Positions 1-64,000 of a stretch of DNA of 64,000 nt are shown one piece after another; positions within the stretch are counted from its first letter, which is position 1, and the number at the start of each line of letters is the position of its first letter. The DNA comes from Paracoccaceae bacterium. GTDB taxonomy: Bacteria > Pseudomonadota > Alphaproteobacteria > Rhodobacterales > Rhodobacteraceae. Position numbers and translations under genes: made by a program. Location: contig CANGHD010000001.1 in assembly GCA_947453525.1 (NCBI GenBank), forward strand, positions 1 through 64,000, read 5' to 3'. A model generated the notes under the pieces. The model had not been told where the DNA came from. It saw only the letters and a list, made by a program, of their open reading frames with translations, and searched no databases.

Positions 1-574
<574 letters not shown>

Positions 575-666
575 CGGGCCCTCCATGCGTTGCGCGCCAA
601 GGGGTAGCCAAAAGGAAGGGGCATGGGAAGCAGGAAAACGGCGGCCTGCGCTCGGCGGACCCGGAC

Positions 667-758
667 GCGGGGGGCTGCGCCGCCCCCCGCACCCCCTGCG
701 CCGGGAGGGCTGCGCACCCTCCCGGACCCTCGGCGGGATATTTGCGCCAGTATGAAAG
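667..758 (-). repeat. Dispersed intergenic repeat, copy A (box plus double hairpin)
   Basis: Between the IscA-type gene and tpiA. Two GC-rich hairpins (667-690, arms GCGGGGGGC/GCCCCCCGC; 701-725, arms CCGGGAGGG/CCCTCCCGG) adjoin the conserved box GATATTTGCGCCAGTATGAA (737-756). On the minus strand the box comes first and the hairpins follow, as expected for a 3'-end element of the IscA-type gene. There is no clear U-tract. Confidence 0.7.
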
Positions 759-826
759 GGGGGAAGCGAAGGCGGGGGAGATCGACGGTGTGTGCAGACG
801 ATCAGGGGTCAGGCCAGCGGCGCGGG

Positions 827-1186
827 TCAGGCGGCGGGCTGGTCCTTGAACTTGATCGACTCGCCGCAGCCGCAGGCCTCGGCGACGTTGGGGTTGCGGA
901 ACTTGAAGCCGCTTTCCAGAAGGCCGATTTCGTAGTCGATCTCGGTGCCAATCAGGAACATCTGCGCCATGGGAGCGATCAGCACGCGGGCGCCGTCTTG
1001 TTCCACCACTTCGTCCAGCGGATTCACCGATGTGACATAGTCCATCGTATATTCCATGCCGGCACAGCCGCCCTTCTTGACGCCGATCCGCAGGCCCTCG
1101 GAGCCTTTCGTTTGCATCAGGCCCGCGATCTGGCGGGCGGCGTTGGGCGACAGGGTGACGGCGGCTTTGCCGGGGATGCCGAACAT
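827..1186 (-). CDS. IscA/HesB-type iron-sulfur carrier protein
   Basis: A-type carrier that delivers Fe-S clusters to apo-proteins in the cytoplasm. The protein has 119 residues, normal for the family, with the three conserved cysteines in place: C41 (KKGGCAGM) and C105/C107 (ACGCGES). The ATG at 1186 follows AAAGGAGATCCATC, a strong ribosome site. A SUF-associated DUF59 gene lies upstream on the same strand, separated by the SatD-like/DUF3307 pair, so this is probably the SufA-type member. ErpA is the alternative; the sequence does not decide between them, so no symbol is given. Confidence 0.9.
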   Translation of the reverse strand: MFGIPGKAAVTLSPNAARQIAGLMQTKGSEGLRIGVKKGGCAGMEYTMDYVTSVNPLDEVVEQDGARVLIAPMAQMFLIGTEIDYEIGLLESGFKFRNPNVAEACGCGESIKFKDQPAA

Positions 1187-1209
1187 GATGGATCTCCTTT
1201 GGGCGTAAC

Positions 1210-1911
1210 TTAGGGCGTGAGGTCGGGAATTCCAAGCGGGGGCAGGTGGGCCAGTAACGCAGATGTGCCAGCGGCGACGGCTATGGCCCAGAAGACTGAG
1301 GCCAAAGTGCCGATGATGACATATTCTGACAGTTTTCCTTCGTTGCTGACAGCCCCAAAACGCAAGACCGATTTGGCGGCCACCAGATAGCCGATGCCGC
1401 CCGCCTGATCGGTCAGGATCAGGGCAAAGATCAGGCCACGCTCCAAGAGACCGATCATCCGGCCGCCACCGGGCAGGCCTGCGGGGGCAGAGGCGATCCA
1501 AGGCTCCATCAAGAGGCCAACGGCGAAGCCTCCGGCGCGGGTCGACAAGATGGCCCCGGCGGCGAGGGCCATGAGCGGGGCGACAGTGGGGTAGGGCTGC
1601 CAGAGGCCGGGTGGCAGTAGCGGTGCCAGGGCCAGCAGCGTGGCCAGATGGGCGGCCTGATCGACGAGGAAGGGCGCGACGCCGCGTTTGGGCCAGAAGG
1701 ATTTGGCGAGGTCGATGGTGATATGCGCCGCCGTCAGCGCCACAAGCCAAGGCGAGGCGCTGCCGGTGCCGGCGGCAGCGGTGGCCAGAACCGACAGGGC
1801 ATGGACGGACAGGGCGACGGGATGGCGCTTGTGGGCGGCCATCCAGTTGGTTTGCAGGATGAAATCGGCCAGCGCATGGGCGAAAAGCAGGGCTGTGAAG
1901 GCGGCGATCAT
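1210..1911 (-). CDS. DUF3307 family membrane protein
   Basis: Integral membrane protein of 233 residues. The N-terminal pattern AHALADFILQTNWMAAHK is typical of DUF3307, and several Ala/Leu-rich helices follow. No biochemical activity is established for the family. The ATG at 1911 starts 3 bases after the stop of the SatD-like gene, so the two are almost certainly translated from one mRNA. DUF3307 and SatD-family genes are known as recurrent partners, which suggests a two-component unit: a cytosolic sensor/regulator plus a membrane protein. Confidence 0.75.
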   Translation of the reverse strand: MIAAFTALLFAHALADFILQTNWMAAHKRHPVALSVHALSVLATAAAGTGSASPWLVALTAAHITIDLAKSFWPKRGVAPFLVDQAAHLATLLALAPLLPPGLWQPYPTVAPLMALAAGAILSTRAGGFAVGLLMEPWIASAPAGLPGGGRMIGLLERGLIFALILTDQAGGIGYLVAAKSVLRFGAVSNEGKLSEYVIIGTLASVFWAIAVAAGTSALLAHLPPLGIPDLTP

Positions 1912-1914
1912 GCG

Positions 1915-2580
1915 TCAGACTCCCGCCACCAGATCCGCGTCGAAGGCGCGAGCCCAATCCTCTGCCGCGGATCGTAGGGTGCGCAGGTTGGCCCCGGCAA
2001 GGCGGTAGTTCACAGCCTGCCGGGAAATCCCCAAGCGCTCCGCCATTTCGGCCAGCGTCGGGTTCTTGGGATGCAGGGCCAGCGCCACGGCCTCGGCCTG
2101 TTCGCGGGTCCAGCCGCACATCAGGGCGTCGGCGAGGCTGGCCAGCGCCTGCTGGAACGGCGTGGCACTGCCGCAGGTGATCCCGAGCCGTTCGGTATGG
2201 TCAAGCCGGTCGAGGCCCTTGCCCGAGGCCGTGAAGGCCGCGCCGCTGGCGTCGGAAAGGTCGGCCGAGCCAAGGCTGGCGACCGGGCCTATGCCGATGG
2301 AGATTCGGGTCGGGATGCCGGTCTTCAGTGCCCGCAGGCCGGCCTGCATCACGAAGGCCGCCCGCAGCGCCTGTGCGGGCCTGCCCAGCACCAACTGCCA
2401 GCCATCGCCGCGCGACCGGGTGAAGCGGCTGTCCGACCCGCCCGGCCACTGGGATATCTGCGCGGCCATGCCGGCGATCTCGCGCATCGCGGCGTCAAGG
2501 GATGCGGTGCCCGCTTCGGTTGAGCCGATCAGGTCACCGGTGAAAACGGCAAAGAGGGGCGGCATGGGGCAAGCCTTCAT
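1915..2580 (-). CDS. SatD-like protein with C-terminal helix-turn-helix
   Basis: 221 residues. Residues about 9-130 carry FAVFTGDLIGST, a central SRGDGWQL and RISIGIGPV, an order that recalls class III nucleotide cyclase-like folds (inference from motifs only). Residues about 174-196 form a helix-turn-helix (LAEMAERLGISRQAVNYRL). Its stop is 3 bases from the start of DUF3307. It starts right beside a cluster of CAAGC/GCTTG inverted repeats, which could be its own operator. ATG 2580 is used; an internal ATG five codons on is possible. The molecular function is not known to me. Confidence 0.65.
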   Translation of the reverse strand: MKACPMPPLFAVFTGDLIGSTEAGTASLDAAMREIAGMAAQISQWPGGSDSRFTRSRGDGWQLVLGRPAQALRAAFVMQAGLRALKTGIPTRISIGIGPVASLGSADLSDASGAAFTASGKGLDRLDHTERLGITCGSATPFQQALASLADALMCGWTREQAEAVALALHPKNPTLAEMAERLGISRQAVNYRLAGANLRTLRSAAEDWARAFDADLVAGV

Positions 2581-2625
2581 GCTTGAAATGTGTGACTCAA
2601 GTCCTGCGGCTTGTTGCGGTGAAAT

Positions 2626-2643
2626 TCAAGCAAAAAGGCTTGA
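2626..2643. repeat. Inverted repeat upstream of the SatD-like gene
   Basis: TCAAGC, six bases, GCTTGA: perfect 6-bp arms. GGCTTGAT (2637-2644) also pairs with ATCAAGCC (2654-2661), so three overlapping palindromes can form between here and 2671. Single CAAG/CTTG half-sites occur at 2582-2585, 2598-2601 and 2610-2613. This could be a repressor operator for the SatD-like/DUF3307 pair or a second hairpin behind the terminator. Confidence 0.5.
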
Positions 2644-2648
2644 TATGC

Positions 2649-2671
2649 AAAAAATCAAGCCAAAAGGCTTG
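2649..2671 (-). terminator. Intrinsic terminator after the DUF59 gene
   Basis: On the minus strand, directly after the DUF59 stop codon, CAAGCC-TTTT-GGCTTG forms a 6-bp stem with a 4-base loop, followed at once by A and six T. This is a compact Rho-independent terminator that would separate the SUF-type transcript from the SatD-like pair. Confidence 0.65.
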
Positions 2672-3043
2672 TCACATGAAGCCGAGTTCCAAGCGGGCTT
2701 CATCCGACATCATCTCCATGCCCCAAGGCGGATCAAAAGTCATCTGCACACGCACTTCCTTGACGCCGGCAACCCCTTCAACGGCCGTTTCAACCCAGCC
2801 CGGCATCTCGCCTGCCACGGGGCAACCGGGGGCGGTCAGGGTCATGTGGATGTCGACAGCGGACTCGTCCGAAATGTCAACTGTATAAACCAGCCCCAGA
2901 TCGAAGATGTTTACCGGAATTTCCGGGTCATAGACCGTGCGGCAGGCATCAACGACAGCCTCGTACAGAGGATGGTCGGTGGTGGAGGGGCGGATCAGGG
3001 GGGTGCCCTCGATCTTGTCCGGCTGCTCGGTCATGGCGCTCAC
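2672..3043 (-). CDS. SUF-associated DUF59 (MIP18/PaaD-like) protein
   Basis: Small cytoplasmic Fe-S cluster assembly factor of the SufT/MIP18 type, 123 residues. Seen: YDPEIPVNIFDLGLVY at about 38-53, the family signature, and TAPGCP with the conserved C74. It lies on the same strand as the IscA-type gene. The GTG at 3043 is the longest start; ATG at 3034 (three codons in) is equally likely. A TATAAT -10 box sits about 45 bases upstream, and a hairpin with a T-run closes the transcript. Confidence 0.85.
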   Translation of the reverse strand: MSAMTEQPDKIEGTPLIRPSTTDHPLYEAVVDACRTVYDPEIPVNIFDLGLVYTVDISDESAVDIHMTLTAPGCPVAGEMPGWVETAVEGVAGVKEVRVQMTFDPPWGMEMMSDEARLELGFM

Positions 3044-3087
3044 TTCGGTTCCCGTGTTGGCGGTTCGCTCATAGGGGTTGTTGAGCG

Positions 3088-3093
3088 ATTATA
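3088..3093 (-). promoter_or_regulatory. Candidate -10 box for the DUF59 gene
   Basis: A perfect TATAAT on the minus strand, 45 bases before the GTG start. Upstream -35 candidates (TGGACG or similar) are weak, so only the -10 is called. Confidence 0.4.
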
Positions 3094-3123
3094 TAGGGAA
3101 TTTTCGCCGAACGTCCAGAGCAG

Positions 3124-3144
3124 CCGGAAAAGTCTGTTTTCCGG
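3124..3144 (-). terminator. Stem-loop directly after ssb
   Basis: Perfect 8-bp arms CCGGAAAA/TTTTCCGG with a 5-base loop start one base after the ssb stop codon. There is no T-run, so it may stabilise the mRNA 3' end or act as a weak terminator. Confidence 0.45.
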
Positions 3145-3145
3145 T

Positions 3146-3739
3146 TCAGAACGGGATTTCGTCGTCGAGGTCCGAGCGGCCACCCTTGGCACCGCCACCA
3201 CTGCCGCCGCCAAAGCCGCCTCCGCCCTGAGCGCCGCCGCGATAGCCGCCACCGGCACCGCTGCCACCCGATCCGCCGCCGCCACCCGATCCGCCTGAGG
3301 ACGCGCTGCCATAGCCGCCGCCCTGCGGTTCATAGCCGCCCCGGTCGTCATAGCCGATCTCGCTGCCGCTGCCGCTGCCGCCACTGTCGCGGCCGCCCAG
3401 CAGGGTCAATTCACCCCGGAACTGTTTCAACACGATTTCCGTCGTGTAACGATCCGCGCCCGACTGGTCCTGCCACTTGCGCGTCTCAAGCTGGCCCTCA
3501 AGATAGACCGTTGAGCCCTTCTTCAGATACTGCTCGGCAATCTTGCCCAAAGCCTCGTTGAAGATGGCCACCCGGTGCCATTCGGTCTTTTCCTTGCGCT
3601 CGCCACTCGCCTTGTCGCGCCAGCTTTCCGAGGTGGCAACCGTCAGGTTCACGACCTTGCCGCCATTCTGGAACGACCGAACTTCGGGGTCCTTGCCCAG
3701 ATTGCCCACGATGATCACCTTGTTGACCGAACCGGCCAT
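3146..3739 (-). CDS. ssb: Single-stranded DNA-binding protein
   Basis: Coats single-stranded DNA in replication, repair and recombination and recruits partners through its acidic tail. 197 residues: an OB-fold at about 1-110 ([20 protein letters not shown], then [20 protein letters not shown]), a long glycine/serine-rich linker, and the DDEIPF tip at the C terminus. ATG 3739 follows GGGAGAAGCGAT, a good ribosome site, so longer in-frame starts upstream are rejected. The linker is low-complexity DNA and is not a repeat array. Confidence 0.97.
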
Positions 3740-3969
3740 ATCGCTTCTCCCTGATTCCGTTGCCCGGACAGCCTCGCCGGACATGGTTAAGAAAATCTAT
3801 AGACCGACCAAGCCGCCCGCCGCAATGCATCTGAAAGTCTGATGGGGCGGGCGGCGTCGGCGGAATTGCGGTCTTGTGATGGCTCAAGCCTTTCCCGGTC
3901 GCGCGGCGCAAGCTACATGAGCAGGACGACGGCGGGCGAACCGTTGAGGCAGGCGCAGGGCAGGACGGC

Positions 3970-4515
3970 ATGATCGGCAAAGAGCTTTTGACAAGCACCA
4001 TGCTGCGACCGGGGGTCTGGCCGGTGGTCGGCCTGATCGTCGTGCAGGCGATCTGTACGGTGATCTTCATGGGCGATGTGGCCACGGACATCATCCCGCA
4101 AGGTTTTGGTGCCCTGACCAACCCTTCCAACGTGTCCGAGATTGCTGCCTCGTCCGGGCTGATCCTTGGGCTGGTGTTCGAGGTGATCGTGCTCTGGCGG
4201 CTTTTGGGACGCCAGCACCGGATGCAGCAGAGCCTGAGCGTGGCCACGGGCGCGCTGTCGGACCTGATGGAGGGCTATTTCCGGACTTGGGCGCTGACGC
4301 CGACGGAAGCGGATGTGGCGGCCTTCACCATCAAGGGCTATTCGATTGCCGAGATCGCCGCGTTTCGCGGGTCTGCCGAGGGCACGATCAAGACTCACCT
4401 GAATGCGATCTATCGCAAGTCGGGCACCGCAGGACGGGCGCAACTGGTGTCGGTTCTGGTCGAGGACCTGTTTCGCGGCGCGCTGGTGGGTCGTGATGCG
4501 GGTGCCAAGGCCTGA
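3970..4515 (+). CDS. LuxR-type HTH protein with two N-terminal membrane helices
   Basis: 181 residues. Two hydrophobic segments (about 17-35 and 59-80) place the N terminus in the membrane. A LuxR/GerE-type helix-turn-helix follows at about 108-165 (LTPTEADVAAFTIKGYSIAEIA, then GTIKTHLNAIYRKSG). No receiver or PAS domain is present. A membrane-tethered DNA-binding protein without a recognisable sensor domain is unusual; its signal and targets are unknown. A lytic transglycosylase gene follows on the same strand 108 bases later. Confidence 0.75.
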   Translation: MIGKELLTSTMLRPGVWPVVGLIVVQAICTVIFMGDVATDIIPQGFGALTNPSNVSEIAASSGLILGLVFEVIVLWRLLGRQHRMQQSLSVATGALSDLMEGYFRTWALTPTEADVAAFTIKGYSIAEIAAFRGSAEGTIKTHLNAIYRKSGTAGRAQLVSVLVEDLFRGALVGRDAGAKA

Positions 4516-4623
4516 TTTCGGGGCAATCCGGCGCCGATCGGCCTGATCCCCCCTTGCGGCAAAACCGAAGTCAATTATCTTGCACCGATTGAAAGCCGCG
4601 CCCAACCGCGTGGGGGAGGCCAG

Positions 4624-5235
4624 ATGGCGTCGAACAGTTCGGATCAGGCTCTGGGACGGCTGGTGATGTCGCTTGCCGTGTCTCTGGTGCTGGCAGGTCC
4701 GGCTTGGCCCGAGGGGCTGAAGCTGGGCGGTGGCGCGAAAAGCCGGACAGCGCAGTTTCGCAGCCAGGTGGCGCTGCTGGATGGCAAACTGGCGCAGCAA
4801 TATTCCAATTCCAGCCGCCTTAAGCCGGGTGCGGGCAAGGACGACGTCACCAAGGTGCGCTATTCGGGGCAGTACAAGGGCGTCTATCTGCAGATGGCCA
4901 AGGCCGCCGCCCGGAAATATGGTGTGCCTGAGGACATGTTCCTCAAGCTGGTCCAGCAGGAAAGCGGGTGGAACCCCGATGTCGTCTCGGCCAAGGGCGC
5001 TGTCGGGTTGGCGCAACTGCTGCCCACCACGGCCGATCATCTGGGCGTCGACGAAACCGATCCGCAATCCAACCTCGACGGCGGGGCGCGGTATCTGTCG
5101 ATGATGTTCAACCGGTTCGGCAGTTGGAAACTCGCGCTGGCCGCCTATAACGCGGGCCCGGAGGCGGTAGAGGCTGCGGGCGGCATACCGGACTTCGAGG
5201 AAACCCAAAGCTACGTGGCCGCGATCTTGGGCTGA
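4624..5235 (+). CDS. Periplasmic lytic transglycosylase (SLT domain)
   Basis: Cleaves the MurNAc-GlcNAc bond of peptidoglycan to give anhydro-ends. 203 residues: signal peptide about 1-30 (SLAVSLVLAGPAWPEG), a linker, then an SLT domain about 88-200. The catalytic Glu is E113 in QQESGW; AVGLAQLLPTTA and ALAAYNAGPEAV are the other family motifs. It is short and has no extra binding domain, like the stand-alone transglycosylases of alphaproteobacteria. It starts at ATG 4624 after GGGGGAGGCCAG. Confidence 0.9.
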   Translation: MASNSSDQALGRLVMSLAVSLVLAGPAWPEGLKLGGGAKSRTAQFRSQVALLDGKLAQQYSNSSRLKPGAGKDDVTKVRYSGQYKGVYLQMAKAAARKYGVPEDMFLKLVQQESGWNPDVVSAKGAVGLAQLLPTTADHLGVDETDPQSNLDGGARYLSMMFNRFGSWKLALAAYNAGPEAVEAAGGIPDFEETQSYVAAILG

Positions 5236-5870
5236 GACCTGTCCGGAACCGATCGCCTGAAAACGCTCTGGAAGAACGTCGTCCGGGACGGCCCCCGCCA
5301 TCATCTTGCGCTGGAGCTTGCCCGATCCCGGCACCAGCGCCCCGGGATGGGCCGGGCCTTGCCGCAGTGGGATGCGGTTCAGCATGATCCGGTCAAAGGG
5401 TGCCCACCGGCGGCAGAATGCTTTTTCTGGCGAGGATCGACGGCAGCATCCGCAGGACGGATGGCCGCGCCGCTGGCCGCGCGGTCCACATTCGGGCTGG
5501 GGCCATCGGTTCGGCGCTGCGATCGATCCCCTCCGCCAGCAGCTTTTGCGCCGCGAGTTTTGTGCCGCGAGCCCGCCCGGATTATCACCGACCAGGATCG
5601 GCGCCTCGTTCAGCGTTTCCGCCACCGGGCGTGCGTCGGTAAGGTCGTGGGCGATCGTCCGGCTGCCGGCGTCCCTGAGCGCCGTCCCAAGCCAGCCGTG
5701 ATGGCAAAAACCCGCCGCGGCCCCAGCCTGCCGCCGCCAGAAGAGGTTCTGGACAGACGGGTGACAAAGGCCCCGTGACGAAACAGGATCGGCGGCTTGC
5801 CGATGGCGCCTTGCGTGACAGGGGCAGGGCGGCCGGCCCGGTGGCAATCGCGCGGGGAGGGGTTCCGGTT
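5236..5870 (-). pseudogene. Decayed or frameshifted gene, family not recognised
   Basis: No intact frame covers this stretch, but the minus strand holds protein-like blocks in different frames. One frame reads TIAHDLTDARPVAETLNEAP then ILVGDNPGG (about 5670-5575). It shifts to GTKLAAQKLLAEGIDRSAEP and RMLPSILARKSILPPVGTL (about 5565-5395, then TGA). It returns to the first frame with FDRIMLNRIPLRQGPAHPG up to about 5240. Two compensating frameshifts would join these into one reading. I cannot assign the family. Sequencing error is possible but the further upstream part also looks eroded. Confidence 0.4.
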
Positions 5871-6289
5871 TGACCGGACATGGTGCATCTCTTTCGCCAG
5901 CCGCGATTGGCCCATATGGCCGACACCCGTGAACCGCTGGCCCCAGAGGCTTCCCGTTCGGTGCCCGAGTGCCATCAGTTTCGCCTCATGTGCCGGCTGA
6001 CCCGGCAGATAACCGATGAAACGGCAGCGCGGATGGAGGCGCAGGGGCGTCTTGCGATGGTTCCCGCCCACCCTCGGCTCTTGGGCAACCTGGCAACCGA
6101 TTTGGCAAGCGGCATGGTCGGGCCTGCCGGGCAATTCATCCGAAACCTGGGATCGGGCAGGGTTCGCTGACCTCGGCCGGGAGAGACGCGCAAGGACGGG
6201 GCAGCCCCGGAAACCACACAGGCACCCGGCCGGACCGGACTGGGTAGATTCCGAGGCTTCGCAAGGTCCGGCCTTGCGCCCACAAGGGT
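5871..6289. other. Non-coding or eroded stretch before the SOUL gene
   Basis: No convincing gene on either strand. Short frames exist (for example plus 5880-6170) without a recognisable fold, ribosome site or homologous motif. It probably contains the upstream part of the decayed minus-strand gene and the promoter of the SOUL-type gene. Confidence 0.4.
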
Positions 6290-6922
6290 GTGAACGCTTT
6301 CACGCCGCTGCCCCGTCCCATCCTGGAAAGAACCCATCCCGTGCGCATCGAAGAGCCGAAATTTGCCCTTGTCCTGAAGGACGGCGCCTTCGAGTTGCGC
6401 GATTATGCTGCGACCGTGGTGGCCGAGGTCATGGTGACAGGCGATCAGCAGCAGGCCGGGCGCAAGGGCTTTCGGCTGCTGGCGGGCTATATCTTCGGCG
6501 CCAACCGCAAGAAGGAGCGGATTGCGATGACCGCTCCGGTCACCAAAAGTGCGCTGTGGCAGCGGGACGGGCCGGGCGAGAAAATCGCCATGACTGCGCC
6601 GGTGACGCTCGTTGCGGGAATGGGCGACTGGCTGGTGCGCTTCACCATGCCGCGCCACTACACCTTGGCCGATATGCCGGAGCCGAATGACAAGGCGGTC
6701 GCGATAAGGGTTCTGCCGGGCGCGCGTCTTGCCGTTCTGCGCTTTTCCGGTCTGGCCCGTGCGGCGCAGGTGGCCGACCAGACCGCGCGGCTGCGCAGCA
6801 CGCTCCGGGTGCGCGGGCTGGTGCCGGTCGGTCCCGCCTCGATCGCCCGCTACAATCCACCGTGGACGCTTTGGTTCCTGCGGCGCAATGAGGTGATGTT
6901 GCCCGTAGCCTTGGCCCAGTGA
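6290..6922 (+). CDS. SOUL family heme-binding-like protein
   Basis: 210 residues of the SOUL family, whose members bind heme or other tetrapyrroles in characterised cases; the bacterial role is unclear. Visible signatures: EEPKFALVLKDGAFELRDYA near the N terminus, a repeated KIAMTAPV/RIAMTAPVTKS block, and RYNPPWTLWFLRRNEVMLPV at the C terminus. There is no signal peptide from this start. A GTG start at 6290 is used because no ATG lies nearby in frame. Its stop overlaps the GTG of the VIT1-like gene, which implies co-translation. Confidence 0.85.
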   Translation: MNAFTPLPRPILERTHPVRIEEPKFALVLKDGAFELRDYAATVVAEVMVTGDQQQAGRKGFRLLAGYIFGANRKKERIAMTAPVTKSALWQRDGPGEKIAMTAPVTLVAGMGDWLVRFTMPRHYTLADMPEPNDKAVAIRVLPGARLAVLRFSGLARAAQVADQTARLRSTLRVRGLVPVGPASIARYNPPWTLWFLRRNEVMLPVALAQ

Positions 6923-7623
6923 CGGGGATGATGCGCCGTCATGTCGAAACCCACCTTGTCAACCGGATCGGCTGGCTTCGAGCCGGGGTTCTGGGGGCCA
7001 ATGACGGCATCCTGTCGACCGCCAGTCTGATCGTCGGCGTGGCCTCGGCCTCGTCGAGCAAGATAGCCGTGATGGTGGCGGGGCTGGCCGGTCTGGTGGC
7101 CGGGGCCATGTCGATGGCGGCGGGGGAATATGTCTCGGTCAGCAGTCAAGCCGATACGGAGGCCGCCGATATCGCCAAGGAGGCGGCGGAGCTGAAGGCC
7201 GATCCCGAGGCCGAGACGGCTGAACTGGCGTTGCTCTATCAGGGCAGGGGCCTGTCCCCGGGGCTGGCCCTGCAGGTGGCGCAGGAGATGATGGCGGGCG
7301 ACGCGCTGGCCGCCCATATCCGCGACGAGTTGGGCATCACGCCCACACTGGCCGCCAACCCGGTTCAGGCCGGTCTGGTCTCGGCCGCCACCTTCGCCAC
7401 GGGGGCGGCTTTGCCCCTGGCGGTGGCGGGCCTGCTGCCAGAGGCGGGCGTCGTGGTCGGGGTTTCGGTGGCGACGCTGCTGGCGTTGGTGGCTCTGGGG
7501 GCCCTTGGCGCGCGGGCCGGTGGTGCCGGGGTCTTGCGCGGTGCGGCGCGCGTTGCGCTGTGGGGGGCGCTGGCCATGCTGGCGACGGCTGTGGTCGGGT
7601 GGGTGTTTGGCACCCTGGCCTGA
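6919..7623 (+). CDS. VIT1/CCC1 family membrane protein
   Basis: 234 residues. Family motifs RAGVLGANDGILSTASLIVG (about 15-34) and SMAAGEYVSVSSQADTEAAD (about 63-82) mark the vacuolar iron/manganese transporter (nodulin-21-like) family. Five hydrophobic segments flank a polar central loop rich in Glu/Asp, which is where metal binds in characterised relatives. GTG 6919 overlaps the SOUL stop; ATG 6928 or 6931 are alternatives. Coupling of a putative metal exporter to a tetrapyrrole-binding protein suggests an iron or metal-stress theme (inference). Confidence 0.85.
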   Translation: MTGMMRRHVETHLVNRIGWLRAGVLGANDGILSTASLIVGVASASSSKIAVMVAGLAGLVAGAMSMAAGEYVSVSSQADTEAADIAKEAAELKADPEAETAELALLYQGRGLSPGLALQVAQEMMAGDALAAHIRDELGITPTLAANPVQAGLVSAATFATGAALPLAVAGLLPEAGVVVGVSVATLLALVALGALGARAGGAGVLRGAARVALWGALAMLATAVVGWVFGTLA

Positions 7624-7624
7624 G

Positions 7625-7650
7625 GGAACCACACCGCCGCATGGCGCGTT
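7625..7650 (+). promoter_or_regulatory. Possible general-stress (EcfG-type) promoter
   Basis: GGAAC at 7625-7629 and CGTT at 7647-7650, separated by 17 bases, match the EcfG consensus GGAAC-N16/17-CGTT of other alphaproteobacteria. It lies 50 bases before the small DUF gene. Only one such site was seen, and it is not certain that this organism has EcfG. Confidence 0.3.
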
Positions 7651-7699
7651 TCAGACGAGGCCGGTGCGAGCCGATGACCCATTAACCGGGAACCGCAAG

Positions 7700-7906
7700 A
7701 TGTCACATCTGAGCACACAAGCCCGCGACGCCCTGCCCGCGAGCGCCTTTGGCCTGCCGGAAACCCGCGCCTATCCGATGCCGGATGCCGCCCATGCCCG
7801 CAACGCCAAGGCCCGCGCCGCCAAGGAATTCAACGCGGGCAAACTGTCCGCCCTCGACCGGGCGCAGGTCGACCGCAAGGCGAATCACATCCTTGCCGAG
7901 GCCTGA
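7700..7906 (+). CDS. Small conserved protein (DUF6582-like)
   Basis: 68 residues with the pattern LPASAFGLPETRAYPMPDAA followed by HARNAKARAAKEF. This resembles short bacterial and phage-borne proteins of the DUF6582 type, where a Tyr-Pro-hydrophobic-Asp motif is followed by HArNA. There is no signal peptide or membrane helix. The upstream ribosome site is weak (CGGGAACCGCAAG). It stands alone between the VIT1-like and BON genes, possibly under a stress-type promoter. Function unknown. Confidence 0.65.
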   Translation: MSHLSTQARDALPASAFGLPETRAYPMPDAAHARNAKARAAKEFNAGKLSALDRAQVDRKANHILAEA

Positions 7907-8060
7907 CCGCCGCCTTGCAGCATCGGCGGTTTTCGGCGCTTGAGTAGATCCCGACCCTGACCGGGCGAGGCGGGCGGCTGATATCCTGCAATCGCGCAGA
8001 CCCAATGCTTCTTTCGACCCCGTTGCGACCCGATCCAGACCCGTTGAAGGGGACAAAGAA

Positions 8061-8699
8061 ATGCCTGACGACTACGACCGCAATCAAGCTGTTCGGGATG
8101 AACGGAATTGGGAGCCGCGCGTGAAGGCCGCCCAGATCGGCGTCAGACCGCAAGGCGCTGACGTGACACCGCCGGGCCCGGTCGAAACCCATGCGGAAAA
8201 GCACGCGACCGGAACGGCGGCCCTGCGGGTCAAGGCCGTGACCGCAGAGGTATCGGTCAAGCTGGCCATCCGTGTCCAGGATGGCGATGCCCAGATTGCG
8301 GAAGCCGCCAGTGACCGTCTGGCGTGGAATGCCGCGGTTCGCACAGCCGCGGTCAAGGTCGCCGTGTTCAAGGGCTGGCTGACGCTGACCGGGCAGGTGC
8401 AGTGGCCCTATCAGCATGACGAGGCCGCCGCTGCCGTGCGCACACTTTGGGGCGTGACGGGTGTCTCAAACCTGATCACCATCAAATCCACGGCCAATGC
8501 GGGCGACATCAAGTCCGACATCATGGAGGCGTTGAACCGGTCGCGGTTCACCCCCGGACGTATCGCTGTCACCGCCGATGACGGCAAGGTCACCCTGACC
8601 GGCACCGTGGACTATTGGGACGCGCGCGCGCTGGCCGGTACCGTCGCCTGGGCCGCGTCGGGTGTCACCTCGGTCACCAACGACATCCGCGTGAACTGA
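8061..8699 (+). CDS. BON-domain protein, apparently cytoplasmic
   Basis: 212 residues. At least two BON domains are visible: about 85-140 (AAVKVAVFKGWLTLTGQVQW ... GVTGVSNLITI) and about 150-211 (IAVTADDGKVTLTGTVDYWD ... GVTSVTNDIRV). A degenerate repeat may lie at about 65-85. BON domains bind phospholipid or other surfaces and occur in osmotic-stress proteins, usually exported. Here no signal peptide is seen; the N terminus is charged (MPDDYDRNQ). It starts at ATG 8061 after AAGGGGACAAAGAA. Confidence 0.8.
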   Translation: MPDDYDRNQAVRDERNWEPRVKAAQIGVRPQGADVTPPGPVETHAEKHATGTAALRVKAVTAEVSVKLAIRVQDGDAQIAEAASDRLAWNAAVRTAAVKVAVFKGWLTLTGQVQWPYQHDEAAAAVRTLWGVTGVSNLITIKSTANAGDIKSDIMEALNRSRFTPGRIAVTADDGKVTLTGTVDYWDARALAGTVAWAASGVTSVTNDIRVN

Positions 8700-8831
8700 C
8701 AGACGGGCCGCGCCGGGACACCATTGCGATCTTCGCACAAGATCGAGAGGGGCCTGTGCGGGGCACGCTGCTTTAGTCTCGCGGCGATGCCGGGGGGGCA
8801 ACGCCCGGGCAAGTCCTTGCCGTTTCAGGTG

Positions 8832-9344
8832 TCAGCGGACTTCGCCCGAGGTGATCGTGACCGCCCAGAGTTGGCGGTCGACGCAGCGCCAGACTGCGGT
8901 CATCACTTCGGCCGTTGCCATGTCGCCATAGGCCTGTGCTTCGGTCACCGCATCAAGAACGGACTGGCCAAAGGCATCCAGCGGCGCCAATTCGATTGAC
9001 GCCATGACCATGGGTCCAGAGGGTTGGAACACACGCAAACCCGTGTCCCGCAGGGGCTCGGCCGGCCCGGAGCCATCCAGCAGCATGGGCTTCGGCGGTG
9101 CCGGCCAGGGTGCCGTCTGGCCCAGATCCGCCATGCGGGCGCTTATGAGGGTCGAGCAGACCTCCATGACGCTGGACACCTGCGCGCAGAGGTCATCGAT
9201 CATGATGAAATTCGCGCCAAGCCGGTTGCGCGACGAGTGGTGCATCTGGTCCTGCAGTTGGGCCGCCGCCGCAAGTTGCAGGTTCAAGAGCGACAACGAT
9301 TGCTGCCGGGTCTGGTCTGGGACTACGTTTCTGTCCGTCTGCAT
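8832..9344 (-). CDS. Dps/ferritin-like protein lacking canonical ferroxidase residues
   Basis: 170 residues. The helical layout resembles Dps: HHSSRNRLGANFIMIDDLCA, then VMEVCSTLISARMADLG, and near the C terminus AQAYGDMATAEVMTAVWRCV followed by DRQLWAV. The usual metal-binding Asp/Glu pair of the second helix (HVDxxAER) is replaced by EVCSTLISAR. If this is a Dps relative it is unlikely to oxidise iron at the normal site. ATG 9344 follows AAGGAG. It is divergent from the PAS-LuxR gene. Assignment is by pattern only. Confidence 0.55.
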   Translation of the reverse strand: MQTDRNVVPDQTRQQSLSLLNLQLAAAAQLQDQMHHSSRNRLGANFIMIDDLCAQVSSVMEVCSTLISARMADLGQTAPWPAPPKPMLLDGSGPAEPLRDTGLRVFQPSGPMVMASIELAPLDAFGQSVLDAVTEAQAYGDMATAEVMTAVWRCVDRQLWAVTITSGEVR

Positions 9345-9692
9345 GGCATTCAACTCCTTGGACGAGGGACGGCGGGTGCCCGTCGCAGCCCGAGAAGGCC
9401 AAGGCCGCGCCGGAACCTGCATTCCGCACACTGAGCGACTGTCCGAGGACTGACAGGTGGTCTGACAGGAGCGCGGACAGCGGGACGGTAGGGCACCCAC
9501 CTCAGCCGAGGCTGGCAGTGTTCAGGGGGAGGGGAAAGGCTCGGAATCTACTCAGGCACACCCTTCGGGCGTGGAAACCCGCTGATTGGCCGGCGCAACT
9601 GACCCAGGTTAAAGCGGTGCGGGCGCCGCGCGGTTAGGTCAATCAAGACCCGTCCGTTTCCGGTCCGGTTTCAGGGCTCAGAGGCTAAGTTC
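9345..9692. other. Divergent intergenic region, no gene seen
   Basis: 348 bases between the divergent Dps-like and LuxR-type genes. It must hold both promoters. A weak sigma70-like pair on the plus strand is TTGGCC, 17 bases, TTAAAG near 9587-9615. No strong hairpin or operator palindrome was seen. Confidence 0.4.
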
Positions 9693-10502
9693 ATGGCAGA
9701 TATGCGGGCGTTTTTCGCCGATCCTGTTGAAATCTGCACGCTTTGTTCCGCGTCCTGCCATGCGGGCCGGACGGCGGAGCCGGTCACGGCGCGACAGGCG
9801 CGCAAGACGACGGAGGCGGAACCCGACAGGCGGCTGCAGGCCTTGCTGGACCAGCAGATTGCCCAGACCCAGCAGTTGCATGGGCTGTTGTGCGCTTTGA
9901 ACCTGCCCGTCCTGCACCTGTGCCCCGACATGCGCCTGTGCTTTTTCACCCAAGCTGCCGCCGCAGTGTTCGGCATCCGCAGCGCCGATCTGGGCGCTAG
10001 GCTGGACCTGTGCTGGCCGCTGCTGCCCGACAGCGGGGTTGCAGAAGTGCGCCGGACCGCAGCGTCTTGCGCGGGGGGGGCCGCAACCGCAGCCCCCGGT
10101 GCAGGCTCTGCGGAAGAGGCGCAGGGCAGGGTCTGGCAGGCCCATGTGCTGCCTCATGTCGCCCGCGACGGCGCGCCCGGCGGGGCCATTGTCATTCTGC
10201 TGGGGCAGACCGCTTGCGCCTCTGCCATGGGGCAGCCTGAACCGGTGGTGCCCATCGAGGAGGATCTGACCCCCCGGCAGCGGCAGGTCATGGACCTTGT
10301 GCTGGCGGGCCATCCCAGCAAGAATATCGCTGCCGATCTGAAGATCAGTCAGCGCACCGTCGAAAACCACCGCGCCGCGATCATGCGGCGGACCGGGGCC
10401 ACCTCGCTGCCGGCGCTGGCCCGGATGGCGCTGGGCGCGGCAGGGGGGGCCGATTGCCATCCGCGCCCCGCGCCGCGCCGGCTGCAGGAAACCCTGTCAT
10501 GA
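9693..10502 (+). CDS. LuxR/FixJ-type regulator with a PAS-like N-terminal domain
   Basis: 269 residues. An N-terminal part about 45-180 reads like a PAS sensor (LLCALNLPVLHLCPDMRLCF ... FFTQAAAAVFGI). The C-terminal helix-turn-helix about 195-250 is clear (LTPRQRQVMDLVLAGHPSKN, KISQRTVENHRAAIMRRTGA). Cysteines at C16, C19 and C23 near the N terminus could be a redox or metal site (inference). The start has GAGG eight bases before ATG. The efflux pair begins 17 bases after its stop, so it is the likely local regulator. Confidence 0.8.
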   Translation: MADMRAFFADPVEICTLCSASCHAGRTAEPVTARQARKTTEAEPDRRLQALLDQQIAQTQQLHGLLCALNLPVLHLCPDMRLCFFTQAAAAVFGIRSADLGARLDLCWPLLPDSGVAEVRRTAASCAGGAATAAPGAGSAEEAQGRVWQAHVLPHVARDGAPGGAIVILLGQTACASAMGQPEPVVPIEEDLTPRQRQVMDLVLAGHPSKNIAADLKISQRTVENHRAAIMRRTGATSLPALARMALGAAGGADCHPRPAPRRLQETLS

Positions 10503-10518
10503 CGGCGCGCCTTGCGAC

Positions 10519-11544
10519 GTGGCGTGTCGGGAACCGGCTGTGAAGCTGCTGAAGACCATCGGGCTGGTGGCTGTGGTTCTGGCAATGGCGGGTGGGCTCT
10601 TTTGGTGGTGGCAGAACGGCAGGACCTATCCGGGCACGGATGACGCCACGCTGCAGGCCAACCTGCTGACGATCGCGCCGCAGATCGGCGGGCGCGTGGT
10701 CGCGGTGCCGGCCGTCGAGAACGGCCATGTCGCAGCAGGGGATCTTCTGTTCTCGATCGATCCCGCGCCCTCGCAGGCGGCGGTCGACATGGCGCAGGCC
10801 GAACTGGACCGTGCCCGCCTGACGGCCAGTTCGTCGGGCTCGGATGTACAGGCGGCGGCTGCGGGGGTTGCGGCGGCAGCAGCGCTGTTGCGGCAGGCCC
10901 AGCAGGATATGGCCCGCGACCAATCGCTCGCGCAGGGCGGGCAGTTGACCCAGACGATCCTTGACCATGCACATACGGCGGTGGATCAGGCGGTGGCGGC
11001 CAAGGCCTCGGCCGATGCGGCGCTGGCGGCCGCGGCGGCGCTGGCGGGGCGGTCGGTGACCGGTGATACGCCTGCGATCCGCGCCGCGCAAAGCGCGCTG
11101 GCCTTGGCCCAGATCGACCTTGCCCATTGCAAGATCACCGCCCCCGCCGCCGGGTGGATCGCCAATATCAGCCTGCGCCCCGGTCAGATCGTCTCGGCCA
11201 ATGCGCCGCTTTTCGCGCTGGTCGAGGATGGCGCGTGGTGGGTCGAAGGCAATTTCAAGGAAACCGACCTGCAGCGGATCAGGCCCGGCCAGCCCGTGGC
11301 GCTGACGGTCGACATGTATGCCGGTCTGGCGCTGACCGGAACGGTGGACAGCGTGGGCTATGGCTCGGGTGCGGTGTTTTCCCTGTTGCCCTCGCAGAAC
11401 GCGAGCGGAAACTGGGTCAAGGTCACCCAGCGCTTTGCCGTGCGCATTGCGATTGACCACCCGCCTGCCGACCCGGCCCGCCCGCTGCGCGTGGGGGCCA
11501 GTGTCACAGCCACGGTCAACACCGGCGATCTGGTGGTGAAGTGA
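10519..11544 (+). CDS. HlyD/EmrA-type membrane fusion protein
   Basis: Periplasmic adaptor of a tripartite drug or metabolite efflux pump. 341 residues: one N-terminal membrane helix (TIGLVAVVLAMAGGLFWWW), a lipoyl-like half motif at RTYPGTDDATLQANLLTIAP, an alpha-helical hairpin rich in Ala, and a C-terminal barrel (GNFKETDLQRIRPGQPVALT). GTG 10519 is the longest start; GTG 10540, just before KLLKTIG, is the likely alternative. Its TGA overlaps the GTG of the MFS gene, as in emrAB operons. Confidence 0.9.
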   Translation: MACREPAVKLLKTIGLVAVVLAMAGGLFWWWQNGRTYPGTDDATLQANLLTIAPQIGGRVVAVPAVENGHVAAGDLLFSIDPAPSQAAVDMAQAELDRARLTASSSGSDVQAAAAGVAAAAALLRQAQQDMARDQSLAQGGQLTQTILDHAHTAVDQAVAAKASADAALAAAAALAGRSVTGDTPAIRAAQSALALAQIDLAHCKITAPAAGWIANISLRPGQIVSANAPLFALVEDGAWWVEGNFKETDLQRIRPGQPVALTVDMYAGLALTGTVDSVGYGSGAVFSLLPSQNASGNWVKVTQRFAVRIAIDHPPADPARPLRVGASVTATVNTGDLVVK

Positions 11545-13079
11545 CACCCGCGCTGGCCGGACCGGCGTCGGTGCCTGCGGTCAAATGGTCCATTGTGCTG
11601 GCGGTGGTTTTGACGGCGGTGCTGGAGGTCTTGGACAGCACCATCGTCAATGTGGCCCTGCCGCATATGAAGGCGGCCTTCGGGATCACCTCGGACCAGA
11701 CGATCTGGATCTTGACCAGCTATATCGTGGCCTCGGTCGTGGTGATGCCGCTGACCGGGTTCTTCGCCAAACGCTTCGGTCGCCGCAGACTGATCATCAC
11801 CGCCATCATCGGTTTTGCCGGGTTCTCCATGCTGTGCGGTCTGGCCGGCAGCATTGGCGTCATGGTGGCCTGTCGTCTGGGCCAGGGGCTGTTCGGCGCT
11901 TTCCTGATCCCCCTGTCGCAATCCATCCTGTTTGACAGCTTCCCGCGCGACAAGCGCGGGCAGGCGATGGCGCTGTTCGGTCTGGGCGTGGTGGTGGCGC
12001 CCATTCTGGGGCCGACTTTGGGAGCTTTGCTGACGGAGTATTTCTCATGGCGGGCGGTCTTCTACGTCAACCTGCCCGTCGCGGCCTTTGCCTTGTTCAT
12101 GATGGCCGGAGAGTTGCAGGCCGAACCTGTCAAAGCCGTCCGCATCGACTGGACCGGATTGATCCTGATGGTCGCAGCCATCGGGGCCTTGCAACTGACG
12201 CTGGATCAGGGCGAGATGCGCAGCTGGTTTTCTTCGCCGCTCATCCAGGGACTGGCTTTGCTGGCGCTGGTGTCTTCGATGGTCTTTGTCCTGCGTGGCG
12301 TGGGACGGCCGGGCAATATCATCGACTTCGCCCTGCTGCGCGATCGCAGCTTTGCCGCAGCCAATTTCACCATGCTGGGCTTCGGGCTGGCAATGTTCGG
12401 CTCCATCGCCATTCTGCCGCTGTTCGTGCAAGGTTTGCTGGGCTACCCGGTGCTGGCGGCTGGCTATCTGTTCATGCCGCGCGGCTTGGCGGCGGGTGTG
12501 TCGATGGTGCTAACCGGCGCGGTCTTGATGAACCGCTTCGATCCGCGCCTGCTGGTCGCGCTGGGTCTGGTGCTGACGGGTTTGGGCAATCTCTCGCTGG
12601 GCTGGCTGAACCTGGACGCGGGCTTCTGGGATCTGGCATGGCCCGGCGTTGTCTCGGGCATCGGGATGGGGTTGTTCTTCGTGCCGATGTCGACGCTGGC
12701 GTTTCAGAACATCGGGCCTGCGCATCAGGATGAGGCTTCGGGGATTTACGGGGTGATGCGCTCGCTGGGGTCATCGGTCGGCATTGCCATCGTCGGATGG
12801 CAGGTGGCCAGCCGGTCGCAGTTTCACTGGGCGGTGCTGAGCGCGCGGATCACGCCTTTCAACCCCGATGTGCTGGCCTATCTGCGCCCTCTGGGCCTGA
12901 CGCCGGGCTCGCCTCAGGGGGCTCAGATGATGGCCGGGCAGGTGGCGGCGCAGTCGAGCCTTCTGGCCTTTCAGGATGCTTTCTGGCTGACCGGCTGGGC
13001 CGCCTTCCTGATGCTGCCGGTGGTCTTGATCCTGCAACGTCCTGCCAAGGGTGCTGCTGCCCCCGTGGGCGCACACTAG
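11541..13079 (+). CDS. EmrB/QacA (DHA2) family MFS efflux transporter
   Basis: Proton-driven inner-membrane exporter, 512 residues and about 14 helices. Seen: LDSTIVNVALPHMKAAFG in helix 1 (motif D-like), TGFFAKRFGRRRLI (motif A), and GLGVVVAPILGPTLGALLTE (motif C of drug antiporters). GTG 11541 overlaps the stop of the HlyD gene by 4 bases. The pair, preceded by a PAS-LuxR regulator, forms a self-contained efflux operon; the substrate cannot be told from sequence. Confidence 0.92.
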   Translation: MTPALAGPASVPAVKWSIVLAVVLTAVLEVLDSTIVNVALPHMKAAFGITSDQTIWILTSYIVASVVVMPLTGFFAKRFGRRRLIITAIIGFAGFSMLCGLAGSIGVMVACRLGQGLFGAFLIPLSQSILFDSFPRDKRGQAMALFGLGVVVAPILGPTLGALLTEYFSWRAVFYVNLPVAAFALFMMAGELQAEPVKAVRIDWTGLILMVAAIGALQLTLDQGEMRSWFSSPLIQGLALLALVSSMVFVLRGVGRPGNIIDFALLRDRSFAAANFTMLGFGLAMFGSIAILPLFVQGLLGYPVLAAGYLFMPRGLAAGVSMVLTGAVLMNRFDPRLLVALGLVLTGLGNLSLGWLNLDAGFWDLAWPGVVSGIGMGLFFVPMSTLAFQNIGPAHQDEASGIYGVMRSLGSSVGIAIVGWQVASRSQFHWAVLSARITPFNPDVLAYLRPLGLTPGSPQGAQMMAGQVAAQSSLLAFQDAFWLTGWAAFLMLPVVLILQRPAKGAAAPVGAH

Positions 13080-13143
13080 GACAGATCAGTGCGCTTTTCT
13101 GCCCCCGATGCTATCGCCGGAGCCTGACAGGCAGGAGATGGCG

Positions 13144-13536
13144 ATGATCGAACTTCCCTTCGACAGCGACGAGATCGAGCAACTGGTCTTGCGCTTCAAC
13201 GCCGTTATGGCGAAAGAGGGCATGGATATTCCCGATCCGGGGGGCAATGCCTCGGACGACGAGGTGGCCGAGACCCTGCAGGAGACCACCGGCGATCTGA
13301 GCCGGGACGAGATCACGCAAGAGATCGAAAGCATGGACGACGAGCAGAAGGACGGGCTGGTCGCGCTGTTCTGGATCGGGCGCGGCGATGCCGAGCCTGC
13401 GGAATGGGAGGCGACCAAGGCGCTGGCCCGCCAGCAGCATGACGGCCTTGTCAGCCGCTATCTGCTGGGCCAGCCCGAGGTGGGCGAGTTCCTGACCGAG
13501 GGGCTGGAGAAGATGCTGGAGTATGGCGTCGCGTAA
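13144..13536 (+). CDS. DUF3775 domain protein
   Basis: 130 residues, acidic and soluble. DUF3775 pattern: IPDPGGNASDDEVAETL, then TGDLSRDEI and LVALFWIGRGDAEPAEWE, ending in LLGQPEVGEFLTEGLEKM. No function is known to me. The start is set at ATG 13144 because AGGAG (13133-13137) has ideal spacing to it; ATG 13138 abuts the ribosome site. It is followed by a perfect 30-bp palindrome and converges with the ABC operon. Confidence 0.75.
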   Translation: MIELPFDSDEIEQLVLRFNAVMAKEGMDIPDPGGNASDDEVAETLQETTGDLSRDEITQEIESMDDEQKDGLVALFWIGRGDAEPAEWEATKALARQQHDGLVSRYLLGQPEVGEFLTEGLEKMLEYGVA

Positions 13537-13576
13537 CTCAGGCCAAGGTCTGGGTCGGCGGCAGGTCTGGCGATGA

Positions 13577-13606
13577 CGTAGGGTGGGGTTATAACCCCAC
13601 CCTACG
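13577..13606. terminator. Perfect 30-bp palindrome between convergent genes
   Basis: The left arm CGTAGGGTGGGGTTA and its exact complement TAACCCCACCCTACG meet with no loop bases. It lies between the DUF3775 gene and the convergent ABC ATPase gene. It can fold in RNA from either strand and probably acts as a bidirectional terminator or 3' stabiliser, although neither strand has a U-tract. Confidence 0.6.
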
Positions 13607-13612
13607 GACGCG

Positions 13613-15697
13613 TCACTCAGCGGCCATCTTGATGACCGGCTCCATCTGAGCAAGGATATCGTCGGACAGATGGCATTTGATCTGGTGGCCCTCTGCCAGA
13701 TTTCGGACCGGCGGCATCTCGCGGTCGCACAGGCCGTTGGGGACTTGGGATTTCCAGCGGCAACGGGTCTGGAAGGGGCAGCCGGGCGGCGGGTTGACCG
13801 CCGAGGGAATGTCGCCCTCCAGCACGATGCGCTTGCGGATCACCTTGGTGTCGGCCACGGGCACGGCCGACAGCAAGGCCTCGGTGTAGGGATGGTAGGG
13901 CGGGTTGAAAACCTGATCGGTGGTGCCGGTTTCGACCACATGGCCGAGGTACATTACCAGCACCCGGTCCGACAGGTAGCGCACGATCGAGAGGTCGTGG
14001 CTGATGAACAAGAGCGTCGTCTTGTTCTCACGCTGGATGTCCATCAACAGGTCGGTCACCGCCGCCTGCACCGAGACGTCAAGCGCCGAGACCGGCTCGT
14101 CGGCCACGACCACCTTGGCGCCGCCGGCAAAGGCGCGGGCGATGCCGACGCGTTGCTTCTGGCCGCCCGAGAGTTGCCTCGGCATGCGATCGGCAAAGGC
14201 GCGCGGCAGTTTCACGACGTCGAGAAGTTCCAGCATCCGGTTGGTGCGCTCCTCGTCGGATTTGCCGTAGTGGAACACCTCCAGCGCGCGAATGATCTGA
14301 CGGCCGACGTTCATCGAAGGATTCAGCGTGTCGAAGGGGTTCTGGAACACCATCTGCACCGAAGACACGGTATCGACATTGCGCTTTTGGATCGGGGTCG
14401 ACTGGACGTTTTCGTCAAACAGCATGATCGAGCCGGAGGTGGCGGTTTCCAGGCCCATCAGCACCTTGGCGAAGGTGGATTTGCCGCAGCCGGACTCGCC
14501 CACGATCGCGAGGGTTTCGCCCTCATGCGCTTCGAAGCTGAGGGTCTCGTTGGCTTTCACCACTTTTGCCGTGCCGCCGCCAAAGGCACCGGAGGAGATT
14601 GAATAATATTTCTTCAGATCCTCCATCTTCAGCACGACGCGGCCGATCGGGGATTTCTGTTTGACGACACGGGCGGCGGGCGGGGCGTTCCAGTCGATCT
14701 CGGCCCATTTCAGGCAGCGCGAGGCGTGGCGGTCGCCCTTGGGGATGTCCGACATCGGAATATCGGCGGCATCACAGCGGCCCTTCTCGAAATAATCGCA
14801 GCGCGGGCCGAAGTTGCACCCCTGCGGCCGTTCATGCGGAAGCGGGAAGTTGCCGGGGATCGAGATCAGGGGCCGCGTGTTCTTGTCGGCCCCGGGCAAT
14901 GGGATCGAGCGGAACAGGGCCTGCGTGTAGGGATGGCGCATCTCGTCGAAGACCTGCACGACGTTGCCGGTCTCGACCGCCTCGCCGGAGTACATCACGC
15001 AAAGCCTGTCGCAGACGTCCATGATCAGGCCGAGGTTGTGCGAAATGAACAGCATCGAGGTGCCGTATTTGTGGCCGAGGTCTTTGACGAGGTCGACAAT
15101 CCCGGCCTCCACCGTCACGTCGAGTGCGGTGGTGGGCTCATCAAGGATCAGGAGCGCGGGCTTGGACATCAGCGCCATGGCGATGACGATGCGCTGTTGC
15201 TGGCCGCCTGACAACTGGTGCGGGAAGGCGTTCAGGATACGGTCGGGGTCGGGCAGCCGGACATCGGCCACGATCTGGCGGGCCAGTTTCCAGGCCTCCT
15301 CTTTCCCCATGCCCTGATGAATCATTGGAACTTCAGCCAGTTGCGCGCCGATCTTCATGGCGGGGTTGAGGCTCGCCATGGGTTCCTGATAGATCATGGC
15401 GATCTCGGACCCGCGGATGCCGCGCAGTTCCTCGTCATCCATCTTGACCAGTTCACGGCCTTTGAACTTGATGGAGCCGGCAACGATGCGACCGTTCTTG
15501 CCGAGGTCGCGCATCACCGCCAGCGCCACGGTGGACTTGCCGCAGCCCGATTCGCCCACCAGCCCCATCGACTCGCCCGGCATGACCTTGCAGGAGAAAT
15601 CCATGACGGCGGGGATCTCGCGCAGACGGGTGAAGAAGGAGATCGAGAGGTGCTCGATCTCGAGGATGGGTTTGGACGGGTCCCAGGCGGTGGTCAT
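13613..15697 (-). CDS. Fused double ATPase of a dipeptide/oligopeptide ABC importer (DppD-DppF type)
   Basis: 694 residues with two complete ABC ATPase modules. Module 1 (about 10-330): Walker A GESGCGKST, signature LSGGQQQR, Walker B LLILDEPTTALD, then the oligopeptide C-terminal segment with Cys motif CNFGPRCDYFEKGRC. Module 2 (about 370-690): GESGCGKST, LSGGQKQR, VVVADEPVSALD and CPFQTRCRW. The two are normally separate subunits (DppD, DppF). ATG 15697 follows GAGG. It is last in the operon and powers import through the two permeases. Confidence 0.95.
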   Translation of the reverse strand: MTTAWDPSKPILEIEHLSISFFTRLREIPAVMDFSCKVMPGESMGLVGESGCGKSTVALAVMRDLGKNGRIVAGSIKFKGRELVKMDDEELRGIRGSEIAMIYQEPMASLNPAMKIGAQLAEVPMIHQGMGKEEAWKLARQIVADVRLPDPDRILNAFPHQLSGGQQQRIVIAMALMSKPALLILDEPTTALDVTVEAGIVDLVKDLGHKYGTSMLFISHNLGLIMDVCDRLCVMYSGEAVETGNVVQVFDEMRHPYTQALFRSIPLPGADKNTRPLISIPGNFPLPHERPQGCNFGPRCDYFEKGRCDAADIPMSDIPKGDRHASRCLKWAEIDWNAPPAARVVKQKSPIGRVVLKMEDLKKYYSISSGAFGGGTAKVVKANETLSFEAHEGETLAIVGESGCGKSTFAKVLMGLETATSGSIMLFDENVQSTPIQKRNVDTVSSVQMVFQNPFDTLNPSMNVGRQIIRALEVFHYGKSDEERTNRMLELLDVVKLPRAFADRMPRQLSGGQKQRVGIARAFAGGAKVVVADEPVSALDVSVQAAVTDLLMDIQRENKTTLLFISHDLSIVRYLSDRVLVMYLGHVVETGTTDQVFNPPYHPYTEALLSAVPVADTKVIRKRIVLEGDIPSAVNPPPGCPFQTRCRWKSQVPNGLCDREMPPVRNLAEGHQIKCHLSDDILAQMEPVIKMAAE

Positions 15698-15743
15698 GGC
15701 GGGCCTCAATTCTGGCGGGTTCGGGCGGGCGGAGCCGGCAGGA

Positions 15744-15796
15744 GCGGGGGTTTCACACCCCCGCACCCCCGTGGGATATTTATGGACGCATGAAAG
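15744..15796 (-). repeat. Dispersed intergenic repeat, copy B
   Basis: The hairpin GCGGGGGT-TTCAC-ACCCCCGC (15744-15764) is preceded, in minus-strand reading, by the conserved box (15774-15796, plus-strand GGATATTTATGGACGCATGA). It sits between the permease and ATPase genes of one operon. Confidence 0.7.
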
Positions 15797-15817
15797 AGAG
15801 GGGTGCGGGGGAGCGCA

Positions 15818-16984
15818 TCAGTCTTTCATGCTTTCTTCGCGCAACCCGTCGGCAAGGAGGTTGAGGCCCAGGACGAGGCTCATCAGGGCCAGGGCCGGGA
15901 CCACGGCGGGGTGGGGGATCATGGAGAGGAGTTTGCGGCCGGCGTTGATGGTGGAGCCCCAGTCCGGGCTTTCGGGCGTGACGCCCAGCCCGAAGAAGCC
16001 CAAGGTGCCGAGGAGGATGGTGGTGTAGCCGATGCGCAGGCAATAGTCGACGATCAGCGGGCCGCGGGCGTTGGGCAGGATTTCCCAGAGCATGATGTAC
16101 CAGGCCTGTTCGCCGCGGGTCTGTCCTGCGGCGACGTAGTCACGCGACTTTATGTCCATCACGATGCCGCGCACGATGCGGAACACGGTGGGGGCGTTGA
16201 CGAAGACGACCGACACGAAGACGTTCAGCAGGTTCGGCGCCATGCCCCAGACGCCCAACGGGTCCCGGTTGAAGGCAAGGCCGGAATAGGCCCAGAGGCC
16301 CAGAACAAGTGTCACGCCGACGTAGAGGTTGCGTTTGGGCGGGTTGGTGTGGAAGCGCGAGTTCAAGAGGACCACGAAGAAGAGGATGGGGATCAGGAAC
16401 AGGATGGCGGCGAGATAGACCGGGATGCCGGTGTTGCGGATCTCCGGTGTGACCAGAAGGTAGAACAGCAGGATCACCGGGAAGGCCAGCACGAGGTTGG
16501 CCATGAAGCTGAGCACGGTGTCGAGCTTGCCGCCGAAATAGCCGGCGGGCAGGCCCAGCGTGATGCCGACGAGGAAGGCGAAGGTCGTCGCGGCGGGGGC
16601 GATGACCAGCACCTGCCGTGCGCCCTCGACCATGCGGGAGAAGACGTCGCGGGCGAGGTGGTCGCCGCCAAGGAGGAACCATGGGTACTGGCCATCTGCT
16701 CCGGCCGGGGTCGGGCTTCCTGGCAGGGGGTTCTTGACGGAGCCAAGCTGCGCCAGGGGATCAAAGGTCACGATCATGTCGGCGAAAAGCGCGGTGAAGA
16801 CCCAGAACATCACGATGGCGAAGCCCACCATGCCGACGGGGCTGTCAAACAGCTTGCCGTAAAGCCCGAGTTTGCGCTTGAAGCGGATCGACAGCACGAA
16901 GGTCACCACCAGCGCCACCCAGACCGGCCAGAACTGTTTGGCCATCAGGGCGAAGATCATCGTCCAGGACAGTGTATCGGGCAT
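15818..16984 (-). CDS. ABC importer permease (DppC type)
   Basis: Inner-membrane permease of 388 residues, longer than the usual ~300 for DppC. Extra hydrophobic and periplasmic sequence lies between the N-terminal helix and the permease core. The EAA-type loop reads DYVAAGQTRGEQAWYIMLWE (about 285-304), followed by ILPNARGPLIVDY. ATG 16984 lies directly before the stop of the upstream permease gene (one base between). It pairs with the DppB-type permease. Confidence 0.92.
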   Translation of the reverse strand: MPDTLSWTMIFALMAKQFWPVWVALVVTFVLSIRFKRKLGLYGKLFDSPVGMVGFAIVMFWVFTALFADMIVTFDPLAQLGSVKNPLPGSPTPAGADGQYPWFLLGGDHLARDVFSRMVEGARQVLVIAPAATTFAFLVGITLGLPAGYFGGKLDTVLSFMANLVLAFPVILLFYLLVTPEIRNTGIPVYLAAILFLIPILFFVVLLNSRFHTNPPKRNLYVGVTLVLGLWAYSGLAFNRDPLGVWGMAPNLLNVFVSVVFVNAPTVFRIVRGIVMDIKSRDYVAAGQTRGEQAWYIMLWEILPNARGPLIVDYCLRIGYTTILLGTLGFFGLGVTPESPDWGSTINAGRKLLSMIPHPAVVPALALMSLVLGLNLLADGLREESMKD

Positions 16985-16985
16985 G

Positions 16986-18071
16986 TCAGCTCAGCCTTAT
17001 GCGGGGGTTGAGGAAGACATAGCCGATGTCGGATATCAGCTGTGTTGCCAGAACGAAGATGACGGCGACGACCGAGGCGCCCAGCAGCATCTCGATGTCA
17101 TTGTTGCCGGCGGCGGTCACTAGCATCCAGCCGAAGCCCTTGTAGTTGAAGAGGGTCTCGGTGATCACGACGCCGTTCAAGAGGTAGGGGAATTGGAGCA
17201 TGATCACGGTGAAGGGGGCGATCATGGCGTTGCGCAGGGCATGGCGCAGCACGACATCGCGGAAGGCCACGCCCTTCAGGCGGGCAGTGCGGATGTATTG
17301 CTGGGTCATCACTTCGGTCATCGAGGCGCGGGTCATGCGGGCGATGTAGCCGACACCGTAAAGTGCAATGGTCGCGACCGGCAGGGCGAAGTTCCAGAAG
17401 GTGATATTGTCCATGGCCGAGGTGGCGGTGCCCAGAAACAGGGTCTTGCCACCGATCCAGCCCCAGCCCGACAGCAAGGGCGACAGGCCGGTGGCCGGCG
17501 AGGCGAAAAGGGCCACGAGGATCACGCCTGACACATATTCCGGGGTGGCCGACGAGGCGATCGAGAAGGTCGAGAGCACCCGGTCTGTGCGGGACCCTTC
17601 CCGCATGCCCGCCAGCACGCCGATCAACAGGGCCACGGGCACCATGACGACCATGACCGCGAGCATCAGCCAACCGGTCGCGGCCATTGATTTGCCAAGA
17701 GAATAGAGCACCGGCTTCTTGAAGACGGTGGAAAAGCCCCAGTTGCCCTGAAAGATGCCGCAGAAGGTCGGGGCCAGCGCCGGGTCATCGTTCTGCCGGA
17801 TGCAGAGGCCGCGCGTCACACCCTTGTCATCGGTCAGCACCCATCCGGGGGCCACGCCCAGCCATTCGGCATAGCGGTAAAACACCGAGCCGCCATGGCC
17901 GTTGTCGATGATCCAGGACGCAACCGCCGCGTCCGTCATGCGGACAGACCCTTCGGATCGCGCGAGTTTTTCCAGGTTGGGCGGCAGGTTGGTCAGATAG
18001 AACACGACAAAGGTCAAAACCAGCGCCGTCAATACCATCACGCCCAAACGCCGCAGCACGAATCTTAGCAT
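16986..18071 (-). CDS. ABC importer permease (DppB type)
   Basis: Inner-membrane permease, 361 residues from ATG 18071. It has the typical N-terminal MLRFVLRRLGVMVLTALVLT helix, then an expanded periplasmic domain of about 100 residues with three cysteines or so, then five more helices. The EAA loop is TARLKGVAFRDVVLRHALRN. A start nine codons upstream (18098) is possible, but GGTGGG lies near 18071. It is separated from the binding-protein gene by a terminator-like hairpin. Confidence 0.92.
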   Translation of the reverse strand: MLRFVLRRLGVMVLTALVLTFVVFYLTNLPPNLEKLARSEGSVRMTDAAVASWIIDNGHGGSVFYRYAEWLGVAPGWVLTDDKGVTRGLCIRQNDDPALAPTFCGIFQGNWGFSTVFKKPVLYSLGKSMAATGWLMLAVMVVMVPVALLIGVLAGMREGSRTDRVLSTFSIASSATPEYVSGVILVALFASPATGLSPLLSGWGWIGGKTLFLGTATSAMDNITFWNFALPVATIALYGVGYIARMTRASMTEVMTQQYIRTARLKGVAFRDVVLRHALRNAMIAPFTVIMLQFPYLLNGVVITETLFNYKGFGWMLVTAAGNNDIEMLLGASVVAVIFVLATQLISDIGYVFLNPRIRLS

Positions 18072-18109
18072 TTTGCGTCCCACCGAGCCAGACGACACCA
18101 GCCCGATCG

Positions 18110-18155
18110 GGCCGGAAAGAAAAGGGCGGGTGCGCCGATGTTGGCGCGCCCGCCC
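18110..18155 (-). terminator. Hairpin with T-tract between binding-protein and permease genes
   Basis: On the minus strand GGGCGGG-C-GCGCC pairs with GGCGC-A-CCCGCCC around a 6-base loop, followed by TTTTCTTTCC. It begins 13 bases after the binding-protein stop. This looks like a partial intrinsic terminator that would leave binding-protein mRNA in excess over permease mRNA. Confidence 0.65.
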
Positions 18156-18168
18156 CAGCGTTCAGGCC

Positions 18169-19866
18169 TTAGGCAAGCGACCACTGATAGTGGTGATGCT
18201 CCATCGACGGGTGCATTTCGGCGCCCACGATGTTTTTCTTGGCGTGGCGGAACAGCGAGCGCCAGTAGGGCTGGATGATGTAACCTTCGGATTGAAGGAT
18301 CGTCTCCAGAGTCACCATGACTTCACGGCGCTTGTCGGCGTCGGCCAGCGACAGGGCTTTGACCATTGCGTCGTCGAAGTCCTTGTTGGCCATGCCGCTT
18401 TCGTTCCACGAGCCTGTGGACGTATAGGCGTAAGCCATGTTCTGCACGGCCAGCGGACGGTGGTTCCAGGTGGTCGAGGAGAACGGGTACTTCTGCCAGT
18501 CGTTCCAGAAGGTCGAGCCCGGCATCACGGTGCGCTTGACGTTCACACCGGCGTCGCGCAGCTGGGCAGCCACGGCGTCCGAGGTGTCGAGTTCAAAGCC
18601 GCCATCCAGCGAGATGAACTCGAATTCCTTGTCGTCCAGCTTGTACTTGGCCAGAACGGCTTTGACGCCGGCCTTGTCGAACACTTGCGCGTCGATCTTG
18701 GCGTATTCCGGGTGAACCGGGCAGGCGTGGTGGTTTTCAGCAGTGGTGCCGAGGCCCTTGTAGCCAAGGTCCAGCACAACTTTCGGGTCGATGGCGCGCT
18801 GCAGGGCCGAGCGGACTTCTTTTTCCTTGTAGAGGTCCGAGGTGGCCGAGTTGAAGCGGCAGACGATGGTGGAGGCGGTCACGGCTTCGTACTTCGTCCA
18901 GCCAAGGGTGTTCAGCTGGTCGATGAACTCGCCGGTCGTCTCGTAGTTCATGTCGATCTCGTCCGAGTTGGCGAGGTTGACCATGGCGGAAGGATCGGTG
19001 CCGAAGTCGATGTAATGGATCTCATCCAGCGGGGCCACGCCACCCCACCACTTGTGGGCTTCCGGAGCGCGCACGAGGGTCATCTTCTGGCCGACCGAGA
19101 TTTCGCCCGGAACATAGGGGCCGGTGCCAATTGCATTGACCGACGGATCATCGCCGTCCTTGAAGGACGAGTGCACGATGGCGGCGGGATAGTCGGAGAT
19201 GGCAGCGACCACGGCGATGTCGGAGACCGACATCTTCAGTTCGACGGTGTGATCGTCAACCTTGACGACGGAACCGTCGCGCAGGCGGTTGACCATGACC
19301 GGGTTGCCCTTGTCATCGACGACGGCCTTGCCAGCCGCATCCATCTTGGCGACGGATTCGGTCAGGCCCGGGAAGCGCGACGCCATGGCGTTGCCGTCCA
19401 CCGAACCATCGCCCCAACGCTTGAAGTTGAACAGCACGTCATCGGCGGTGAAATCGTCGCCGTTCTGCCACTTCACGCCCTGACGGACATGCATGGTGTA
19501 GCCGGTCGCGTCGGCATTGGCTTCCCACTTCTCCAGAAGGCGGCCTTCGAAGGAACCGTCGGGGTTGTACTGGACCAGATATTCCAGCCAGCCGCGATAG
19601 ACGTTGGCGATCTGCGGCCAGTCGGCCAGACGCGGGTCTTTCTGCGCCTTGGTTTCCATGCCGACGCGGACGATGCCGCCCACTTTCGCTGCGTCCGCCT
19701 TGGCCGGAGCGTCAAGCCCTAGCAGCGCATAGGCTGCAACCGCCGACACGCCCAAGGCGGTCGTGCGGGTCAGAAACTCACGGCGGTCAAGCTTGCCCGT
19801 CCGGACCTCGTCGAGGTGCATCGCCGCACCCGGATGCAAAGCATCGATCTTTGTCATGTCGTTCAT
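18169..19866 (-). CDS. Peptide/dipeptide ABC importer substrate-binding protein, Tat-exported
   Basis: 565 residues of the SBP family 5 (DppA/OppA) type. The N terminus has a Tat-like signal, [20 protein letters not shown] (about 26-45), after a 25-residue leader. The core shows [20 protein letters not shown] and the family signature [19 protein letters not shown]. The ligand is not determinable. It is first in its operon and has a good ribosome site (GGGAGAACAAT) before ATG 19866. The AraC-type gene upstream may control it. Confidence 0.93.
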
Positions 19867-20214
19867 ATTGTTCTCCCTGTCAGGCCATTGCCTTGTTTTG
19901 GTTCATCAGCGGCACCGCTTGCGCGCGTTCCGTGCCACGGGTCTGGCGGCCCGAAGATGGAACTGGCGCGGTGCAGTTGCTCACCACAGCATTCCGCACC
20001 TTTTCCACGCAGACGTCAACGCTTGGATTCGTCGTGCCCTATAACGTTTGCGACAAGAACCCGGAAGAAGCCGGGCCAAGGCCGGGATGCTGCGCTGCGG
20101 CACGCCGTGGTGTGGCAATTGTGCCGGGATTTGGCGAACTTGCACCGTTTCCAGCCTCACGGTCAGCTTTCCGTTTGAACGGAGGAAACCCGGCATCGGG
20201 CCCCGCCGAATCGG
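19867..20214. other. Intergenic region upstream of the ABC operon
   Basis: 348 bases without a gene. It must carry the promoter of the importer operon; a TTATAG-like -10 on the minus strand near 20039-20044 is the best candidate but lacks a good -35. A small palindrome, CCGTTTGAACGG (about 20169-20180), lies just beyond the AraC stop and may be its terminator. Confidence 0.4.
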
Positions 20215-21012
20215 TCACAGGCTCTTGCGGAACGCCGTCGGAGAACTGCCTGTCATGTGCTGGAACGCCCGGGTGAAATAGGCCGCCGAGGCGAAGCCAA
20301 GGCTGCTGCCGATCCGGTTGACCGGCAATTTCGTTTCGGACAGCAGTTTGCGCGCCTCGAAAATCCGGCGGTCCTGCAACAGATCGATGGCCGAGCGCCC
20401 GCAGGTCAGACGGCAGCAGCGCGTCAGATGCGTGGCCGTGACGCCAAGGATCGCTGCCATGTCGCCCACCCCCGCACCGGTGCGGAACTCGCGCTCCATC
20501 ACATCGGTGAAGCGGGCCACCAGCTTGCGGGCGGCATCGGGTTTGGGGGCATCGGCGGCGATCTTGGCGGCCTGCCGTTCGATCCAGACCGCCAGCAGAC
20601 CGAGATGCGCCAGCGCCGCACGGTCATGGCCCGGCGTATCGGCATCCATTTCGCGCTGGATGGAATCCAGCGTGACATTCAGCTCCTGTTGCGCATGAAC
20701 CTCGCGGATGCGCAGATGCAAGGTCTCGCGCGGCAGCGAAAGCCCGTGATCACGTCCGAAAAACACCGCCGTGCCAAAGACTTGCGGCCCGACCTCAAAG
20801 CCGTGCATCACGCCCGCCGGAATGAAGATACCGTTGTGCGCGGTATAGCCCCGGGTCTGGCCTGCAATGGTGATGCGGCCTTGACCCTTGGTGAACCACA
20901 AGAACACCGGCTCTGACAGCGACCGCATCGCCTCCACCCGCCAGCGCCCGCCGGCGGCCAGTCGGGGGATTGCAACAAGTCGGAACGAAGAGGCTGGGGC
21001 AGGGCTGGACAT
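20215..21012 (-). CDS. AraC family transcriptional regulator
   Basis: 265 residues. The N-terminal cupin-like sensing domain about 15-150 (KGQGRITIAGQTRGYTAHNG, FIPAGVMHGFEV) precedes a C-terminal double helix-turn-helix about 165-262 (VGDMAAILGVTATHLTRCCR; VNRIGSSLGFASAAYFTRAF). It is on the same strand as and directly upstream of the peptide importer operon, so it probably senses a compound linked to that import (inference). Confidence 0.88.
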   Translation of the reverse strand: MSSPAPASSFRLVAIPRLAAGGRWRVEAMRSLSEPVFLWFTKGQGRITIAGQTRGYTAHNGIFIPAGVMHGFEVGPQVFGTAVFFGRDHGLSLPRETLHLRIREVHAQQELNVTLDSIQREMDADTPGHDRAALAHLGLLAVWIERQAAKIAADAPKPDAARKLVARFTDVMEREFRTGAGVGDMAAILGVTATHLTRCCRLTCGRSAIDLLQDRRIFEARKLLSETKLPVNRIGSSLGFASAAYFTRAFQHMTGSSPTAFRKSL

Positions 21013-21127
21013 CGAGGCTCGCAGGTTCGTGACGCGGAACGATAGCGCGGCCCCGGTCCGTCCCCAAGCAAAAAAGACCGGGCTCGGCGCAGAGCGCTTG
21101 AACCAGGGGAAGAAAGCCGGCCGACCG

Positions 21128-22000
21128 TTACCCCGGCACCACAGAAGGCACCACGGGGTGCCAGTCCTTCATGCGACTGCGAAACCATGTCCGCTGGCGC
21201 TTGGCATATTGACGCGACGCGAGGATGGCCGCCACGGTTGCCGCCTCCAGTGACATCGCGCCGCGCAGATGCGCCACCAGCTCCGGCGCGCCGATCGCCC
21301 GCGCCCAGGGCCGGTCGGGCTGCCAATGGGGCATGGCGGTGCGAACTTCGTCCAGAGCGCCTGCCGCCAGCATCAGGGCAAAGCGCCGTGAGATCCGGTC
21401 GTCCAGCCAGGGAACCGCAGGACACAGCACCAGCGCCTCGACCTGATCCAAGGGCAGCAGCGGCGGCGCCCCGACCGCTTGCCAGTCGGAGAGGCCGCGC
21501 CCGGTGGCGCGCAACACCTCCCAGGCCCTTTGCACCCGCGCAGGGTTCAGCAAATCGGTTTTGTGGGCCGTGGCCGCATCCAGCGCCGCCCGCATCACGT
21601 CGACCTGCCCCGACAGACGCAAGGCGTCCGCTTCGGCCCGCACCTGCGGCGGAATGGCGGGCACCTCGGCCAGACCCTCGGTCAGGGCGCTGAAATAGAG
21701 GCCCGTGCCGCCGACGATCACCACCGGCCGGTCCAGAAGGCCGGCCACCTGCCGCAACCAGGTTCCCACCGAATAGTCTTCATCCCGCCCGACATGGCCA
21801 TAAAGCGCATGAGGCAGTGCGGCTTCCTCGGCCGGCGAGGGCCGCGCCGTCAGCACCCGCCAGTCGCGATAGACCTGCAAGGCATCTGCGTTGACGATGA
21901 CCCGCCCGTCCCGCGCCGCAAGGTCCAGCGCCAGAGCCGACTTGCCACTGGCCGTCGGCCCCGCGATCAAAACCGGCTTTTCCCGCGAAATCTGCTTCAT
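21128..22000 (-). CDS. miaA: tRNA dimethylallyltransferase
   Basis: Adds a dimethylallyl group to A37 of tRNAs that read UNN codons. 290 residues; P-loop [16 protein letters not shown] at about 13-28, [28 protein letters not shown], and a C-terminal [18 protein letters not shown]. It is divergent from pyrH. Its ATG lies inside the conserved box of a dispersed repeat copy, so the repeat has supplied or captured the start region; the ribosome site is then the weak GGCCAAG. Confidence 0.95.
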
Positions 22001-22041
22001 CTTGGCCTAAATATCCCGGGGGTGCGGGGGCTGGCCCCCGC
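21996..22041 (+). repeat. Dispersed intergenic repeat, copy C, overlapping the miaA start
   Basis: Box TTCATCTTGGCCTAAATATC (21996-22015), then the hairpin GCGGGGGC-TG-GCCCCCGC (22024-22041), in plus orientation. The CAT of the box at 21998-22000 is the complement of the miaA ATG. Unlike the other copies, it has no upstream gene in its own orientation. Confidence 0.65.
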
Positions 22042-22135
22042 TTTGCCCTGTCATCTGGTTGAACCTTCCGGCGTTTTGCCGCATTTTGGCGCGCAAGCCA
22101 ACCACAGCCCGCCAACCCTATACTGAGAGCACATC

Positions 22136-22864
22136 ATGACCGAACCGGACCACAAGATCGCCTATTCCCGCGTCATGCTGAAAATCTCGGGCGAGGCGCT
22201 GATGGGTGATCAGGGCTTCGGTTTGCACCCGCCGACCGTGCAACGCATCGCCGAGGAGGTGAAATCCGTGCGCGATCTGGGGGTTGAGATCTGCATGGTG
22301 ATCGGCGGCGGCAATATCTTCCGTGGTCTGCAGGGCAGCGCACAGGGGATGGAGCGGACGACGGCGGATTACATGGGGATGCTTGCCACCGTCATGAACG
22401 CGCTTGCCATGCAGGCGGCACTGGAATCGCTTGGCGTCTTCACCCGCGTGATCAGCGCCATCCCGATGGATCAGGTCTGCGAGCCCTATATCCGCAGGCG
22501 GGCGGTCCGCCACTTGGAGAAGAAGCGCGTCTGCATCTTTGCCGCCGGCACCGGCAACCCCTATTTCACCACCGACACCGCAGCGACCCTGCGCGCCAAC
22601 GAGATGGCCTGTCAGGCGATCTTCAAGGGCACCAAGGTGGACGGCGTCTACGACATGGACCCCAAGAAACACGCCCATGCCAAGCGCTATGACACGGTCA
22701 CCTATGACGAGGTGCTGCAAAAGCATCTGGGCGTGATGGATGCCTCGGCCATCGCTTTGGCGCGCGACAATGATCTGCCGATCATTGTCTTCAGCCTCGA
22801 TGAACCCGGCGGCTTCAAGGGAATCCTGTCGGGTCAAGGCACCTATACCCGGGTGCATGGCTAA
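22136..22864 (+). CDS. pyrH: UMP kinase
   Basis: Phosphorylates UMP to UDP in pyrimidine nucleotide synthesis. 242 residues of the amino-acid-kinase fold. Seen: [20 protein letters not shown] near the N terminus, [28 protein letters not shown] and [19 protein letters not shown]. It opens the classic pyrH-frr-uppS-cdsA-dxr cluster. It starts at ATG 22136. Confidence 0.97.
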
Positions 22865-23141
22865 GGCTGCAAGTCCGCGCGCGTGGCATGGCCCGCATCC
22901 GGCGGTCCGTCCGGCCTCGGTGGGCATTTGGCAGGGTCGGCGTGGTGGCACCCGGTCAGAGTCACTTTGCCAGATGGCGTACGACAGCGGAATTGAGGCG
23001 GACGGCGGACCTGGATCGGGGTGCGCGGCCGACGGTGGCGTCCGCGTCGCGGCCTCTGTACGCCAGCGGCAGCTTCCTGTTATAGAACCACAAGACCTCG
23101 GCCCAAGACCACGGCTGAGGGGCTGGACGCACGAGGACCCT

Positions 23142-23708
23142 ATGGCGCAAGACGACCTTGAAATTGACACCGACGCCCTGCATCGCCGCATGGACGGGGC
23201 GCTGAACGCGCTGAAGAACGAATTCGCCTCGCTGCGCACCGGGCGCGCCTCGGCCTCGATGCTGGACCCGATTCAGGTAGATGCTTACGGCCAGATGACA
23301 CCGATCAACCAGCTTGGCACGATCAACGTGCCAGAGCCGCGCATGGTGGTGATCAACGTCTGGGACAAGGGCATGATCAACAAGGTCGAGAAAGCCATCC
23401 GCGAAAGCGGCTTGGGCATCAATCCGATCGCAGACGGCCCGTTGATCCGCCTGCCGATCCCGGAACTCAACGAACAGCGCCGCCGCGAACTGACCAAGGT
23501 CGCCGCGCAATATGCCGAGGGTGCCAAAGTCGCGATCCGCAACGTGCGGCGCGATGGGATGGATCAGATCAAGAAGGCCAAGACCGCTGGTATGGGCGAG
23601 GATGATCAAAAGATGTGGGCTGACGAGGTGCAGGAGATGACCGACAAGGCCATCCTCCTCGTCGACCGCAATCTTGAGGCCAAACAGAACGAGATCATGC
23701 AGGTCTAG
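23142..23708 (+). CDS. frr: Ribosome recycling factor
   Basis: Splits post-termination ribosomes with EF-G. 188 residues; [60 protein letters not shown] and [13 protein letters not shown] are diagnostic. ATG 23142 follows GAGGACCCT. A 277-base gap after pyrH suggests its own promoter; none is obvious. Confidence 0.97.
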
Positions 23709-23765
23709 GCCAGACCGTTTTCGCCAAGTTTCCCCCCGATCGGGGTCCAGTGTGTAGAAAGAAGG

Positions 23766-24512
23766 ATGAGCGTGGGCTCAGGCAACACATCCGATCCGAA
23801 CGCCGCGCATCTGGCGGAACATGTCGCCATAATCATGGACGGCAATGGCCGCTGGGCGACGCAAAAGGGCTGGCCCCGTCTGGTCGGTCACCGGAAAGGC
23901 GCCGAGCGTGTCAAGGAGATCGTTCGCTGCGCCCCCGATCTTGGCATCAAGTGGCTGACGATTTACGCCTTTTCCACCGAGAACTGGAAACGCTCGACCG
24001 AAGAAGTTCTTGGTCTGATGTCGATCTTCGCCCGCTATATCGAGCGCGAGGCAGATCGGCTGGCCTCCGAGTCCGTGCGGATGCGCTTCATCGGTGACCG
24101 CTCGCGGCTGGACGCGCGCCTTCAGCGCCTGATGTCGGGGATCGAGGCGCGCACGGCACCGTTCAGCCGGCTGAACCTGACCGTCGCCATCAACTACGGC
24201 GGACGTGACGAGTTGACCCGCGCCATCCGTGCGATTGCCGATGACGTGGCGGCGGGCAAGATCGCGCCACAGGAGGTCAATGACGCGCTGATCTCGTCCC
24301 GGCTCGACACCGCCGACCTTCCCGACCCCGACCTGGTGATCCGCACCAGCGGCGAGGCGCGGACCTCGAACTTCCTGCCGTGGCAGGCGGCCTATGCCGA
24401 GTACGAGTTCACCCCCACACTGTGGCCCGATTTCACCCCCGCCGAACTGGGCCGGATCGTGGAACGCTTCGGCAACCGCGAACGCCGTTATGGTGGAGTG
24501 GTCAGGGCATGA
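23766..24512 (+). CDS. uppS: Undecaprenyl diphosphate synthase
   Basis: Makes the C55 lipid carrier for peptidoglycan and O-antigen by cis addition of isopentenyl units. 248 residues; IIMDGNGRWATQKG with the essential Asp, YAFSTENWKRS, AINYGGRDELTRA and the C-terminal IRTSGEARTSNFLPWQAAYA. The stop overlaps the cdsA start (ATGA). Confidence 0.96.
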   Translation: MSVGSGNTSDPNAAHLAEHVAIIMDGNGRWATQKGWPRLVGHRKGAERVKEIVRCAPDLGIKWLTIYAFSTENWKRSTEEVLGLMSIFARYIEREADRLASESVRMRFIGDRSRLDARLQRLMSGIEARTAPFSRLNLTVAINYGGRDELTRAIRAIADDVAAGKIAPQEVNDALISSRLDTADLPDPDLVIRTSGEARTSNFLPWQAAYAEYEFTPTLWPDFTPAELGRIVERFGNRERRYGGVVRA

Positions 24513-25378
24513 CCTCGCGCAGGCCCGTCGCCGGTGTGCACCCCCTTCCCGATCCGACAGCGGATGAGGCTCCCTCGACGGCCATGCGGCTTGGCGGGCG
24601 CTGGGGCGATCTGGGTGTCAGGGTGGTTTCCGGTCTGGTTCTGGCCGGGCTTGGCGCCCTGTCGGTCTACGAGGGCGGCGGGTTCTTTGTGGGCATGACG
24701 GTGCTGATCTTCACCCTGATGGGATGGGAGTTGGCGGGTCTGACCGACGAGCCGCTCCAACCTGCAGTCCGGATCATGATCGGACTTCTGGCCGGACTCG
24801 GCGTTGTTCTGGTTCAGGTGCTGCCGGGACCGGGGATCGTGGGGCTGCTTTTCGCACCGGTGGCCATGGCGCTGACGCCCCGGCGGCAAAAGGCCTTGAT
24901 GACGGTCTACGCGCTGGCCCTTCTGGTCGCGGCCAACGAGTTCATCGCCCTCGACCGGCGCGGCGCTGTCATCGTGGTCTGGCTGGTCTGCATCGTGGTC
25001 GCCTCGGATGTCTGCGGCTATTTCGCGGGGAGGACGCTGGGCGGGCCGAAGTTCTGGCCGGCGATCAGCCCGAAGAAAACATGGTCCGGCACGGTGGCGG
25101 GCTGGTTCGGGGCGGCCGTCGTGGGGGCGGGCTTTGTCCTGTGGCAGGGCGGCGACGGCTGGGGGCTTGTGCTGATCTCGCCTCTGGTGGCCTTTGCCGG
25201 TCAAATGGGAGATATCGTGGAAAGCCTGATCAAGCGGCGGGCCGGGGTCAAGGATGCCTCGCGGCTGATCCCCGGCCATGGCGGATTGCTGGACCGGTTC
25301 GACGCGCTGATCGGCGCGATCCTCGCGGTGCGGCTTTTGACCCTGGTGCTGCCCTTGCCCTTGGGATTGCCGGGATGA
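24509..25378 (+). CDS. cdsA: Phosphatidate cytidylyltransferase
   Basis: Makes CDP-diacylglycerol from phosphatidate and CTP, the branch point of phospholipid synthesis. 289 residues with multiple membrane helices. The C-terminal signature reads SDVCGYFAGRTLGGPKFWPA, ISPKKTWSGTVAG, then GDIVESLIKRRAGVKD and PGHGGLLDRFD. Its start overlaps the uppS stop, and its stop overlaps the dxr start, both as ATGA. Confidence 0.95.
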   Translation: MTSRRPVAGVHPLPDPTADEAPSTAMRLGGRWGDLGVRVVSGLVLAGLGALSVYEGGGFFVGMTVLIFTLMGWELAGLTDEPLQPAVRIMIGLLAGLGVVLVQVLPGPGIVGLLFAPVAMALTPRRQKALMTVYALALLVAANEFIALDRRGAVIVVWLVCIVVASDVCGYFAGRTLGGPKFWPAISPKKTWSGTVAGWFGAAVVGAGFVLWQGGDGWGLVLISPLVAFAGQMGDIVESLIKRRAGVKDASRLIPGHGGLLDRFDALIGAILAVRLLTLVLPLPLGLPG

Positions 25379-26559
25379 ACGGGCGCAGGATCTCGATCTT
25401 CGGCGCGACCGGGTCGATCGGAGAAAGCACCTTTGACCTTGTCACCCGTGCGGCACCCGGCAGCTATCACACAGTGGCGGTCAGCGGCGGGCGCAACGTG
25501 GCCCGTCTCGCCGAGATGGCCATGGCCCTGCAGGCCGAAGTGGCCGTGGTCGCCCAGGAAAGCCTGCTGCCCGCGCTGCGCGATGCCCTGTCGGGGTCGG
25601 GGATCGAGGCGACGGCGGGGACCTCCGCCATTTCCGAAGCGGCTTCGCGTCCTGCCGATTGGGTCATGTCGGCCATCGTTGGTGCTGCGGGACTTGCCCC
25701 CGGAATGGCCGCGCTCACCGCGGGGGCGACGCTGGCCTTGGCCAACAAGGAAAGCCTTGTGACGGCTGGCCCGCTTATCCTTGCCACCGCCGCCCAGCAT
25801 GGTGCGCGCATCCTGCCGGTCGACAGCGAACATTCGGCCATCTTTCAGGCTTTGGCGGGCGAGGATATCGCTGCCGTCGAACGCATCATCCTGACCGCCT
25901 CGGGCGGAGGTCTGCGTGACTGGCCCGTCGAGAAGCTGGCAGGGGCCACGCTCAAGGATGCCTCGGCCCATCCGAACTGGGCGATGGGGCAAAGGATCAC
26001 GATCGATTCAGCCTCGATGTTCAACAAGGCGCTGGAGGTCATCGAGGCCAAGGAGTTCTTCGGTGTGACGCCAGACCAGATCGAGGTGGTGATCCATCCC
26101 GAATCGATCATCCATTCGGCCGTGGCGTTCCACGATGGTGCCATCATGGCCCATATGGGCACGCCCGACATGCGCCATGCCATAGGCTACGCCCTGCACT
26201 GGCCGCAGCGACTGCCCTTGCCGGTCAAGCGGCTCGATTTCGCGGCCCTCGGCCGTATGACCTTCCGCGCCCCTGATCTTGACCGCTATCCCGCCCTGCG
26301 TCTGGCGCGTCAGGTGATGGAGACCGGCGGCATGGCGGGTTGCGTCTTCAACGCAGCCAAAGAGGTGGCGCTGGACTGTTTCATTGCGGGAAACATCGGG
26401 TTTCTCGACATGTCCTGGCTGGTCGAAGCCACCTTGGACCGGCTTTCGGCGGACAACCGCCTTGGAAAAGCCGCAACCAGCCTTGAAGACGTGCTGGAGA
26501 TGGACCAAGTCGCTAGAACGGCTGCGCGGGCAGAGGCGCTGAGACGCGCCAGATCATAG
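25375..26559 (+). CDS. dxr: 1-deoxy-D-xylulose 5-phosphate reductoisomerase
   Basis: Commits to the MEP isoprenoid pathway, which feeds UppS. 394 residues. NADPH site ISIFGATGSIGESTFDLV, ALANKESLVTAG, metal and substrate motifs PVDSEHSAIFQAL, TASGGGLRDW, and HPNWAMGQRITIDSASMFNK. The start overlaps the cdsA stop. Confidence 0.97.
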   Translation: MNGRRISIFGATGSIGESTFDLVTRAAPGSYHTVAVSGGRNVARLAEMAMALQAEVAVVAQESLLPALRDALSGSGIEATAGTSAISEAASRPADWVMSAIVGAAGLAPGMAALTAGATLALANKESLVTAGPLILATAAQHGARILPVDSEHSAIFQALAGEDIAAVERIILTASGGGLRDWPVEKLAGATLKDASAHPNWAMGQRITIDSASMFNKALEVIEAKEFFGVTPDQIEVVIHPESIIHSAVAFHDGAIMAHMGTPDMRHAIGYALHWPQRLPLPVKRLDFAALGRMTFRAPDLDRYPALRLARQVMETGGMAGCVFNAAKEVALDCFIAGNIGFLDMSWLVEATLDRLSADNRLGKAATSLEDVLEMDQVARTAARAEALRRARS

Positions 26560-26570
26560 GGGTTCGGAAT

Positions 26571-27911
26571 TTGGATTTTGCGGGACTTGTCTCTGATCTC
26601 GGCGGTACGGCCTGGACCTTCGCATCGTTTCTGGTGGCGATCCTCGTCATCGTCACGGTTCATGAATTCGGCCACTACATCGTGGGCCGCCTTTGCGGCA
26701 TTCATGCCGAAGTCTTCTCGCTGGGATTCGGTGCGCCGCTGATCTCGCGCACCGACCGGCACGGCACCCGCTGGCAGATTGCGGCACTTCCCTTGGGCGG
26801 GTATGTGCGCTTTCTGGGCGATGCCGATGGCGCCTCGCGCCGCGACGGTGACCTGCTGGACGGGCTGTCGGCGGCCGAAAAGCGCCATACGATGCACGGC
26901 GCACCGTTGTGGGCGCGCTCGGCCACGGTGGTGGCGGGACCCCTGGCCAATTTCATTCTGGCCTTCCTGTTGTTCCTTGGGATCATCCTGTGGAAAGGCG
27001 TTGCCGTTGACGTGCCGCTGATCGGGTCGATCAAGGCGGTGCCGTTCGAGGGGCCGGGCCTGATGGTGGGTGACCAGATCACCGCCATCGAGGGCCAGCC
27101 CACGCCGGACCTTGTCTCCTTCTTCACCCTGGCAGACGGGTTTGCCGACAAGTCGCGGGTCACCTATCAGGTCATCCGCAATGGCCGGAGCCTGACCGTC
27201 GAGGGACCCAACCCGTTGCCGCCGGTTGCCGACACGGTACAGCCGCAAAGTGCGGCGCTGGACGCAGGCATTCAGGCGGGCGATGTCATCATCAAGGCCC
27301 AGGGCAAGGAGATCGCGAGCTTCGGTCAGTTGCCCAAGCTGGTCGAGGCGGATGCGGGTAAGCCCATCGCGCTGACCCTGTGGCGGGCAGGCAAGACCTT
27401 CGACGTCTCGCTGTCGCCGCGTCGCCGCGATCTGCCCACCGCAGATGGCGGATTCGAGACGCGCTGGCTGATCGGCGTTTCGGGTGGTGTGCTGTTTGAA
27501 CCCGTGGCGCGCAGCCCGGGCCTGATCGAGGCGGCGAACCTTGCGTGGAATCAGGGCTGGTACATGGCCAAGATGAACCTGACCGGGCTCGGCTATATCG
27601 TGCGGGGCAAGATCAGCAGCTGCAACGTCTCCAGTCCGATCGGCATGGCCAAGGCGGTGGGGGCTGCGGCGCATAATGGGGTCGAGACATTCATGGGCAT
27701 GCTGGCGCTGGTCTCGCTGTCGATCGGGCTGTTGAACCTGTTTCCGATTCCGGTGTTGGACGGCGGCCATCTGGTCTTTCACGTCTGGGAGGCCGCAACC
27801 GGCCACCCGCCCGGAGACCGGGCCCTCAAGGTGCTGATGTCGGTCGGCCTGACGCTTTTGGCGGCTCTGATGCTGTTCGCCCTGTCCAACGACCTCTTCC
27901 GCTGCACTTAA
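26571..27911 (+). CDS. rseP: RIP site-2 metalloprotease
   Basis: Inner-membrane zinc protease that cleaves anti-sigma factors and signal peptides inside the membrane. 446 residues. Zinc site HEFGH at 31-35 in the first helix, two PDZ-like regions at about 140-320 (VGDQITAIEGQPTPD; AGDVIIKAQGKEIASFGQLP), and LNLFPIPVLDGGHLVF near the C terminus. The start is a TTG at 26571 with AGGGG upstream; no ATG fits the conserved N terminus. Confidence 0.95.
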   Translation: MDFAGLVSDLGGTAWTFASFLVAILVIVTVHEFGHYIVGRLCGIHAEVFSLGFGAPLISRTDRHGTRWQIAALPLGGYVRFLGDADGASRRDGDLLDGLSAAEKRHTMHGAPLWARSATVVAGPLANFILAFLLFLGIILWKGVAVDVPLIGSIKAVPFEGPGLMVGDQITAIEGQPTPDLVSFFTLADGFADKSRVTYQVIRNGRSLTVEGPNPLPPVADTVQPQSAALDAGIQAGDVIIKAQGKEIASFGQLPKLVEADAGKPIALTLWRAGKTFDVSLSPRRRDLPTADGGFETRWLIGVSGGVLFEPVARSPGLIEAANLAWNQGWYMAKMNLTGLGYIVRGKISSCNVSSPIGMAKAVGAAAHNGVETFMGMLALVSLSIGLLNLFPIPVLDGGHLVFHVWEAATGHPPGDRALKVLMSVGLTLLAALMLFALSNDLFRCT

Positions 27912-28081
27912 GCCGGGCTTTTTCGGGCCTTGCAGACTTATCCACAGGAAATGGGCGAAAGCCGTCCGAGGCTTGGCCCGGCGACGCCGCGCGCTTTTGA
28001 CAAGGCCGGGACAAGAAGCTAGTCAGGGTCTTGGAATATGACGGTTTTGGACGTGGGGCGCGGATCGTGGGCAAGAAAAGC

Positions 28082-30535
28082 ATGGGCAATGGCGCTGGGA
28101 CGTCTCGCAAGGGTCTGGCGCTTGGCGCGGGAACCTTGCTGCTGTCTGCAGGTTTGGGATTTGCAGGCCTTGGCCTGATGGCACCGCTGCCCGCCTGGGC
28201 GCAAACCGCCGATCTGGGCGGTGACTTCGTTCTGGGGACGCCCGAGACGCAAACCGCCCCGCCGGTGGCCAAAGTGCCCACGGGCTTCAGCTTTAGCTCG
28301 GTCAAGGTCGAGGGCAACGCCAATGTCGATGCCGCCACGATCATTGCCTATCTGTCGATTGCCAAGGGCAAGACCGTCACCGAAGCCGAACTGAATGACG
28401 CCTATCAGCGCATCGTCGCCTCGCGGCTGTTCCAGCGCGTCGAACTGGTCCCGCAAAAGAACACTCTGCTGATCCGGGTCGTCGAAAACCCGATGATTGG
28501 CGCTGTGGATTTTCAGGGCAATGCCCGGCTGGATGACAAGGTTCTGAACACCATCGTCAAGACCAAGCCGCGCCAGATCTATTCGCCCGCCACCGCCGAG
28601 GCCGATGCCGCAGCGATGACCGAGGCTTATCGCACCACGGGCCGCATGGCCGCCACGATCACGCCGCGGCTGATCCGGCGGGCCAACAACAAGATCGACG
28701 TGGTCTTCGAGATCGCCGAGGGCAATGTCGCCGAAATCGCCCGGCTCAGCTTTGTTGGCAACAAGGCGTTTTCCGATTACCGGTTGCGCCAAATCCTGTC
28801 GACCAAGCAGGCGGGCATCCTGCACAACCTGATCCAGCGCGACACCTACAACGCCGACCGGCTGGATCTCGACAAGAAACTGCTGTCCGATTTCTACCTG
28901 TCGCGCGGTTTTCTGGATTTCCAGATTCTTGACGCCGGCGCGACCTATGCCCGCGACCGGGGGGCGACCTTTCTGACCTTCACCATTCAGGAAGGCCAAA
29001 GCTTCCGGATCGGCAAGGTCACCACGATCTCGGACGTGGCGGGCGTCGATGCGGCCGACTTTGACAAGCTGCGCCGCTTGCGCAGCGGCGTGACCTACAG
29101 CCCGAACGTGGTGCAGAACAACGTCGATGCACTGGAAGCTCTGGCGCTGAAAAAGGGCCTGAATTTCGTCATGGTCGAACCGCGCCTGAACCGCAATGAC
29201 CGGGACGGCACGGTTGACGTGACCTTTGCCATCGTCAAAGGCCAGCGCGCCTTTGTCGAGCGCATCGACATCGAGGGCAACACCACCACGCTTGATTCGG
29301 TGATCCGTCGCCAGTTCGCCACGGTCGAGGGCGACCCGATGAACCCGCGCGAAATCGCCCGCGCCTCCGAACGGATCCGTGCGCTTGGCTATTTCTCGGA
29401 CGTGGCCGTCACCGCCGAACCGGGCAGCGCACCAGATCAGGACGTGGTCAAGGTCGCCGTGACAGAACAGCCCACCGGCTCTTTGGCGCTGGGGGCGACC
29501 TATGGTCTGAACAGCGGTTTCGGCATCAACATCGGCTATAACGAATCCAACTTCCTTGGCCGCGGGCAGGCGCTGACCGTCAACGTGCAGACCGGCGCCA
29601 ATGACGTCAACAGCCGGATCGATTTCACCGAACCCGCCTTCCTTGGCCGCAATCTGGCCTTGGGATTTTCGGCGGGCTATACGACCGCGTCGCATTCGAA
29701 CGCGCACTACGACACGAAAGTCGTCAGCCTGTCTCCCTCGATCGGCTTCCCGGTCAGCGATTTTGGCCGGTTGCGTCTGAACTACCGGCTGGCCAACGAG
29801 GCCGTGTCGAATGTTGATCGTCATGTCGATGCCTCTGTGGGTCCGCCCGTGGTTGTAGCCTCCAAAGGGTCCTCGCAGATCCTGATCGACGAAGAGGGCG
29901 GGGCCATCGTCTCGTCCTTGGGCTACAATTACACTTGGGATGACCGCAAGACGGGCCTGCACCCCAAGGGCGGGGTGATGGTGCAGTTTGGTCAGGAGTT
30001 CGCGGGTCTTGGCGGCGATGTGAAATATGTTAACACCACCGTGAAGGCCTTGGCTGAAACCAAGGTGATGAACGACGACGTGACGTTGCGCGCCACGGTC
30101 GAGGGCGGGGTCGTCTCGACCTTCGGTGGCTATACCAGTCGTGCGACGGACCGGTACTTCCAGGCCGGGACGATGCGTGGCTTTGAACCGAACGGGGTCG
30201 GACCGCGCGATCTGGGGGCCGAAAACAAGGATGCGCTTGGCGGCAATGTCTATGCGGCGCTGCATCTGGAAAGCGAATTCCCGCTGGGTCTTCCCGAGGA
30301 ATATGGCATCAACGGCGGATTGTTCATGGATGTGGGCTCGGTCTGGAGCTTGGACAACACGGCGGGCACGGGCGGCACTGTGGACGACTCCGTGCACCTG
30401 CGTTCGGTGATCGGCTTTGCGCTGTTCGTGAAGTCGCCTCTGGGTCCGCTGCGCTTCGACTTCACCCACGCCTTGCAAAAGCAAAGCTACGACAAAGAGC
30501 AAACCTTCAACTTCGTCATCTCGGCGAAGTTCTGA
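28082..30535 (+). CDS. bamA: Outer-membrane protein assembly factor BamA
   Basis: Central beta-barrel of the BAM complex. About 817 residues. A signal peptide ends at PAWAQ; POTRA domains fill the N-terminal half (FSSVKVEGNANVDAATIIAY; VDFQGNARLDDKVLNTIV; LSFVGNKAFSDYRLRQIL; IDIEGNTTTLDSVIRRQFAT); the Omp85 barrel ends in FNFVISAKF. The start is uncertain: ATG 28082 gives a normal signal peptide, while GTG 28067 and TTG 28031 are in-frame alternatives. ompH follows with a 1-base overlap. Confidence 0.96.
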   Translation: MGNGAGTSRKGLALGAGTLLLSAGLGFAGLGLMAPLPAWAQTADLGGDFVLGTPETQTAPPVAKVPTGFSFSSVKVEGNANVDAATIIAYLSIAKGKTVTEAELNDAYQRIVASRLFQRVELVPQKNTLLIRVVENPMIGAVDFQGNARLDDKVLNTIVKTKPRQIYSPATAEADAAAMTEAYRTTGRMAATITPRLIRRANNKIDVVFEIAEGNVAEIARLSFVGNKAFSDYRLRQILSTKQAGILHNLIQRDTYNADRLDLDKKLLSDFYLSRGFLDFQILDAGATYARDRGATFLTFTIQEGQSFRIGKVTTISDVAGVDAADFDKLRRLRSGVTYSPNVVQNNVDALEALALKKGLNFVMVEPRLNRNDRDGTVDVTFAIVKGQRAFVERIDIEGNTTTLDSVIRRQFATVEGDPMNPREIARASERIRALGYFSDVAVTAEPGSAPDQDVVKVAVTEQPTGSLALGATYGLNSGFGINIGYNESNFLGRGQALTVNVQTGANDVNSRIDFTEPAFLGRNLALGFSAGYTTASHSNAHYDTKVVSLSPSIGFPVSDFGRLRLNYRLANEAVSNVDRHVDASVGPPVVVASKGSSQILIDEEGGAIVSSLGYNYTWDDRKTGLHPKGGVMVQFGQEFAGLGGDVKYVNTTVKALAETKVMNDDVTLRATVEGGVVSTFGGYTSRATDRYFQAGTMRGFEPNGVGPRDLGAENKDALGGNVYAALHLESEFPLGLPEEYGINGGLFMDVGSVWSLDNTAGTGGTVDDSVHLRSVIGFALFVKSPLGPLRFDFTHALQKQSYDKEQTFNFVISAKF

Positions 30536-31197
30536 TGCGGCACGGGCTGGCTTTGGCAACAAGGCTGGCTTTCGCCATCGGGCTGGCGCTGGCGGGCGCG
30601 TCCGTTCTGTCAGATCCATCCCGCGCGCAGTCCGCCGGCGCAGTGCCGCAGATCCTGACGCTGGATCAGAACCGGCTGTACGCCGAATCGCTGTACGGCA
30701 AGGCGATGGAGCGCAGGGCGCTGGCCGAGAGCCAGACGCTGGCCGCCGAGAACAGGAAGATTGAGGCCGATCTGGCCGCCGAAGAGGCCGATCTGACGCA
30801 AAAGCGACATGCGATGACGGCAGCGGCCTTTCAGGTGCTGGCGGATGCCTTCGATGCCAAGGTCGAGCAGTTGCGCAAGGATCAGGCGGCCAAGGCGGCA
30901 GCCCTGACAGCGCAGCGCGATGCCGGGCGAACGACGTTCTTTCAGGCCTCGGTGCCGGTTCTGGGTGAGTTGATGAAGCAGATGGGGGCCTACGCGATCC
31001 TGAACCATGATGCCGTGGTGCTGGCCTTCGATTCCATCGATGTGACCGACCGTGCCATTGCGGCCGTCAACGCCAAGCTGGGCAACGGGACCACCGTACC
31101 GAACGGCCCCCGCGTGAAATCCGACGCCCCGGTCCCGGACACCACCGCCCATCCGTCGCCCGATCCGGCGCCAATCCCCGCCGTACCCGCGCCCTGA
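30535..31197 (+). CDS. OmpH/Skp family periplasmic chaperone
   Basis: 220 residues: signal peptide ([20 protein letters not shown]), then a charged helical region about 45-150 predicted to form the coiled-coil prongs of Skp ([40 protein letters not shown]), and a Pro-rich tail. Skp carries unfolded outer-membrane proteins to BAM, which fits the position after bamA. The Pro-rich tail of about 25 residues is an extension over the E. coli protein. ATG overlaps the bamA TGA by one base. Confidence 0.88.
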
Positions 31198-31325
31198 TCC
31201 CTCCGGTCTGTCCGGGCGCTTGTCGCCGCGCGCCCAAGTTGCTAGTCAGGGCCATCAATGCCCCGCCGAAGGGCAGACAGCGGCCGTCTCCGATGACAGG
31301 GTGGGGGCCAATTTGGGGGACATCC

Positions 31326-31793
31326 ATGACCGAGACTGCCGCAGCCATCCACGAAGCCGATCTTGCCCTCATCAAGCGCATCATCCCGCACCGTTATCCC
31401 TTTCTTCTGATCGACAAGGTCAAGGATATCATCCTGAACGAAAGCTGCATCGGCGTGAAATGCGTCACCAACACCGAGCCGCATTTTCAGGGCCATTTCC
31501 CCGACATGCCGATCATGCCGGGTGTGATGATCATCGAGGCTATGGCGCAGACCTCGGGTGTGCTGGTGGGCCTGTCGATGGATCTGGTCGACAAGCAGGC
31601 CAAGGTTTTCTTCATGGGTGTCGACGCCGTGAAATTCCGCCGCAAGGTGGTGCCGGGCGACGTGCTGGAACTGCACGTCAAGGCGATCCGTGGCGGGGGC
31701 CGGGTCTGGAAGTTCGAAGGTCGCGCCACGGTCGACGGCGATCTCGCCACCGAGGCGACCTTCACCGCCATGTTCGACCTGCCAAAGGCCTGA
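31326..31793 (+). CDS. fabZ: 3-hydroxyacyl-ACP dehydratase
   Basis: Dehydrates 3-hydroxyacyl-ACP in fatty acid elongation and competes with lipid A synthesis for hydroxyacyl-ACP. 155 residues; [17 protein letters not shown], then [20 protein letters not shown] with the catalytic His and Glu. The start is ATG 31326 after GGGGGACATCC; longer frames lack a ribosome site. lpxA follows by 4 bases. Confidence 0.96.
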
Positions 31794-31797
31794 TCGC

Positions 31798-32583
31798 GTG
31801 AGCGTCCTGATCCACCCGTCTTCGGTCGTCGATCCCGCAGCCTCGCTGGGCGAAGGTGTGCGGATCGGCCCCTTCTGCCTGATCGGCCCCGAGGTCACGC
31901 TTGCCGACGGGGTCGAGGTGAAATCCCACGCCGTGGTGACCGGCTGGACCTCGGTTGGCGCGGGCTGCGTGATTTTCCCGCATGCCACCGTGGGCGAGGT
32001 GCCGCAGGATCTGAAATACAAGGGCGAGCGCACAAGACTGATCATCGGCGCCCGCAACCGCATCCGCGAGGGTGCCACGCTGAACCTTGGCACCGAGGGT
32101 GGCGGCGGGGTGACGCGGGTCGGCGACGACAACCTGTTCATGGCGGGCTCGCATGTCGGGCATGACAGCACGGTCGGCAACCGCGTCGTCGTGGCCAATG
32201 GCTCGGCCATCGCTGGGCATTGCCAGATTGGAGACGATGTGATCATCGGCGGGCTTTCGGGCATTCACCAATGGGTGCGCGTCGGGCGCGGGGCGATTAT
32301 CGGCGCCGTCACCATGGTCACCAATGACGTGATCCCCTATGGCCTCGTGCAGGGCGCGCGCGGCGAGTTGGACGGGTTGAACCTTGTGGGTCTGAAGCGG
32401 CGCGGGCTGGACCGGACGGCGATCAGCGCGCTGCGCCACGCCTATGAAGAACTGGCCAAGGGTGAGGGCAGTTTTCTGGAACGGGCCCGCCGCCTGTCGG
32501 ATACCACTGACAGCGACGAGGTGCGCGAGATGGCAGCCTTCATCCTTTCCGCCACCGACCGTTCCTTCCTGACGCCGAAATGA
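31798..32583 (+). CDS. lpxA: UDP-GlcNAc acyltransferase
   Basis: First step of lipid A synthesis: moves 3-hydroxyacyl from ACP to UDP-GlcNAc. 261 residues of left-handed beta-helix hexapeptide repeats (IHPSSVVDPAASLGEGVRIG, VIFPHATVGEVPQDLKYKGE, NLFMAGSHVGHDSTVGNRVV with the catalytic His, IIGGLSGIHQWVRVG). A GTG start at 31798 is set by the conserved N terminus. It overlaps lpxI by 4 bases. Confidence 0.96.
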   Translation: MSVLIHPSSVVDPAASLGEGVRIGPFCLIGPEVTLADGVEVKSHAVVTGWTSVGAGCVIFPHATVGEVPQDLKYKGERTRLIIGARNRIREGATLNLGTEGGGGVTRVGDDNLFMAGSHVGHDSTVGNRVVVANGSAIAGHCQIGDDVIIGGLSGIHQWVRVGRGAIIGAVTMVTNDVIPYGLVQGARGELDGLNLVGLKRRGLDRTAISALRHAYEELAKGEGSFLERARRLSDTTDSDEVREMAAFILSATDRSFLTPK

Positions 32584-33377
32584 GCGACCTTGCCCTGATC
32601 GCGGGCCGTGGTGCCCTGCCTTTGGCGCTGGTGCAAGCCCTGCCCGATCGGCCCTATATCTGCGCGCTCGACGGTTTCGCACCAGAGGGCCTGACCGCCG
32701 ATCTGACCTTCCGGATCGAGCGTCTGGTGCCCTTCCTGCGCCATCTGGGCGAAAAAGGCATCAGCCGCGTGATCTTCGCCGGCGCGGTCAGCCGCCCCCG
32801 GCTCGATCCGTCGTTGTTCGATGCCGCCACCGCCCAACTGGTCCCCCACCTGATGGCGGCTTTCGCGGCTGGCGACGATGCCACCTTGCGTGCCATCATC
32901 ACGCTGTTCGAGGACAGCGATATCGCCGTCGAAGGGGCCGAGACCCTCGCCCCGCAGCTCCTTCCCGCTGCAGGCCTTCTGGCAGGCACCCTGCCGCCCG
33001 GCGCCGAGGCCGATGCCGCAAGGGCGGAGGCCATCGTGGCGGCTTTGGGTGCCGCCGACGTGGGTCAGGGCGCCGTCGTGTCCGGTGGTCTCTGTCTTGC
33101 CGTGGAGGCCTTGCCCGGCACCGACACCATGCTGGCCCAAGTGGCGGCCCTGCCCGAAGACTTGCGCCCCAAGAACAAGGGCCTCTTCTACAAGGCCGCC
33201 AAGCCTGGCCAGGATCGCCGCATCGACCTGCCCACCATCGGCCCCGCCACCCTGCGTGCCGCCGCCGCCGCGGGCCTGTCTGGCGTTGCCTTTCAGGCGG
33301 GCTCGGTCATCTGTCTCGACCTGCCCGCGCTCCGGGCCATCGCCACCGAGACGGGCCTGTTCCTGTGGGCGCGCTGA
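32580..33377 (+). CDS. lpxI: UDP-2,3-diacylglucosamine pyrophosphatase, LpxI type
   Basis: Hydrolyses UDP-2,3-diacylglucosamine to lipid X, replacing LpxH in alphaproteobacteria. 265 residues; DLALIAGRGALPLALVQALP at the N terminus, RVIFAGAVSRPRLDPSLFDA, GDDATLRAIITLFEDSDIAV, and a C-terminal KAAKPGQDRRIDLPTIGPAT. It overlaps lpxB by 13 bases. Confidence 0.95.
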   Translation: MSDLALIAGRGALPLALVQALPDRPYICALDGFAPEGLTADLTFRIERLVPFLRHLGEKGISRVIFAGAVSRPRLDPSLFDAATAQLVPHLMAAFAAGDDATLRAIITLFEDSDIAVEGAETLAPQLLPAAGLLAGTLPPGAEADAARAEAIVAALGAADVGQGAVVSGGLCLAVEALPGTDTMLAQVAALPEDLRPKNKGLFYKAAKPGQDRRIDLPTIGPATLRAAAAAGLSGVAFQAGSVICLDLPALRAIATETGLFLWAR

Positions 33378-34492
33378 CCTTCTTCCTCATCGCCGGAGAG
33401 CCCTCGGGCGACAAGCTCGGCGCGGCCTTGATGGACGGTCTGCGTGCGCTCGCACCCGATGTCAGCTTCCACGGCATCGGCGGCCCCCTGATGCAGGCGC
33501 GAGGCCTGACCTCGCTCTTCCCGATGGAGGAATTGGCGGTCATGGGCATCGCCGAGGTCCTGCCGAAATACGTCCACCTCAAACGCCGCATCCGCGAGGC
33601 GGCTTCGGCCGCCACAGCCCTCGGCCCCTCGGCGCTGATCACCATAGACAGCCCCGATTTCTGCCTGCGCGTCGCAGCGCTCGTCAAGGCGGCCAATCTC
33701 GAGCAACGCACCATCCACTACGTCGCCCCCTCGGTCTGGGCCTGGCGTCCCGGCCGTGCAGCGAAAATGGCCAAGGTCATCGACCATGTCTTGGCCTTGC
33801 TGCCCTTCGAACCGCCCTACATGACCAAGGCTGGCATGACCTGCGATTTCGTCGGCCACCCCGTCGTGGCCGAACCCCTTGCCACGCCGGGCGAGCGCCA
33901 GATCTTCGCCAGCACACGGCGCCCGCTGGTCCTTTGCCTGCCGGGGTCGCGCCGGTCAGAGGTCACCCGCCTTGCCCCGATTTTCGGAGCGTCGCTGGCC
34001 CTCTTGCGTCGCTCTCACCCCACGCTGACCGTCGCCCTGCCTACCCTGGCCCACATCGCCCCTCTGGTGCGTGATTTGACCAAGGACTGGCCGGTTCAAC
34101 CCCGTCTGGTCCTTGATCCAGCTGAAAAGCGCGCGGCCTTCGCCGAGGCGAATGTGGCCCTGGCCGCCTCCGGCACGGTTTCTCTCGAGCTTGCCGCCAA
34201 CGCCACGCCCATGGTGATCGCCTATGACATGCACCCGATCAGCTGGTGGCTGATGCAACGCGCCGCCCTGATCGATACCGTGACGCTCGTCAACCTTGTC
34301 TCCGAAACCCGCAGCGTCCCCGAATTCCTCGGGCCCGCCTGCCGTCCCGAGGCCATAGCGCAGGCGCTGACCTCGGTGCTGAACGACAAGAGCCAGCAGA
34401 TCCAGGCCATGGCCAAGACCCTTGACCGGCTGGGCAAAGGGGCCGAGCCGCCGGGTCTGCGGGCCGCCCGCTCGGTCCTTGCTCACCTCTGA
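33365..34492 (+). CDS. lpxB: Lipid-A-disaccharide synthase
   Basis: Joins lipid X and UDP-diacylglucosamine into the lipid A disaccharide. 375 residues, GT19 family; FFLIAGEPSGDKLGAALMDG, HGIGGPLMQARGLTSLFPME, ELAVMGIAEVLPKYVHLKRR, YVAPSVWAWRPGRAAKMAKV. A GTG start at 33365 inside lpxI fits the conserved N terminus. Last gene of the cluster; a hairpin repeat follows. Confidence 0.96.
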   Translation: MGALTFFLIAGEPSGDKLGAALMDGLRALAPDVSFHGIGGPLMQARGLTSLFPMEELAVMGIAEVLPKYVHLKRRIREAASAATALGPSALITIDSPDFCLRVAALVKAANLEQRTIHYVAPSVWAWRPGRAAKMAKVIDHVLALLPFEPPYMTKAGMTCDFVGHPVVAEPLATPGERQIFASTRRPLVLCLPGSRRSEVTRLAPIFGASLALLRRSHPTLTVALPTLAHIAPLVRDLTKDWPVQPRLVLDPAEKRAAFAEANVALAASGTVSLELAANATPMVIAYDMHPISWWLMQRAALIDTVTLVNLVSETRSVPEFLGPACRPEAIAQALTSVLNDKSQQIQAMAKTLDRLGKGAEPPGLRAARSVLAHL

Positions 34493-34495
34493 CGA

Positions 34496-34547
34496 TTTCA
34501 TTGGTCCAGATATATCCCACGGGCGCGCGGGGGGAGGACACCCCCGC
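34496..34547 (+). repeat. Dispersed intergenic repeat, copy D
   Basis: Box TTTCATTGGTCCAGATATAT (34496-34515) then hairpin arms GCGGGGG/CCCCCGC. It lies 3 bases after the lpxB stop in the direction of transcription. Confidence 0.65.
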
Positions 34548-34574
34548 TTGCGAAGGCGCAACCTGCGTCACCCT

Positions 34575-35603
34575 TCAGGCCTTGCGGGCCCCGATCAGCC
34601 GCCCCGCGCCAATTTCGGCCAGAAACTCCCGGCTGGCTTCGGTGCCGAAATGCGGCACATGCGCCAGACCCGGAAAGCGCGCCTTCATTTCGGCGGCGAC
34701 CTCGGGCGGCAGGCGGTTCACGGTGGCGTCGTTCACCATCAGGCTTTCCGAGGGCACGCCCTCGGCATAGATGATCTCGTGCCGATCGAAGACCAGACTG
34801 CAATAGTCGACAAAGCCGCCCTCGCGCAGATAGACCGCAGTCCCATCGACCAGATCGCGCGCCTGTACCAAGAGTTCCGAGGTGGGCAGGCCGGGCGCGC
34901 GCTGGCGCTGGTACAGAAAGACCCGGTGATGCTGGCTCACGATCAGATCGCCCGCGTTGCCCAATGTACCCGCCGTGATGACCACCGGCGCAAAGCTGCC
35001 CACGGCGCGCAAGCGGGCATGGCCGATCCAGCGCAAGGGTTGGCGGCCATGATCGCGGGTCAGAACCGCCATGCCCGGCACCAAGGCCTCGATGGCGCGC
35101 TGGCTGCCGTCGGCCAGCGTGATCATGGTGCCGCAGGCAAAGGACAGACACAGAACATCGGCCAGAAGCAGATCGGCGGGCACGGGGTCCACCGCCAAAA
35201 GCGTATAGTCCAGCCCGGCGCCCACCGGCGACAGAGGCAGCGCCAGGCGCAAGCCATCTTCGAGCGACAGAAACAGCAGCTCCACCCTGTCGCCATCCGG
35301 TGCCATCAGGGTGTAACGCGCCTCCAGCCGCACGGCGGCACCGGGCCGGCCCACCTCGGACCCCTGCGCCACCGATTGCGCCCCCTCTGCGGGCTTGCGC
35401 AACACAAGCCGCAAGGGCTGCGCTTGATGATAGAGCGCATAAATGTCCCCGGCGCAGACCTCGTCCGGGCCGCACAGGCCATCGCCCTGGTTTGCGCCCT
35501 GTGCGACATAGATATCCTCGGCCGCGAAGACCTGACAGGCATAGCCCGGCGCCGAGGCAGCGGATGCTGTGGAAATGGGCAGGGCGGCGGCCGACAGTTC
35601 CAT
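34575..35603 (-). CDS. Hint (hedgehog/intein) domain protein
   Basis: 342 residues. N-terminal region about 1-140 with beta-rich, unassigned sequence (VFAAEDIYVAQGANQGDGLC). A Hint domain follows at about 150-300: CLSFACGTMITLADGSQRAI (potential nucleophilic Cys), GMAVLTRDHGRQPLRWIGHA, and LIVSQHHRVFL. Such proteins are common in Rhodobacterales; their autoprocessing and targets are poorly known. There is no clear C-extein nucleophile after the last Hint motif, so self-splicing is unlikely. Confidence 0.8.
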   Translation of the reverse strand: MELSAAALPISTASAASAPGYACQVFAAEDIYVAQGANQGDGLCGPDEVCAGDIYALYHQAQPLRLVLRKPAEGAQSVAQGSEVGRPGAAVRLEARYTLMAPDGDRVELLFLSLEDGLRLALPLSPVGAGLDYTLLAVDPVPADLLLADVLCLSFACGTMITLADGSQRAIEALVPGMAVLTRDHGRQPLRWIGHARLRAVGSFAPVVITAGTLGNAGDLIVSQHHRVFLYQRQRAPGLPTSELLVQARDLVDGTAVYLREGGFVDYCSLVFDRHEIIYAEGVPSESLMVNDATVNRLPPEVAAEMKARFPGLAHVPHFGTEASREFLAEIGAGRLIGARKA

Positions 35604-35701
35604 GGGCGGTTCCGGACTAAGGTTGGTTCCGGGCTAGCAATCGCAGGCAGAAACGTCAACAAAGGGATCAATTTGCGGCAAAGCTGCGGCACTGGGAAAC
35701 A

Positions 35702-36490
35702 ATGGAGCGGATGATGGATCTGGGGATCAGGGGAAAACGGGCTTTGGTGACGGCGGCCTCCAAGGGGTTGGGGCGGGGCTGCGCCGAGGCTTTGGCGCAA
35801 GCGGGTGTTGATCTGGTGATCAACGCCCGTGGCGCCGAGGCGCTGGAGGCGACAGCCATGGCGCTGCGCGGCTATGGCGTGTCGGTTACGCCGGTGGTGG
35901 CCGACGTGACCACCCATGACGGGTTGGCCGCGATTCTGGCCGCGGCCGGAGCGTTGGATATCCTTGTCACCAACGCCGGCGGTCCGCCGCCCGGCTCGTG
36001 GGAGAGCTGGGTCAAGGCCGATTACCTCAAAGCCATTGAGGCCAATATGCTGACCCCCATCGCCCTGATGACGGCGCTGATGCCGGGGATGATCGAACGC
36101 GGCTGGGGACGGGTCGTCAACATCACCAGCCAGTCGGTCAAGGCGCCGATCGCCGCCCTCGGCCTGTCCAACGCCGCCCGCGCCGGGTTGACCGGCTTTG
36201 TCGCCGGCACCTCGCGCCAGGTGGCGCCGCATGGTGTGACAATCAACAACCTCTTGCCGGGCATCCACGACACCGACCGTGCCACGGCGCTGGACAGTGG
36301 CATGGTTAAGGCCCGTGGCATCACGATGGAGCAAGCCCGCGCCGAGCGCTCCGCCACCATCCCCGCCCGCCGCTATGGCACGGCGGCCGAGTTCGGCGCG
36401 GTCTGCGCCTTCCTGTGCAGCCAGCATGCCGGCTATATCGTCGGCCAGAACATCCTTCTGGACGGCGGAGCGATGAACTCCACCCTCTGA
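35702..36490 (+). CDS. Atypical SDR family oxidoreductase
   Basis: 262 residues of the short-chain dehydrogenase fold, FabG-like. Seen: VTAASKGLGRGCAEALAQAG (cofactor loop, about 16-35) and LVTNAGGPPPGSWESW. The catalytic segment reads NITSQSVKAPIAALGLSNAA followed by RAGL: the Ser is present, but the usual Tyr-x-x-x-Lys is replaced by L-S-N-A-A-R (155-160). This fits the BKR-like SDR subgroup without a perfect tetrad. Start ATG 35702; 35711 and 35714 are alternatives. Confidence 0.88.
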   Translation: MERMMDLGIRGKRALVTAASKGLGRGCAEALAQAGVDLVINARGAEALEATAMALRGYGVSVTPVVADVTTHDGLAAILAAAGALDILVTNAGGPPPGSWESWVKADYLKAIEANMLTPIALMTALMPGMIERGWGRVVNITSQSVKAPIAALGLSNAARAGLTGFVAGTSRQVAPHGVTINNLLPGIHDTDRATALDSGMVKARGITMEQARAERSATIPARRYGTAAEFGAVCAFLCSQHAGYIVGQNILLDGGAMNSTL

Positions 36491-36616
36491 CGCAAAGGAG
36501 CGCGTGCCGCGCGCTGCCGATGTCTCGCCTCTGGCGCAAGCGCCAACCGGCTCGGTCGAAGACCCTCCTTGGGGACATATCCGGTCAAAAGCAAAGGCAA
36601 GAACGCTCTTCTCGGC

Positions 36617-36676
36617 TTTCACATTGGCGCAAATATCCACCGGGGTTTCTCAAGGGGAGGCGTGCCTCCCCTTGAG
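36617..36676 (+). repeat. Dispersed intergenic repeat, copy E
   Basis: Box TTTCACATTGGCGCAAATAT (36617-36636) followed by a perfect 13-bp-arm hairpin CTCAAGGGGAGGC/GCCTCCCCTTGAG (36649-36676). It lies downstream of the SDR gene in its transcription direction. A further G/C-rich stretch extends to about 36712. Confidence 0.7.
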
Positions 36677-36731
36677 GCAGGGGGGCCGGGGGGGCGGCCG
36701 CGCCCCCGTGCGGGTCCGCAGAGCGTTTTTG

Positions 36732-37748
36732 TCAGGCGATGGGGGTGATGCGGCGCAGGGTGTCGATCCGCGCCAGCGCCGCGCCGGAGTCGATGGAGGT
36801 GCGGGCCAGAGCCACACCCTCTTTCAGGTCCGCGGCCTTGCCCGCCACCAGCAGCGCCGCGGCGGTGTTGAGCAGGACCGCATCGCGGTAAGCGCCGATT
36901 TGCCCGTTCAGGAGGGCGCGGAAGGCTGCGGCGTTCTCGGACGGCGTGCCGCCGAGGATCGCCTCGAACGGATGGACGGGCAGGCCGGCATCTTCGGGAT
37001 GCGTGGTGAATTCGGTGATCTCTCCACCCTTCAGTTCGACCACGGCGGTGGGTCCGGCGATGGAAATCTCATCCGTGCCGTCGCTGCCATGCACGAGCCA
37101 GGCGGCGTCCGAGCCGAGCGCCCGCAGGGTCTCGGCCATCGGGCGGATCAGCCGGGCGCTGAACGCGCCGGTCAACTGGCGCTTGACGCCGGCGGGGTTG
37201 GTCAGGGGACCGAGGATGTTGAAGATCGTCCTTGTGCCCAGTTCGGCGCGGATCGGGCCGACATGGCGCATCGCGGGGTGGTGCATCGGCGCCATCATGA
37301 AGCCGATCCCGGCTTCGGCGAGACAGCGTTCCACCACCTCTGGGCCCACCATCACGTTCAGGCCCATTTCGGTCAACGCATCCGCCGCACCGGATTTGGA
37401 CGACAGGTTGCGGTTGCCATGCTTGGCGACGGGCACACCGGCGCCCGCCACCACGAAGGCCGTGGCGGTGGAGATGTTCAGCGTGCCCTTGCCATCGCCG
37501 CCGGTGCCGACGATGTCCATCGCGCCCTCGGGCGCCTGCACGGCGTGGCATTTCGAGCGCATCACCGCGGCGGCGGCAGCGAATTCATCGACCGTCTCCC
37601 CGCGTGTGCGCAAGGCCATCAAAAGGCCGCCCATCTGGGCCGGGGTCGCGGTGCCCTCAAAGAAGGCCGTGAAGGCGACCTCGGCCTCGGCGCGTGTCAG
37701 CGGGCGCTCGGAGGCCAGCCCGATCAGTGGCTTCAAGGCATCGCTCAC
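36732..37748 (-). CDS. trpD: Anthranilate phosphoribosyltransferase
   Basis: Transfers phosphoribose to anthranilate in tryptophan synthesis. 338 residues; [20 protein letters not shown] (PRPP site), [40 protein letters not shown] and [24 protein letters not shown] at 37748 overlaps the trpG stop (GTGA), so the two are coupled. trpC, the usual next gene, does not follow; the next gene on the left is an SDR on the other strand. Confidence 0.96.
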
Positions 37749-38332
37749 GCCATCACCTTCAGGCGCGCCGAGGTCAGGAAGTTTTCCAAAAGCGTGTGGC
37801 CATGTTCGGAGGTGATGGATTCGGGGTGGAACTGCACGCCCTCGATGGGCAGGCTTTTGTGGCGCAGGCCCATGATCGTGCCGTCGGCCAGCCATGCCGT
37901 CACTTCCAGACAGTCGGGCAGGCTGGCGCGTTCGACGATCAGCGAGTGATAGCGTGTGGCCAGAAACGGCGAAGGCAGGCCTGCGAACATGCCTTTGCCC
38001 TCGTGGATCATCGAACCCATCTTGCCATGCACAATCTCGTGGCAGCGCACGACATGGCCGCCGAAGGCTTGGCCAATCGTCTGATGGCCCAGACAGACGC
38101 CCAGAAGCGGTGTGCCGGTTTCTGCCGCAGCCAGCGTCAGGGGCAGGCAGATGCCCGCCTGATCGGGATCGCAGGGGCCGGGTGACAGGACAATGGCCTC
38201 TGGCCGCAGCGCCATGGCCGCCCGCACGTCCATCGCGTCGTTGCGTATGACTTTGACATCCGCCCCCAACTCGCCGAAGTAATGCACGAGGTTGTAGGTG
38301 AAGCTGTCATAGTTATCGATCAAAAGCAGCAT
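37745..38332 (-). CDS. trpG: Anthranilate synthase component II (glutamine amidotransferase)
   Basis: Supplies ammonia from glutamine to TrpE. 195 residues; [47 protein letters not shown] with the catalytic Cys, and [14 protein letters not shown] with the catalytic His. ATG 38332 is set by the conserved N terminus; the ribosome site is weak. trpE is some 9 kb away on the same strand. Confidence 0.96.
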
Positions 38333-39275
38333 ATGGATCACAACCGTTTGTTTTTGTTGTGCTTCACCACTCGGTTTGTCTGATGATACCCGCCAGAATA
38401 CCCGCATTCGTCTTTGGTATCCTCGCCAGCCAGCCCAAATGACCGAAGCCTTCGCAAAACTTATCGCTGAACGGCAGACCGGTGTAAACCACGCGGATGC
38501 GCCATTCCAACGCGATCCTGCGGTGCGGTGATCGCGCCGCCCGCGGGTTCCGCGCCACTCTGGAGTCGTGATCCGCCGGCCATGCGATTGGCTGTAAAGT
38601 GTACTCTGCGCGTCTCTGGTGAAGGGATTGGGTGCTTGGATCTCCGAAAGAGGAAGACGGCTGCCGGAAGGCACCAGTCTGCTTCAGCTTAAGATACTGT
38701 ATTTCTGTATCTTTATGGTTGCCATTGAATGTCACATCCACAAGGAATGCCGCACCCGTGGCCCTTGCCTTGGTGCATGGCAAGGCACGTGCTGTGCGGT
38801 CTGATCTTTGGCGTGAAGGCTTGGAACGGCAGCATGATGAGCCCCTTGCGCGTGAACGCATCGACCGAACCGGGAGTTCGACAGCGGATGTCTGGGAGCG
38901 AGTTGGCAGCGAGGACGCAGATGCGCCGTGACAGTGTTCAGGACCGGTCCGTCACATCGCACCGTCGGCGGACGACAGGGCCAATCTCAATGGGCAATGT
39001 GGCGATCGTGGCGCGACGCTCTTTGTTGGTGGCGACCCGCAACCTTTTGGCGGTTCGCCTTCAGATCCTGAACCCAGGTGCCTCGCGGACGGTGCCATCG
39101 GTCTGGAGCCTGCCGTGATACGATATGCCGCACTCTGCGGCCCGCAGTCGCCCATCTTTTGGGCGCGAACAGCTCTGCGAACCATGACGCACCCGCAAGG
39201 CTCCCACACCAGCCGGTCTTCAGATCACCACCTGACCTGCCCCGACGCGGCGGCCATCCAAGACAGAGGCGACAC
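38333..39275. other. Non-coding stretch at the left edge of the accessory region
   Basis: 943 bases without a convincing gene. Part of it (38680-38740) is clearly AT-richer than the surroundings. Short frames on both strands lack recognisable motifs. It contains an inverted repeat at 38691-38713 and must hold the trpG promoter and that of the large glycosyltransferase gene. It could be eroded mobile DNA, but no transposase fragment was recognised. Confidence 0.45.
38691..38713. repeat. Inverted repeat AAGATAC-N9-GTATCTT
   Basis: Perfect 7-bp arms separated by 9 bases in an AT-rich pocket. It could be an operator or a remnant terminal repeat. Confidence 0.4.
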
Positions 39276-42200
39276 ATGCCCATCCTAAAGGCCTTCGACA
39301 GGGTCATCTTCTTCGCACATGTCCCAGAGTGCGGCGGCACGGCGGTTGAGCGGTATTTGCGGGCGCGTTTCGGGTCGGTTGCCTTTCTGGACGACCATTT
39401 CGATGCCGTGCCCGGCTCGCGCCATTGGACGCGGACATCGGCGCAGCATATTCCAGTTGATATCCTCGACCGGCTTTTTCCTGCGGACTTCTTCGACGCG
39501 ACCTTCGCCGTCGTCCGCCAACCTGTCGACAGGCTCGTTTCGGAATATCACTTCCTGCGCGATCACCTCCGTCGGATCGGGCCGGAAGAAAGCTTCTCGG
39601 ACTGGATCCGGCATCTGGAGCGGGCCTTGGCCGAAAACCCGTGGGTCCATGACAATCACGTCAGGCCTATGGTAGATCTCGTGCCAAAGGGCGCAACGGT
39701 GTTCCGGCTGGAAGCGGGTCTGGACAAGCTGATCCCATATCTGGACGGTCTCTTCGGCACGTCGGGGGATTGCCCAGGATTCGCCCGTGTTCAGGAGCGC
39801 GATCCCAACCTTCCCCGTATCGTGCCCCGTCAGGAAGACATCGCTTTCATCGAGCGGATGTACCATCAGGATTTCGAGACGTTCGGATATGCGCGGCAAG
39901 CTGTGCGTCTGACCGGGGGCATTCGCTTGGCACCTGCCTCGCCGCGATCTGGCGTCACCTTGCCTGACGCGGGTCGGATCGACACGGCGCGCCGGTTCCA
40001 CGACAACGGCGTCGCCTGCTTCCTCAAAGGCGAGATCGCCGATGCCCACGCCAATTTCGTCTACGCGCTGAATTGCGCGCCGGATGACGGGGGGCTCCAT
40101 TCATTGATCGCCAATACCGCGCTGCGGTTGGGCGCGCCGCACCTTGCCGCACATCACGCCTTGACCGCGCTGGACCGGCAAGCCGGCAATGTCGATGCGC
40201 TTGTCGCGCTGGCCGGCGCGCGGTTGCGGCTCAGGGACCCCCGCGCGCGCGCGACGGTCGAGGCGCTGCAAGGCTACGAGCAGCTTGGCGATTTCCGGCA
40301 CTTGCTCCAGATCGCCCTGTCCTGTGGCGAGGAGGCACCGGAAGTTGTGCTGAACGACATCGCCGGCTATCTTGAAAGCCACCCTAAGGACGTCTTTGCG
40401 GGCGAACTTTTGTCCAAGACATTCCGCGCTTTCCAGACTGCGGGCGACGACGCGCGCTTCCGGGCGTTTCTGGACGGGATCGGTCTTCTTGCCGCCCAAC
40501 CCGGCCGCGCGCCGCTGGGTCGTCCCGCCCCCGGACAGGCCGCCTGTGTCGACGTGATCATCCCGGTCTACAATGCGATCGCGGCGCTTGAGGTCTGTCT
40601 TGCCTCGATCCGCACATGGCATTCCCGCTCCATCCGTCGGATCATCCTGGTGGATGACGCTTCCTCGTCAGAATCAGCAGCCTGGCTGGATCACTATCGG
40701 GACAGTCATACCGATGTGACCCTGGTCCGAAATGCCCAGAACCTTGGCTTCACCCGCGCGGTCATGGCGGGCGTCGGGCACAGTGACGCGCCTTACATGC
40801 TGTTCCTGAACAGCGACACCGAGGTGACACCGCATTGGCTGGATGGCATGTTGCAGGCGATGCAGGCCGATCCCTGGACGGCGCTGGTCGGCCCTCTCTC
40901 CAACAACGGATATCACCAGACCATTTTTCCGCCGAAGGCGCTCGACGGACGGCAAACCGCGGATCATGCCACCCACGATATTGCCGCGCTGGTCCGGTCG
41001 GGTTCACACAAGGTGTTTCCCCGTGTCCCATTCCTTTCCGGCTTCTGCCTTCTGGTTCACCGCGAAGCCTTTGACCGCGCCGGAGGTCTGGACTGCCAAG
41101 CCTTCCCCTACGGCTATTGGGAAGTGCAGGACCTTGCGCTAAAGCTGTTCGATCTCGGGTACATGGCAGTGATCGCGGACAATGTCTATGTCCATCATGC
41201 CGGGGCCGGCAGCATCTCGGAGGAGCGCCGACAGGATCTGGTGCTTGAGGGCACGACGAAAATGTATGACCGGTATTCCGGCCTGCGCGTCCTGATCGCC
41301 GAGGCGGTCAGCGCCTCGGACCCTGTGGTAGCCCGGCACCGGATGGCCGCGAGGACTTGGGCCGCGCAAAATCTGTACGCACCACCCGCGCCGCCGATTT
41401 GGCCCGATGTGCTGAAAGGCAGGGGGGGCGACCCCCGGCTTGTCACCCGAAAACAGCCGCCGGCCTCGGTCGCCGGACGGGAAGTGTGCCTCTTTGTCAC
41501 GCATTGCCCGCTGGGGATGCCGCTGGACTATACGCTGACCTATATCGAAGCCTTGAAACAGACGGGGCTTTTGGTGATCGTCTGCCTCATCGTCGAGGAT
41601 CTGGGCATTCCGGTGGCGGACAGCTTGGCGGATCTGGCGGATGGGCTCGTCCTGCGGGAGAATGCCGGCTACGATTTCGGTGCCTGGGCCGATCTTTTGC
41701 GGCACTTCCCGCAAGTCTGGAGCGCGGCGCGACTTTACTTCGTCAACGACAGCATCCTGGGGCCTTTCGGGTCCCTCGTCCCGATCATCGAAAGCATTCG
41801 CGACCGTGACGCGGGCTTCTTTGCGCTGAGCGAATCCACGATGCCACAGTACCATGCCCAAAGTTTCTTCTTTGGATGGAGCCGGAAGAACCTCGCCGCC
41901 GAACCGCTGAGAAATTTCTGGAAAGAGGTGACCAACTTACCCGACAAAGTGGACGTGGTTCTGACCTATGAATTCGGCATTGCTCCGGTTAGCCCGCTTT
42001 TGCCGGACACCTCCCGCCAGATCGTGTTCGGATTTGGGCCAATTCTGGGTTGCCCGGCTTCCGAAATTGTGGGTTTCAACCCGACCCACAACGGCTGGCA
42101 ACGGCTTCTGGCGGCGGGCTTTCCGTTCATAAAGACGGACCTCGTGCGGGACGGGGTCGCACATATCGACAGCGCGGATTGGGAACAGGTTTGTGCGGCA

Positions 42201-42344
42201 CAGGGTGCCGATGTCTCTGCCATGCACCGCAGCATCGAAGGATCACGACTGAACCGCCTGACTTATTCGGTACGGCCATCGACCGATCTTGCTCCAAAGG
42301 ATCGAGCCCTGGACGTTGAAAATGAGTCGGCGGTTCTGAAGTAA
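39276..42344 (+). CDS. Multidomain sulfotransferase-GT2 glycosyltransferase-RgpF protein
   Basis: 1022 residues. About 10-205 is a sulfotransferase-like domain: FFAHVPECGGTAVER (12-26) as the PAPS 5'-phosphosulfate loop and FAVVRQPVDRLVSEY (77-91) as the 3'-phosphate motif. About 235-400 is helical and TPR-like. About 424-670 is a GT2 domain: VDVIIPVYN (425-433), LVDDASS (458-464), NSDTEV (512-517) and the acceptor-loop WEVQDLALK. About 735-960 matches RgpF-type rhamnan synthesis: VCLFVTHCPLGMPLDY, RENAGYDFGAW (794-804), YFVNDSILGP (821-830). ATG 39276 follows GAGG. Likely role: making a sulfated surface polysaccharide (inference). Confidence 0.82.
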   Translation: MPILKAFDRVIFFAHVPECGGTAVERYLRARFGSVAFLDDHFDAVPGSRHWTRTSAQHIPVDILDRLFPADFFDATFAVVRQPVDRLVSEYHFLRDHLRRIGPEESFSDWIRHLERALAENPWVHDNHVRPMVDLVPKGATVFRLEAGLDKLIPYLDGLFGTSGDCPGFARVQERDPNLPRIVPRQEDIAFIERMYHQDFETFGYARQAVRLTGGIRLAPASPRSGVTLPDAGRIDTARRFHDNGVACFLKGEIADAHANFVYALNCAPDDGGLHSLIANTALRLGAPHLAAHHALTALDRQAGNVDALVALAGARLRLRDPRARATVEALQGYEQLGDFRHLLQIALSCGEEAPEVVLNDIAGYLESHPKDVFAGELLSKTFRAFQTAGDDARFRAFLDGIGLLAAQPGRAPLGRPAPGQAACVDVIIPVYNAIAALEVCLASIRTWHSRSIRRIILVDDASSSESAAWLDHYRDSHTDVTLVRNAQNLGFTRAVMAGVGHSDAPYMLFLNSDTEVTPHWLDGMLQAMQADPWTALVGPLSNNGYHQTIFPPKALDGRQTADHATHDIAALVRSGSHKVFPRVPFLSGFCLLVHREAFDRAGGLDCQAFPYGYWEVQDLALKLFDLGYMAVIADNVYVHHAGAGSISEERRQDLVLEGTTKMYDRYSGLRVLIAEAVSASDPVVARHRMAARTWAAQNLYAPPAPPIWPDVLKGRGGDPRLVTRKQPPASVAGREVCLFVTHCPLGMPLDYTLTYIEALKQTGLLVIVCLIVEDLGIPVADSLADLADGLVLRENAGYDFGAWADLLRHFPQVWSAARLYFVNDSILGPFGSLVPIIESIRDRDAGFFALSESTMPQYHAQSFFFGWSRKNLAAEPLRNFWKEVTNLPDKVDVVLTYEFGIAPVSPLLPDTSRQIVFGFGPILGCPASEIVGFNPTHNGWQRLLAAGFPFIKTDLVRDGVAHIDSADWEQVCAAQGADVSAMHRSIEGSRLNRLTYSVRPSTDLAPKDRALDVENESAVLK

Positions 42345-42404
42345 ATCGTCTGGGTGCCGTATGAGGGGCGGGGGATCTTTTTCCGAAATGGTCGCGATGA
42401 TGAT

Positions 42405-42452
42405 GGACGGCCTATGCTTTTTGCAGACGGACGGCCTGTGCTTTAGCAGATC
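42405..42452 (+). repeat. Two tandem imperfect 24-bp repeats
   Basis: Both units begin GGACGGCCT[A/G]TGCTTT and continue with TTGCAGAC or AGCAGATC. They directly abut (42405-42428, 42429-42452). They lie in the 257-base gap between the convergent large glycosyltransferase and sulfotransferase genes. Confidence 0.6.
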
Positions 42453-42601
42453 CACCTCCGGCCGATCTGCCGATGCGAAAATACGGGTTCAAGGTTCCGC
42501 GAAAGAAACGAGTGGCCGGTCATGATTTTATCTTGACCGTACAAAGACCGATCCAAGCTGCGTGTGTCATATTAAAGATTTGGCTCCATCCATGCCACCT
42601 T

Positions 42602-43777
42602 CTATGCCTTACCGGTGTAGGCCCTACCCTCGTAGCGCCCATGGTTCAGATAATGATAAGCAGCATCCATACCTGCCGCCGCAACATCCGAGTTGAGAAG
42701 AAGATACAGGGCAGGGTCGAAATCGGCGGGGAGTCCGGGAAGATTCAAGGCCGGAGCCCTCACTTCCTGTGATGCAAGGCATTCTTGCACAACCCCCATG
42801 AACTGCTTCATGTTGTCTTCACTGAACCCCGGATCCACAGGACCGGCGGCGTGACGAACCTTGGTTCTGAGGGCCTCACCTGAAGGAAGATGCAGGTTGA
42901 TTGTCGCAATCTCATCCGCAAAGGCCTGCAACAGCCGTTCATCCAGTTCCTGACTATATGGATCCCGGCGCCGCTCCGGTTGGGCGCGAAAACGATTGAC
43001 CAGCAACGCGTTGAGAAGGGGCGACCCGATGGTCTCATGCGCCATAACGATGGCTTTCGCCTGCCAATACGAAATAGAGGGGTTGTGTTCCCCGGCCGCC
43101 CGTTCTCTCAGGCCTGCAACTGCGCTGTCCACGCCAATCTCTTGCAACAGCGTCTCAATCAGGTCATGTTTATGCATGTCGTAGTTGCGCAATCTGACAT
43201 CAAACCCTGCATCAAGCAGAGGAGGTAGCTTCCGCCAGATCCCGTTATCGTTCGTCATTCGACGTTCAATATCCTGTTCGAAATGATCCCTACACAGATT
43301 GGTCTTTACTCTCTGCTTCCAAGAGGAAACGGAATGATCATACACATCACGAACAAAGGCTATTAGTGTCAGCTTGTAATACCTCGAAATATCAAGCAAC
43401 CAGGCGGTATGGTCGGAGTTGAGGCACTGACCTATGAATTCACCGGACAATACAACCGTATCCTGTGGTGATTGCGCTATGGCAGCTTCTGCTGCCGGCT
43501 TCAGATACCTGTCGATCACTGCAACCAAATTGCCGTCAAACCGATCCCGACTTGCGTATTGCTGCATCACATGCATCAAGTTTCCGCTACACACCCCTGA
43601 CGACTGGACCTGTTCCGATTCCGGGAAAGGGTAGCTGATGCCAAGCTGTGCCAGACGGACTGCATTGTGGGACAAAAATGCCTGAATCGCGCTGGATCCG
43701 GTTTTCCCAGCCCCGATGTGGATGAAAACGCGCTTGCCGGCACGAGAGTTCTGATTGTCGTTTGCCACAGAGTTCAT
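42602..43777 (-). CDS. P-loop sulfotransferase-like protein with a C-terminal NSDVAAAG/HYLNHG motif
   Basis: 391 residues. The N-terminal loop RVFIHIGAGKTGSSAIQAFL (about 16-35) fits a PAPS-dependent sulfotransferase, as does AFVRDVYDHSVSSWKQRV further on. The last 45 residues read FDPALYLLLNSDVAAAGMDA then AYHYLNHGRYEG, a short motif that recurs at the ends of bacterial polysaccharide-modifying enzymes and glycosyltransferases. GC content is visibly lower than in neighbouring genes, a sign of recent transfer. It converges with the multidomain gene. The sulfate acceptor is unknown. Confidence 0.75.
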   Translation of the reverse strand: MNSVANDNQNSRAGKRVFIHIGAGKTGSSAIQAFLSHNAVRLAQLGISYPFPESEQVQSSGVCSGNLMHVMQQYASRDRFDGNLVAVIDRYLKPAAEAAIAQSPQDTVVLSGEFIGQCLNSDHTAWLLDISRYYKLTLIAFVRDVYDHSVSSWKQRVKTNLCRDHFEQDIERRMTNDNGIWRKLPPLLDAGFDVRLRNYDMHKHDLIETLLQEIGVDSAVAGLRERAAGEHNPSISYWQAKAIVMAHETIGSPLLNALLVNRFRAQPERRRDPYSQELDERLLQAFADEIATINLHLPSGEALRTKVRHAAGPVDPGFSEDNMKQFMGVVQECLASQEVRAPALNLPGLPADFDPALYLLLNSDVAAAGMDAAYHYLNHGRYEGRAYTGKA

Positions 43778-44759
43778 TCTTCCCGGTTGGGCGCCTGCGC
43801 CGTGTCATCGTTTTGCAAACGCATCCGGTTGATGCGTGAGCCTTTGAACTGACGCGCCTTGGCGTCAACATCTACAACATGGAATACACCGGTATTGCCA
43901 GTCTGCGGTGTCGATGGCCCCTGCTCCCTCGACACTGCGCAGGCCTTAGTGAAGCGAAATCTTGCGCTTAACAAGCGCTGCCGCGCGTGCGCGGCAGGCT
44001 GACGCATCAGAAATCTTGCAGATCGCTGCCAAGGTTTCTCCGGGTGCCAAACCGTGTCGGTCGGACCCATCTGCAATCTTGGCCCGGGCTGACAAGCGCC
44101 AGAACGGCCGTGGCGCAAAGGCGCTGATTGGTGGGGCTGGCATCGGCACGTTCACGCGGGCGTCGTCAACGGAACGGCGGATTCGGGCATGGTGCGGGCC
44201 CGCGATATCCTCCGAAAATGCACGCGGGGCGAAGACAAGCCGGATTTTGCGGCCGTCAACCCCAGGGACTCTGCGGCGGCAACGCTATCTTCCGCTTCAT
44301 CGGTGCGGCGTTTCATCATTGGAGCGTGATCAAGGCGGCCCCGTACGGCACTTCGACGATCCTGTCGGCAAATGCGACGGGCCATGCGGGGCTGACACGC
44401 GGGTGCCGGTGACGCTTGGCACGTCTGCCGACCCGACCGCCGCCGACTTGGTCACGAGATCGTCGATCGGTTGCCTGACGCTTCGGGTGCCACGGCTCCG
44501 GTTTGGCGCGCCGGGGTCGCTCCATGTTTCAACGGTGGGCGTGGCCGGACCAGACTCTTCCGCGCGGTTGAGGACCTTGAAGCCTGCCCCCGATCCTGGA
44601 AAGCATTGCGGTGCTGACCCGTGCCATTTGGGGGTGAACCCGGCGTCGGACAGGGTTATACAGAGCCTGAAAAGCACGGCAGCATGAAGGGATACCCGCA
44701 AAAGGGATCGGTGCCGCCGGGCGGGCCTTGGCCTATTGGGGACGTGAGGGAGCACTGAA
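43778..44759. other. Non-coding or eroded stretch at the right edge of the accessory region
   Basis: 982 bases with no convincing gene. On the plus strand near 44150-44400 protein-like fragments appear in two frames (HAGVVNGTADSGMVRARDIL; GGNAIFRFIGAAFHHWSVIK), which would fit a decayed gene. I cannot name it. The promoter of the sulfotransferase gene and of the deacetylase gene should also be here. Confidence 0.4.
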
Positions 44760-46844
44760 GTGGCGCGGAGTTTTGCGAGCGGTCTGGTCTGGGGCTTTGT
44801 GGTCATGGGGGCGGGTTTTGCCCTGATGTCGCAACTGACGCCACTGCCCAACAGCCGGTTGTCCAATCCCAAGGCTGTCGTTGCGGGGAATTCGGCGACA
44901 GTGACCCCGAAGGACGCGCAGCCCATAGACGCAGTGCAAGCGGCTCTTCCTCCGCCTCAACCCGCCACGACGGCGGGGAACACGGCCAAGGCCGTTGTGG
45001 ACAACTCCAGTGGGACAGGAACCGTGGGTCAGGCTTCGGACCCTGCAACGGCGGCACCTGCGACGGCGGCAAATGGCGCCGACCCGGCGGATGGAACCAC
45101 GAAGGTCACGGCGGCGACGGGTCCGTCGGTCAGCCCGTCGGTGGCGCAGGCGAGCATTCCGGTGTCGTCTGGTGCGGCACCGGCCGCTGGGACGACGGGC
45201 GTTTCGCCGGCAACACACGCGGCGGCTCCAAAACCGGTCGGGACGGGTCAGGAGGGTATGGCTGCGCTGCAGGCCCCGAAAGTCGACGGGGCGCCGGGTT
45301 TGACCGCGCCGACGGGCAATCAAGTCTCGATACGCGTCACGCCCGGGTCTGCCGCGCCCGCTCTGCCCGCCCTCGCTCCTCCCGGGGCCAGCTTGCCGGG
45401 TGCAATCGATGCCAAGACGTCAGGAACGCAGACCACGACCGGTGAGCCGAAGAGTCCTGACACCGGACCGGGTGATGCGATGGCCAGCGCCCCGGGTGCC
45501 GGGTCTGCACCCAAGGCCGCAACGCAGCCAGCCCGGGCCGCGGATGCTCTGCCCAAGGCCGACACGGCCACCGCGATTGCCGCGGCACCCCGGATTGCCG
45601 CGCCGGCGGCACGGGAAACTTCGGTGACAGCACCCGCTTCGCCCGAACCCGTGGCGCCCGAGGCTGCCGCACCTTTGGCGCAGGGTGCGGCACCTGCGGC
45701 GGGCCCGTTGCCGGAGGTTCCCGCTGTGGCCGAGGCTGCCCCGGCCCTGTCGTCGTTGGATGCGGCGCTCACGGCACCCGATGCGGACCAGATCCCGACT
45801 GCACCTGTGCCTCAGCCCGATCCGCTCGGGTCGAAAGATGGGCTTTTGGTGCCGTCGCAGGGGGCTGGCCTTTCCGAACCGACGCGGTTGCCGCAGATCG
45901 CGGCGCCGGATGATCCGGGTCTTGCAGCCGCACCGATGCCGGTTGTCGTAGCGCCTGATCCCGCCGATGCGAGCCCCGCAGCGCCGCGGGCGCTGGCGCC
46001 GCGCTTGCTCAAACCGGATGCGGCGCAGTTGCCGGCGGTCAAGCCGCTCGGGAGCACTGTGCCAACTGGGCTGAAACCAAGCGTGCCGGGGGTGGAAACC
46101 AATGCCCTGCCGCAGATCGGCGGTGCGACCAAGGGAACCGCTGCGGTGGTCCCGACCGATGCTGCGGCGGATCAGCCGATCGTGAAATACGCGCGCCCCT
46201 TCCAAAGCCGGGACGGCAAGCCGCTGTTCGTCATCCTGCTGCATGACGTGGGGGCTGCGGGGGTGAGTCGCGCGGAACTGGCCAAGCTGCCCTTCCCGGT
46301 GACCTTCGTGGTGGATCCCCTGGCGACCGACGCGAAACTGGCGGAAAAAACCTTCCGCGATGCCGGGCAGGAAGTGCTGATGCTGGCCAATGGCATTCCG
46401 GACGGCGCGACGGCCGGTGACCTTGCCCAGACCTTCCAGACCCTGCAGGATATCTTGCCCGAGGCGGTGGGCGTGATCGATCAGGACACCGCCGGGTTTC
46501 AGGACAACCGCGCCCTGTCGGGTCTGGTCTTGCCGGTCATCGCTGATCAGGGCCGCGGCCTTGTGACCTATGACCAGGGTTTGAATGCCGCCGATCAGAT
46601 CGCCCGCCGTGACGGATTGCCCGCCGCCGTGATCTTCCGTCATCTGGATGGCGCGGGCGAAAGCCAGTCGGTGATGCGGCGCTACCTTGACCGCGCGGCT
46701 TTCAAGGCCGCCCAGGAGGGGTCGGTGGTGGTGATCGGCGATACGCGGGCCAATACAGTGGCCACGATCTTGCAGTGGACGATCGAGGGCAAGGCCTCGG
46801 GCGTCGATCTCGCTCCGGTGACGGCGGTGATGGGGCGGAAGTGA
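44760..46844 (+). CDS. Divergent polysaccharide deacetylase (YibQ family) with a long Ala/Pro-rich linker
   Basis: 694 residues. An N-terminal membrane anchor (ASGLVWGFVVMGAGFALMSQ) is followed by about 430 residues of low-complexity Ala/Pro/Thr sequence. The C-terminal domain about 470-690 (KPLFVILLHDVGAAGVSRAE; LPFPVTFVVDPLATDAKLAE; EVLMLANGIP; DQDTAGFQDNRALSGLVLP) is of the YibQ family, which has a deacetylase-like fold but incomplete metal ligands. The linker should span the periplasm or peptidoglycan. GTG 44760, with GAGGGAG upstream. It converges with trpE. Confidence 0.85.
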   Translation: MARSFASGLVWGFVVMGAGFALMSQLTPLPNSRLSNPKAVVAGNSATVTPKDAQPIDAVQAALPPPQPATTAGNTAKAVVDNSSGTGTVGQASDPATAAPATAANGADPADGTTKVTAATGPSVSPSVAQASIPVSSGAAPAAGTTGVSPATHAAAPKPVGTGQEGMAALQAPKVDGAPGLTAPTGNQVSIRVTPGSAAPALPALAPPGASLPGAIDAKTSGTQTTTGEPKSPDTGPGDAMASAPGAGSAPKAATQPARAADALPKADTATAIAAAPRIAAPAARETSVTAPASPEPVAPEAAAPLAQGAAPAAGPLPEVPAVAEAAPALSSLDAALTAPDADQIPTAPVPQPDPLGSKDGLLVPSQGAGLSEPTRLPQIAAPDDPGLAAAPMPVVVAPDPADASPAAPRALAPRLLKPDAAQLPAVKPLGSTVPTGLKPSVPGVETNALPQIGGATKGTAAVVPTDAAADQPIVKYARPFQSRDGKPLFVILLHDVGAAGVSRAELAKLPFPVTFVVDPLATDAKLAEKTFRDAGQEVLMLANGIPDGATAGDLAQTFQTLQDILPEAVGVIDQDTAGFQDNRALSGLVLPVIADQGRGLVTYDQGLNAADQIARRDGLPAAVIFRHLDGAGESQSVMRRYLDRAAFKAAQEGSVVVIGDTRANTVATILQWTIEGKASGVDLAPVTAVMGRK

Positions 46845-46957
46845 CGCAGCATGGGCAGATTGCCCATCCCACCATTGGCCGGCTTGTGCGCGGATGGCGA
46901 AGGTCCTTTGGCCGGATCATGGGCCCGGGTTTGATCCTGGGGGACCACCCGTGTCCT

Positions 46958-47012
46958 CCGGGAGGGTTTCATACCCTCCGGACCACCCGTGGGTTATTTG
47001 TGCAATGTGAAA
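46958..47012 (-). repeat. Dispersed intergenic repeat, copy F
   Basis: On the minus strand the box (plus GGGTTATTTGTGCAATGTGA, 46991-47010) precedes a hairpin with arms GGAGGGT/ACCCTCC around TTCAT. It lies 80 bases beyond the trpE stop, in the trpE direction. Confidence 0.6.
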
Positions 47013-47092
47013 TCGGAAGCGTCTGTCATGGCAGGCGCCGTGGGACGCGGTCGCGGAGATTTGGGTAGGATGGGCAGTTTGCCGATGTTCGC

Positions 47093-48601
47093 TCAGGTAT
47101 TGCCGCGGCGTGCAAAGGTTCCTGCATCTTCCGCCGCGCGGCGCAGGGCTTTGGATTTGTTGACGGTTTCCTGATATTCAGATTCAGGGTCGCTGTCATA
47201 GACCACGCCGCCCCCGGCCTGGGTGTAAAGGTATTCGTCCTTCAGGACGGCCGTGCGCAGGGCGATGCAGAAGTCCATCTCGCCATTGGCCGCGAAATAG
47301 CCGATGCCGCCGCCGTAGACTCCGCGTTTCTCGGGTTCCAACTCGTCGATGATCTCCATCGCGCGAACCTTCGGCGCGCCGGAGACGGTGCCGGCGGGCA
47401 TACCGGCCAGCAGGGCGGAGAGGGCGTCTTCGCCGTCAGCGATCTGGCCTACCACGTTGGAGACGATGTGCATGACGTGGCTGTAGCGTTCGACGATGAA
47501 TTGCTCGGTCGGTCGGACGGAGCCGACCTTGGCCACGCGGCCCACGTCGTTGCGGCCGAGGTCTAGCAGCATCAGATGCTCGGCGCGTTCCTTCTGGTCG
47601 GCGAGAAGGTCGGCTTCGAGGAAGCGGTCTTCTTCCGGCGTGGCCCCGCGTCTGCGGGTGCCGGCGATGGGGCGGATGGTGATCTCGCCCTCCCTCAACC
47701 GAACCAGGATTTCCGGGCTGGCACCCACGACCTGAAATCCACCGAAGTTGAAGAAGAACATGAAGGGCGAGGGGTTGGTGCGGCGCAAGGACCGGTAGAA
47801 AGCGAAGGGCGGCAGTTCGAAGCGTTGCTTCCAGCGTTGCGAGGGGACGACCTGGAAGATGTCGCCAGCGCGGATGTAGTCCTTGGCCTTTTCCACCGCC
47901 GCCTTGTAGCCCTCGTGGCTGAAGTTGGATACGGCCTCGCCTACGGGCGCGGCCTCACCCAGATCGCGCTGCGCAGGCGGCGCGCGGTCGAGGTCGCGCA
48001 GCGCGTCCATCACCCGTTCTGCCGCCTGGGCATAGGCGGCGCGGGCAGACAGGCCGGAGGCTACGAAGGCGGGGGCCACGACGGTGACCTCGCCCTTCAC
48101 CCCGTCCAGCACCGCCACGACCGAGGGGCGCAACAGAATGGCGTCGGGCAGGCCCAAGGGGTCGGGGTTCACATGCGGCAGGTGCTCGACCAGACGGATC
48201 ATGTCGTAGCCGAGATAGCCGAAAAGGCCCGAGGCGATGGGCGGCAGGCCATCGGGCAGATCAATGCGGCTTTCGGCGATCAGGGCGCGCAGGCTTTGCA
48301 GCGGCGGCAGGGCCTCGTCCACAAAGGCGCTCGCGTCGAAGCGGGCCTCGCGGTTGATGCGCGCACGGGTGCCGTGGCACTGCCAGATCAGGTCGGGTTT
48401 CATCCCCACCACCGAATAGCGGCCCCGCACCTCGCCGCCAGTCACCGATTCCAGCATGAACGTGTCGGTTCGCGCCTCGGCCAGCTTCATCATCAGCGAC
48501 ACCGGCGTGTCCAGATCGGCGGCCAGCCTCGCAAAGACCAACTGGTTGCGGCCTTGGCCCCAAGCCGCTTCAAAGGCTGCAAAATCGGGCTGCAGCTTCA
48601 T
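47093..48601 (-). CDS. trpE: Anthranilate synthase component I
   Basis: Converts chorismate to anthranilate with TrpG. 502 residues. The chorismate-binding domain is clear: YIRAGDIFQVVPSQRWKQRF, RPIAGTRRRGATPEEDRFLE, LMLLDLGRNDVGRVAKVGSV, GMPAGTVSGAPKVRAMEIID and GGIGYFAANGEMDFCIALRT. Separate from TrpG, not fused. Its ATG lies 3 bases after the ppiD stop, so it shares that transcript. trpG and trpD are about 9 kb downstream, beyond the accessory region. Confidence 0.96.
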   Translation of the reverse strand: MKLQPDFAAFEAAWGQGRNQLVFARLAADLDTPVSLMMKLAEARTDTFMLESVTGGEVRGRYSVVGMKPDLIWQCHGTRARINREARFDASAFVDEALPPLQSLRALIAESRIDLPDGLPPIASGLFGYLGYDMIRLVEHLPHVNPDPLGLPDAILLRPSVVAVLDGVKGEVTVVAPAFVASGLSARAAYAQAAERVMDALRDLDRAPPAQRDLGEAAPVGEAVSNFSHEGYKAAVEKAKDYIRAGDIFQVVPSQRWKQRFELPPFAFYRSLRRTNPSPFMFFFNFGGFQVVGASPEILVRLREGEITIRPIAGTRRRGATPEEDRFLEADLLADQKERAEHLMLLDLGRNDVGRVAKVGSVRPTEQFIVERYSHVMHIVSNVVGQIADGEDALSALLAGMPAGTVSGAPKVRAMEIIDELEPEKRGVYGGGIGYFAANGEMDFCIALRTAVLKDEYLYTQAGGGVVYDSDPESEYQETVNKSKALRRAAEDAGTFARRGNT

Positions 48602-48604
48602 GGC

Positions 48605-50494
48605 TCAGTTCATCCGGGCCTGAACGGCATTGATCGCTGCCTGGTCGATCTTGAGGCCGCCCTGCGAGGTCATGGCGGTGGAGAACAGCTCATAGGCGTC
48701 CTGCGCGATCGACTGGGCGGCTTGGGTCGACAGCCCGTCCAGCGCCGCCTTGGCCTTGTCGCCGGTCATCTCGGCCTTGGTGATGCTGTCGAGCCGCAGC
48801 AGGGCGACCACGCCTTTCGCGTCGATCTTGGCGACCTCGCCCGTCTTGAGCGTGAAGGCACTGGCCACTGCATCGTCGGGGATGCCGTCCAGCTTGGCAG
48901 CGCGGGTGGTGGAGGAGACGTGATCGGCAATCCCCAGCGTTTCCAGCCGGGCGCCACTTTTGACGGCGGCAAGGTCGGCATCGGCCAAAGCGGTCAGCGC
49001 GGTGGCCAGAGCCTCGGCATGGTAGGCCGTTGCCACCTTGTCATGCGCCTTCTCGAACGGCACCGGGGTGGGCGGCACGGTCTCGCTGACCTGCGCCACC
49101 ATCAGGCCGCCACCTGACAGACCGAAGCTTTGCGCGAAATCACCGGGCTGCATCGCCTCGATCGCCTTGGCGAAGGCCGGGTCCTGCGTGATCGGGTCGT
49201 TGTCGTCGGCGCCCTTGGCATAGTCGGTCGTGCCTACGGTCATCTTCTGATCCTTGGCCACATCCGCAACGGTCGAGCCGCCGGCCAGAAGGTCGTTGAT
49301 CGTCTCGTTCTTGGCGGCGATGGCTGCGACAGCGGCTTTCAGCTGCAGATCGGCCTTCAGCTTGTCATGCGCCTGCTCCAGCGTGGTCGCCTGGGCGGGC
49401 AGGATGCCATTCATCCGGAAGAGGGCAGGCCCGAGGTCCGACGGCAGCGGGCCCACGACGCCCGGCGCAGTCATGGCAAAAACGTCTTTGCCCGCAGCCC
49501 CAAGCTGGGCCACCGTCACGTCGCCCATGTCGATGTCGGTCAGTGCCAGACCACGCGCCTTGACCAGATCCTCGAACGGGGTGCCGGCGTCCAGCTTGGC
49601 CTTGGCCGCCTTGGCCTCGTCTTCGGACGGGAAGACCAAACGTTCGACCAGCCGCTTTTCGGGAAGGTTGTAGGTGTCGGTGGCGGCGTCATAGGCGGCT
49701 TTGATATCTGCCTCGGCCACGGTCTGGTCCTTGGAGATGTCGGCCGGTTGCAAGAGCGCGTAGCTGACACGCTTGGCCTCTGGCCGGGTGAAATCGGCGA
49801 TATGGGCGGTGTAGAAGGCCTTGAGCTGATCGTCAGTGGGCGCGGGCAGCTTCTGAGCCAGACTGCTTTCGGTCAGTTGCAGCAGCGTGAAGCCGCGCGT
49901 CTCACCCTGATAGGCATAGACGGTGTTGGTCAGGGATTGCGGCGTCAGGATGCCGCCGACGATGGCCGCTTGCAGGACCTGACGCGAGAGGTCGGCGCGC
50001 ATGCCGGTTTCGAATTCCTTGACCGAGATGCCGTTCTGTTCCAGCAACTGGGCATATTGCGCGCGGTCGAACTTGCCTGTCACGTCATGGAAGGACTTGT
50101 TGGCGGCGATCTTCTGGGCCACCTGAAGGTTGCCCGCCGAAAGCCCCAACCGCATCGCCTCGTTGTCAAGCGCCGCGTTCGACACAAGTCCGCTGAGCAC
50201 CTGCGCATCCAGCCCGAACATCTGCGCCTGCTGCAGGGTCAGTTGCGTGCCGAACTGTTTGGAGAACTGGTTGATCTGGTTCTTCAGCGCCCGGGCATAG
50301 GTGTTGGTGCTGATCTCTGCCTTGCCGACCGTGGCCACGCTGTCGATCGTATGGCCAAAGTTGGTGACCCCATAGCCGCCAAGACCGATCACGATCATGC
50401 CCAAGAGCACGAAGGCCAGGATGCTGCTTCCCGTGCGGGAGCCCTTGCGGGCGACGATCTCATCGCTGTCGTGCGGCGTGGTGGTCTTGGCCAT
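48605..50494 (-). CDS. PpiD-type periplasmic chaperone / peptidyl-prolyl isomerase
   Basis: Membrane-anchored folding factor of the periplasm. 629 residues: one N-terminal helix (SSILAFVLLGMIVIGLGGYG), a SurA/PpiD-like chaperone region about 45-210, a degenerate parvulin-type PPIase region about 240-390, and a second repeat-like helical section to the C terminus. ATG 50494 follows AAAGGACGCCCGAC. It starts a transcript with trpE, a pairing conserved in Rhodobacterales. Confidence 0.87.
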   Translation of the reverse strand: MAKTTTPHDSDEIVARKGSRTGSSILAFVLLGMIVIGLGGYGVTNFGHTIDSVATVGKAEISTNTYARALKNQINQFSKQFGTQLTLQQAQMFGLDAQVLSGLVSNAALDNEAMRLGLSAGNLQVAQKIAANKSFHDVTGKFDRAQYAQLLEQNGISVKEFETGMRADLSRQVLQAAIVGGILTPQSLTNTVYAYQGETRGFTLLQLTESSLAQKLPAPTDDQLKAFYTAHIADFTRPEAKRVSYALLQPADISKDQTVAEADIKAAYDAATDTYNLPEKRLVERLVFPSEDEAKAAKAKLDAGTPFEDLVKARGLALTDIDMGDVTVAQLGAAGKDVFAMTAPGVVGPLPSDLGPALFRMNGILPAQATTLEQAHDKLKADLQLKAAVAAIAAKNETINDLLAGGSTVADVAKDQKMTVGTTDYAKGADDNDPITQDPAFAKAIEAMQPGDFAQSFGLSGGGLMVAQVSETVPPTPVPFEKAHDKVATAYHAEALATALTALADADLAAVKSGARLETLGIADHVSSTTRAAKLDGIPDDAVASAFTLKTGEVAKIDAKGVVALLRLDSITKAEMTGDKAKAALDGLSTQAAQSIAQDAYELFSTAMTSQGGLKIDQAAINAVQARMN

Positions 50495-50628
50495 GTCGGG
50501 CGTCCTTTGCAAAGTAGCAGGGGTTTAAGCCGAAAGGGGGGAGAGGGGCAAGGGCGCAGCCCTGGCGGCGTCGCTGTCCGGCGCGGCGCCAAGGATTTTT
50601 CTGCGAGAATCCCTGCTTTGGCGCCATG

Positions 50629-51813
50629 TCAGGGGTGGAAGGCGGCCAGCCGTTTGAACAGCTCGTCGATGCCCGCGCGGTCGATGTTGGCGAAGGCGAT
50701 GCGGATCTGGCGCTTGCCCTCGGGCGAGCCTTCGGGCTGGAACATCGAACCGGGCAGCATCAGGATCGCGCTTTCGGTGACGGCGGCCTTGCAGACCTCC
50801 TCCGAGGTTTTGGTGAACGGATGCTCGACATAGGCGAAATAGGCGCCGCAGCCCAGAAGCTTCCAGCCGGGCAGGGCGCCAAACCCCTCGACCATGGCGT
50901 TGCGGCGTGACAGGATTTCATCCCGTTCCCCAGCCACCCATTGCGACAGGTTGCGCATGCCCCAGAGCGCCCCGATCTGACCCAGTTGGCTGGGGCAGAT
51001 GGCAACGGTATCAAGGAACTTCTCCACCTCCGCGAGGCGCGCCGTGGAGGCGACGATGGCGCCAACCCGGTGGCCGGTCAGCCGATAGGCTTTCGAAAAG
51101 GAGTACAGCTGGATGAACGTGTCATCCCAATCCGGGTCAGCAAACAGATCATGCGGGCGACCCGTGCGTCCGTCAAAATCGCGGTAGGTCTCGTCGACAA
51201 TCAGAGCAAGTCCACGGGCGCGGGCGAGATCGCGGAATTCGGCCAAGGTTTCGGAAGGGTATTCGACCCCGCCGGGGTTGTTGGGCGATACCAGAACGAT
51301 GGCGCGGGTCTTGCCAGTGATGAGGGCGGCGGCGGCCTCGGCATCGGGGATCAGGCGGTCATCGGTGCGCAGGGCGACGGCCGTCAGGCCCTGCATGTCG
51401 AGCCACATTTTGTGATTGAAATACCATGGCGTGGGCAGGATCACCTCGTCTCCCGCACCGGCGAGGGTGGACAGAACCGCGCAGAAGGCCTGATTGCAGC
51501 CTTGGGTGATGGCCACTTGATCGGCAAGGACCGTGCCGCCATAGGCTTGGGTCCACTGGCTGGCAATCTCGGCGCGCAGGGCCGGCAGGCCCAGGACGGG
51601 GCCGTAGAGATGGGCATTTGGGTCATAGAGGGCTGCATCCGCGATGGCCTGACGCAGGCCTTCCGGCGGCAGGTCGACCGGGGCGGCCTGACTGACGTTG
51701 ATCAGGGGTTTGTCGGCCGGGAAGGTCAGGCCCGCAATCCAGCGCCGCGCCTCCATGACGGGCGGGGGATCGGTGGCGGCCATGGCGGGGTTGAGGGGCT
51801 TGATCTGGGTCAT
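50629..51813 (-). CDS. Class I/II PLP-dependent aminotransferase
   Basis: 394 residues, fold type I. Seen: LYGPVLGLPALRAEIASQWT (substrate loop), ITQGCNQAFCAVLSTLAGAG, LVSPNNPGGVEYPSETL, LALIVDETYRDFD and the PLP-lysine motif SFSKAYRLTGHRVGA. The substrate specificity is not readable; relatives are annotated as aspartate- or aromatic-type aminotransferases. ATG 51813 follows AAAGGACCTGCG. Confidence 0.9.
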   Translation of the reverse strand: MTQIKPLNPAMAATDPPPVMEARRWIAGLTFPADKPLINVSQAAPVDLPPEGLRQAIADAALYDPNAHLYGPVLGLPALRAEIASQWTQAYGGTVLADQVAITQGCNQAFCAVLSTLAGAGDEVILPTPWYFNHKMWLDMQGLTAVALRTDDRLIPDAEAAAALITGKTRAIVLVSPNNPGGVEYPSETLAEFRDLARARGLALIVDETYRDFDGRTGRPHDLFADPDWDDTFIQLYSFSKAYRLTGHRVGAIVASTARLAEVEKFLDTVAICPSQLGQIGALWGMRNLSQWVAGERDEILSRRNAMVEGFGALPGWKLLGCGAYFAYVEHPFTKTSEEVCKAAVTESAILMLPGSMFQPEGSPEGKRQIRIAFANIDRAGIDELFKRLAAFHP

Positions 51814-51940
51814 CGCAGGTCCTTTGTTTGGACCAGTTGAAGCGCGGGACGCGGGCAAGTGCAAGGGGCGAGGTAGGATGGGCCGTCTGCCCATCTTTCC
51901 AGGGTCATGGGCGGATCGCCGATCCTATCCAAATTCAGGG

Positions 51941-52273
51941 TCAGCCCTTGAGGAAAGCCCGCCGCGATTCTTCCGCGATCGCCTGCCGCATCTCGACTTG
52001 GGCGAGCTGCGCCATCACCGTCTGCCGCGCATTCTCTTCGGTCAGGCTGGCCAATTGCGTTCGCAGGACCGCAGCCTGCTTCTTCAGCGTGATCTCCTCG
52101 GGGAGAACCCCCGCCTCGGCCATGATCCGGAACCCCACCGCATCGCCCGCCGAGACAAAGGCATCGCCGGGCCGATCGGGCAGGGGCTTGCCCTCCCCCT
52201 CCAGCCCCTGCAGCTGTCCTTTCAGCCGCGCTTTGGTGATCTGCTGTTCGGCAAGCCGCGAAAACCATGACAT
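51941..52273 (-). CDS. DUF1992 (DnaJ-homologue C28-like) protein
   Basis: 110 residues. The N-terminal conserved part (LAEQQITKARLKGQLQGLEG, EGKPLPDRPGDAF) is the DUF1992 domain, also found in DnaJ homologue subfamily C member 28 but here without a J-domain. The rest is helical and charged. Function unknown; soluble. The ATG at 52273 gives MSWFSRLAEQQ. Confidence 0.85.
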   Translation of the reverse strand: MSWFSRLAEQQITKARLKGQLQGLEGEGKPLPDRPGDAFVSAGDAVGFRIMAEAGVLPEEITLKKQAAVLRTQLASLTEENARQTVMAQLAQVEMRQAIAEESRRAFLKG

Positions 52274-52320
52274 GATGTACCTCGCTGTCCCAATATATGG
52301 TGAGAGATGGCACCAAAGGA

Positions 52321-52373
52321 AGGGGGGCCTCAGCCCCCCTGACCCCCCGAGGATATTTGGGCAAGAATGAAAG
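52321..52373 (-). repeat. Dispersed intergenic repeat, copy G
   Basis: Hairpin AGGGGGGC-CTCA-GCCCCCCT (52321-52340) and box GGATATTTGGGCAAGAATGA (52351-52370), so in minus reading the box precedes the hairpin. It lies downstream of valS in the valS direction. Confidence 0.75.
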
Positions 52374-52518
52374 GGCACAAGGGAGCCAGCCCCCGGTGTT
52401 TTCCCCGAATGGCCCGCGTGGCCCCGAGCCGCTTGACCGCACGCCGGAGTCGGAACGGGGGCCGCGCAAGCCCCGGTTCAGTGTCCGACGGACCGGGCCG
52501 GCACGTGGCCGATTTCGC

Positions 52519-55500
52519 TCAGCCGATTTCGGCCAGTCGGCTCAGCGCTGCCCGCAGCTTGGCGGCCTCGTCCTCGCGGGCGTCCAGATTGGCGCGGGCT
52601 TCGTCGACCACCTCCTCGGGGGCGGAGGCCGCGAAGGCCGGGTTGTTCAGCCGACCCTTCAGCCCGCCGATTTCCTTGGCCAGCTTGTCCATCGTCTTTT
52701 GCAGACGTGCTTTTTCCTCGGCAATGTCGATCAGGCCTGCGAGCGGGATGGCGAAGGTGGCGCCTTCCAGCGCGAGGGTAATCGAACCTTTCGGGGCGGG
52801 GCCTTCGGCGAAGGTCTCGATCCGCGCCAGGCGACGGATCAGACTTTCGTTCCGGTCCCATGCCGCGCGGGATTCCGCCGACAGACTCATGGCCACGAGG
52901 TCGATCTTCAGGCCGACCGGTACATGGACCTGGGCGCGGGCCGAGCGGATTTCGTCGATCAAGGTGGTGACAAAGGCCATTTCGCGGTCGGCCTCGGGGG
53001 TTACGAGGTCCAGGCCATAGGTCGGCCAGTTGGTATGAACCAGGAGCTTTTCACGGGTGCCCGTGGTGGACCAGAGCTCCTCGGTGATGAATGGCATGAT
53101 CGGGTGAAGAAGGATCATGCTTTGGTCGAGGACCCAGGCCATGGTGGCACGGGTTTCCTGCGCTTGTTCGCCGTCGAACAGCGGTTTGGCGAATTCGACA
53201 TACCAGTCGCAGACTTTGCCCCAGACGAATTTATACAGCGCATCGGCTGCGGTGTCGAAGCGGAAGGTCTTCAGCGCCTCGTTCACTTCAGCGAGGGCCT
53301 TGGCGGTCTCGCCGATGATCCAGACGTTGGCGGTGGCGGATGCTGTCGGCGGGGTGGCGGCGGTGGCGTAGCCCTCCCAGACCCCGTTCATCTCGGCAAA
53401 GCGGCAGGCGTTCCACAGCTTGGTGCCGAAGTTGCGGTAGCCGGCGATGCGCTGGGTGTCCATCTTGAGGGTACCACCCAGCGAGGCCATCGCCGCATTG
53501 GCAAAGCGCAGGGCATCGGCGCCGAATTCATTGATGATGTCCAGAGGGTCGATGACGTTGCCCAGTGACTTGGACATCTTCTTGCCCTTGGCATCGCGGA
53601 CGAGGCCATGCAGGTAGACCGTCTTGAACGGCACGTCATTCACCACGGCCAGCTGCATCATCATCATCCGGGCGACCCAGAAGAAGATGATATCCGCCCC
53701 TGTGATCAGGGTGGAGGTCGGGAAATACTTCTGCAGTTCCGGGGTGTTGTCGGGCCAGCCGAGCGTGCCGATCGGCCAGAGGCCGGAGGAGAACCAGGTG
53801 TCGAGGACGTCAGGGTCGCGCCAGATCGGGTAGGTCAGGTGTGTCGGGTCCTGCGACAGGTTATAATCGGCCAGGGACTGCGCCAGCAGCGCCACGGCGG
53901 CGTGGCGGTCGACCACTTCGACGACGCGGGCGGCGTTCAGAGGATGCGGCAGGGGGGCGAGATCGTCACGGAAGAATTCGGCCACGGCTGCACTGTCGGC
54001 GGCGCAATGGGAACGCGCCTCGCGTTCGACATAGCCGCCGTCGCCGAGGATGTTGAGGATCTCGACCTCATCCAGCGCATCGTCGCCTTCGTCGTCGGTG
54101 AAACTGTCGACATCAAGATTCAGGCCATACCACACCGGGATCTGGTGCCCCCACCACAGCTGGCGCGAGATGCACCAGGGTTCGATATTCTCTAGCCAGT
54201 GGAAATAGGTGCGCTCGCCCGATTGGGGCATGATCACGGTGTCGCCGTTGCGCACCGCATCCAGCGCGAGGCCGACGATCTTGGCGGTGTCGACGAACCA
54301 CTGGTCGGTCAGCATCGGCTCGATCACCACTTTGGAGCGGTCGCCGAAGGGCTGCATGATGGGCTTGGCCTCGACCACCGGTTCCAGGTGCAGGGCTTCG
54401 GAGTTGGTTTCTTCGTCGACGGTCCTCACCAGCGTGGTCACGGCAAGGCCAGCGGCGTTGATATCGGCCACAACCAGCTTCCTCGCCTCGAAGCGGTCGA
54501 GGCCGCGGTATTTCTCGGGCACGAGGTTCAGGCTGTCGACTTCGTTCTCGTTGGTCGGCGAACCGGCCGCGATTTCGCGGGCGCGGGCGACGGCGACCTC
54601 ATAGGGCGCGCCATCGGCACGCATGAAGCCGCGAGTGTCCATCAGGCGGTACATCGGCAGGTTGGCGCGCTTGGCGACCTGATAGTCATTGAAATCATGC
54701 GCGCCGGTGATCTTCACGGCACCCGAGCCGAAGGTCGGGTCCGGATATTCGTCGGTGATGATCGGGATCTGCCGGTCACACAGCGGCAGGTGCACCATCT
54801 TGCCGACGATGGGGGCATAGCGGGCATCCGAAGGATGGACAGCAACCGCGCCGTCGCCCAGCATCGTCTCGGGCCTTGTGGTGGCGATGGAGATGTAGTT
54901 GCGCTTCTCGCGCAGGGTCACTTGGCCTTCGGCGTCTTTTTCAAGGTATTCATAAGTCTCGCCGCCCGCGAGGATGTATTTGAAGTGCCACATGTGGCCC
55001 TTCACTTCGATATTCTCGACCTCAAGGTCAGAGATGGCAGTCTCGAAATGGGGGTCCCAGTTGACCAGACGCTTGCCGCGATAGATCAGGCCCTTGTTGT
55101 ACATGTCGACAAAGACCTTGACGACCGCATCGGGGAAATTGCCCGACATCGTGAAGGCCTCGCGGTCCCAATCGCAGGACGCGCCGAGGCGTTTGAGCTG
55201 GTTGATGATCGTGCCGCCGGATTGTTCTTTCCACTCCCAGACCTTGGACAAGAACGCCTCACGCCCCATCTCGCGCCGCGTGGCGTTGGACTTGTCGCGG
55301 GCGAGTTCGCGTTCAACCACCATCTGCGTGGCAATCCCGGCATGGTCGGTACCGACCTGCCAGAGCGTGTCATGGCCCTGCATGCGGTGCCAGCGGATCA
55401 AAATGTCCTGAAGTGTGTTGTTGAAAGCATGACCCATGTGCAGCGAGCCCGTCACATTGGGCGGCGGGATCATGATGGAAAACGCCTCAGCCCCGGGTAC

Positions 55501-55596
55501 CGCGTTCGCCCCGGCGCGGCCGACCTTCTGGTCGATCCACAGCTTGGAGATGCGGGCCTCGGCTTCCGCGGCGTTGAAGGTCTTTTCCATGGGCAT
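52519..55596 (-). CDS. valS: Valyl-tRNA synthetase
   Basis: Charges tRNA-Val. 1025 residues. HIGH motif in [25 protein letters not shown] motif in [18 protein letters not shown], a CP1 editing domain between them, and a C-terminal coiled-coil tail ([20 protein letters not shown]). The start is ATG 55596 or ATG 55590 (MEKTFNA), two codons on. Divergent from the DUF3592 pair. Confidence 0.97.
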
Positions 55597-55658
55597 GACG
55601 GCGATCCTGAAGTAGTTTGCAGGTCTATTAGCGAAGTGTCGGAGGTTGGAAAAGGCTT

Positions 55659-56417
55659 ATGAAATGGAAAGCCTTGCATTACCTGCGCTGGCACGATCCT
55701 TTCCGCGCCCTGCGCAAGGGCGGTGCAGTATGCCTTGCGCTGTCATTCGGCAGTCTGATCATGATGGGTGATGCTCTGCCCGACCTTTCCAAGGTCTGGC
55801 ACCTTTCGCGCAATGGTATGGAAACCAACGGCACCGTGCTGCGCCATTACACCAACGGAACCTCCGGCAAGGGCAATCGCTTCTGGGTCGAATACCAGTT
55901 CGAGGCACAGGGGCGTAATACTGGTTCGGCACCCGTCTCCGAAAGCGAATGGGTCGCTTACCGGCCCGGTCGGCCCATAGCCGTCTGGTATCTGCCCGAC
56001 GATCCAGACAACCATTCGATCAGCCCAGGCGGCGCGCTTTGGCAAACCCTCATCTTCTGCCTCCTCGGTGCTTTTTTCCTGTCCTGCGCGATCTTGGGAA
56101 CGCTTGCCATCCTCGTGCGGACGATCCGGCAGGCTTACCTGCGCAGCGTCGGCCTTCCCATGACAGCGACGATAACCCGCATCGCTTCAAGCGGACGCAG
56201 CAGCTTCATCTCGCAATCCTGGATCATGATCTGGAAGGACGAGACGGGCCGACAGGGGCGTAGCGACCCGCGAACCGCTTGGTTCCATTCCCGTGAGCCG
56301 CTTCCCATCGGAACCACCATCACCATCTACGCCGACCCCAAAGGCCGTCTCCCCTCGGTCTGGGAGGGTGATTGCGGGGCGCGGTGCGGGGTTGGGGACT
56401 TGGAGCGACTGCGTTAG
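55659..56417 (+). CDS. DUF3592-like membrane protein, first of a tandem pair
   Basis: 252 residues with a hydrophobic segment at about 24-40 and another at about 128-152. The region between (GMETNGTVLRHYTNGTSGKG ... WVEYQFEAQG ... YRPGRPIAVWYLPDDPDNHS) follows the DUF3592 pattern: a small beta domain exposed outside the membrane. A second beta block after helix 2 ends in TITIYADPKGRLPSVWEGDC. The same ending occurs in the next gene, so the two are paralogues. Function unknown. Confidence 0.7.
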   Translation: MKWKALHYLRWHDPFRALRKGGAVCLALSFGSLIMMGDALPDLSKVWHLSRNGMETNGTVLRHYTNGTSGKGNRFWVEYQFEAQGRNTGSAPVSESEWVAYRPGRPIAVWYLPDDPDNHSISPGGALWQTLIFCLLGAFFLSCAILGTLAILVRTIRQAYLRSVGLPMTATITRIASSGRSSFISQSWIMIWKDETGRQGRSDPRTAWFHSREPLPIGTTITIYADPKGRLPSVWEGDCGARCGVGDLERLR

Positions 56418-56427
56418 GGTGGGGCGG

Positions 56428-57180
56428 ATGGTTGACGCTTTGGCGCAAGGCGGGTGCGGGATGGCGGTTTCGAAGCGTGGGGTTCTTGGGTTGGCTCTGG
56501 CTTCGCCGGGGTGGGTCTTTGCGCTTTTGATCCTGATTGGCCTGGGGATCGCCGTCCCGGCCGAGGTGATGTTCGAGCGGGCCTGGCGGTTGCAGATGGG
56601 CGGCGCCACGGTTGAGGGCACGGTGGATCGGCTTTGGACCTCCACCCGGTCCTGCGGCAAGGACAACATGGACACCTGCACCGATTACAATGTCGACTTC
56701 GGCTTCGACCCGGGCACGTGGCGGCAGACCGAGATCAGCGTCACGCAAGGGTTTTTCGAAGCCCTGAAGGAAGGCGGGCCGATCCCGGTCCGCTATGTCC
56801 GGGACGATCCCACGATCATCGAGGTGGAATCGGGCTGGACCTTCTTTGAGGGCATCCTTTTCCTGTACGTCGCACTCACCTTCCTGATCGGCGGCGGGTT
56901 TGGTCTGGGATGGCGCAGGCGTCTGGCCCATCGGCTAGTCACGCTGCGCGAGACGGGTGAACGGCGGCAAGCCATGGTCACGGCGCAGGAGCGAACGAAC
57001 TTCCGCGTCACCGGCACCCCGCTTTACCGGCTGCGCTGGCGCGACGAGGCCGGGGTCACGGGGCAAAGCCAGGCTTGGCCGCAAGCCAGGTTGCCCGCCC
57101 TCGGCAGCGCAGTGACCATTTATGCCGACCCCGCAGGCAATCTCCCTCCCGTCTGGGAGGGAGATTGCGGCGCACGCTGA
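56428..57180 (+). CDS. DUF3592-like membrane protein, second of a tandem pair
   Basis: 250 residues. Hydrophobic segments at about 24-46 and 150-170 flank a beta domain (GTVDRLWTSTRSCGKDNMDT ... DYNVDFGFDPGTWRQTEISV). Two Cys (CGKDNMDTC) could form a disulfide outside the cytoplasm. It ends VTIYADPAGNLPPVWEGDCG, shared with the upstream paralogue. The start is ATG 56428, 10 bases after that gene; ATG 56461 is the alternative. Role unknown. Confidence 0.68.
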   Translation: MVDALAQGGCGMAVSKRGVLGLALASPGWVFALLILIGLGIAVPAEVMFERAWRLQMGGATVEGTVDRLWTSTRSCGKDNMDTCTDYNVDFGFDPGTWRQTEISVTQGFFEALKEGGPIPVRYVRDDPTIIEVESGWTFFEGILFLYVALTFLIGGGFGLGWRRRLAHRLVTLRETGERRQAMVTAQERTNFRVTGTPLYRLRWRDEAGVTGQSQAWPQARLPALGSAVTIYADPAGNLPPVWEGDCGAR

Positions 57181-57183
57181 GCC

Positions 57184-57942
57184 TCAGGCGGGGCCGACAA
57201 GGGCCAGCATGGCACCCTGCGGATCGATGATCTGCAGGGTGAAGGAGCCCCCCGGAATCGCGTCGGGGCCATGCATCACCTTGCCACCGGCCGCAGTGAC
57301 CGCCGTGACGGCGGCATTGGCCGAGACTACGCCGAAATAAGGCTTCCAGAACGGCGGCGCGACCGGCGCGGCGAAGGTGCCGCCGATGTCGACACCGTCG
57401 CGGGCGATCATGTGATAGGTCATGCCGGGCCCCATTTCCATGCTGCCAGACAGGGTCCACCCGAGCAGCGCGCCGTAAAACTCCATTGCGGCGGCGGGGT
57501 CATGGGTCACCAGTTCATTCCAGTTGCCATGTCCCTGCTTGCGCAGATCAAAGGCTGTTCCGCCGCTGCCATCGGCCATCGGCAGAGGCTGCAACAGGCA
57601 GAAGGTGGCGCCCTGCGGGTCGGCCAGAATCGCGAACCGGCCGGTGTTCGGGATATCGGATGGCGGCACATGAACCCGGGCTCCGAGCTCCGTCGCAGCG
57701 GCCACGGCGGCATCGCAGTCATCAACGGCGAAATAGATCGACCATGCGACGGGCTGCTCTCCCTCAGCCTGCATCATGCCCGCCACCATCGCCTCTCCGG
57801 CACGGGCAATCAGGTAAGTCATCCCCGGTGTGCCGCTGTCGGCAACGGTCCAGCCCAGCACCGGGCCATAAAATGCCTGTGCCTTGGCGATATCCTTGGT
57901 GCCCAATTCATACCAGCAGGGCAGGCCGTGAAATCTCGACAT
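57184..57942 (-). CDS. VOC family protein with two glyoxalase-type domains
   Basis: 252 residues, two tandem betaalphabetabetabeta units: about 5-115 (LPCWYELGTKDIAKAQAFYG) and about 133-250 (GNWNELVTHDPAAAMEFYGA). Each carries the W-x-E/N-L start and D-P-x-A-x-x-FY-G motif of the glyoxalase/bleomycin-resistance superfamily. The reaction is not known. It is divergent from an HxlR-type regulator with a palindrome in the shared promoter, so it is probably that regulator's target. Confidence 0.88.
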   Translation of the reverse strand: MSRFHGLPCWYELGTKDIAKAQAFYGPVLGWTVADSGTPGMTYLIARAGEAMVAGMMQAEGEQPVAWSIYFAVDDCDAAVAAATELGARVHVPPSDIPNTGRFAILADPQGATFCLLQPLPMADGSGGTAFDLRKQGHGNWNELVTHDPAAAMEFYGALLGWTLSGSMEMGPGMTYHMIARDGVDIGGTFAAPVAPPFWKPYFGVVSANAAVTAVTAAGGKVMHGPDAIPGGSFTLQIIDPQGAMLALVGPA

Positions 57943-57976
57943 TCAAACCTCCAGCAAATCTGTTGACGTAACGGCA

Positions 57977-57993
57977 ACCTGCCTCTTGCAGGT
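57977..57993. promoter_or_regulatory. Candidate operator between VOC and HxlR-type genes
   Basis: A perfect inverted repeat ACCTGC-CTCTT-GCAGGT lies midway in the 77-base divergent promoter region, with TTGACG at 57963-57968. It is a good candidate site for the adjacent regulator. Confidence 0.45.
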
Positions 57994-58019
57994 CCAGTAA
58001 ACAATTCTAAACTGCATCC

Positions 58020-58709
58020 ATGAACATTTTGCACGATGGTCGCCGTTACGAGGAAGGGTGCTTTTCCGCCCATGCTCTCGACATTGTCGGAGACCGTTGG
58101 ACCTTGCTGATCGTTCGCGAATTGATGCTGGGCCCTCTACGCTTTGCCGAAATCAAGGCCGGAATATCGGGGATTGCCGCCAATATCCTGTTGCGCCGCC
58201 TTGAAGAACTGGAACGGACCGGCATCCTGCGCCAGTCCACCCAGCCGTCGCCGGTCGCGGCGCAAGCCTATCTGCTGACCGCCGCAGGACAGGCCTTGTG
58301 GCCCGTGATCCGATCGCTCTGTCGTTGGGGGGCCACGCAGGCAGGTCATGATCCCACGCTGTTCGTCAGCCCCACTTCCGTCATGCTGTCGATGGGCGCT
58401 GTCTATGGTGGCAAACGGCTCAGCCTTGATGCGGGTTTCAATCTGGACGGCGCGATGTTCACCCTGCGGCTGGAGGCGGGCCGCCCGCTGCTGAGCCGCG
58501 CCAAAAGGCTTGAGGGCGATCTGACCTTCACCGGCACGCCCAACGGCGTGGGTATGGCGATCTACGGACCCTGGCCTCTGGCCGAAAGCGTGGAGCAAGG
58601 CCGTGTCATCGTGACAGGCGACCCCGGCTTGGCCCAGGCCTTCGTGGACGGCTTTGACCTGCAGCGGGCCGACACAGAGCCTGCGCCCTTCAACCTTGTT
58701 CCGACCTGA
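58020..58709 (+). CDS. HxlR-type winged-helix regulator with extra C-terminal domain
   Basis: 229 residues. Residues about 10-100 are a HxlR winged helix (ALDIVGDRWTLLIVRELMLG, GPLRFAEIKAGISGIAANIL, LRRLEELERTGILRQ). The remaining 120 residues form a separate domain (LSMGAVYGGKRLSLDAGFNL; GVGMAIYGPWPLAESVEQGR) not usual in the minimal HxlR family and perhaps a ligand domain. Divergent from the VOC gene. Confidence 0.87.
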   Translation: MNILHDGRRYEEGCFSAHALDIVGDRWTLLIVRELMLGPLRFAEIKAGISGIAANILLRRLEELERTGILRQSTQPSPVAAQAYLLTAAGQALWPVIRSLCRWGATQAGHDPTLFVSPTSVMLSMGAVYGGKRLSLDAGFNLDGAMFTLRLEAGRPLLSRAKRLEGDLTFTGTPNGVGMAIYGPWPLAESVEQGRVIVTGDPGLAQAFVDGFDLQRADTEPAPFNLVPT

Positions 58710-58714
58710 TCGCT

Positions 58715-58759
58715 TGATCTTGGCCCAAATACCCTTGGGGTGCGGGGGCGAGCCCCCGC
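58715..58759 (+). repeat. Dispersed intergenic repeat, copy H
   Basis: Box TGATCTTGGCCCAAATACCC (58715-58734) then hairpin GCGGGGGC-GA-GCCCCCGC (58742-58759), just after the HxlR-type gene stop and in its direction. It sits between convergent genes. Confidence 0.7.
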
Positions 58760-58779
58760 CTGTTCCGAGGAATGCCGGA

Positions 58780-59211
58780 TCAGACCGCGCGGTCGATCCG
58801 GGTCGACAGATGGATCAGGCTTTCCGAGGATTTCACCCCGGTCATCGCACCGATCTGATCCAGCACCCCGTCCAGCACCGCCGTATTCGGGGCGGCCACC
58901 TGCAACAACAGATCGAACCGGCCCGAGGTGGTAAAGACCCGCTCCACTTCCGCAATCGCCTTCAGCCGTGACAGGATCGCCGCCTGCCCGCGCGGCTCGA
59001 TCGTGAGCAGAACCGAGGCGCGCAGACGCCCCTGCCGGGCCTCCTCGCCCAGTTTCAACGTGTACCCCGCGATGATGCCGCCGCTCTCCAGACGCTCCAG
59101 TCGGGCCTGTATGGTGGAGCGGGCCACCTTCAGACGGCGGGCCAAGGTGGCCACCGACATCCGCGCATCGGCACTGAGAAGTCCGATTATGGTCCGATCG
59201 AGCTCATCCAT
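58780..59211 (-). CDS. Lrp/AsnC family regulator
   Basis: 143 residues: winged helix about 1-55 (LDRTIIGLLSADARMSVATL, RLKVARSTIQARLERLESGG) and a RAM ligand domain about 60-140 (VERVFTTSGRFDLLLQVAAP). It is divergent from the decarboxylase gene, which it probably controls along with itself. A perfect palindrome CGTCAT-T-ATGACG lies 20 bases upstream of its ATG, at its own promoter. Confidence 0.9.
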   Translation of the reverse strand: MDELDRTIIGLLSADARMSVATLARRLKVARSTIQARLERLESGGIIAGYTLKLGEEARQGRLRASVLLTIEPRGQAAILSRLKAIAEVERVFTTSGRFDLLLQVAAPNTAVLDGVLDQIGAMTGVKSSESLIHLSTRIDRAV

Positions 59212-59230
59212 ACAACATGTCTTCCTTTTT

Positions 59231-59243
59231 CGTCATTATGACG
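59231..59243. promoter_or_regulatory. Candidate AsnC-type operator
   Basis: A perfect 13-bp palindrome CGTCATTATGACG, between the -10 of the AsnC-type gene and its start codon. Position and size suit autorepression. Confidence 0.5.
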
Positions 59244-59258
59244 ACTAATTCTGACATT

Positions 59259-59287
59259 TATATAGTTTTGTTCGGTGAAGTTGTCAC
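59259..59287 (-). promoter_or_regulatory. Candidate promoter of the AsnC-type gene
   Basis: On the minus strand GTGACA (-35, 59282-59287), 17 bases, TATATA (-10, 59259-59264). A plausible sigma70 promoter in an AT-rich stretch that also serves the divergent decarboxylase. Confidence 0.45.
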
Positions 59288-59302
59288 GCATATCACGCAT
59301 CC

Positions 59303-59434
59303 TCAGTTGCAGGAAAAGGGCGGTTCATACGCACCTGGCCTGGTTGGAAAAACCGCGCTAGTGCCAAGGCCGCCTGTCCATTTGTATGGCAACGGGGAGG
59401 GACTAGCATCTTGTTGGCAGAAAGGATTACGCCG
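59303..59434 (+). ncRNA. Structured leader of the decarboxylase mRNA, speF-RNA candidate
   Basis: The 5' leader before the decarboxylase holds paired segments. GCGGTT (59320-59325) pairs with AACCGC (59351-59356), and GCTAGT (59357-59362) with ACTAGC (59402-59407). GGCGG (59319-59323) could instead pair with CCGCC (59370-59374), giving alternative folds. The speF RNA motif is known upstream of ornithine decarboxylase genes in alphaproteobacteria. I could not compare with its covariance model, so the family assignment is inference from position and structure. Confidence 0.4.
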
Positions 59435-60580
59435 ATGGGACTGTCCAAAACGATCTGGACCAATCCGACCGAATACCTCCGCAATCAGCAACCGGAAAAC
59501 CCGGTTCTGTTCTTTGCGCCGCAGGTCGTGCAGGCCACTGCACGCCGTTTTCTTGATGGCTTTCCGGGTCTTGTGACCTATGCCGTCAAGTCCAACCCCT
59601 CGGAAGAGGTGGTGGAAAACCTGATGGCGGCGGGGGTCAAGGGCTTTGACTGCGCCTCGCCATTCGAGATCGACCTGATCCGCCGGCTCGATCCGGATGC
59701 GGCGATCCACTACCACAACCCGGTCCGCTCGCGGCCCGAGATTGCGCATGCGGTCGCCCGCAATGTAAAATCGTGGTCGGTGGACAGCCGGTCGGAACTG
59801 GCCAAGCTGGTCGAACTCGTGCCCTATGACGGCTGCGAAATATCGGTGCGCTTCAAGCTGCCGGTCACGGGTGCCGCCTACAACTTCGGCGCCAAGTTCG
59901 GTGCCACGGCAGACCTCGCGGCAGACCTCTTGAAAATCGTGGCCGACGCGGGCTTCATCCCCTCGATCACCTTTCACCCGGGCACGCAATGCACGGACCC
60001 GGAAGCCTGGGCGTCATATATCCGCGAGGCGGCTCTGATTGCGGCAAAGGCCGGCGTGAAGATCGCCCGTCTCAACGTCGGCGGCGGCTTTCCGAACAAC
60101 CGGGTTGGTGGCGAGACGGTCGACCTTGAGTTGATCTTCGAGACCATCGACCGTGTTGCGACCGAATCCTTCGGCGCTGACCGTCCCGCACTGGTCTGCG
60201 AGCCAGGCCGGGGTCTCTGCGGCGACGCCTATGCCGTGGCTGCCAAGGTGAAATCGGTGCGCGATGATGCGCATATCTTCCTGAATGACGGCATCTACGG
60301 CTCGATGTTCGAATTCAGTCAGATCGGCATCATCAACCGCATCGACGTGCTGGACCCGCGCGGCCACCGCCGTATGGGGGCTATCGAAGGCCGTGTCGTC
60401 TTTGGACCGACCTGCGATTCGGTCGACCGTCTGCCGGGCGAAGTGCCGTTGGCCGCCGATATTGCCGAGGGTGACTATGTCATAATCCAAGGCATGGGCG
60501 CCTATTCCACCGTCACCAACAGCCGCTTCAACGGCTTTGGCGAACTGGCCTGCGTCACGGTCCTGTCGCTCAAGCTCTGA
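59435..60580 (+). CDS. Fold-III PLP-dependent ornithine/lysine decarboxylase
   Basis: Makes putrescine (or cadaverine) for polyamines. 381 residues of the eukaryotic-type ODC family. PLP lysine in VTYAVKSNPSEEVVENLMAA, FDCASPFEIDLIRRL, SITFHPGTQC, LNVGGGFPNN (phosphate-binding), EPGRGLCGDAY, and GPTCDSVDRL with the active-site Cys from the partner subunit. ATG 59435 follows AAAGGATTACGCCG. Flanked by a structured leader and a strong terminator, so a single-gene transcript. ODC versus dual ODC/LDC cannot be told here. Confidence 0.92.
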   Translation: MGLSKTIWTNPTEYLRNQQPENPVLFFAPQVVQATARRFLDGFPGLVTYAVKSNPSEEVVENLMAAGVKGFDCASPFEIDLIRRLDPDAAIHYHNPVRSRPEIAHAVARNVKSWSVDSRSELAKLVELVPYDGCEISVRFKLPVTGAAYNFGAKFGATADLAADLLKIVADAGFIPSITFHPGTQCTDPEAWASYIREAALIAAKAGVKIARLNVGGGFPNNRVGGETVDLELIFETIDRVATESFGADRPALVCEPGRGLCGDAYAVAAKVKSVRDDAHIFLNDGIYGSMFEFSQIGIINRIDVLDPRGHRRMGAIEGRVVFGPTCDSVDRLPGEVPLAADIAEGDYVIIQGMGAYSTVTNSRFNGFGELACVTVLSLKL

Positions 60581-60594
60581 TCGCGTACCATAAT

Positions 60595-60634
60595 AACCCC
60601 CGGACAGGTGCGCCTGTCCGGGGGTTTTCTTTTT
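60595..60634 (+). terminator. Strong intrinsic terminator after the decarboxylase gene
   Basis: A perfect 14-bp stem AACCCCCGGACAGG/CCTGTCCGGGGGTT with a TGCG loop, followed by TTCTTTTT. It begins 14 bases after the stop codon. Confidence 0.93.
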
Positions 60635-60662
60635 GAATCTTCGGTTGCACTGGTCTGCGGTT

Positions 60663-61808
60663 TCAGTCCTTGAGGACCGAAGCCTCGATCCGCGTCAGAA
60701 GTTTCTGGATATAGGGCCCATGCGGGCGCAGGCTGTGCGCGGCGCGGATCAGGCGCAGCGCCGCATCCGGGTTGGATCCCTGCAGGGCATGAGCTGCCAG
60801 CTTCAAGTCATCTGCCGACAGGGCTTGCAGCGTTGTCGCCCGGCGTCCGAGGGCGACGATGGTTCCCTGCAGCGCCGCCACACAGGCCGCCTCATCGAGT
60901 TCGTCGTTTCCGATCTCAGGGTAGTCGCTGAAATCGTCGTTGAACAACGCCGGCGCGGCGCTGATCGTCAAGCGATCGTTCAGGCGACGATTGCCCTCCA
61001 GATAGGGGTGCAGAAACGCGCGGGCCTGATCGCGAGAGGGCGCCATGCGGTCTTCCACCGGCATCGCTTCGACCAGACAGCGCGTCATGATGTCATCTGC
61101 CAGGGTGGCATTGGCGATATGGCCAACCTTGGCCTGCAACCGACCGAGCGAGACATTGCGGTCCGGTATCCGCTCCAGCCCCTCATGCGACAGACCGATC
61201 ACATCCAGCACGTCAGCGACAATATCTCCGTCTTTCAACAGGTTGCGGTCAAAGATCCGGACGACAAGGTTTTCGGACCCGAAGGCCTTTTCCCACATCC
61301 CGAGGCGCTGGTCATAATCCAGATAGAGCCGGTGCAGTGGCGAGGGGTCGGGCAGGGCGTGCAACCCATGGCCCCACAGCGCGGATTCCGCCATGCGGTC
61401 ATGCTTGGCGCCTTCCTGATGATGTGAGACGGCGTGGCGGTCCTGTCTACGCAGATAGGCCAGGATCCGGACCTCATCGAACTGCTTGGTCAGGGCTGAG
61501 GCCAGATCGTCGATAGCGGCTTGCTGGAAGATGAAGGCGAAATTCTCGGACGAGGCGATCACGGTATCGCTGTCAAAGCTGGCCAGAAACCGGGCAAACT
61601 CCACCGGATCGCGAATCTTGAAGCCTTCGGGCATGACCTGAGCGGGGTTCACATGGGCCAGATGCGGATGCACATGCGGCCAGGGTGCCGATCTTGCCAC
61701 CCCCAGGCCGCGGTCCAGAAGCAGCGCCTCATTGGCGCGCAGGGTCACTTGCAACGACGACGTGCCCGTCTTGTGCGAGCCGATGTGAAGCCAAAGTCGT
61801 CTTGTCAC
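60663..61808 (-). CDS. P-loop sulfotransferase-like protein
   Basis: 381 residues from GTG 61808. The N-terminal LWLHIGSHKTGTSSLQVTLR (5-24) is the PAPS-type P-loop shared with the gene at 42602-43777. A later segment, RILAYLRRQDRHAVSHHQEG, fits the 3'-phosphate motif. The C-terminal ~100 residues are helical with TPR-like spacing. GGAGG lies 11 bases upstream of the GTG. It stands between the decarboxylase terminator and gltA without obvious partners. The acceptor is unknown. Confidence 0.72.
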   Translation of the reverse strand: MTRRLWLHIGSHKTGTSSLQVTLRANEALLLDRGLGVARSAPWPHVHPHLAHVNPAQVMPEGFKIRDPVEFARFLASFDSDTVIASSENFAFIFQQAAIDDLASALTKQFDEVRILAYLRRQDRHAVSHHQEGAKHDRMAESALWGHGLHALPDPSPLHRLYLDYDQRLGMWEKAFGSENLVVRIFDRNLLKDGDIVADVLDVIGLSHEGLERIPDRNVSLGRLQAKVGHIANATLADDIMTRCLVEAMPVEDRMAPSRDQARAFLHPYLEGNRRLNDRLTISAAPALFNDDFSDYPEIGNDELDEAACVAALQGTIVALGRRATTLQALSADDLKLAAHALQGSNPDAALRLIRAAHSLRPHGPYIQKLLTRIEASVLKD

Positions 61809-61854
61809 GCTGTCCGCGCCTCCGGTCCGGCGGGCGGGGTGCGCCCAAATGAAA

Positions 61855-61882
61855 CGACCGGATCCTAGCCTTGATCCGGTCG
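61855..61882 (-). terminator. Hairpin after gltA
   Basis: Perfect 10-bp arms CGACCGGATC/GATCCGGTCG around an 8-base loop, 30 bases past the gltA stop, followed on the minus strand by TTTCATTT. Probable terminator with a weak U-tract. Confidence 0.6.
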
Positions 61883-61912
61883 CCTGTGCAACTGAGGCCC
61901 GCCGGGCAGGGT

Positions 61913-63202
61913 TCAGCGGTCTTTCACATCGACATAATCGCGCTGGGTCGGCCCAATGTACAGCTGACGCGGACGGCCGATCTTGCCGGCATCGGTGATC
62001 ATTTCCTTCCACTGGCTGATCCAGCCGACGGTGCGCGAAATCGCGAAGATCGGGGTGAACATCGCGGTCGGGAAACCCATCGCCTCAAGGATGATGCCGG
62101 AATAGAAGTCGACGTTGGGGTAGAGCTTCTTGGAGATGAAGTAATCGTCCGACAGGGCGATCCGCTCCAGTTCTTTGGCGACTTGCAGGGTCGGGTTGTT
62201 GTGGCTTCCCAGAAGCTCCAGCACCTCGTCCGCCGATTCCTTCATCACCGTCGCGCGCGGGTCGAAGTTCTTGTAGACCCGGTGGCCGAAGCCCATCAGG
62301 CGGAAGCCCGAGTTCTTGTCTTTGGCACGGGCGATGTATTCCGGAATGCGGTCGACGGTGCCGATCTCGCGCAGCATTTCAAGGCAGGCTTGGTTCGCAC
62401 CGCCATGCGCAGGCCCCCAAAGGCAGGCAATGCCCGCGGCGATGCAGGCGAAGGGGTTGGCACCCGACGACCCCGCCAGACGCACGGTCGAAGTCGAGGC
62501 GTTCTGCTCATGATCGGCGTGCAGCATCATGATCCGGTCGAGCGCCTTTTCGAGGATCGGGTTCACCACATAGTCTTCCGCCGGAACGGCAAAGCACATG
62601 TTCAGGAAGTTGCCCGCGTAGGACAGGCTGTTCTTCGGATACACGAAGGGCTGGCCGACCGAGTATTTGTAGGCCATCGCCGCAATGGTGGGCAGCTTGG
62701 CGATCATCCGGATCGCGGCCACTTCGCGCTGCCACGGGTCGTTGATGTCCAGCGAGTCGTGATAGAAGGCCGACATGGCACCGACCACGCCCACCATGGT
62801 CGCCATCGGGTGGCTGTCACGGCGGAACCCACGGAAGAAATAGTGCATCTGTTCATGCACCATCGTGTGCCGCGTCACGCGGTTGCGGAAGTCTTCCAAC
62901 TGGTCTGCCGTCGGAAGTTCGCCGTACAAGAGCAGAAAACACACCTCCAGATGCGAGCTTTCCTTGGCCAACTGGTCAATCGGATAGCCACGATACAGAA
63001 GTTGGCCCTTGTCGCCGTCAATATAGGTAATCGCACTTTTGCAGGCAGCGGTCGAGGTGAAGCCGGGATCATAGGTGAAGATGTCCGCCTCGTCATACAG
63101 CTTGCGGATGTCGACCACATCAGGCCCCATTGTGGGCGACAGGATGGGCAGGTCATAGGTCTGGCCATTGAGGCTCAGTGTCGCGGTCTTGTCAGCACAC
63201 AT
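61913..63202 (-). CDS. gltA: Citrate synthase
   Basis: Condenses acetyl-CoA and oxaloacetate at the entry of the TCA cycle. 429 residues, type II hexameric length. Catalytic region [12 protein letters not shown]-like ([20 protein letters not shown]), [35 protein letters not shown] and the C-terminal [18 protein letters not shown] 63202 follows GGGGGACGCAAG. gltX is upstream on the same strand. Confidence 0.97.
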
Positions 63203-63315
63203 CTTGCGTCCCCCATTGGGAGCCTCGGCCCGTGGCAGCGGGCTTCGGCGGATCACGTCCTTTGCAGATGCAGAGGCCATAGTACGCGGCCGCAGCATCC
63301 AAGACCGAAGAGGCG

Positions 63316-64000
63316 TCAGCCAGCCGCCTCGCTCAATCTTGCAACTGTTTCGTCACGTCCAAGTAACAGCATCATGTCATAGACACTCGGCGTCGCGGTT
63401 CGTCCGGCAATTGCGGCCCGCAAGGGCTGCGCCAGCTTGCCGAATCCGATACCAGCCTCGGTCGCGGCGGCGGTCAGGATATGCTCCAGCTCCGCTTTCT
63501 CCCAAATACCATTTTGCAACTGCAGCGTCAACGCGCGCAGTATACCACGGGATACCGCGTCAAGATGCACTGCCGCCGCAGCATCCGGAACGATGGGGCG
63601 CGAGGCCAGGGCAAATTCCGCCTTATCAAGCAGTTCCGGGAAGGTCTTCGCGCGATCCTTGAGGCAATACATCGCCCTCAGCAGCAGGTCATGTTGGGCT
63701 TGGGTCAGCGGCGGTTTGCCGGCCACCCCCAGATAAGCCTCAAGTTCACGCAGCAGCGCAGCATCGTCCGCCTTGGCGATATGCTGGCCGCAGGTGTGTT
63801 CCAGCTTCTTGAAATCGAGCCGGGCCGGCGCGCGGCCGATCCCGTCAAGGTCGAACATCGCCATGGCCTCGTCGCTGGTAAAAATCTCGGCATCGCCATG
63901 GGCCCAACCGAGTCGCGTCAGGTAGTTGCGCATCCCGGCAGCGGGATAGCCCATCACCTGATACTCTTCGACGCCCAAGGCCCCGTGCCGTTTGGACAGT
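63316..64000 (-). CDS. gltX: Glutamyl-tRNA synthetase (N-terminal part outside window)
   Basis: Charges tRNA-Glu (or tRNA-Gln where GatCAB is used). About 228 C-terminal residues are visible, starting at [13 protein letters not shown], the KMSKS-equivalent loop, followed by [20 protein letters not shown] and the anticodon-binding helical domain ending RLSEAAG. Alphaproteobacteria often carry two gltX copies; which one this is cannot be told from this part. Confidence 0.93.

What the first reader, a model, noticed from the sequence alone, without database searches (positions are those of the whole stretch)
39276..42344. Apparent sulfotransferase + GT2 + RgpF fusion in one 1022-residue protein
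Three activities normally on separate proteins appear in order: a PAPS-type sulfotransferase (PECGGT loop, RQPVDRLVSEY), a helical linker, a GT2 transferase (IIPVYN, DDAS, NSDTEV) and an RgpF-like rhamnan-synthesis domain (ENAGYDFGAW, YFVNDSILGP). This suggests a single enzyme that extends and sulfates a surface glycan. I know of GT2-RgpF fusions but not of this three-part order, so novelty is inferred.
Basis: partly seen in the sequence, partly recalled or inferred. Interest (0 to 1): 0.75.

Follow-up and report, generated by a model that had tools for sequence, protein, structure and literature searches.

The report
Sulfotransferase–glycosyltransferase fusion, possibly damaged here
This gene really does join a sugar-sulfating domain to two sugar-adding domains in one bacterial protein, an arrangement kept in several related species, but the copy in this window has lost the lysine thought essential for sulfation.

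Summary
One open 1022-residue frame (39276-42344, +) carries, in order, Sulfotransfer_2 (8-206), a TPR-like helical spacer, Glycos_transf_2 (427-601) and the N-terminal part of RgpF (782-901); the three named domains pass their Pfam cut-offs. It is no frameshift artefact: four more full-length orthologues and one partial occur in related genomes, five of 16 held species of the genus carry it, and all domains are under purifying selection. A congener has the same core behind a different sulfotransferase family (Sulfotransfer_3), another lacks any sulfotransferase, and free-standing relatives of the sulfotransferase lie in rml, PAPS-synthesis and O-antigen settings. Most likely it is a modular enzyme coupling glycan assembly to O-sulfation. 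This is the family's catalytic PAPS-loop residue, so sulfation by this copy is doubtful. The gene and a second, divergent sulfotransferase-like gene form a 6.3-kb insert between trpG and a deacetylase-like gene, absent in a congener. Donor, acceptor and activity are untested. New variant of a known kind.

The parts
39276..42344 (+). Fusion protein, 1022 aa: Sulfotransfer_2 - TPR-like spacer - GT2 - RgpF (N-terminal part)
   Evidence: Open frame, Pfam, orthologues
39276..39899 (+). Sulfotransferase domain, residues about 1-208; PAPS loop HVPECGGT with K18E; 3'-phosphate motif P83-xx-R86-xx-S89 kept
   Evidence: Pfam PF03567; comparison of 30 sequences and alignment A4
39327..39329 (+). Codon GAG (Glu18) where relatives have Lys (28 of 29) or Arg (1 of 29)
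   Evidence: Sequence and comparison
39963..40490 (+). TPR-like helical spacer, residues about 230-405
   Evidence: Weak TPR hits, helices in the low-confidence full-length model, clear TPR hits in looser relatives
40536..41375 (+). GT2 glycosyltransferase domain, residues about 421-700; D461, D514, E616 and D619 invariant
   Evidence: Pfam PF00535, alignment A1
41451..42281 (+). RgpF-like domain, residues about 726-1002; ENxGYDFGAW and NDSxxGP motifs; model resembles the GT-A nucleotide-sugar fold
   Evidence: Pfam PF05045, alignment A3, model pLDDT 76.9 and Foldseek
42602..43777 (-). Convergent neighbour, 391 aa, divergent sulfotransferase-like protein (P-loop-like HIGAGKTGSS, RDVYDHSVSSW)
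   Evidence: No Pfam hit itself; 44% identical homologue in G406 lies directly behind a GT2-RgpF gene and hits Sulfotransfer_1 just below cut-off
38336..44621 (.). About 6.3-kb insert holding both genes, between trpG and the polysaccharide-deacetylase-like gene; lower GC than most of its flanks
   Evidence: In G078 the flanking sequence is contiguous, 10 bases apart; GC profile

Best explanation
The gene encodes a modular glycan-assembly enzyme, presumably cytoplasmic (localisation was not tested). The GT2 domain and the GT-A-like RgpF domain would each add a sugar, plausibly rhamnose for one of them, to a growing surface polysaccharide; the N-terminal PAPS-dependent sulfotransferase would sulfate a sugar of the same chain, and the TPR-like spacer would hold the domains or a partner together. 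Shown: domain order, conservation across species, intact GT2 and RgpF motifs, two sulfotransferase families on the same core. Inferred: substrates, coupling, rhamnose. In the window's copy K18E probably abolishes or strongly reduces sulfation, leaving a glycosyltransferase, with the neighbouring sulfotransferase-like gene as a possible substitute.
For: Pfam domains above cut-off in the window protein and in three orthologues. Same order in five of 16 genomes of the genus. The core is paired with Sulfotransfer_3 in G078 (34.9 bits, cut-off 27), so two sulfotransferase families were joined to the same core, which argues that the pairing matters. Free-standing relatives (35-47% identical) lie between rfbB and rfbD in Tateyamaria, one gene away from a PAPS-synthesis gene in strain SC52, between flippase and O-antigen ligase genes and beside a glycosyltransferase. 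Published clusters of sulfated-rhamnose capsules hold RgpF and sulfotransferase as separate genes, adjacent in Cobetia (PMC11766843; PMC11641403). The genome has APS kinase and rmlC with rmlB-, rmlD- and rmlA-like frames beside it. Purifying selection on all domains.
Against: K18E removes the catalytic PAPS-loop lysine (role in PMC11625862). In none of the neighbourhoods listed does the fusion sit in a recognised polysaccharide cluster, though G310 and L029 have a few glycan genes beside it and two of the contigs are too short to tell. The PDB profile search with the sulfotransferase alignment gave no significant hit (best E 0.073, SULT1C3). The full-length model is too poor to show the sulfotransferase fold (pLDDT 45.5). 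The RgpF match covers only the first third of the profile.
Confidence: 0.55

Rival explanations
1. The protein modifies surface proteins rather than a polysaccharide: the TPR-like part binds a target protein, as in the flagellin glycosyltransferase FlmG, and the other domains glycosylate and sulfate it.
For: FlmG is TPR plus glycosyltransferase and its N-terminal domain binds flagellin (PMC7591256). RTX-type calcium-binding genes flank the fusion in G310, a similar gene lies near the G309 core gene, and calcium-binding genes lie near two plasmid relatives; a CsgG-like gene lies near the G078 fusion.
Against: The free-standing sulfotransferases sit in rml, flippase and O-antigen settings; to my knowledge RTX genes are common in this family; none adjoins the window gene.
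Confidence: 0.2
2. In this lineage the sulfotransferase domain is a dead or structural remnant and the protein is only a glycosyltransferase.
For: K18E and H82Q are found in no other sequence compared; a related core without any sulfotransferase exists (G309).
Against: The sulfotransferase domain of the window copy is as conserved as the others (window versus L027: dN/dS about 0.09), and the other motif residues R81, P83, R86, S89, H128 are kept. This rival speaks of the window copy only, not of the family.
Confidence: 0.2
3. K18E is a sequencing or assembly error and the protein is an ordinary active member.
For: One base (AAG to GAG) in a draft assembly of 302 contigs, 83% complete.
Against: A second unusual change (H82Q) lies in the other PAPS-binding motif; no reads could be examined.
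Confidence: 0.05

Closest known systems
Sulfotransfer_2 (PF03567) polysaccharide sulfotransferases
   Same: Profile match above cut-off, 3'-phosphate motif PxxRxxS, company of PAPS and rml genes in relatives
   Different: Fused to two glycosyltransferase-type domains; PAPS-loop Lys replaced by Glu in the window copy
RgpF (PF05045) rhamnan-synthesis proteins
   Same: ENxGYDFGAW and NDSxxGP motifs, profile match above cut-off
   Different: Only the N-terminal part of the profile; C-terminal domain of a fusion; substrate unknown
Sulfated-rhamnose capsule clusters of Cobetia marina KMM 1449 and Vibrio sp. KMM 8419 (PMC11766843, PMC11641403)
   Same: Sulfotransferase, RgpF and rml genes in one pathway
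   Different: Separate genes in a capsule cluster; here one gene outside any recognised cluster
FlmG, TPR-glycosyltransferase of Caulobacter (PMC7591256)
   Same: TPR part joined to a glycosyltransferase
   Different: Described as TPR plus glycosyltransferase only; acts on flagellin

Membership tests
Sulfotransfer_2 (PF03567) | Profile match above curated cut-off | tested here: met
   41.4 bits against 22
Sulfotransfer_2 (PF03567) | Catalytic Lys (or Arg) in the PAPS-binding loop | tested here: not met
   Glu18 in the window copy; Lys in 28 and Arg in 1 of 29 relatives. Met in the orthologues. The window domain is therefore called a relative by descent, not a working sulfotransferase
Sulfotransfer_2 (PF03567) | 3'-phosphate motif PxxRxxS | tested here: met
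   P83, R86, S89 invariant in A4
Sulfotransfer_2 (PF03567) | Sulfotransferase fold | tested here: inconclusive
   Full-length model below pLDDT 50 over 1-234; no significant PDB sequence hit
Glycosyltransferase family 2 | Profile match and conserved Asp residues | tested here: met
   88.7 bits against 23.3; D461, D514, D619 invariant
RgpF (PF05045) | Profile match above curated cut-off | tested here: met
   42 bits against 25, N-terminal part only
RgpF (PF05045) | Rhamnosyl transfer | not testable with these tools
   No assay; donor unknown
TPR proteins | TPR profile above cut-off | tested here: not met
   No Pfam TPR hit in P0001 and only a weak NCBIfam hit; looser relatives of the core pass

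The most novel reading that the evidence does not exclude
A family of single-chain enzymes in which the sulfotransferase part is exchangeable (Sulfotransfer_2 or Sulfotransfer_3) and sulfates the sugar that the fused GT2 and RgpF domains add, so that sulfation is coupled to chain growth, spread as small inserts between related bacteria.
Probability: 0.25. Interest if true: 0.65.

Novelty: new variant of a known kind. Interest (0 to 1): 0.4.

Why it matters
If the coupling is real, the lysine-bearing orthologues would be enzymes that build and sulfate a bacterial glycan in one chain, and the occurrence of two sulfotransferase families on one core would give a natural test of which part sets the sulfation. 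The window copy would show whether the fused protein is kept when its sulfotransferase loses its key residue.

Tried and rejected
Frameshift or assembly fusion: rejected, orthologues in independent assemblies. Anti-phage defence: no PADLOC hit. Phage or viral origin: only weak GT2-region similarity in phage records, no match in viral contigs. Mobile element at the insert: none recognised; the upstream flank has no second copy in the genome and no plasmid match. Sulfotransferase-specific relaxation in the window copy: not seen. Conserved neighbour: in the genus the sulfotransferase-like partner was found only in the window's genome and as a fragment in G305. Structure of the whole protein: model too poor to use. 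Papers describing this exact fusion: none among those the searches returned; most subscription journals are not held.

Full report
The frame at 39276-42344 (+) is open over 1022 codons. Pfam finds Sulfotransfer_2 at 8-206, Glycos_transf_2 at 427-601 and RgpF at 782-901, each above its curated cut-off. Between the first two lies a helical stretch with weak TPR similarity; looser relatives of the core show clear TPR hits there.

It is a real gene family. A genome scan gave orthologues over the full length at 64, 57 and 59% identity and one cut by a contig end, and the genus search added one more, 65% identical to the L030 protein and 63% to P0001. Five of 16 held genomes of the genus, the window's own included, carry the four-part form. 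Outside the genus the four-part form was not found in samples of 298 and 397 genomes of the family, 395 of the order (GT2-RgpF query) or 385 of the class, at the thresholds used; these samples overlap and the first look scores only a few candidates per genome.

The core is modular. G078, in the same genus, has Sulfotransfer_3 in place of Sulfotransfer_2 before the same core. G309 has TPR-GT2-RgpF alone. G303 also has TPR-GT2 with a GT4-type end, and G406, of another genus, has a Sulfotransfer_3-like part (just below cut-off), TPR, GT2 and WbsX in one frame, besides a GT2-RgpF gene that ends near a contig end. In a tree of 30 sulfotransferase domains the five fused ones group together (support 81/84), so one origin of the Sulfotransfer_2 fusion is favoured but not strongly.

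Position 18 is Glu (GAG); of 29 relatives 28 have Lys and one has Arg. The review PMC11625862 describes this residue as the conserved catalytic lysine, or arginine in one case. Position 82, His in most relatives, is Gln. The rest of the PxxRxxS motif is kept. Selection on the domain is not relaxed relative to the others (synonymous sites are saturated in several pairs, so only the closer pairs are informative). I therefore treat sulfation by the window copy as doubtful and by the orthologues as likely.

Function is inferred from company. Free-standing relatives of the sulfotransferase lie in an rfbCB-sulfotransferase-rfbDA run, with one gene between them and a bifunctional PAPS-synthesis gene, between oligosaccharide flippase and O-antigen ligase genes, beside rfbA and beside a multidomain glycosyltransferase. 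In Cobetia marina the authors note sulfotransferase genes adjacent to RgpF and rml genes and a capsule with 2-sulfated rhamnose (PMC11766843); Vibrio sp. KMM 8419 has a cluster with RgpF, rml, PAPS and sulfotransferase genes and a capsule with 3-sulfated rhamnose (PMC11641403). The genome of the window has an APS-kinase-bearing frame and an rmlC gene with rmlB-, rmlD- and rmlA-like frames beside it, the last three named by me from their sequences.

The RgpF-like domain, modelled from 15 sequences, has mean pLDDT 76.9, and its best Foldseek matches are nucleotidyltransferases and glycosyltransferases of the GT-A type, best E about 1e-5 but TM-scores mostly 0.3 to 0.45. A second sugar-transferring domain is thus suggested, not shown. 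The full-length model is unreliable.

The surroundings show an insert. In G078 the trpG side (window 38335) and the deacetylase side (window 44622) are 10 bases apart, while the window has about 6.3 kb between them, with GC mostly 0.51-0.65 against 0.64-0.73 in most of the flanks. An insertion here or a loss in G078 would both fit; the lower GC and the varied locations of the fusion in other genomes favour insertion. The stretch holds the fusion gene and the convergent 391-aa gene. That second protein has no Pfam hit, but its 44% identical homologue in G406 lies directly behind a GT2-RgpF gene, the two frames overlapping, and matches Sulfotransfer_1 just below cut-off. Two instances of this linkage are suggestive only; the other fusion-bearing congeners lack an intact partner.

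Verdict: a correct and useful observation, a conserved domain combination made of known parts that I found described nowhere in the papers searched, and a copy whose sulfotransferase is probably impaired. Substrates, product and the coupling of the activities remain to be tested.

Noticed in passing
window 42605-43777 (-): Divergent sulfotransferase-like protein without a Pfam hit, ending in a short FDPxxYLxxNxDVA...HYLxxGRxEGR motif; similar motifs occur in glycosyltransferases such as L024
   Followed up: partly
window 34575-35603 (-): Protein with a Hint_2 domain (123.6 bits)
   Followed up: no
window 44760-46844 (+): Divergent polysaccharide deacetylase domain at the C-terminus of a long Pro/Ala-rich protein, between the insert and trpE
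   Followed up: no
L065 690-4448 and 14554-18999: Large RTX-type calcium-binding frames on both sides of the G310 fusion gene; L065 5980-6885 is a Sulfotransfer_3 protein next to it
   Followed up: partly
L079 4947-8498 (-): One 1184-residue frame with Sulfotransfer_3-like, TPR, GT2 and WbsX domains
   Followed up: partly
G000 contigs C27, C61 and C51 (L059, L060, L062): Three further Sulfotransfer_2 matches in the window's genome, the best at 117.7 bits
   Followed up: no
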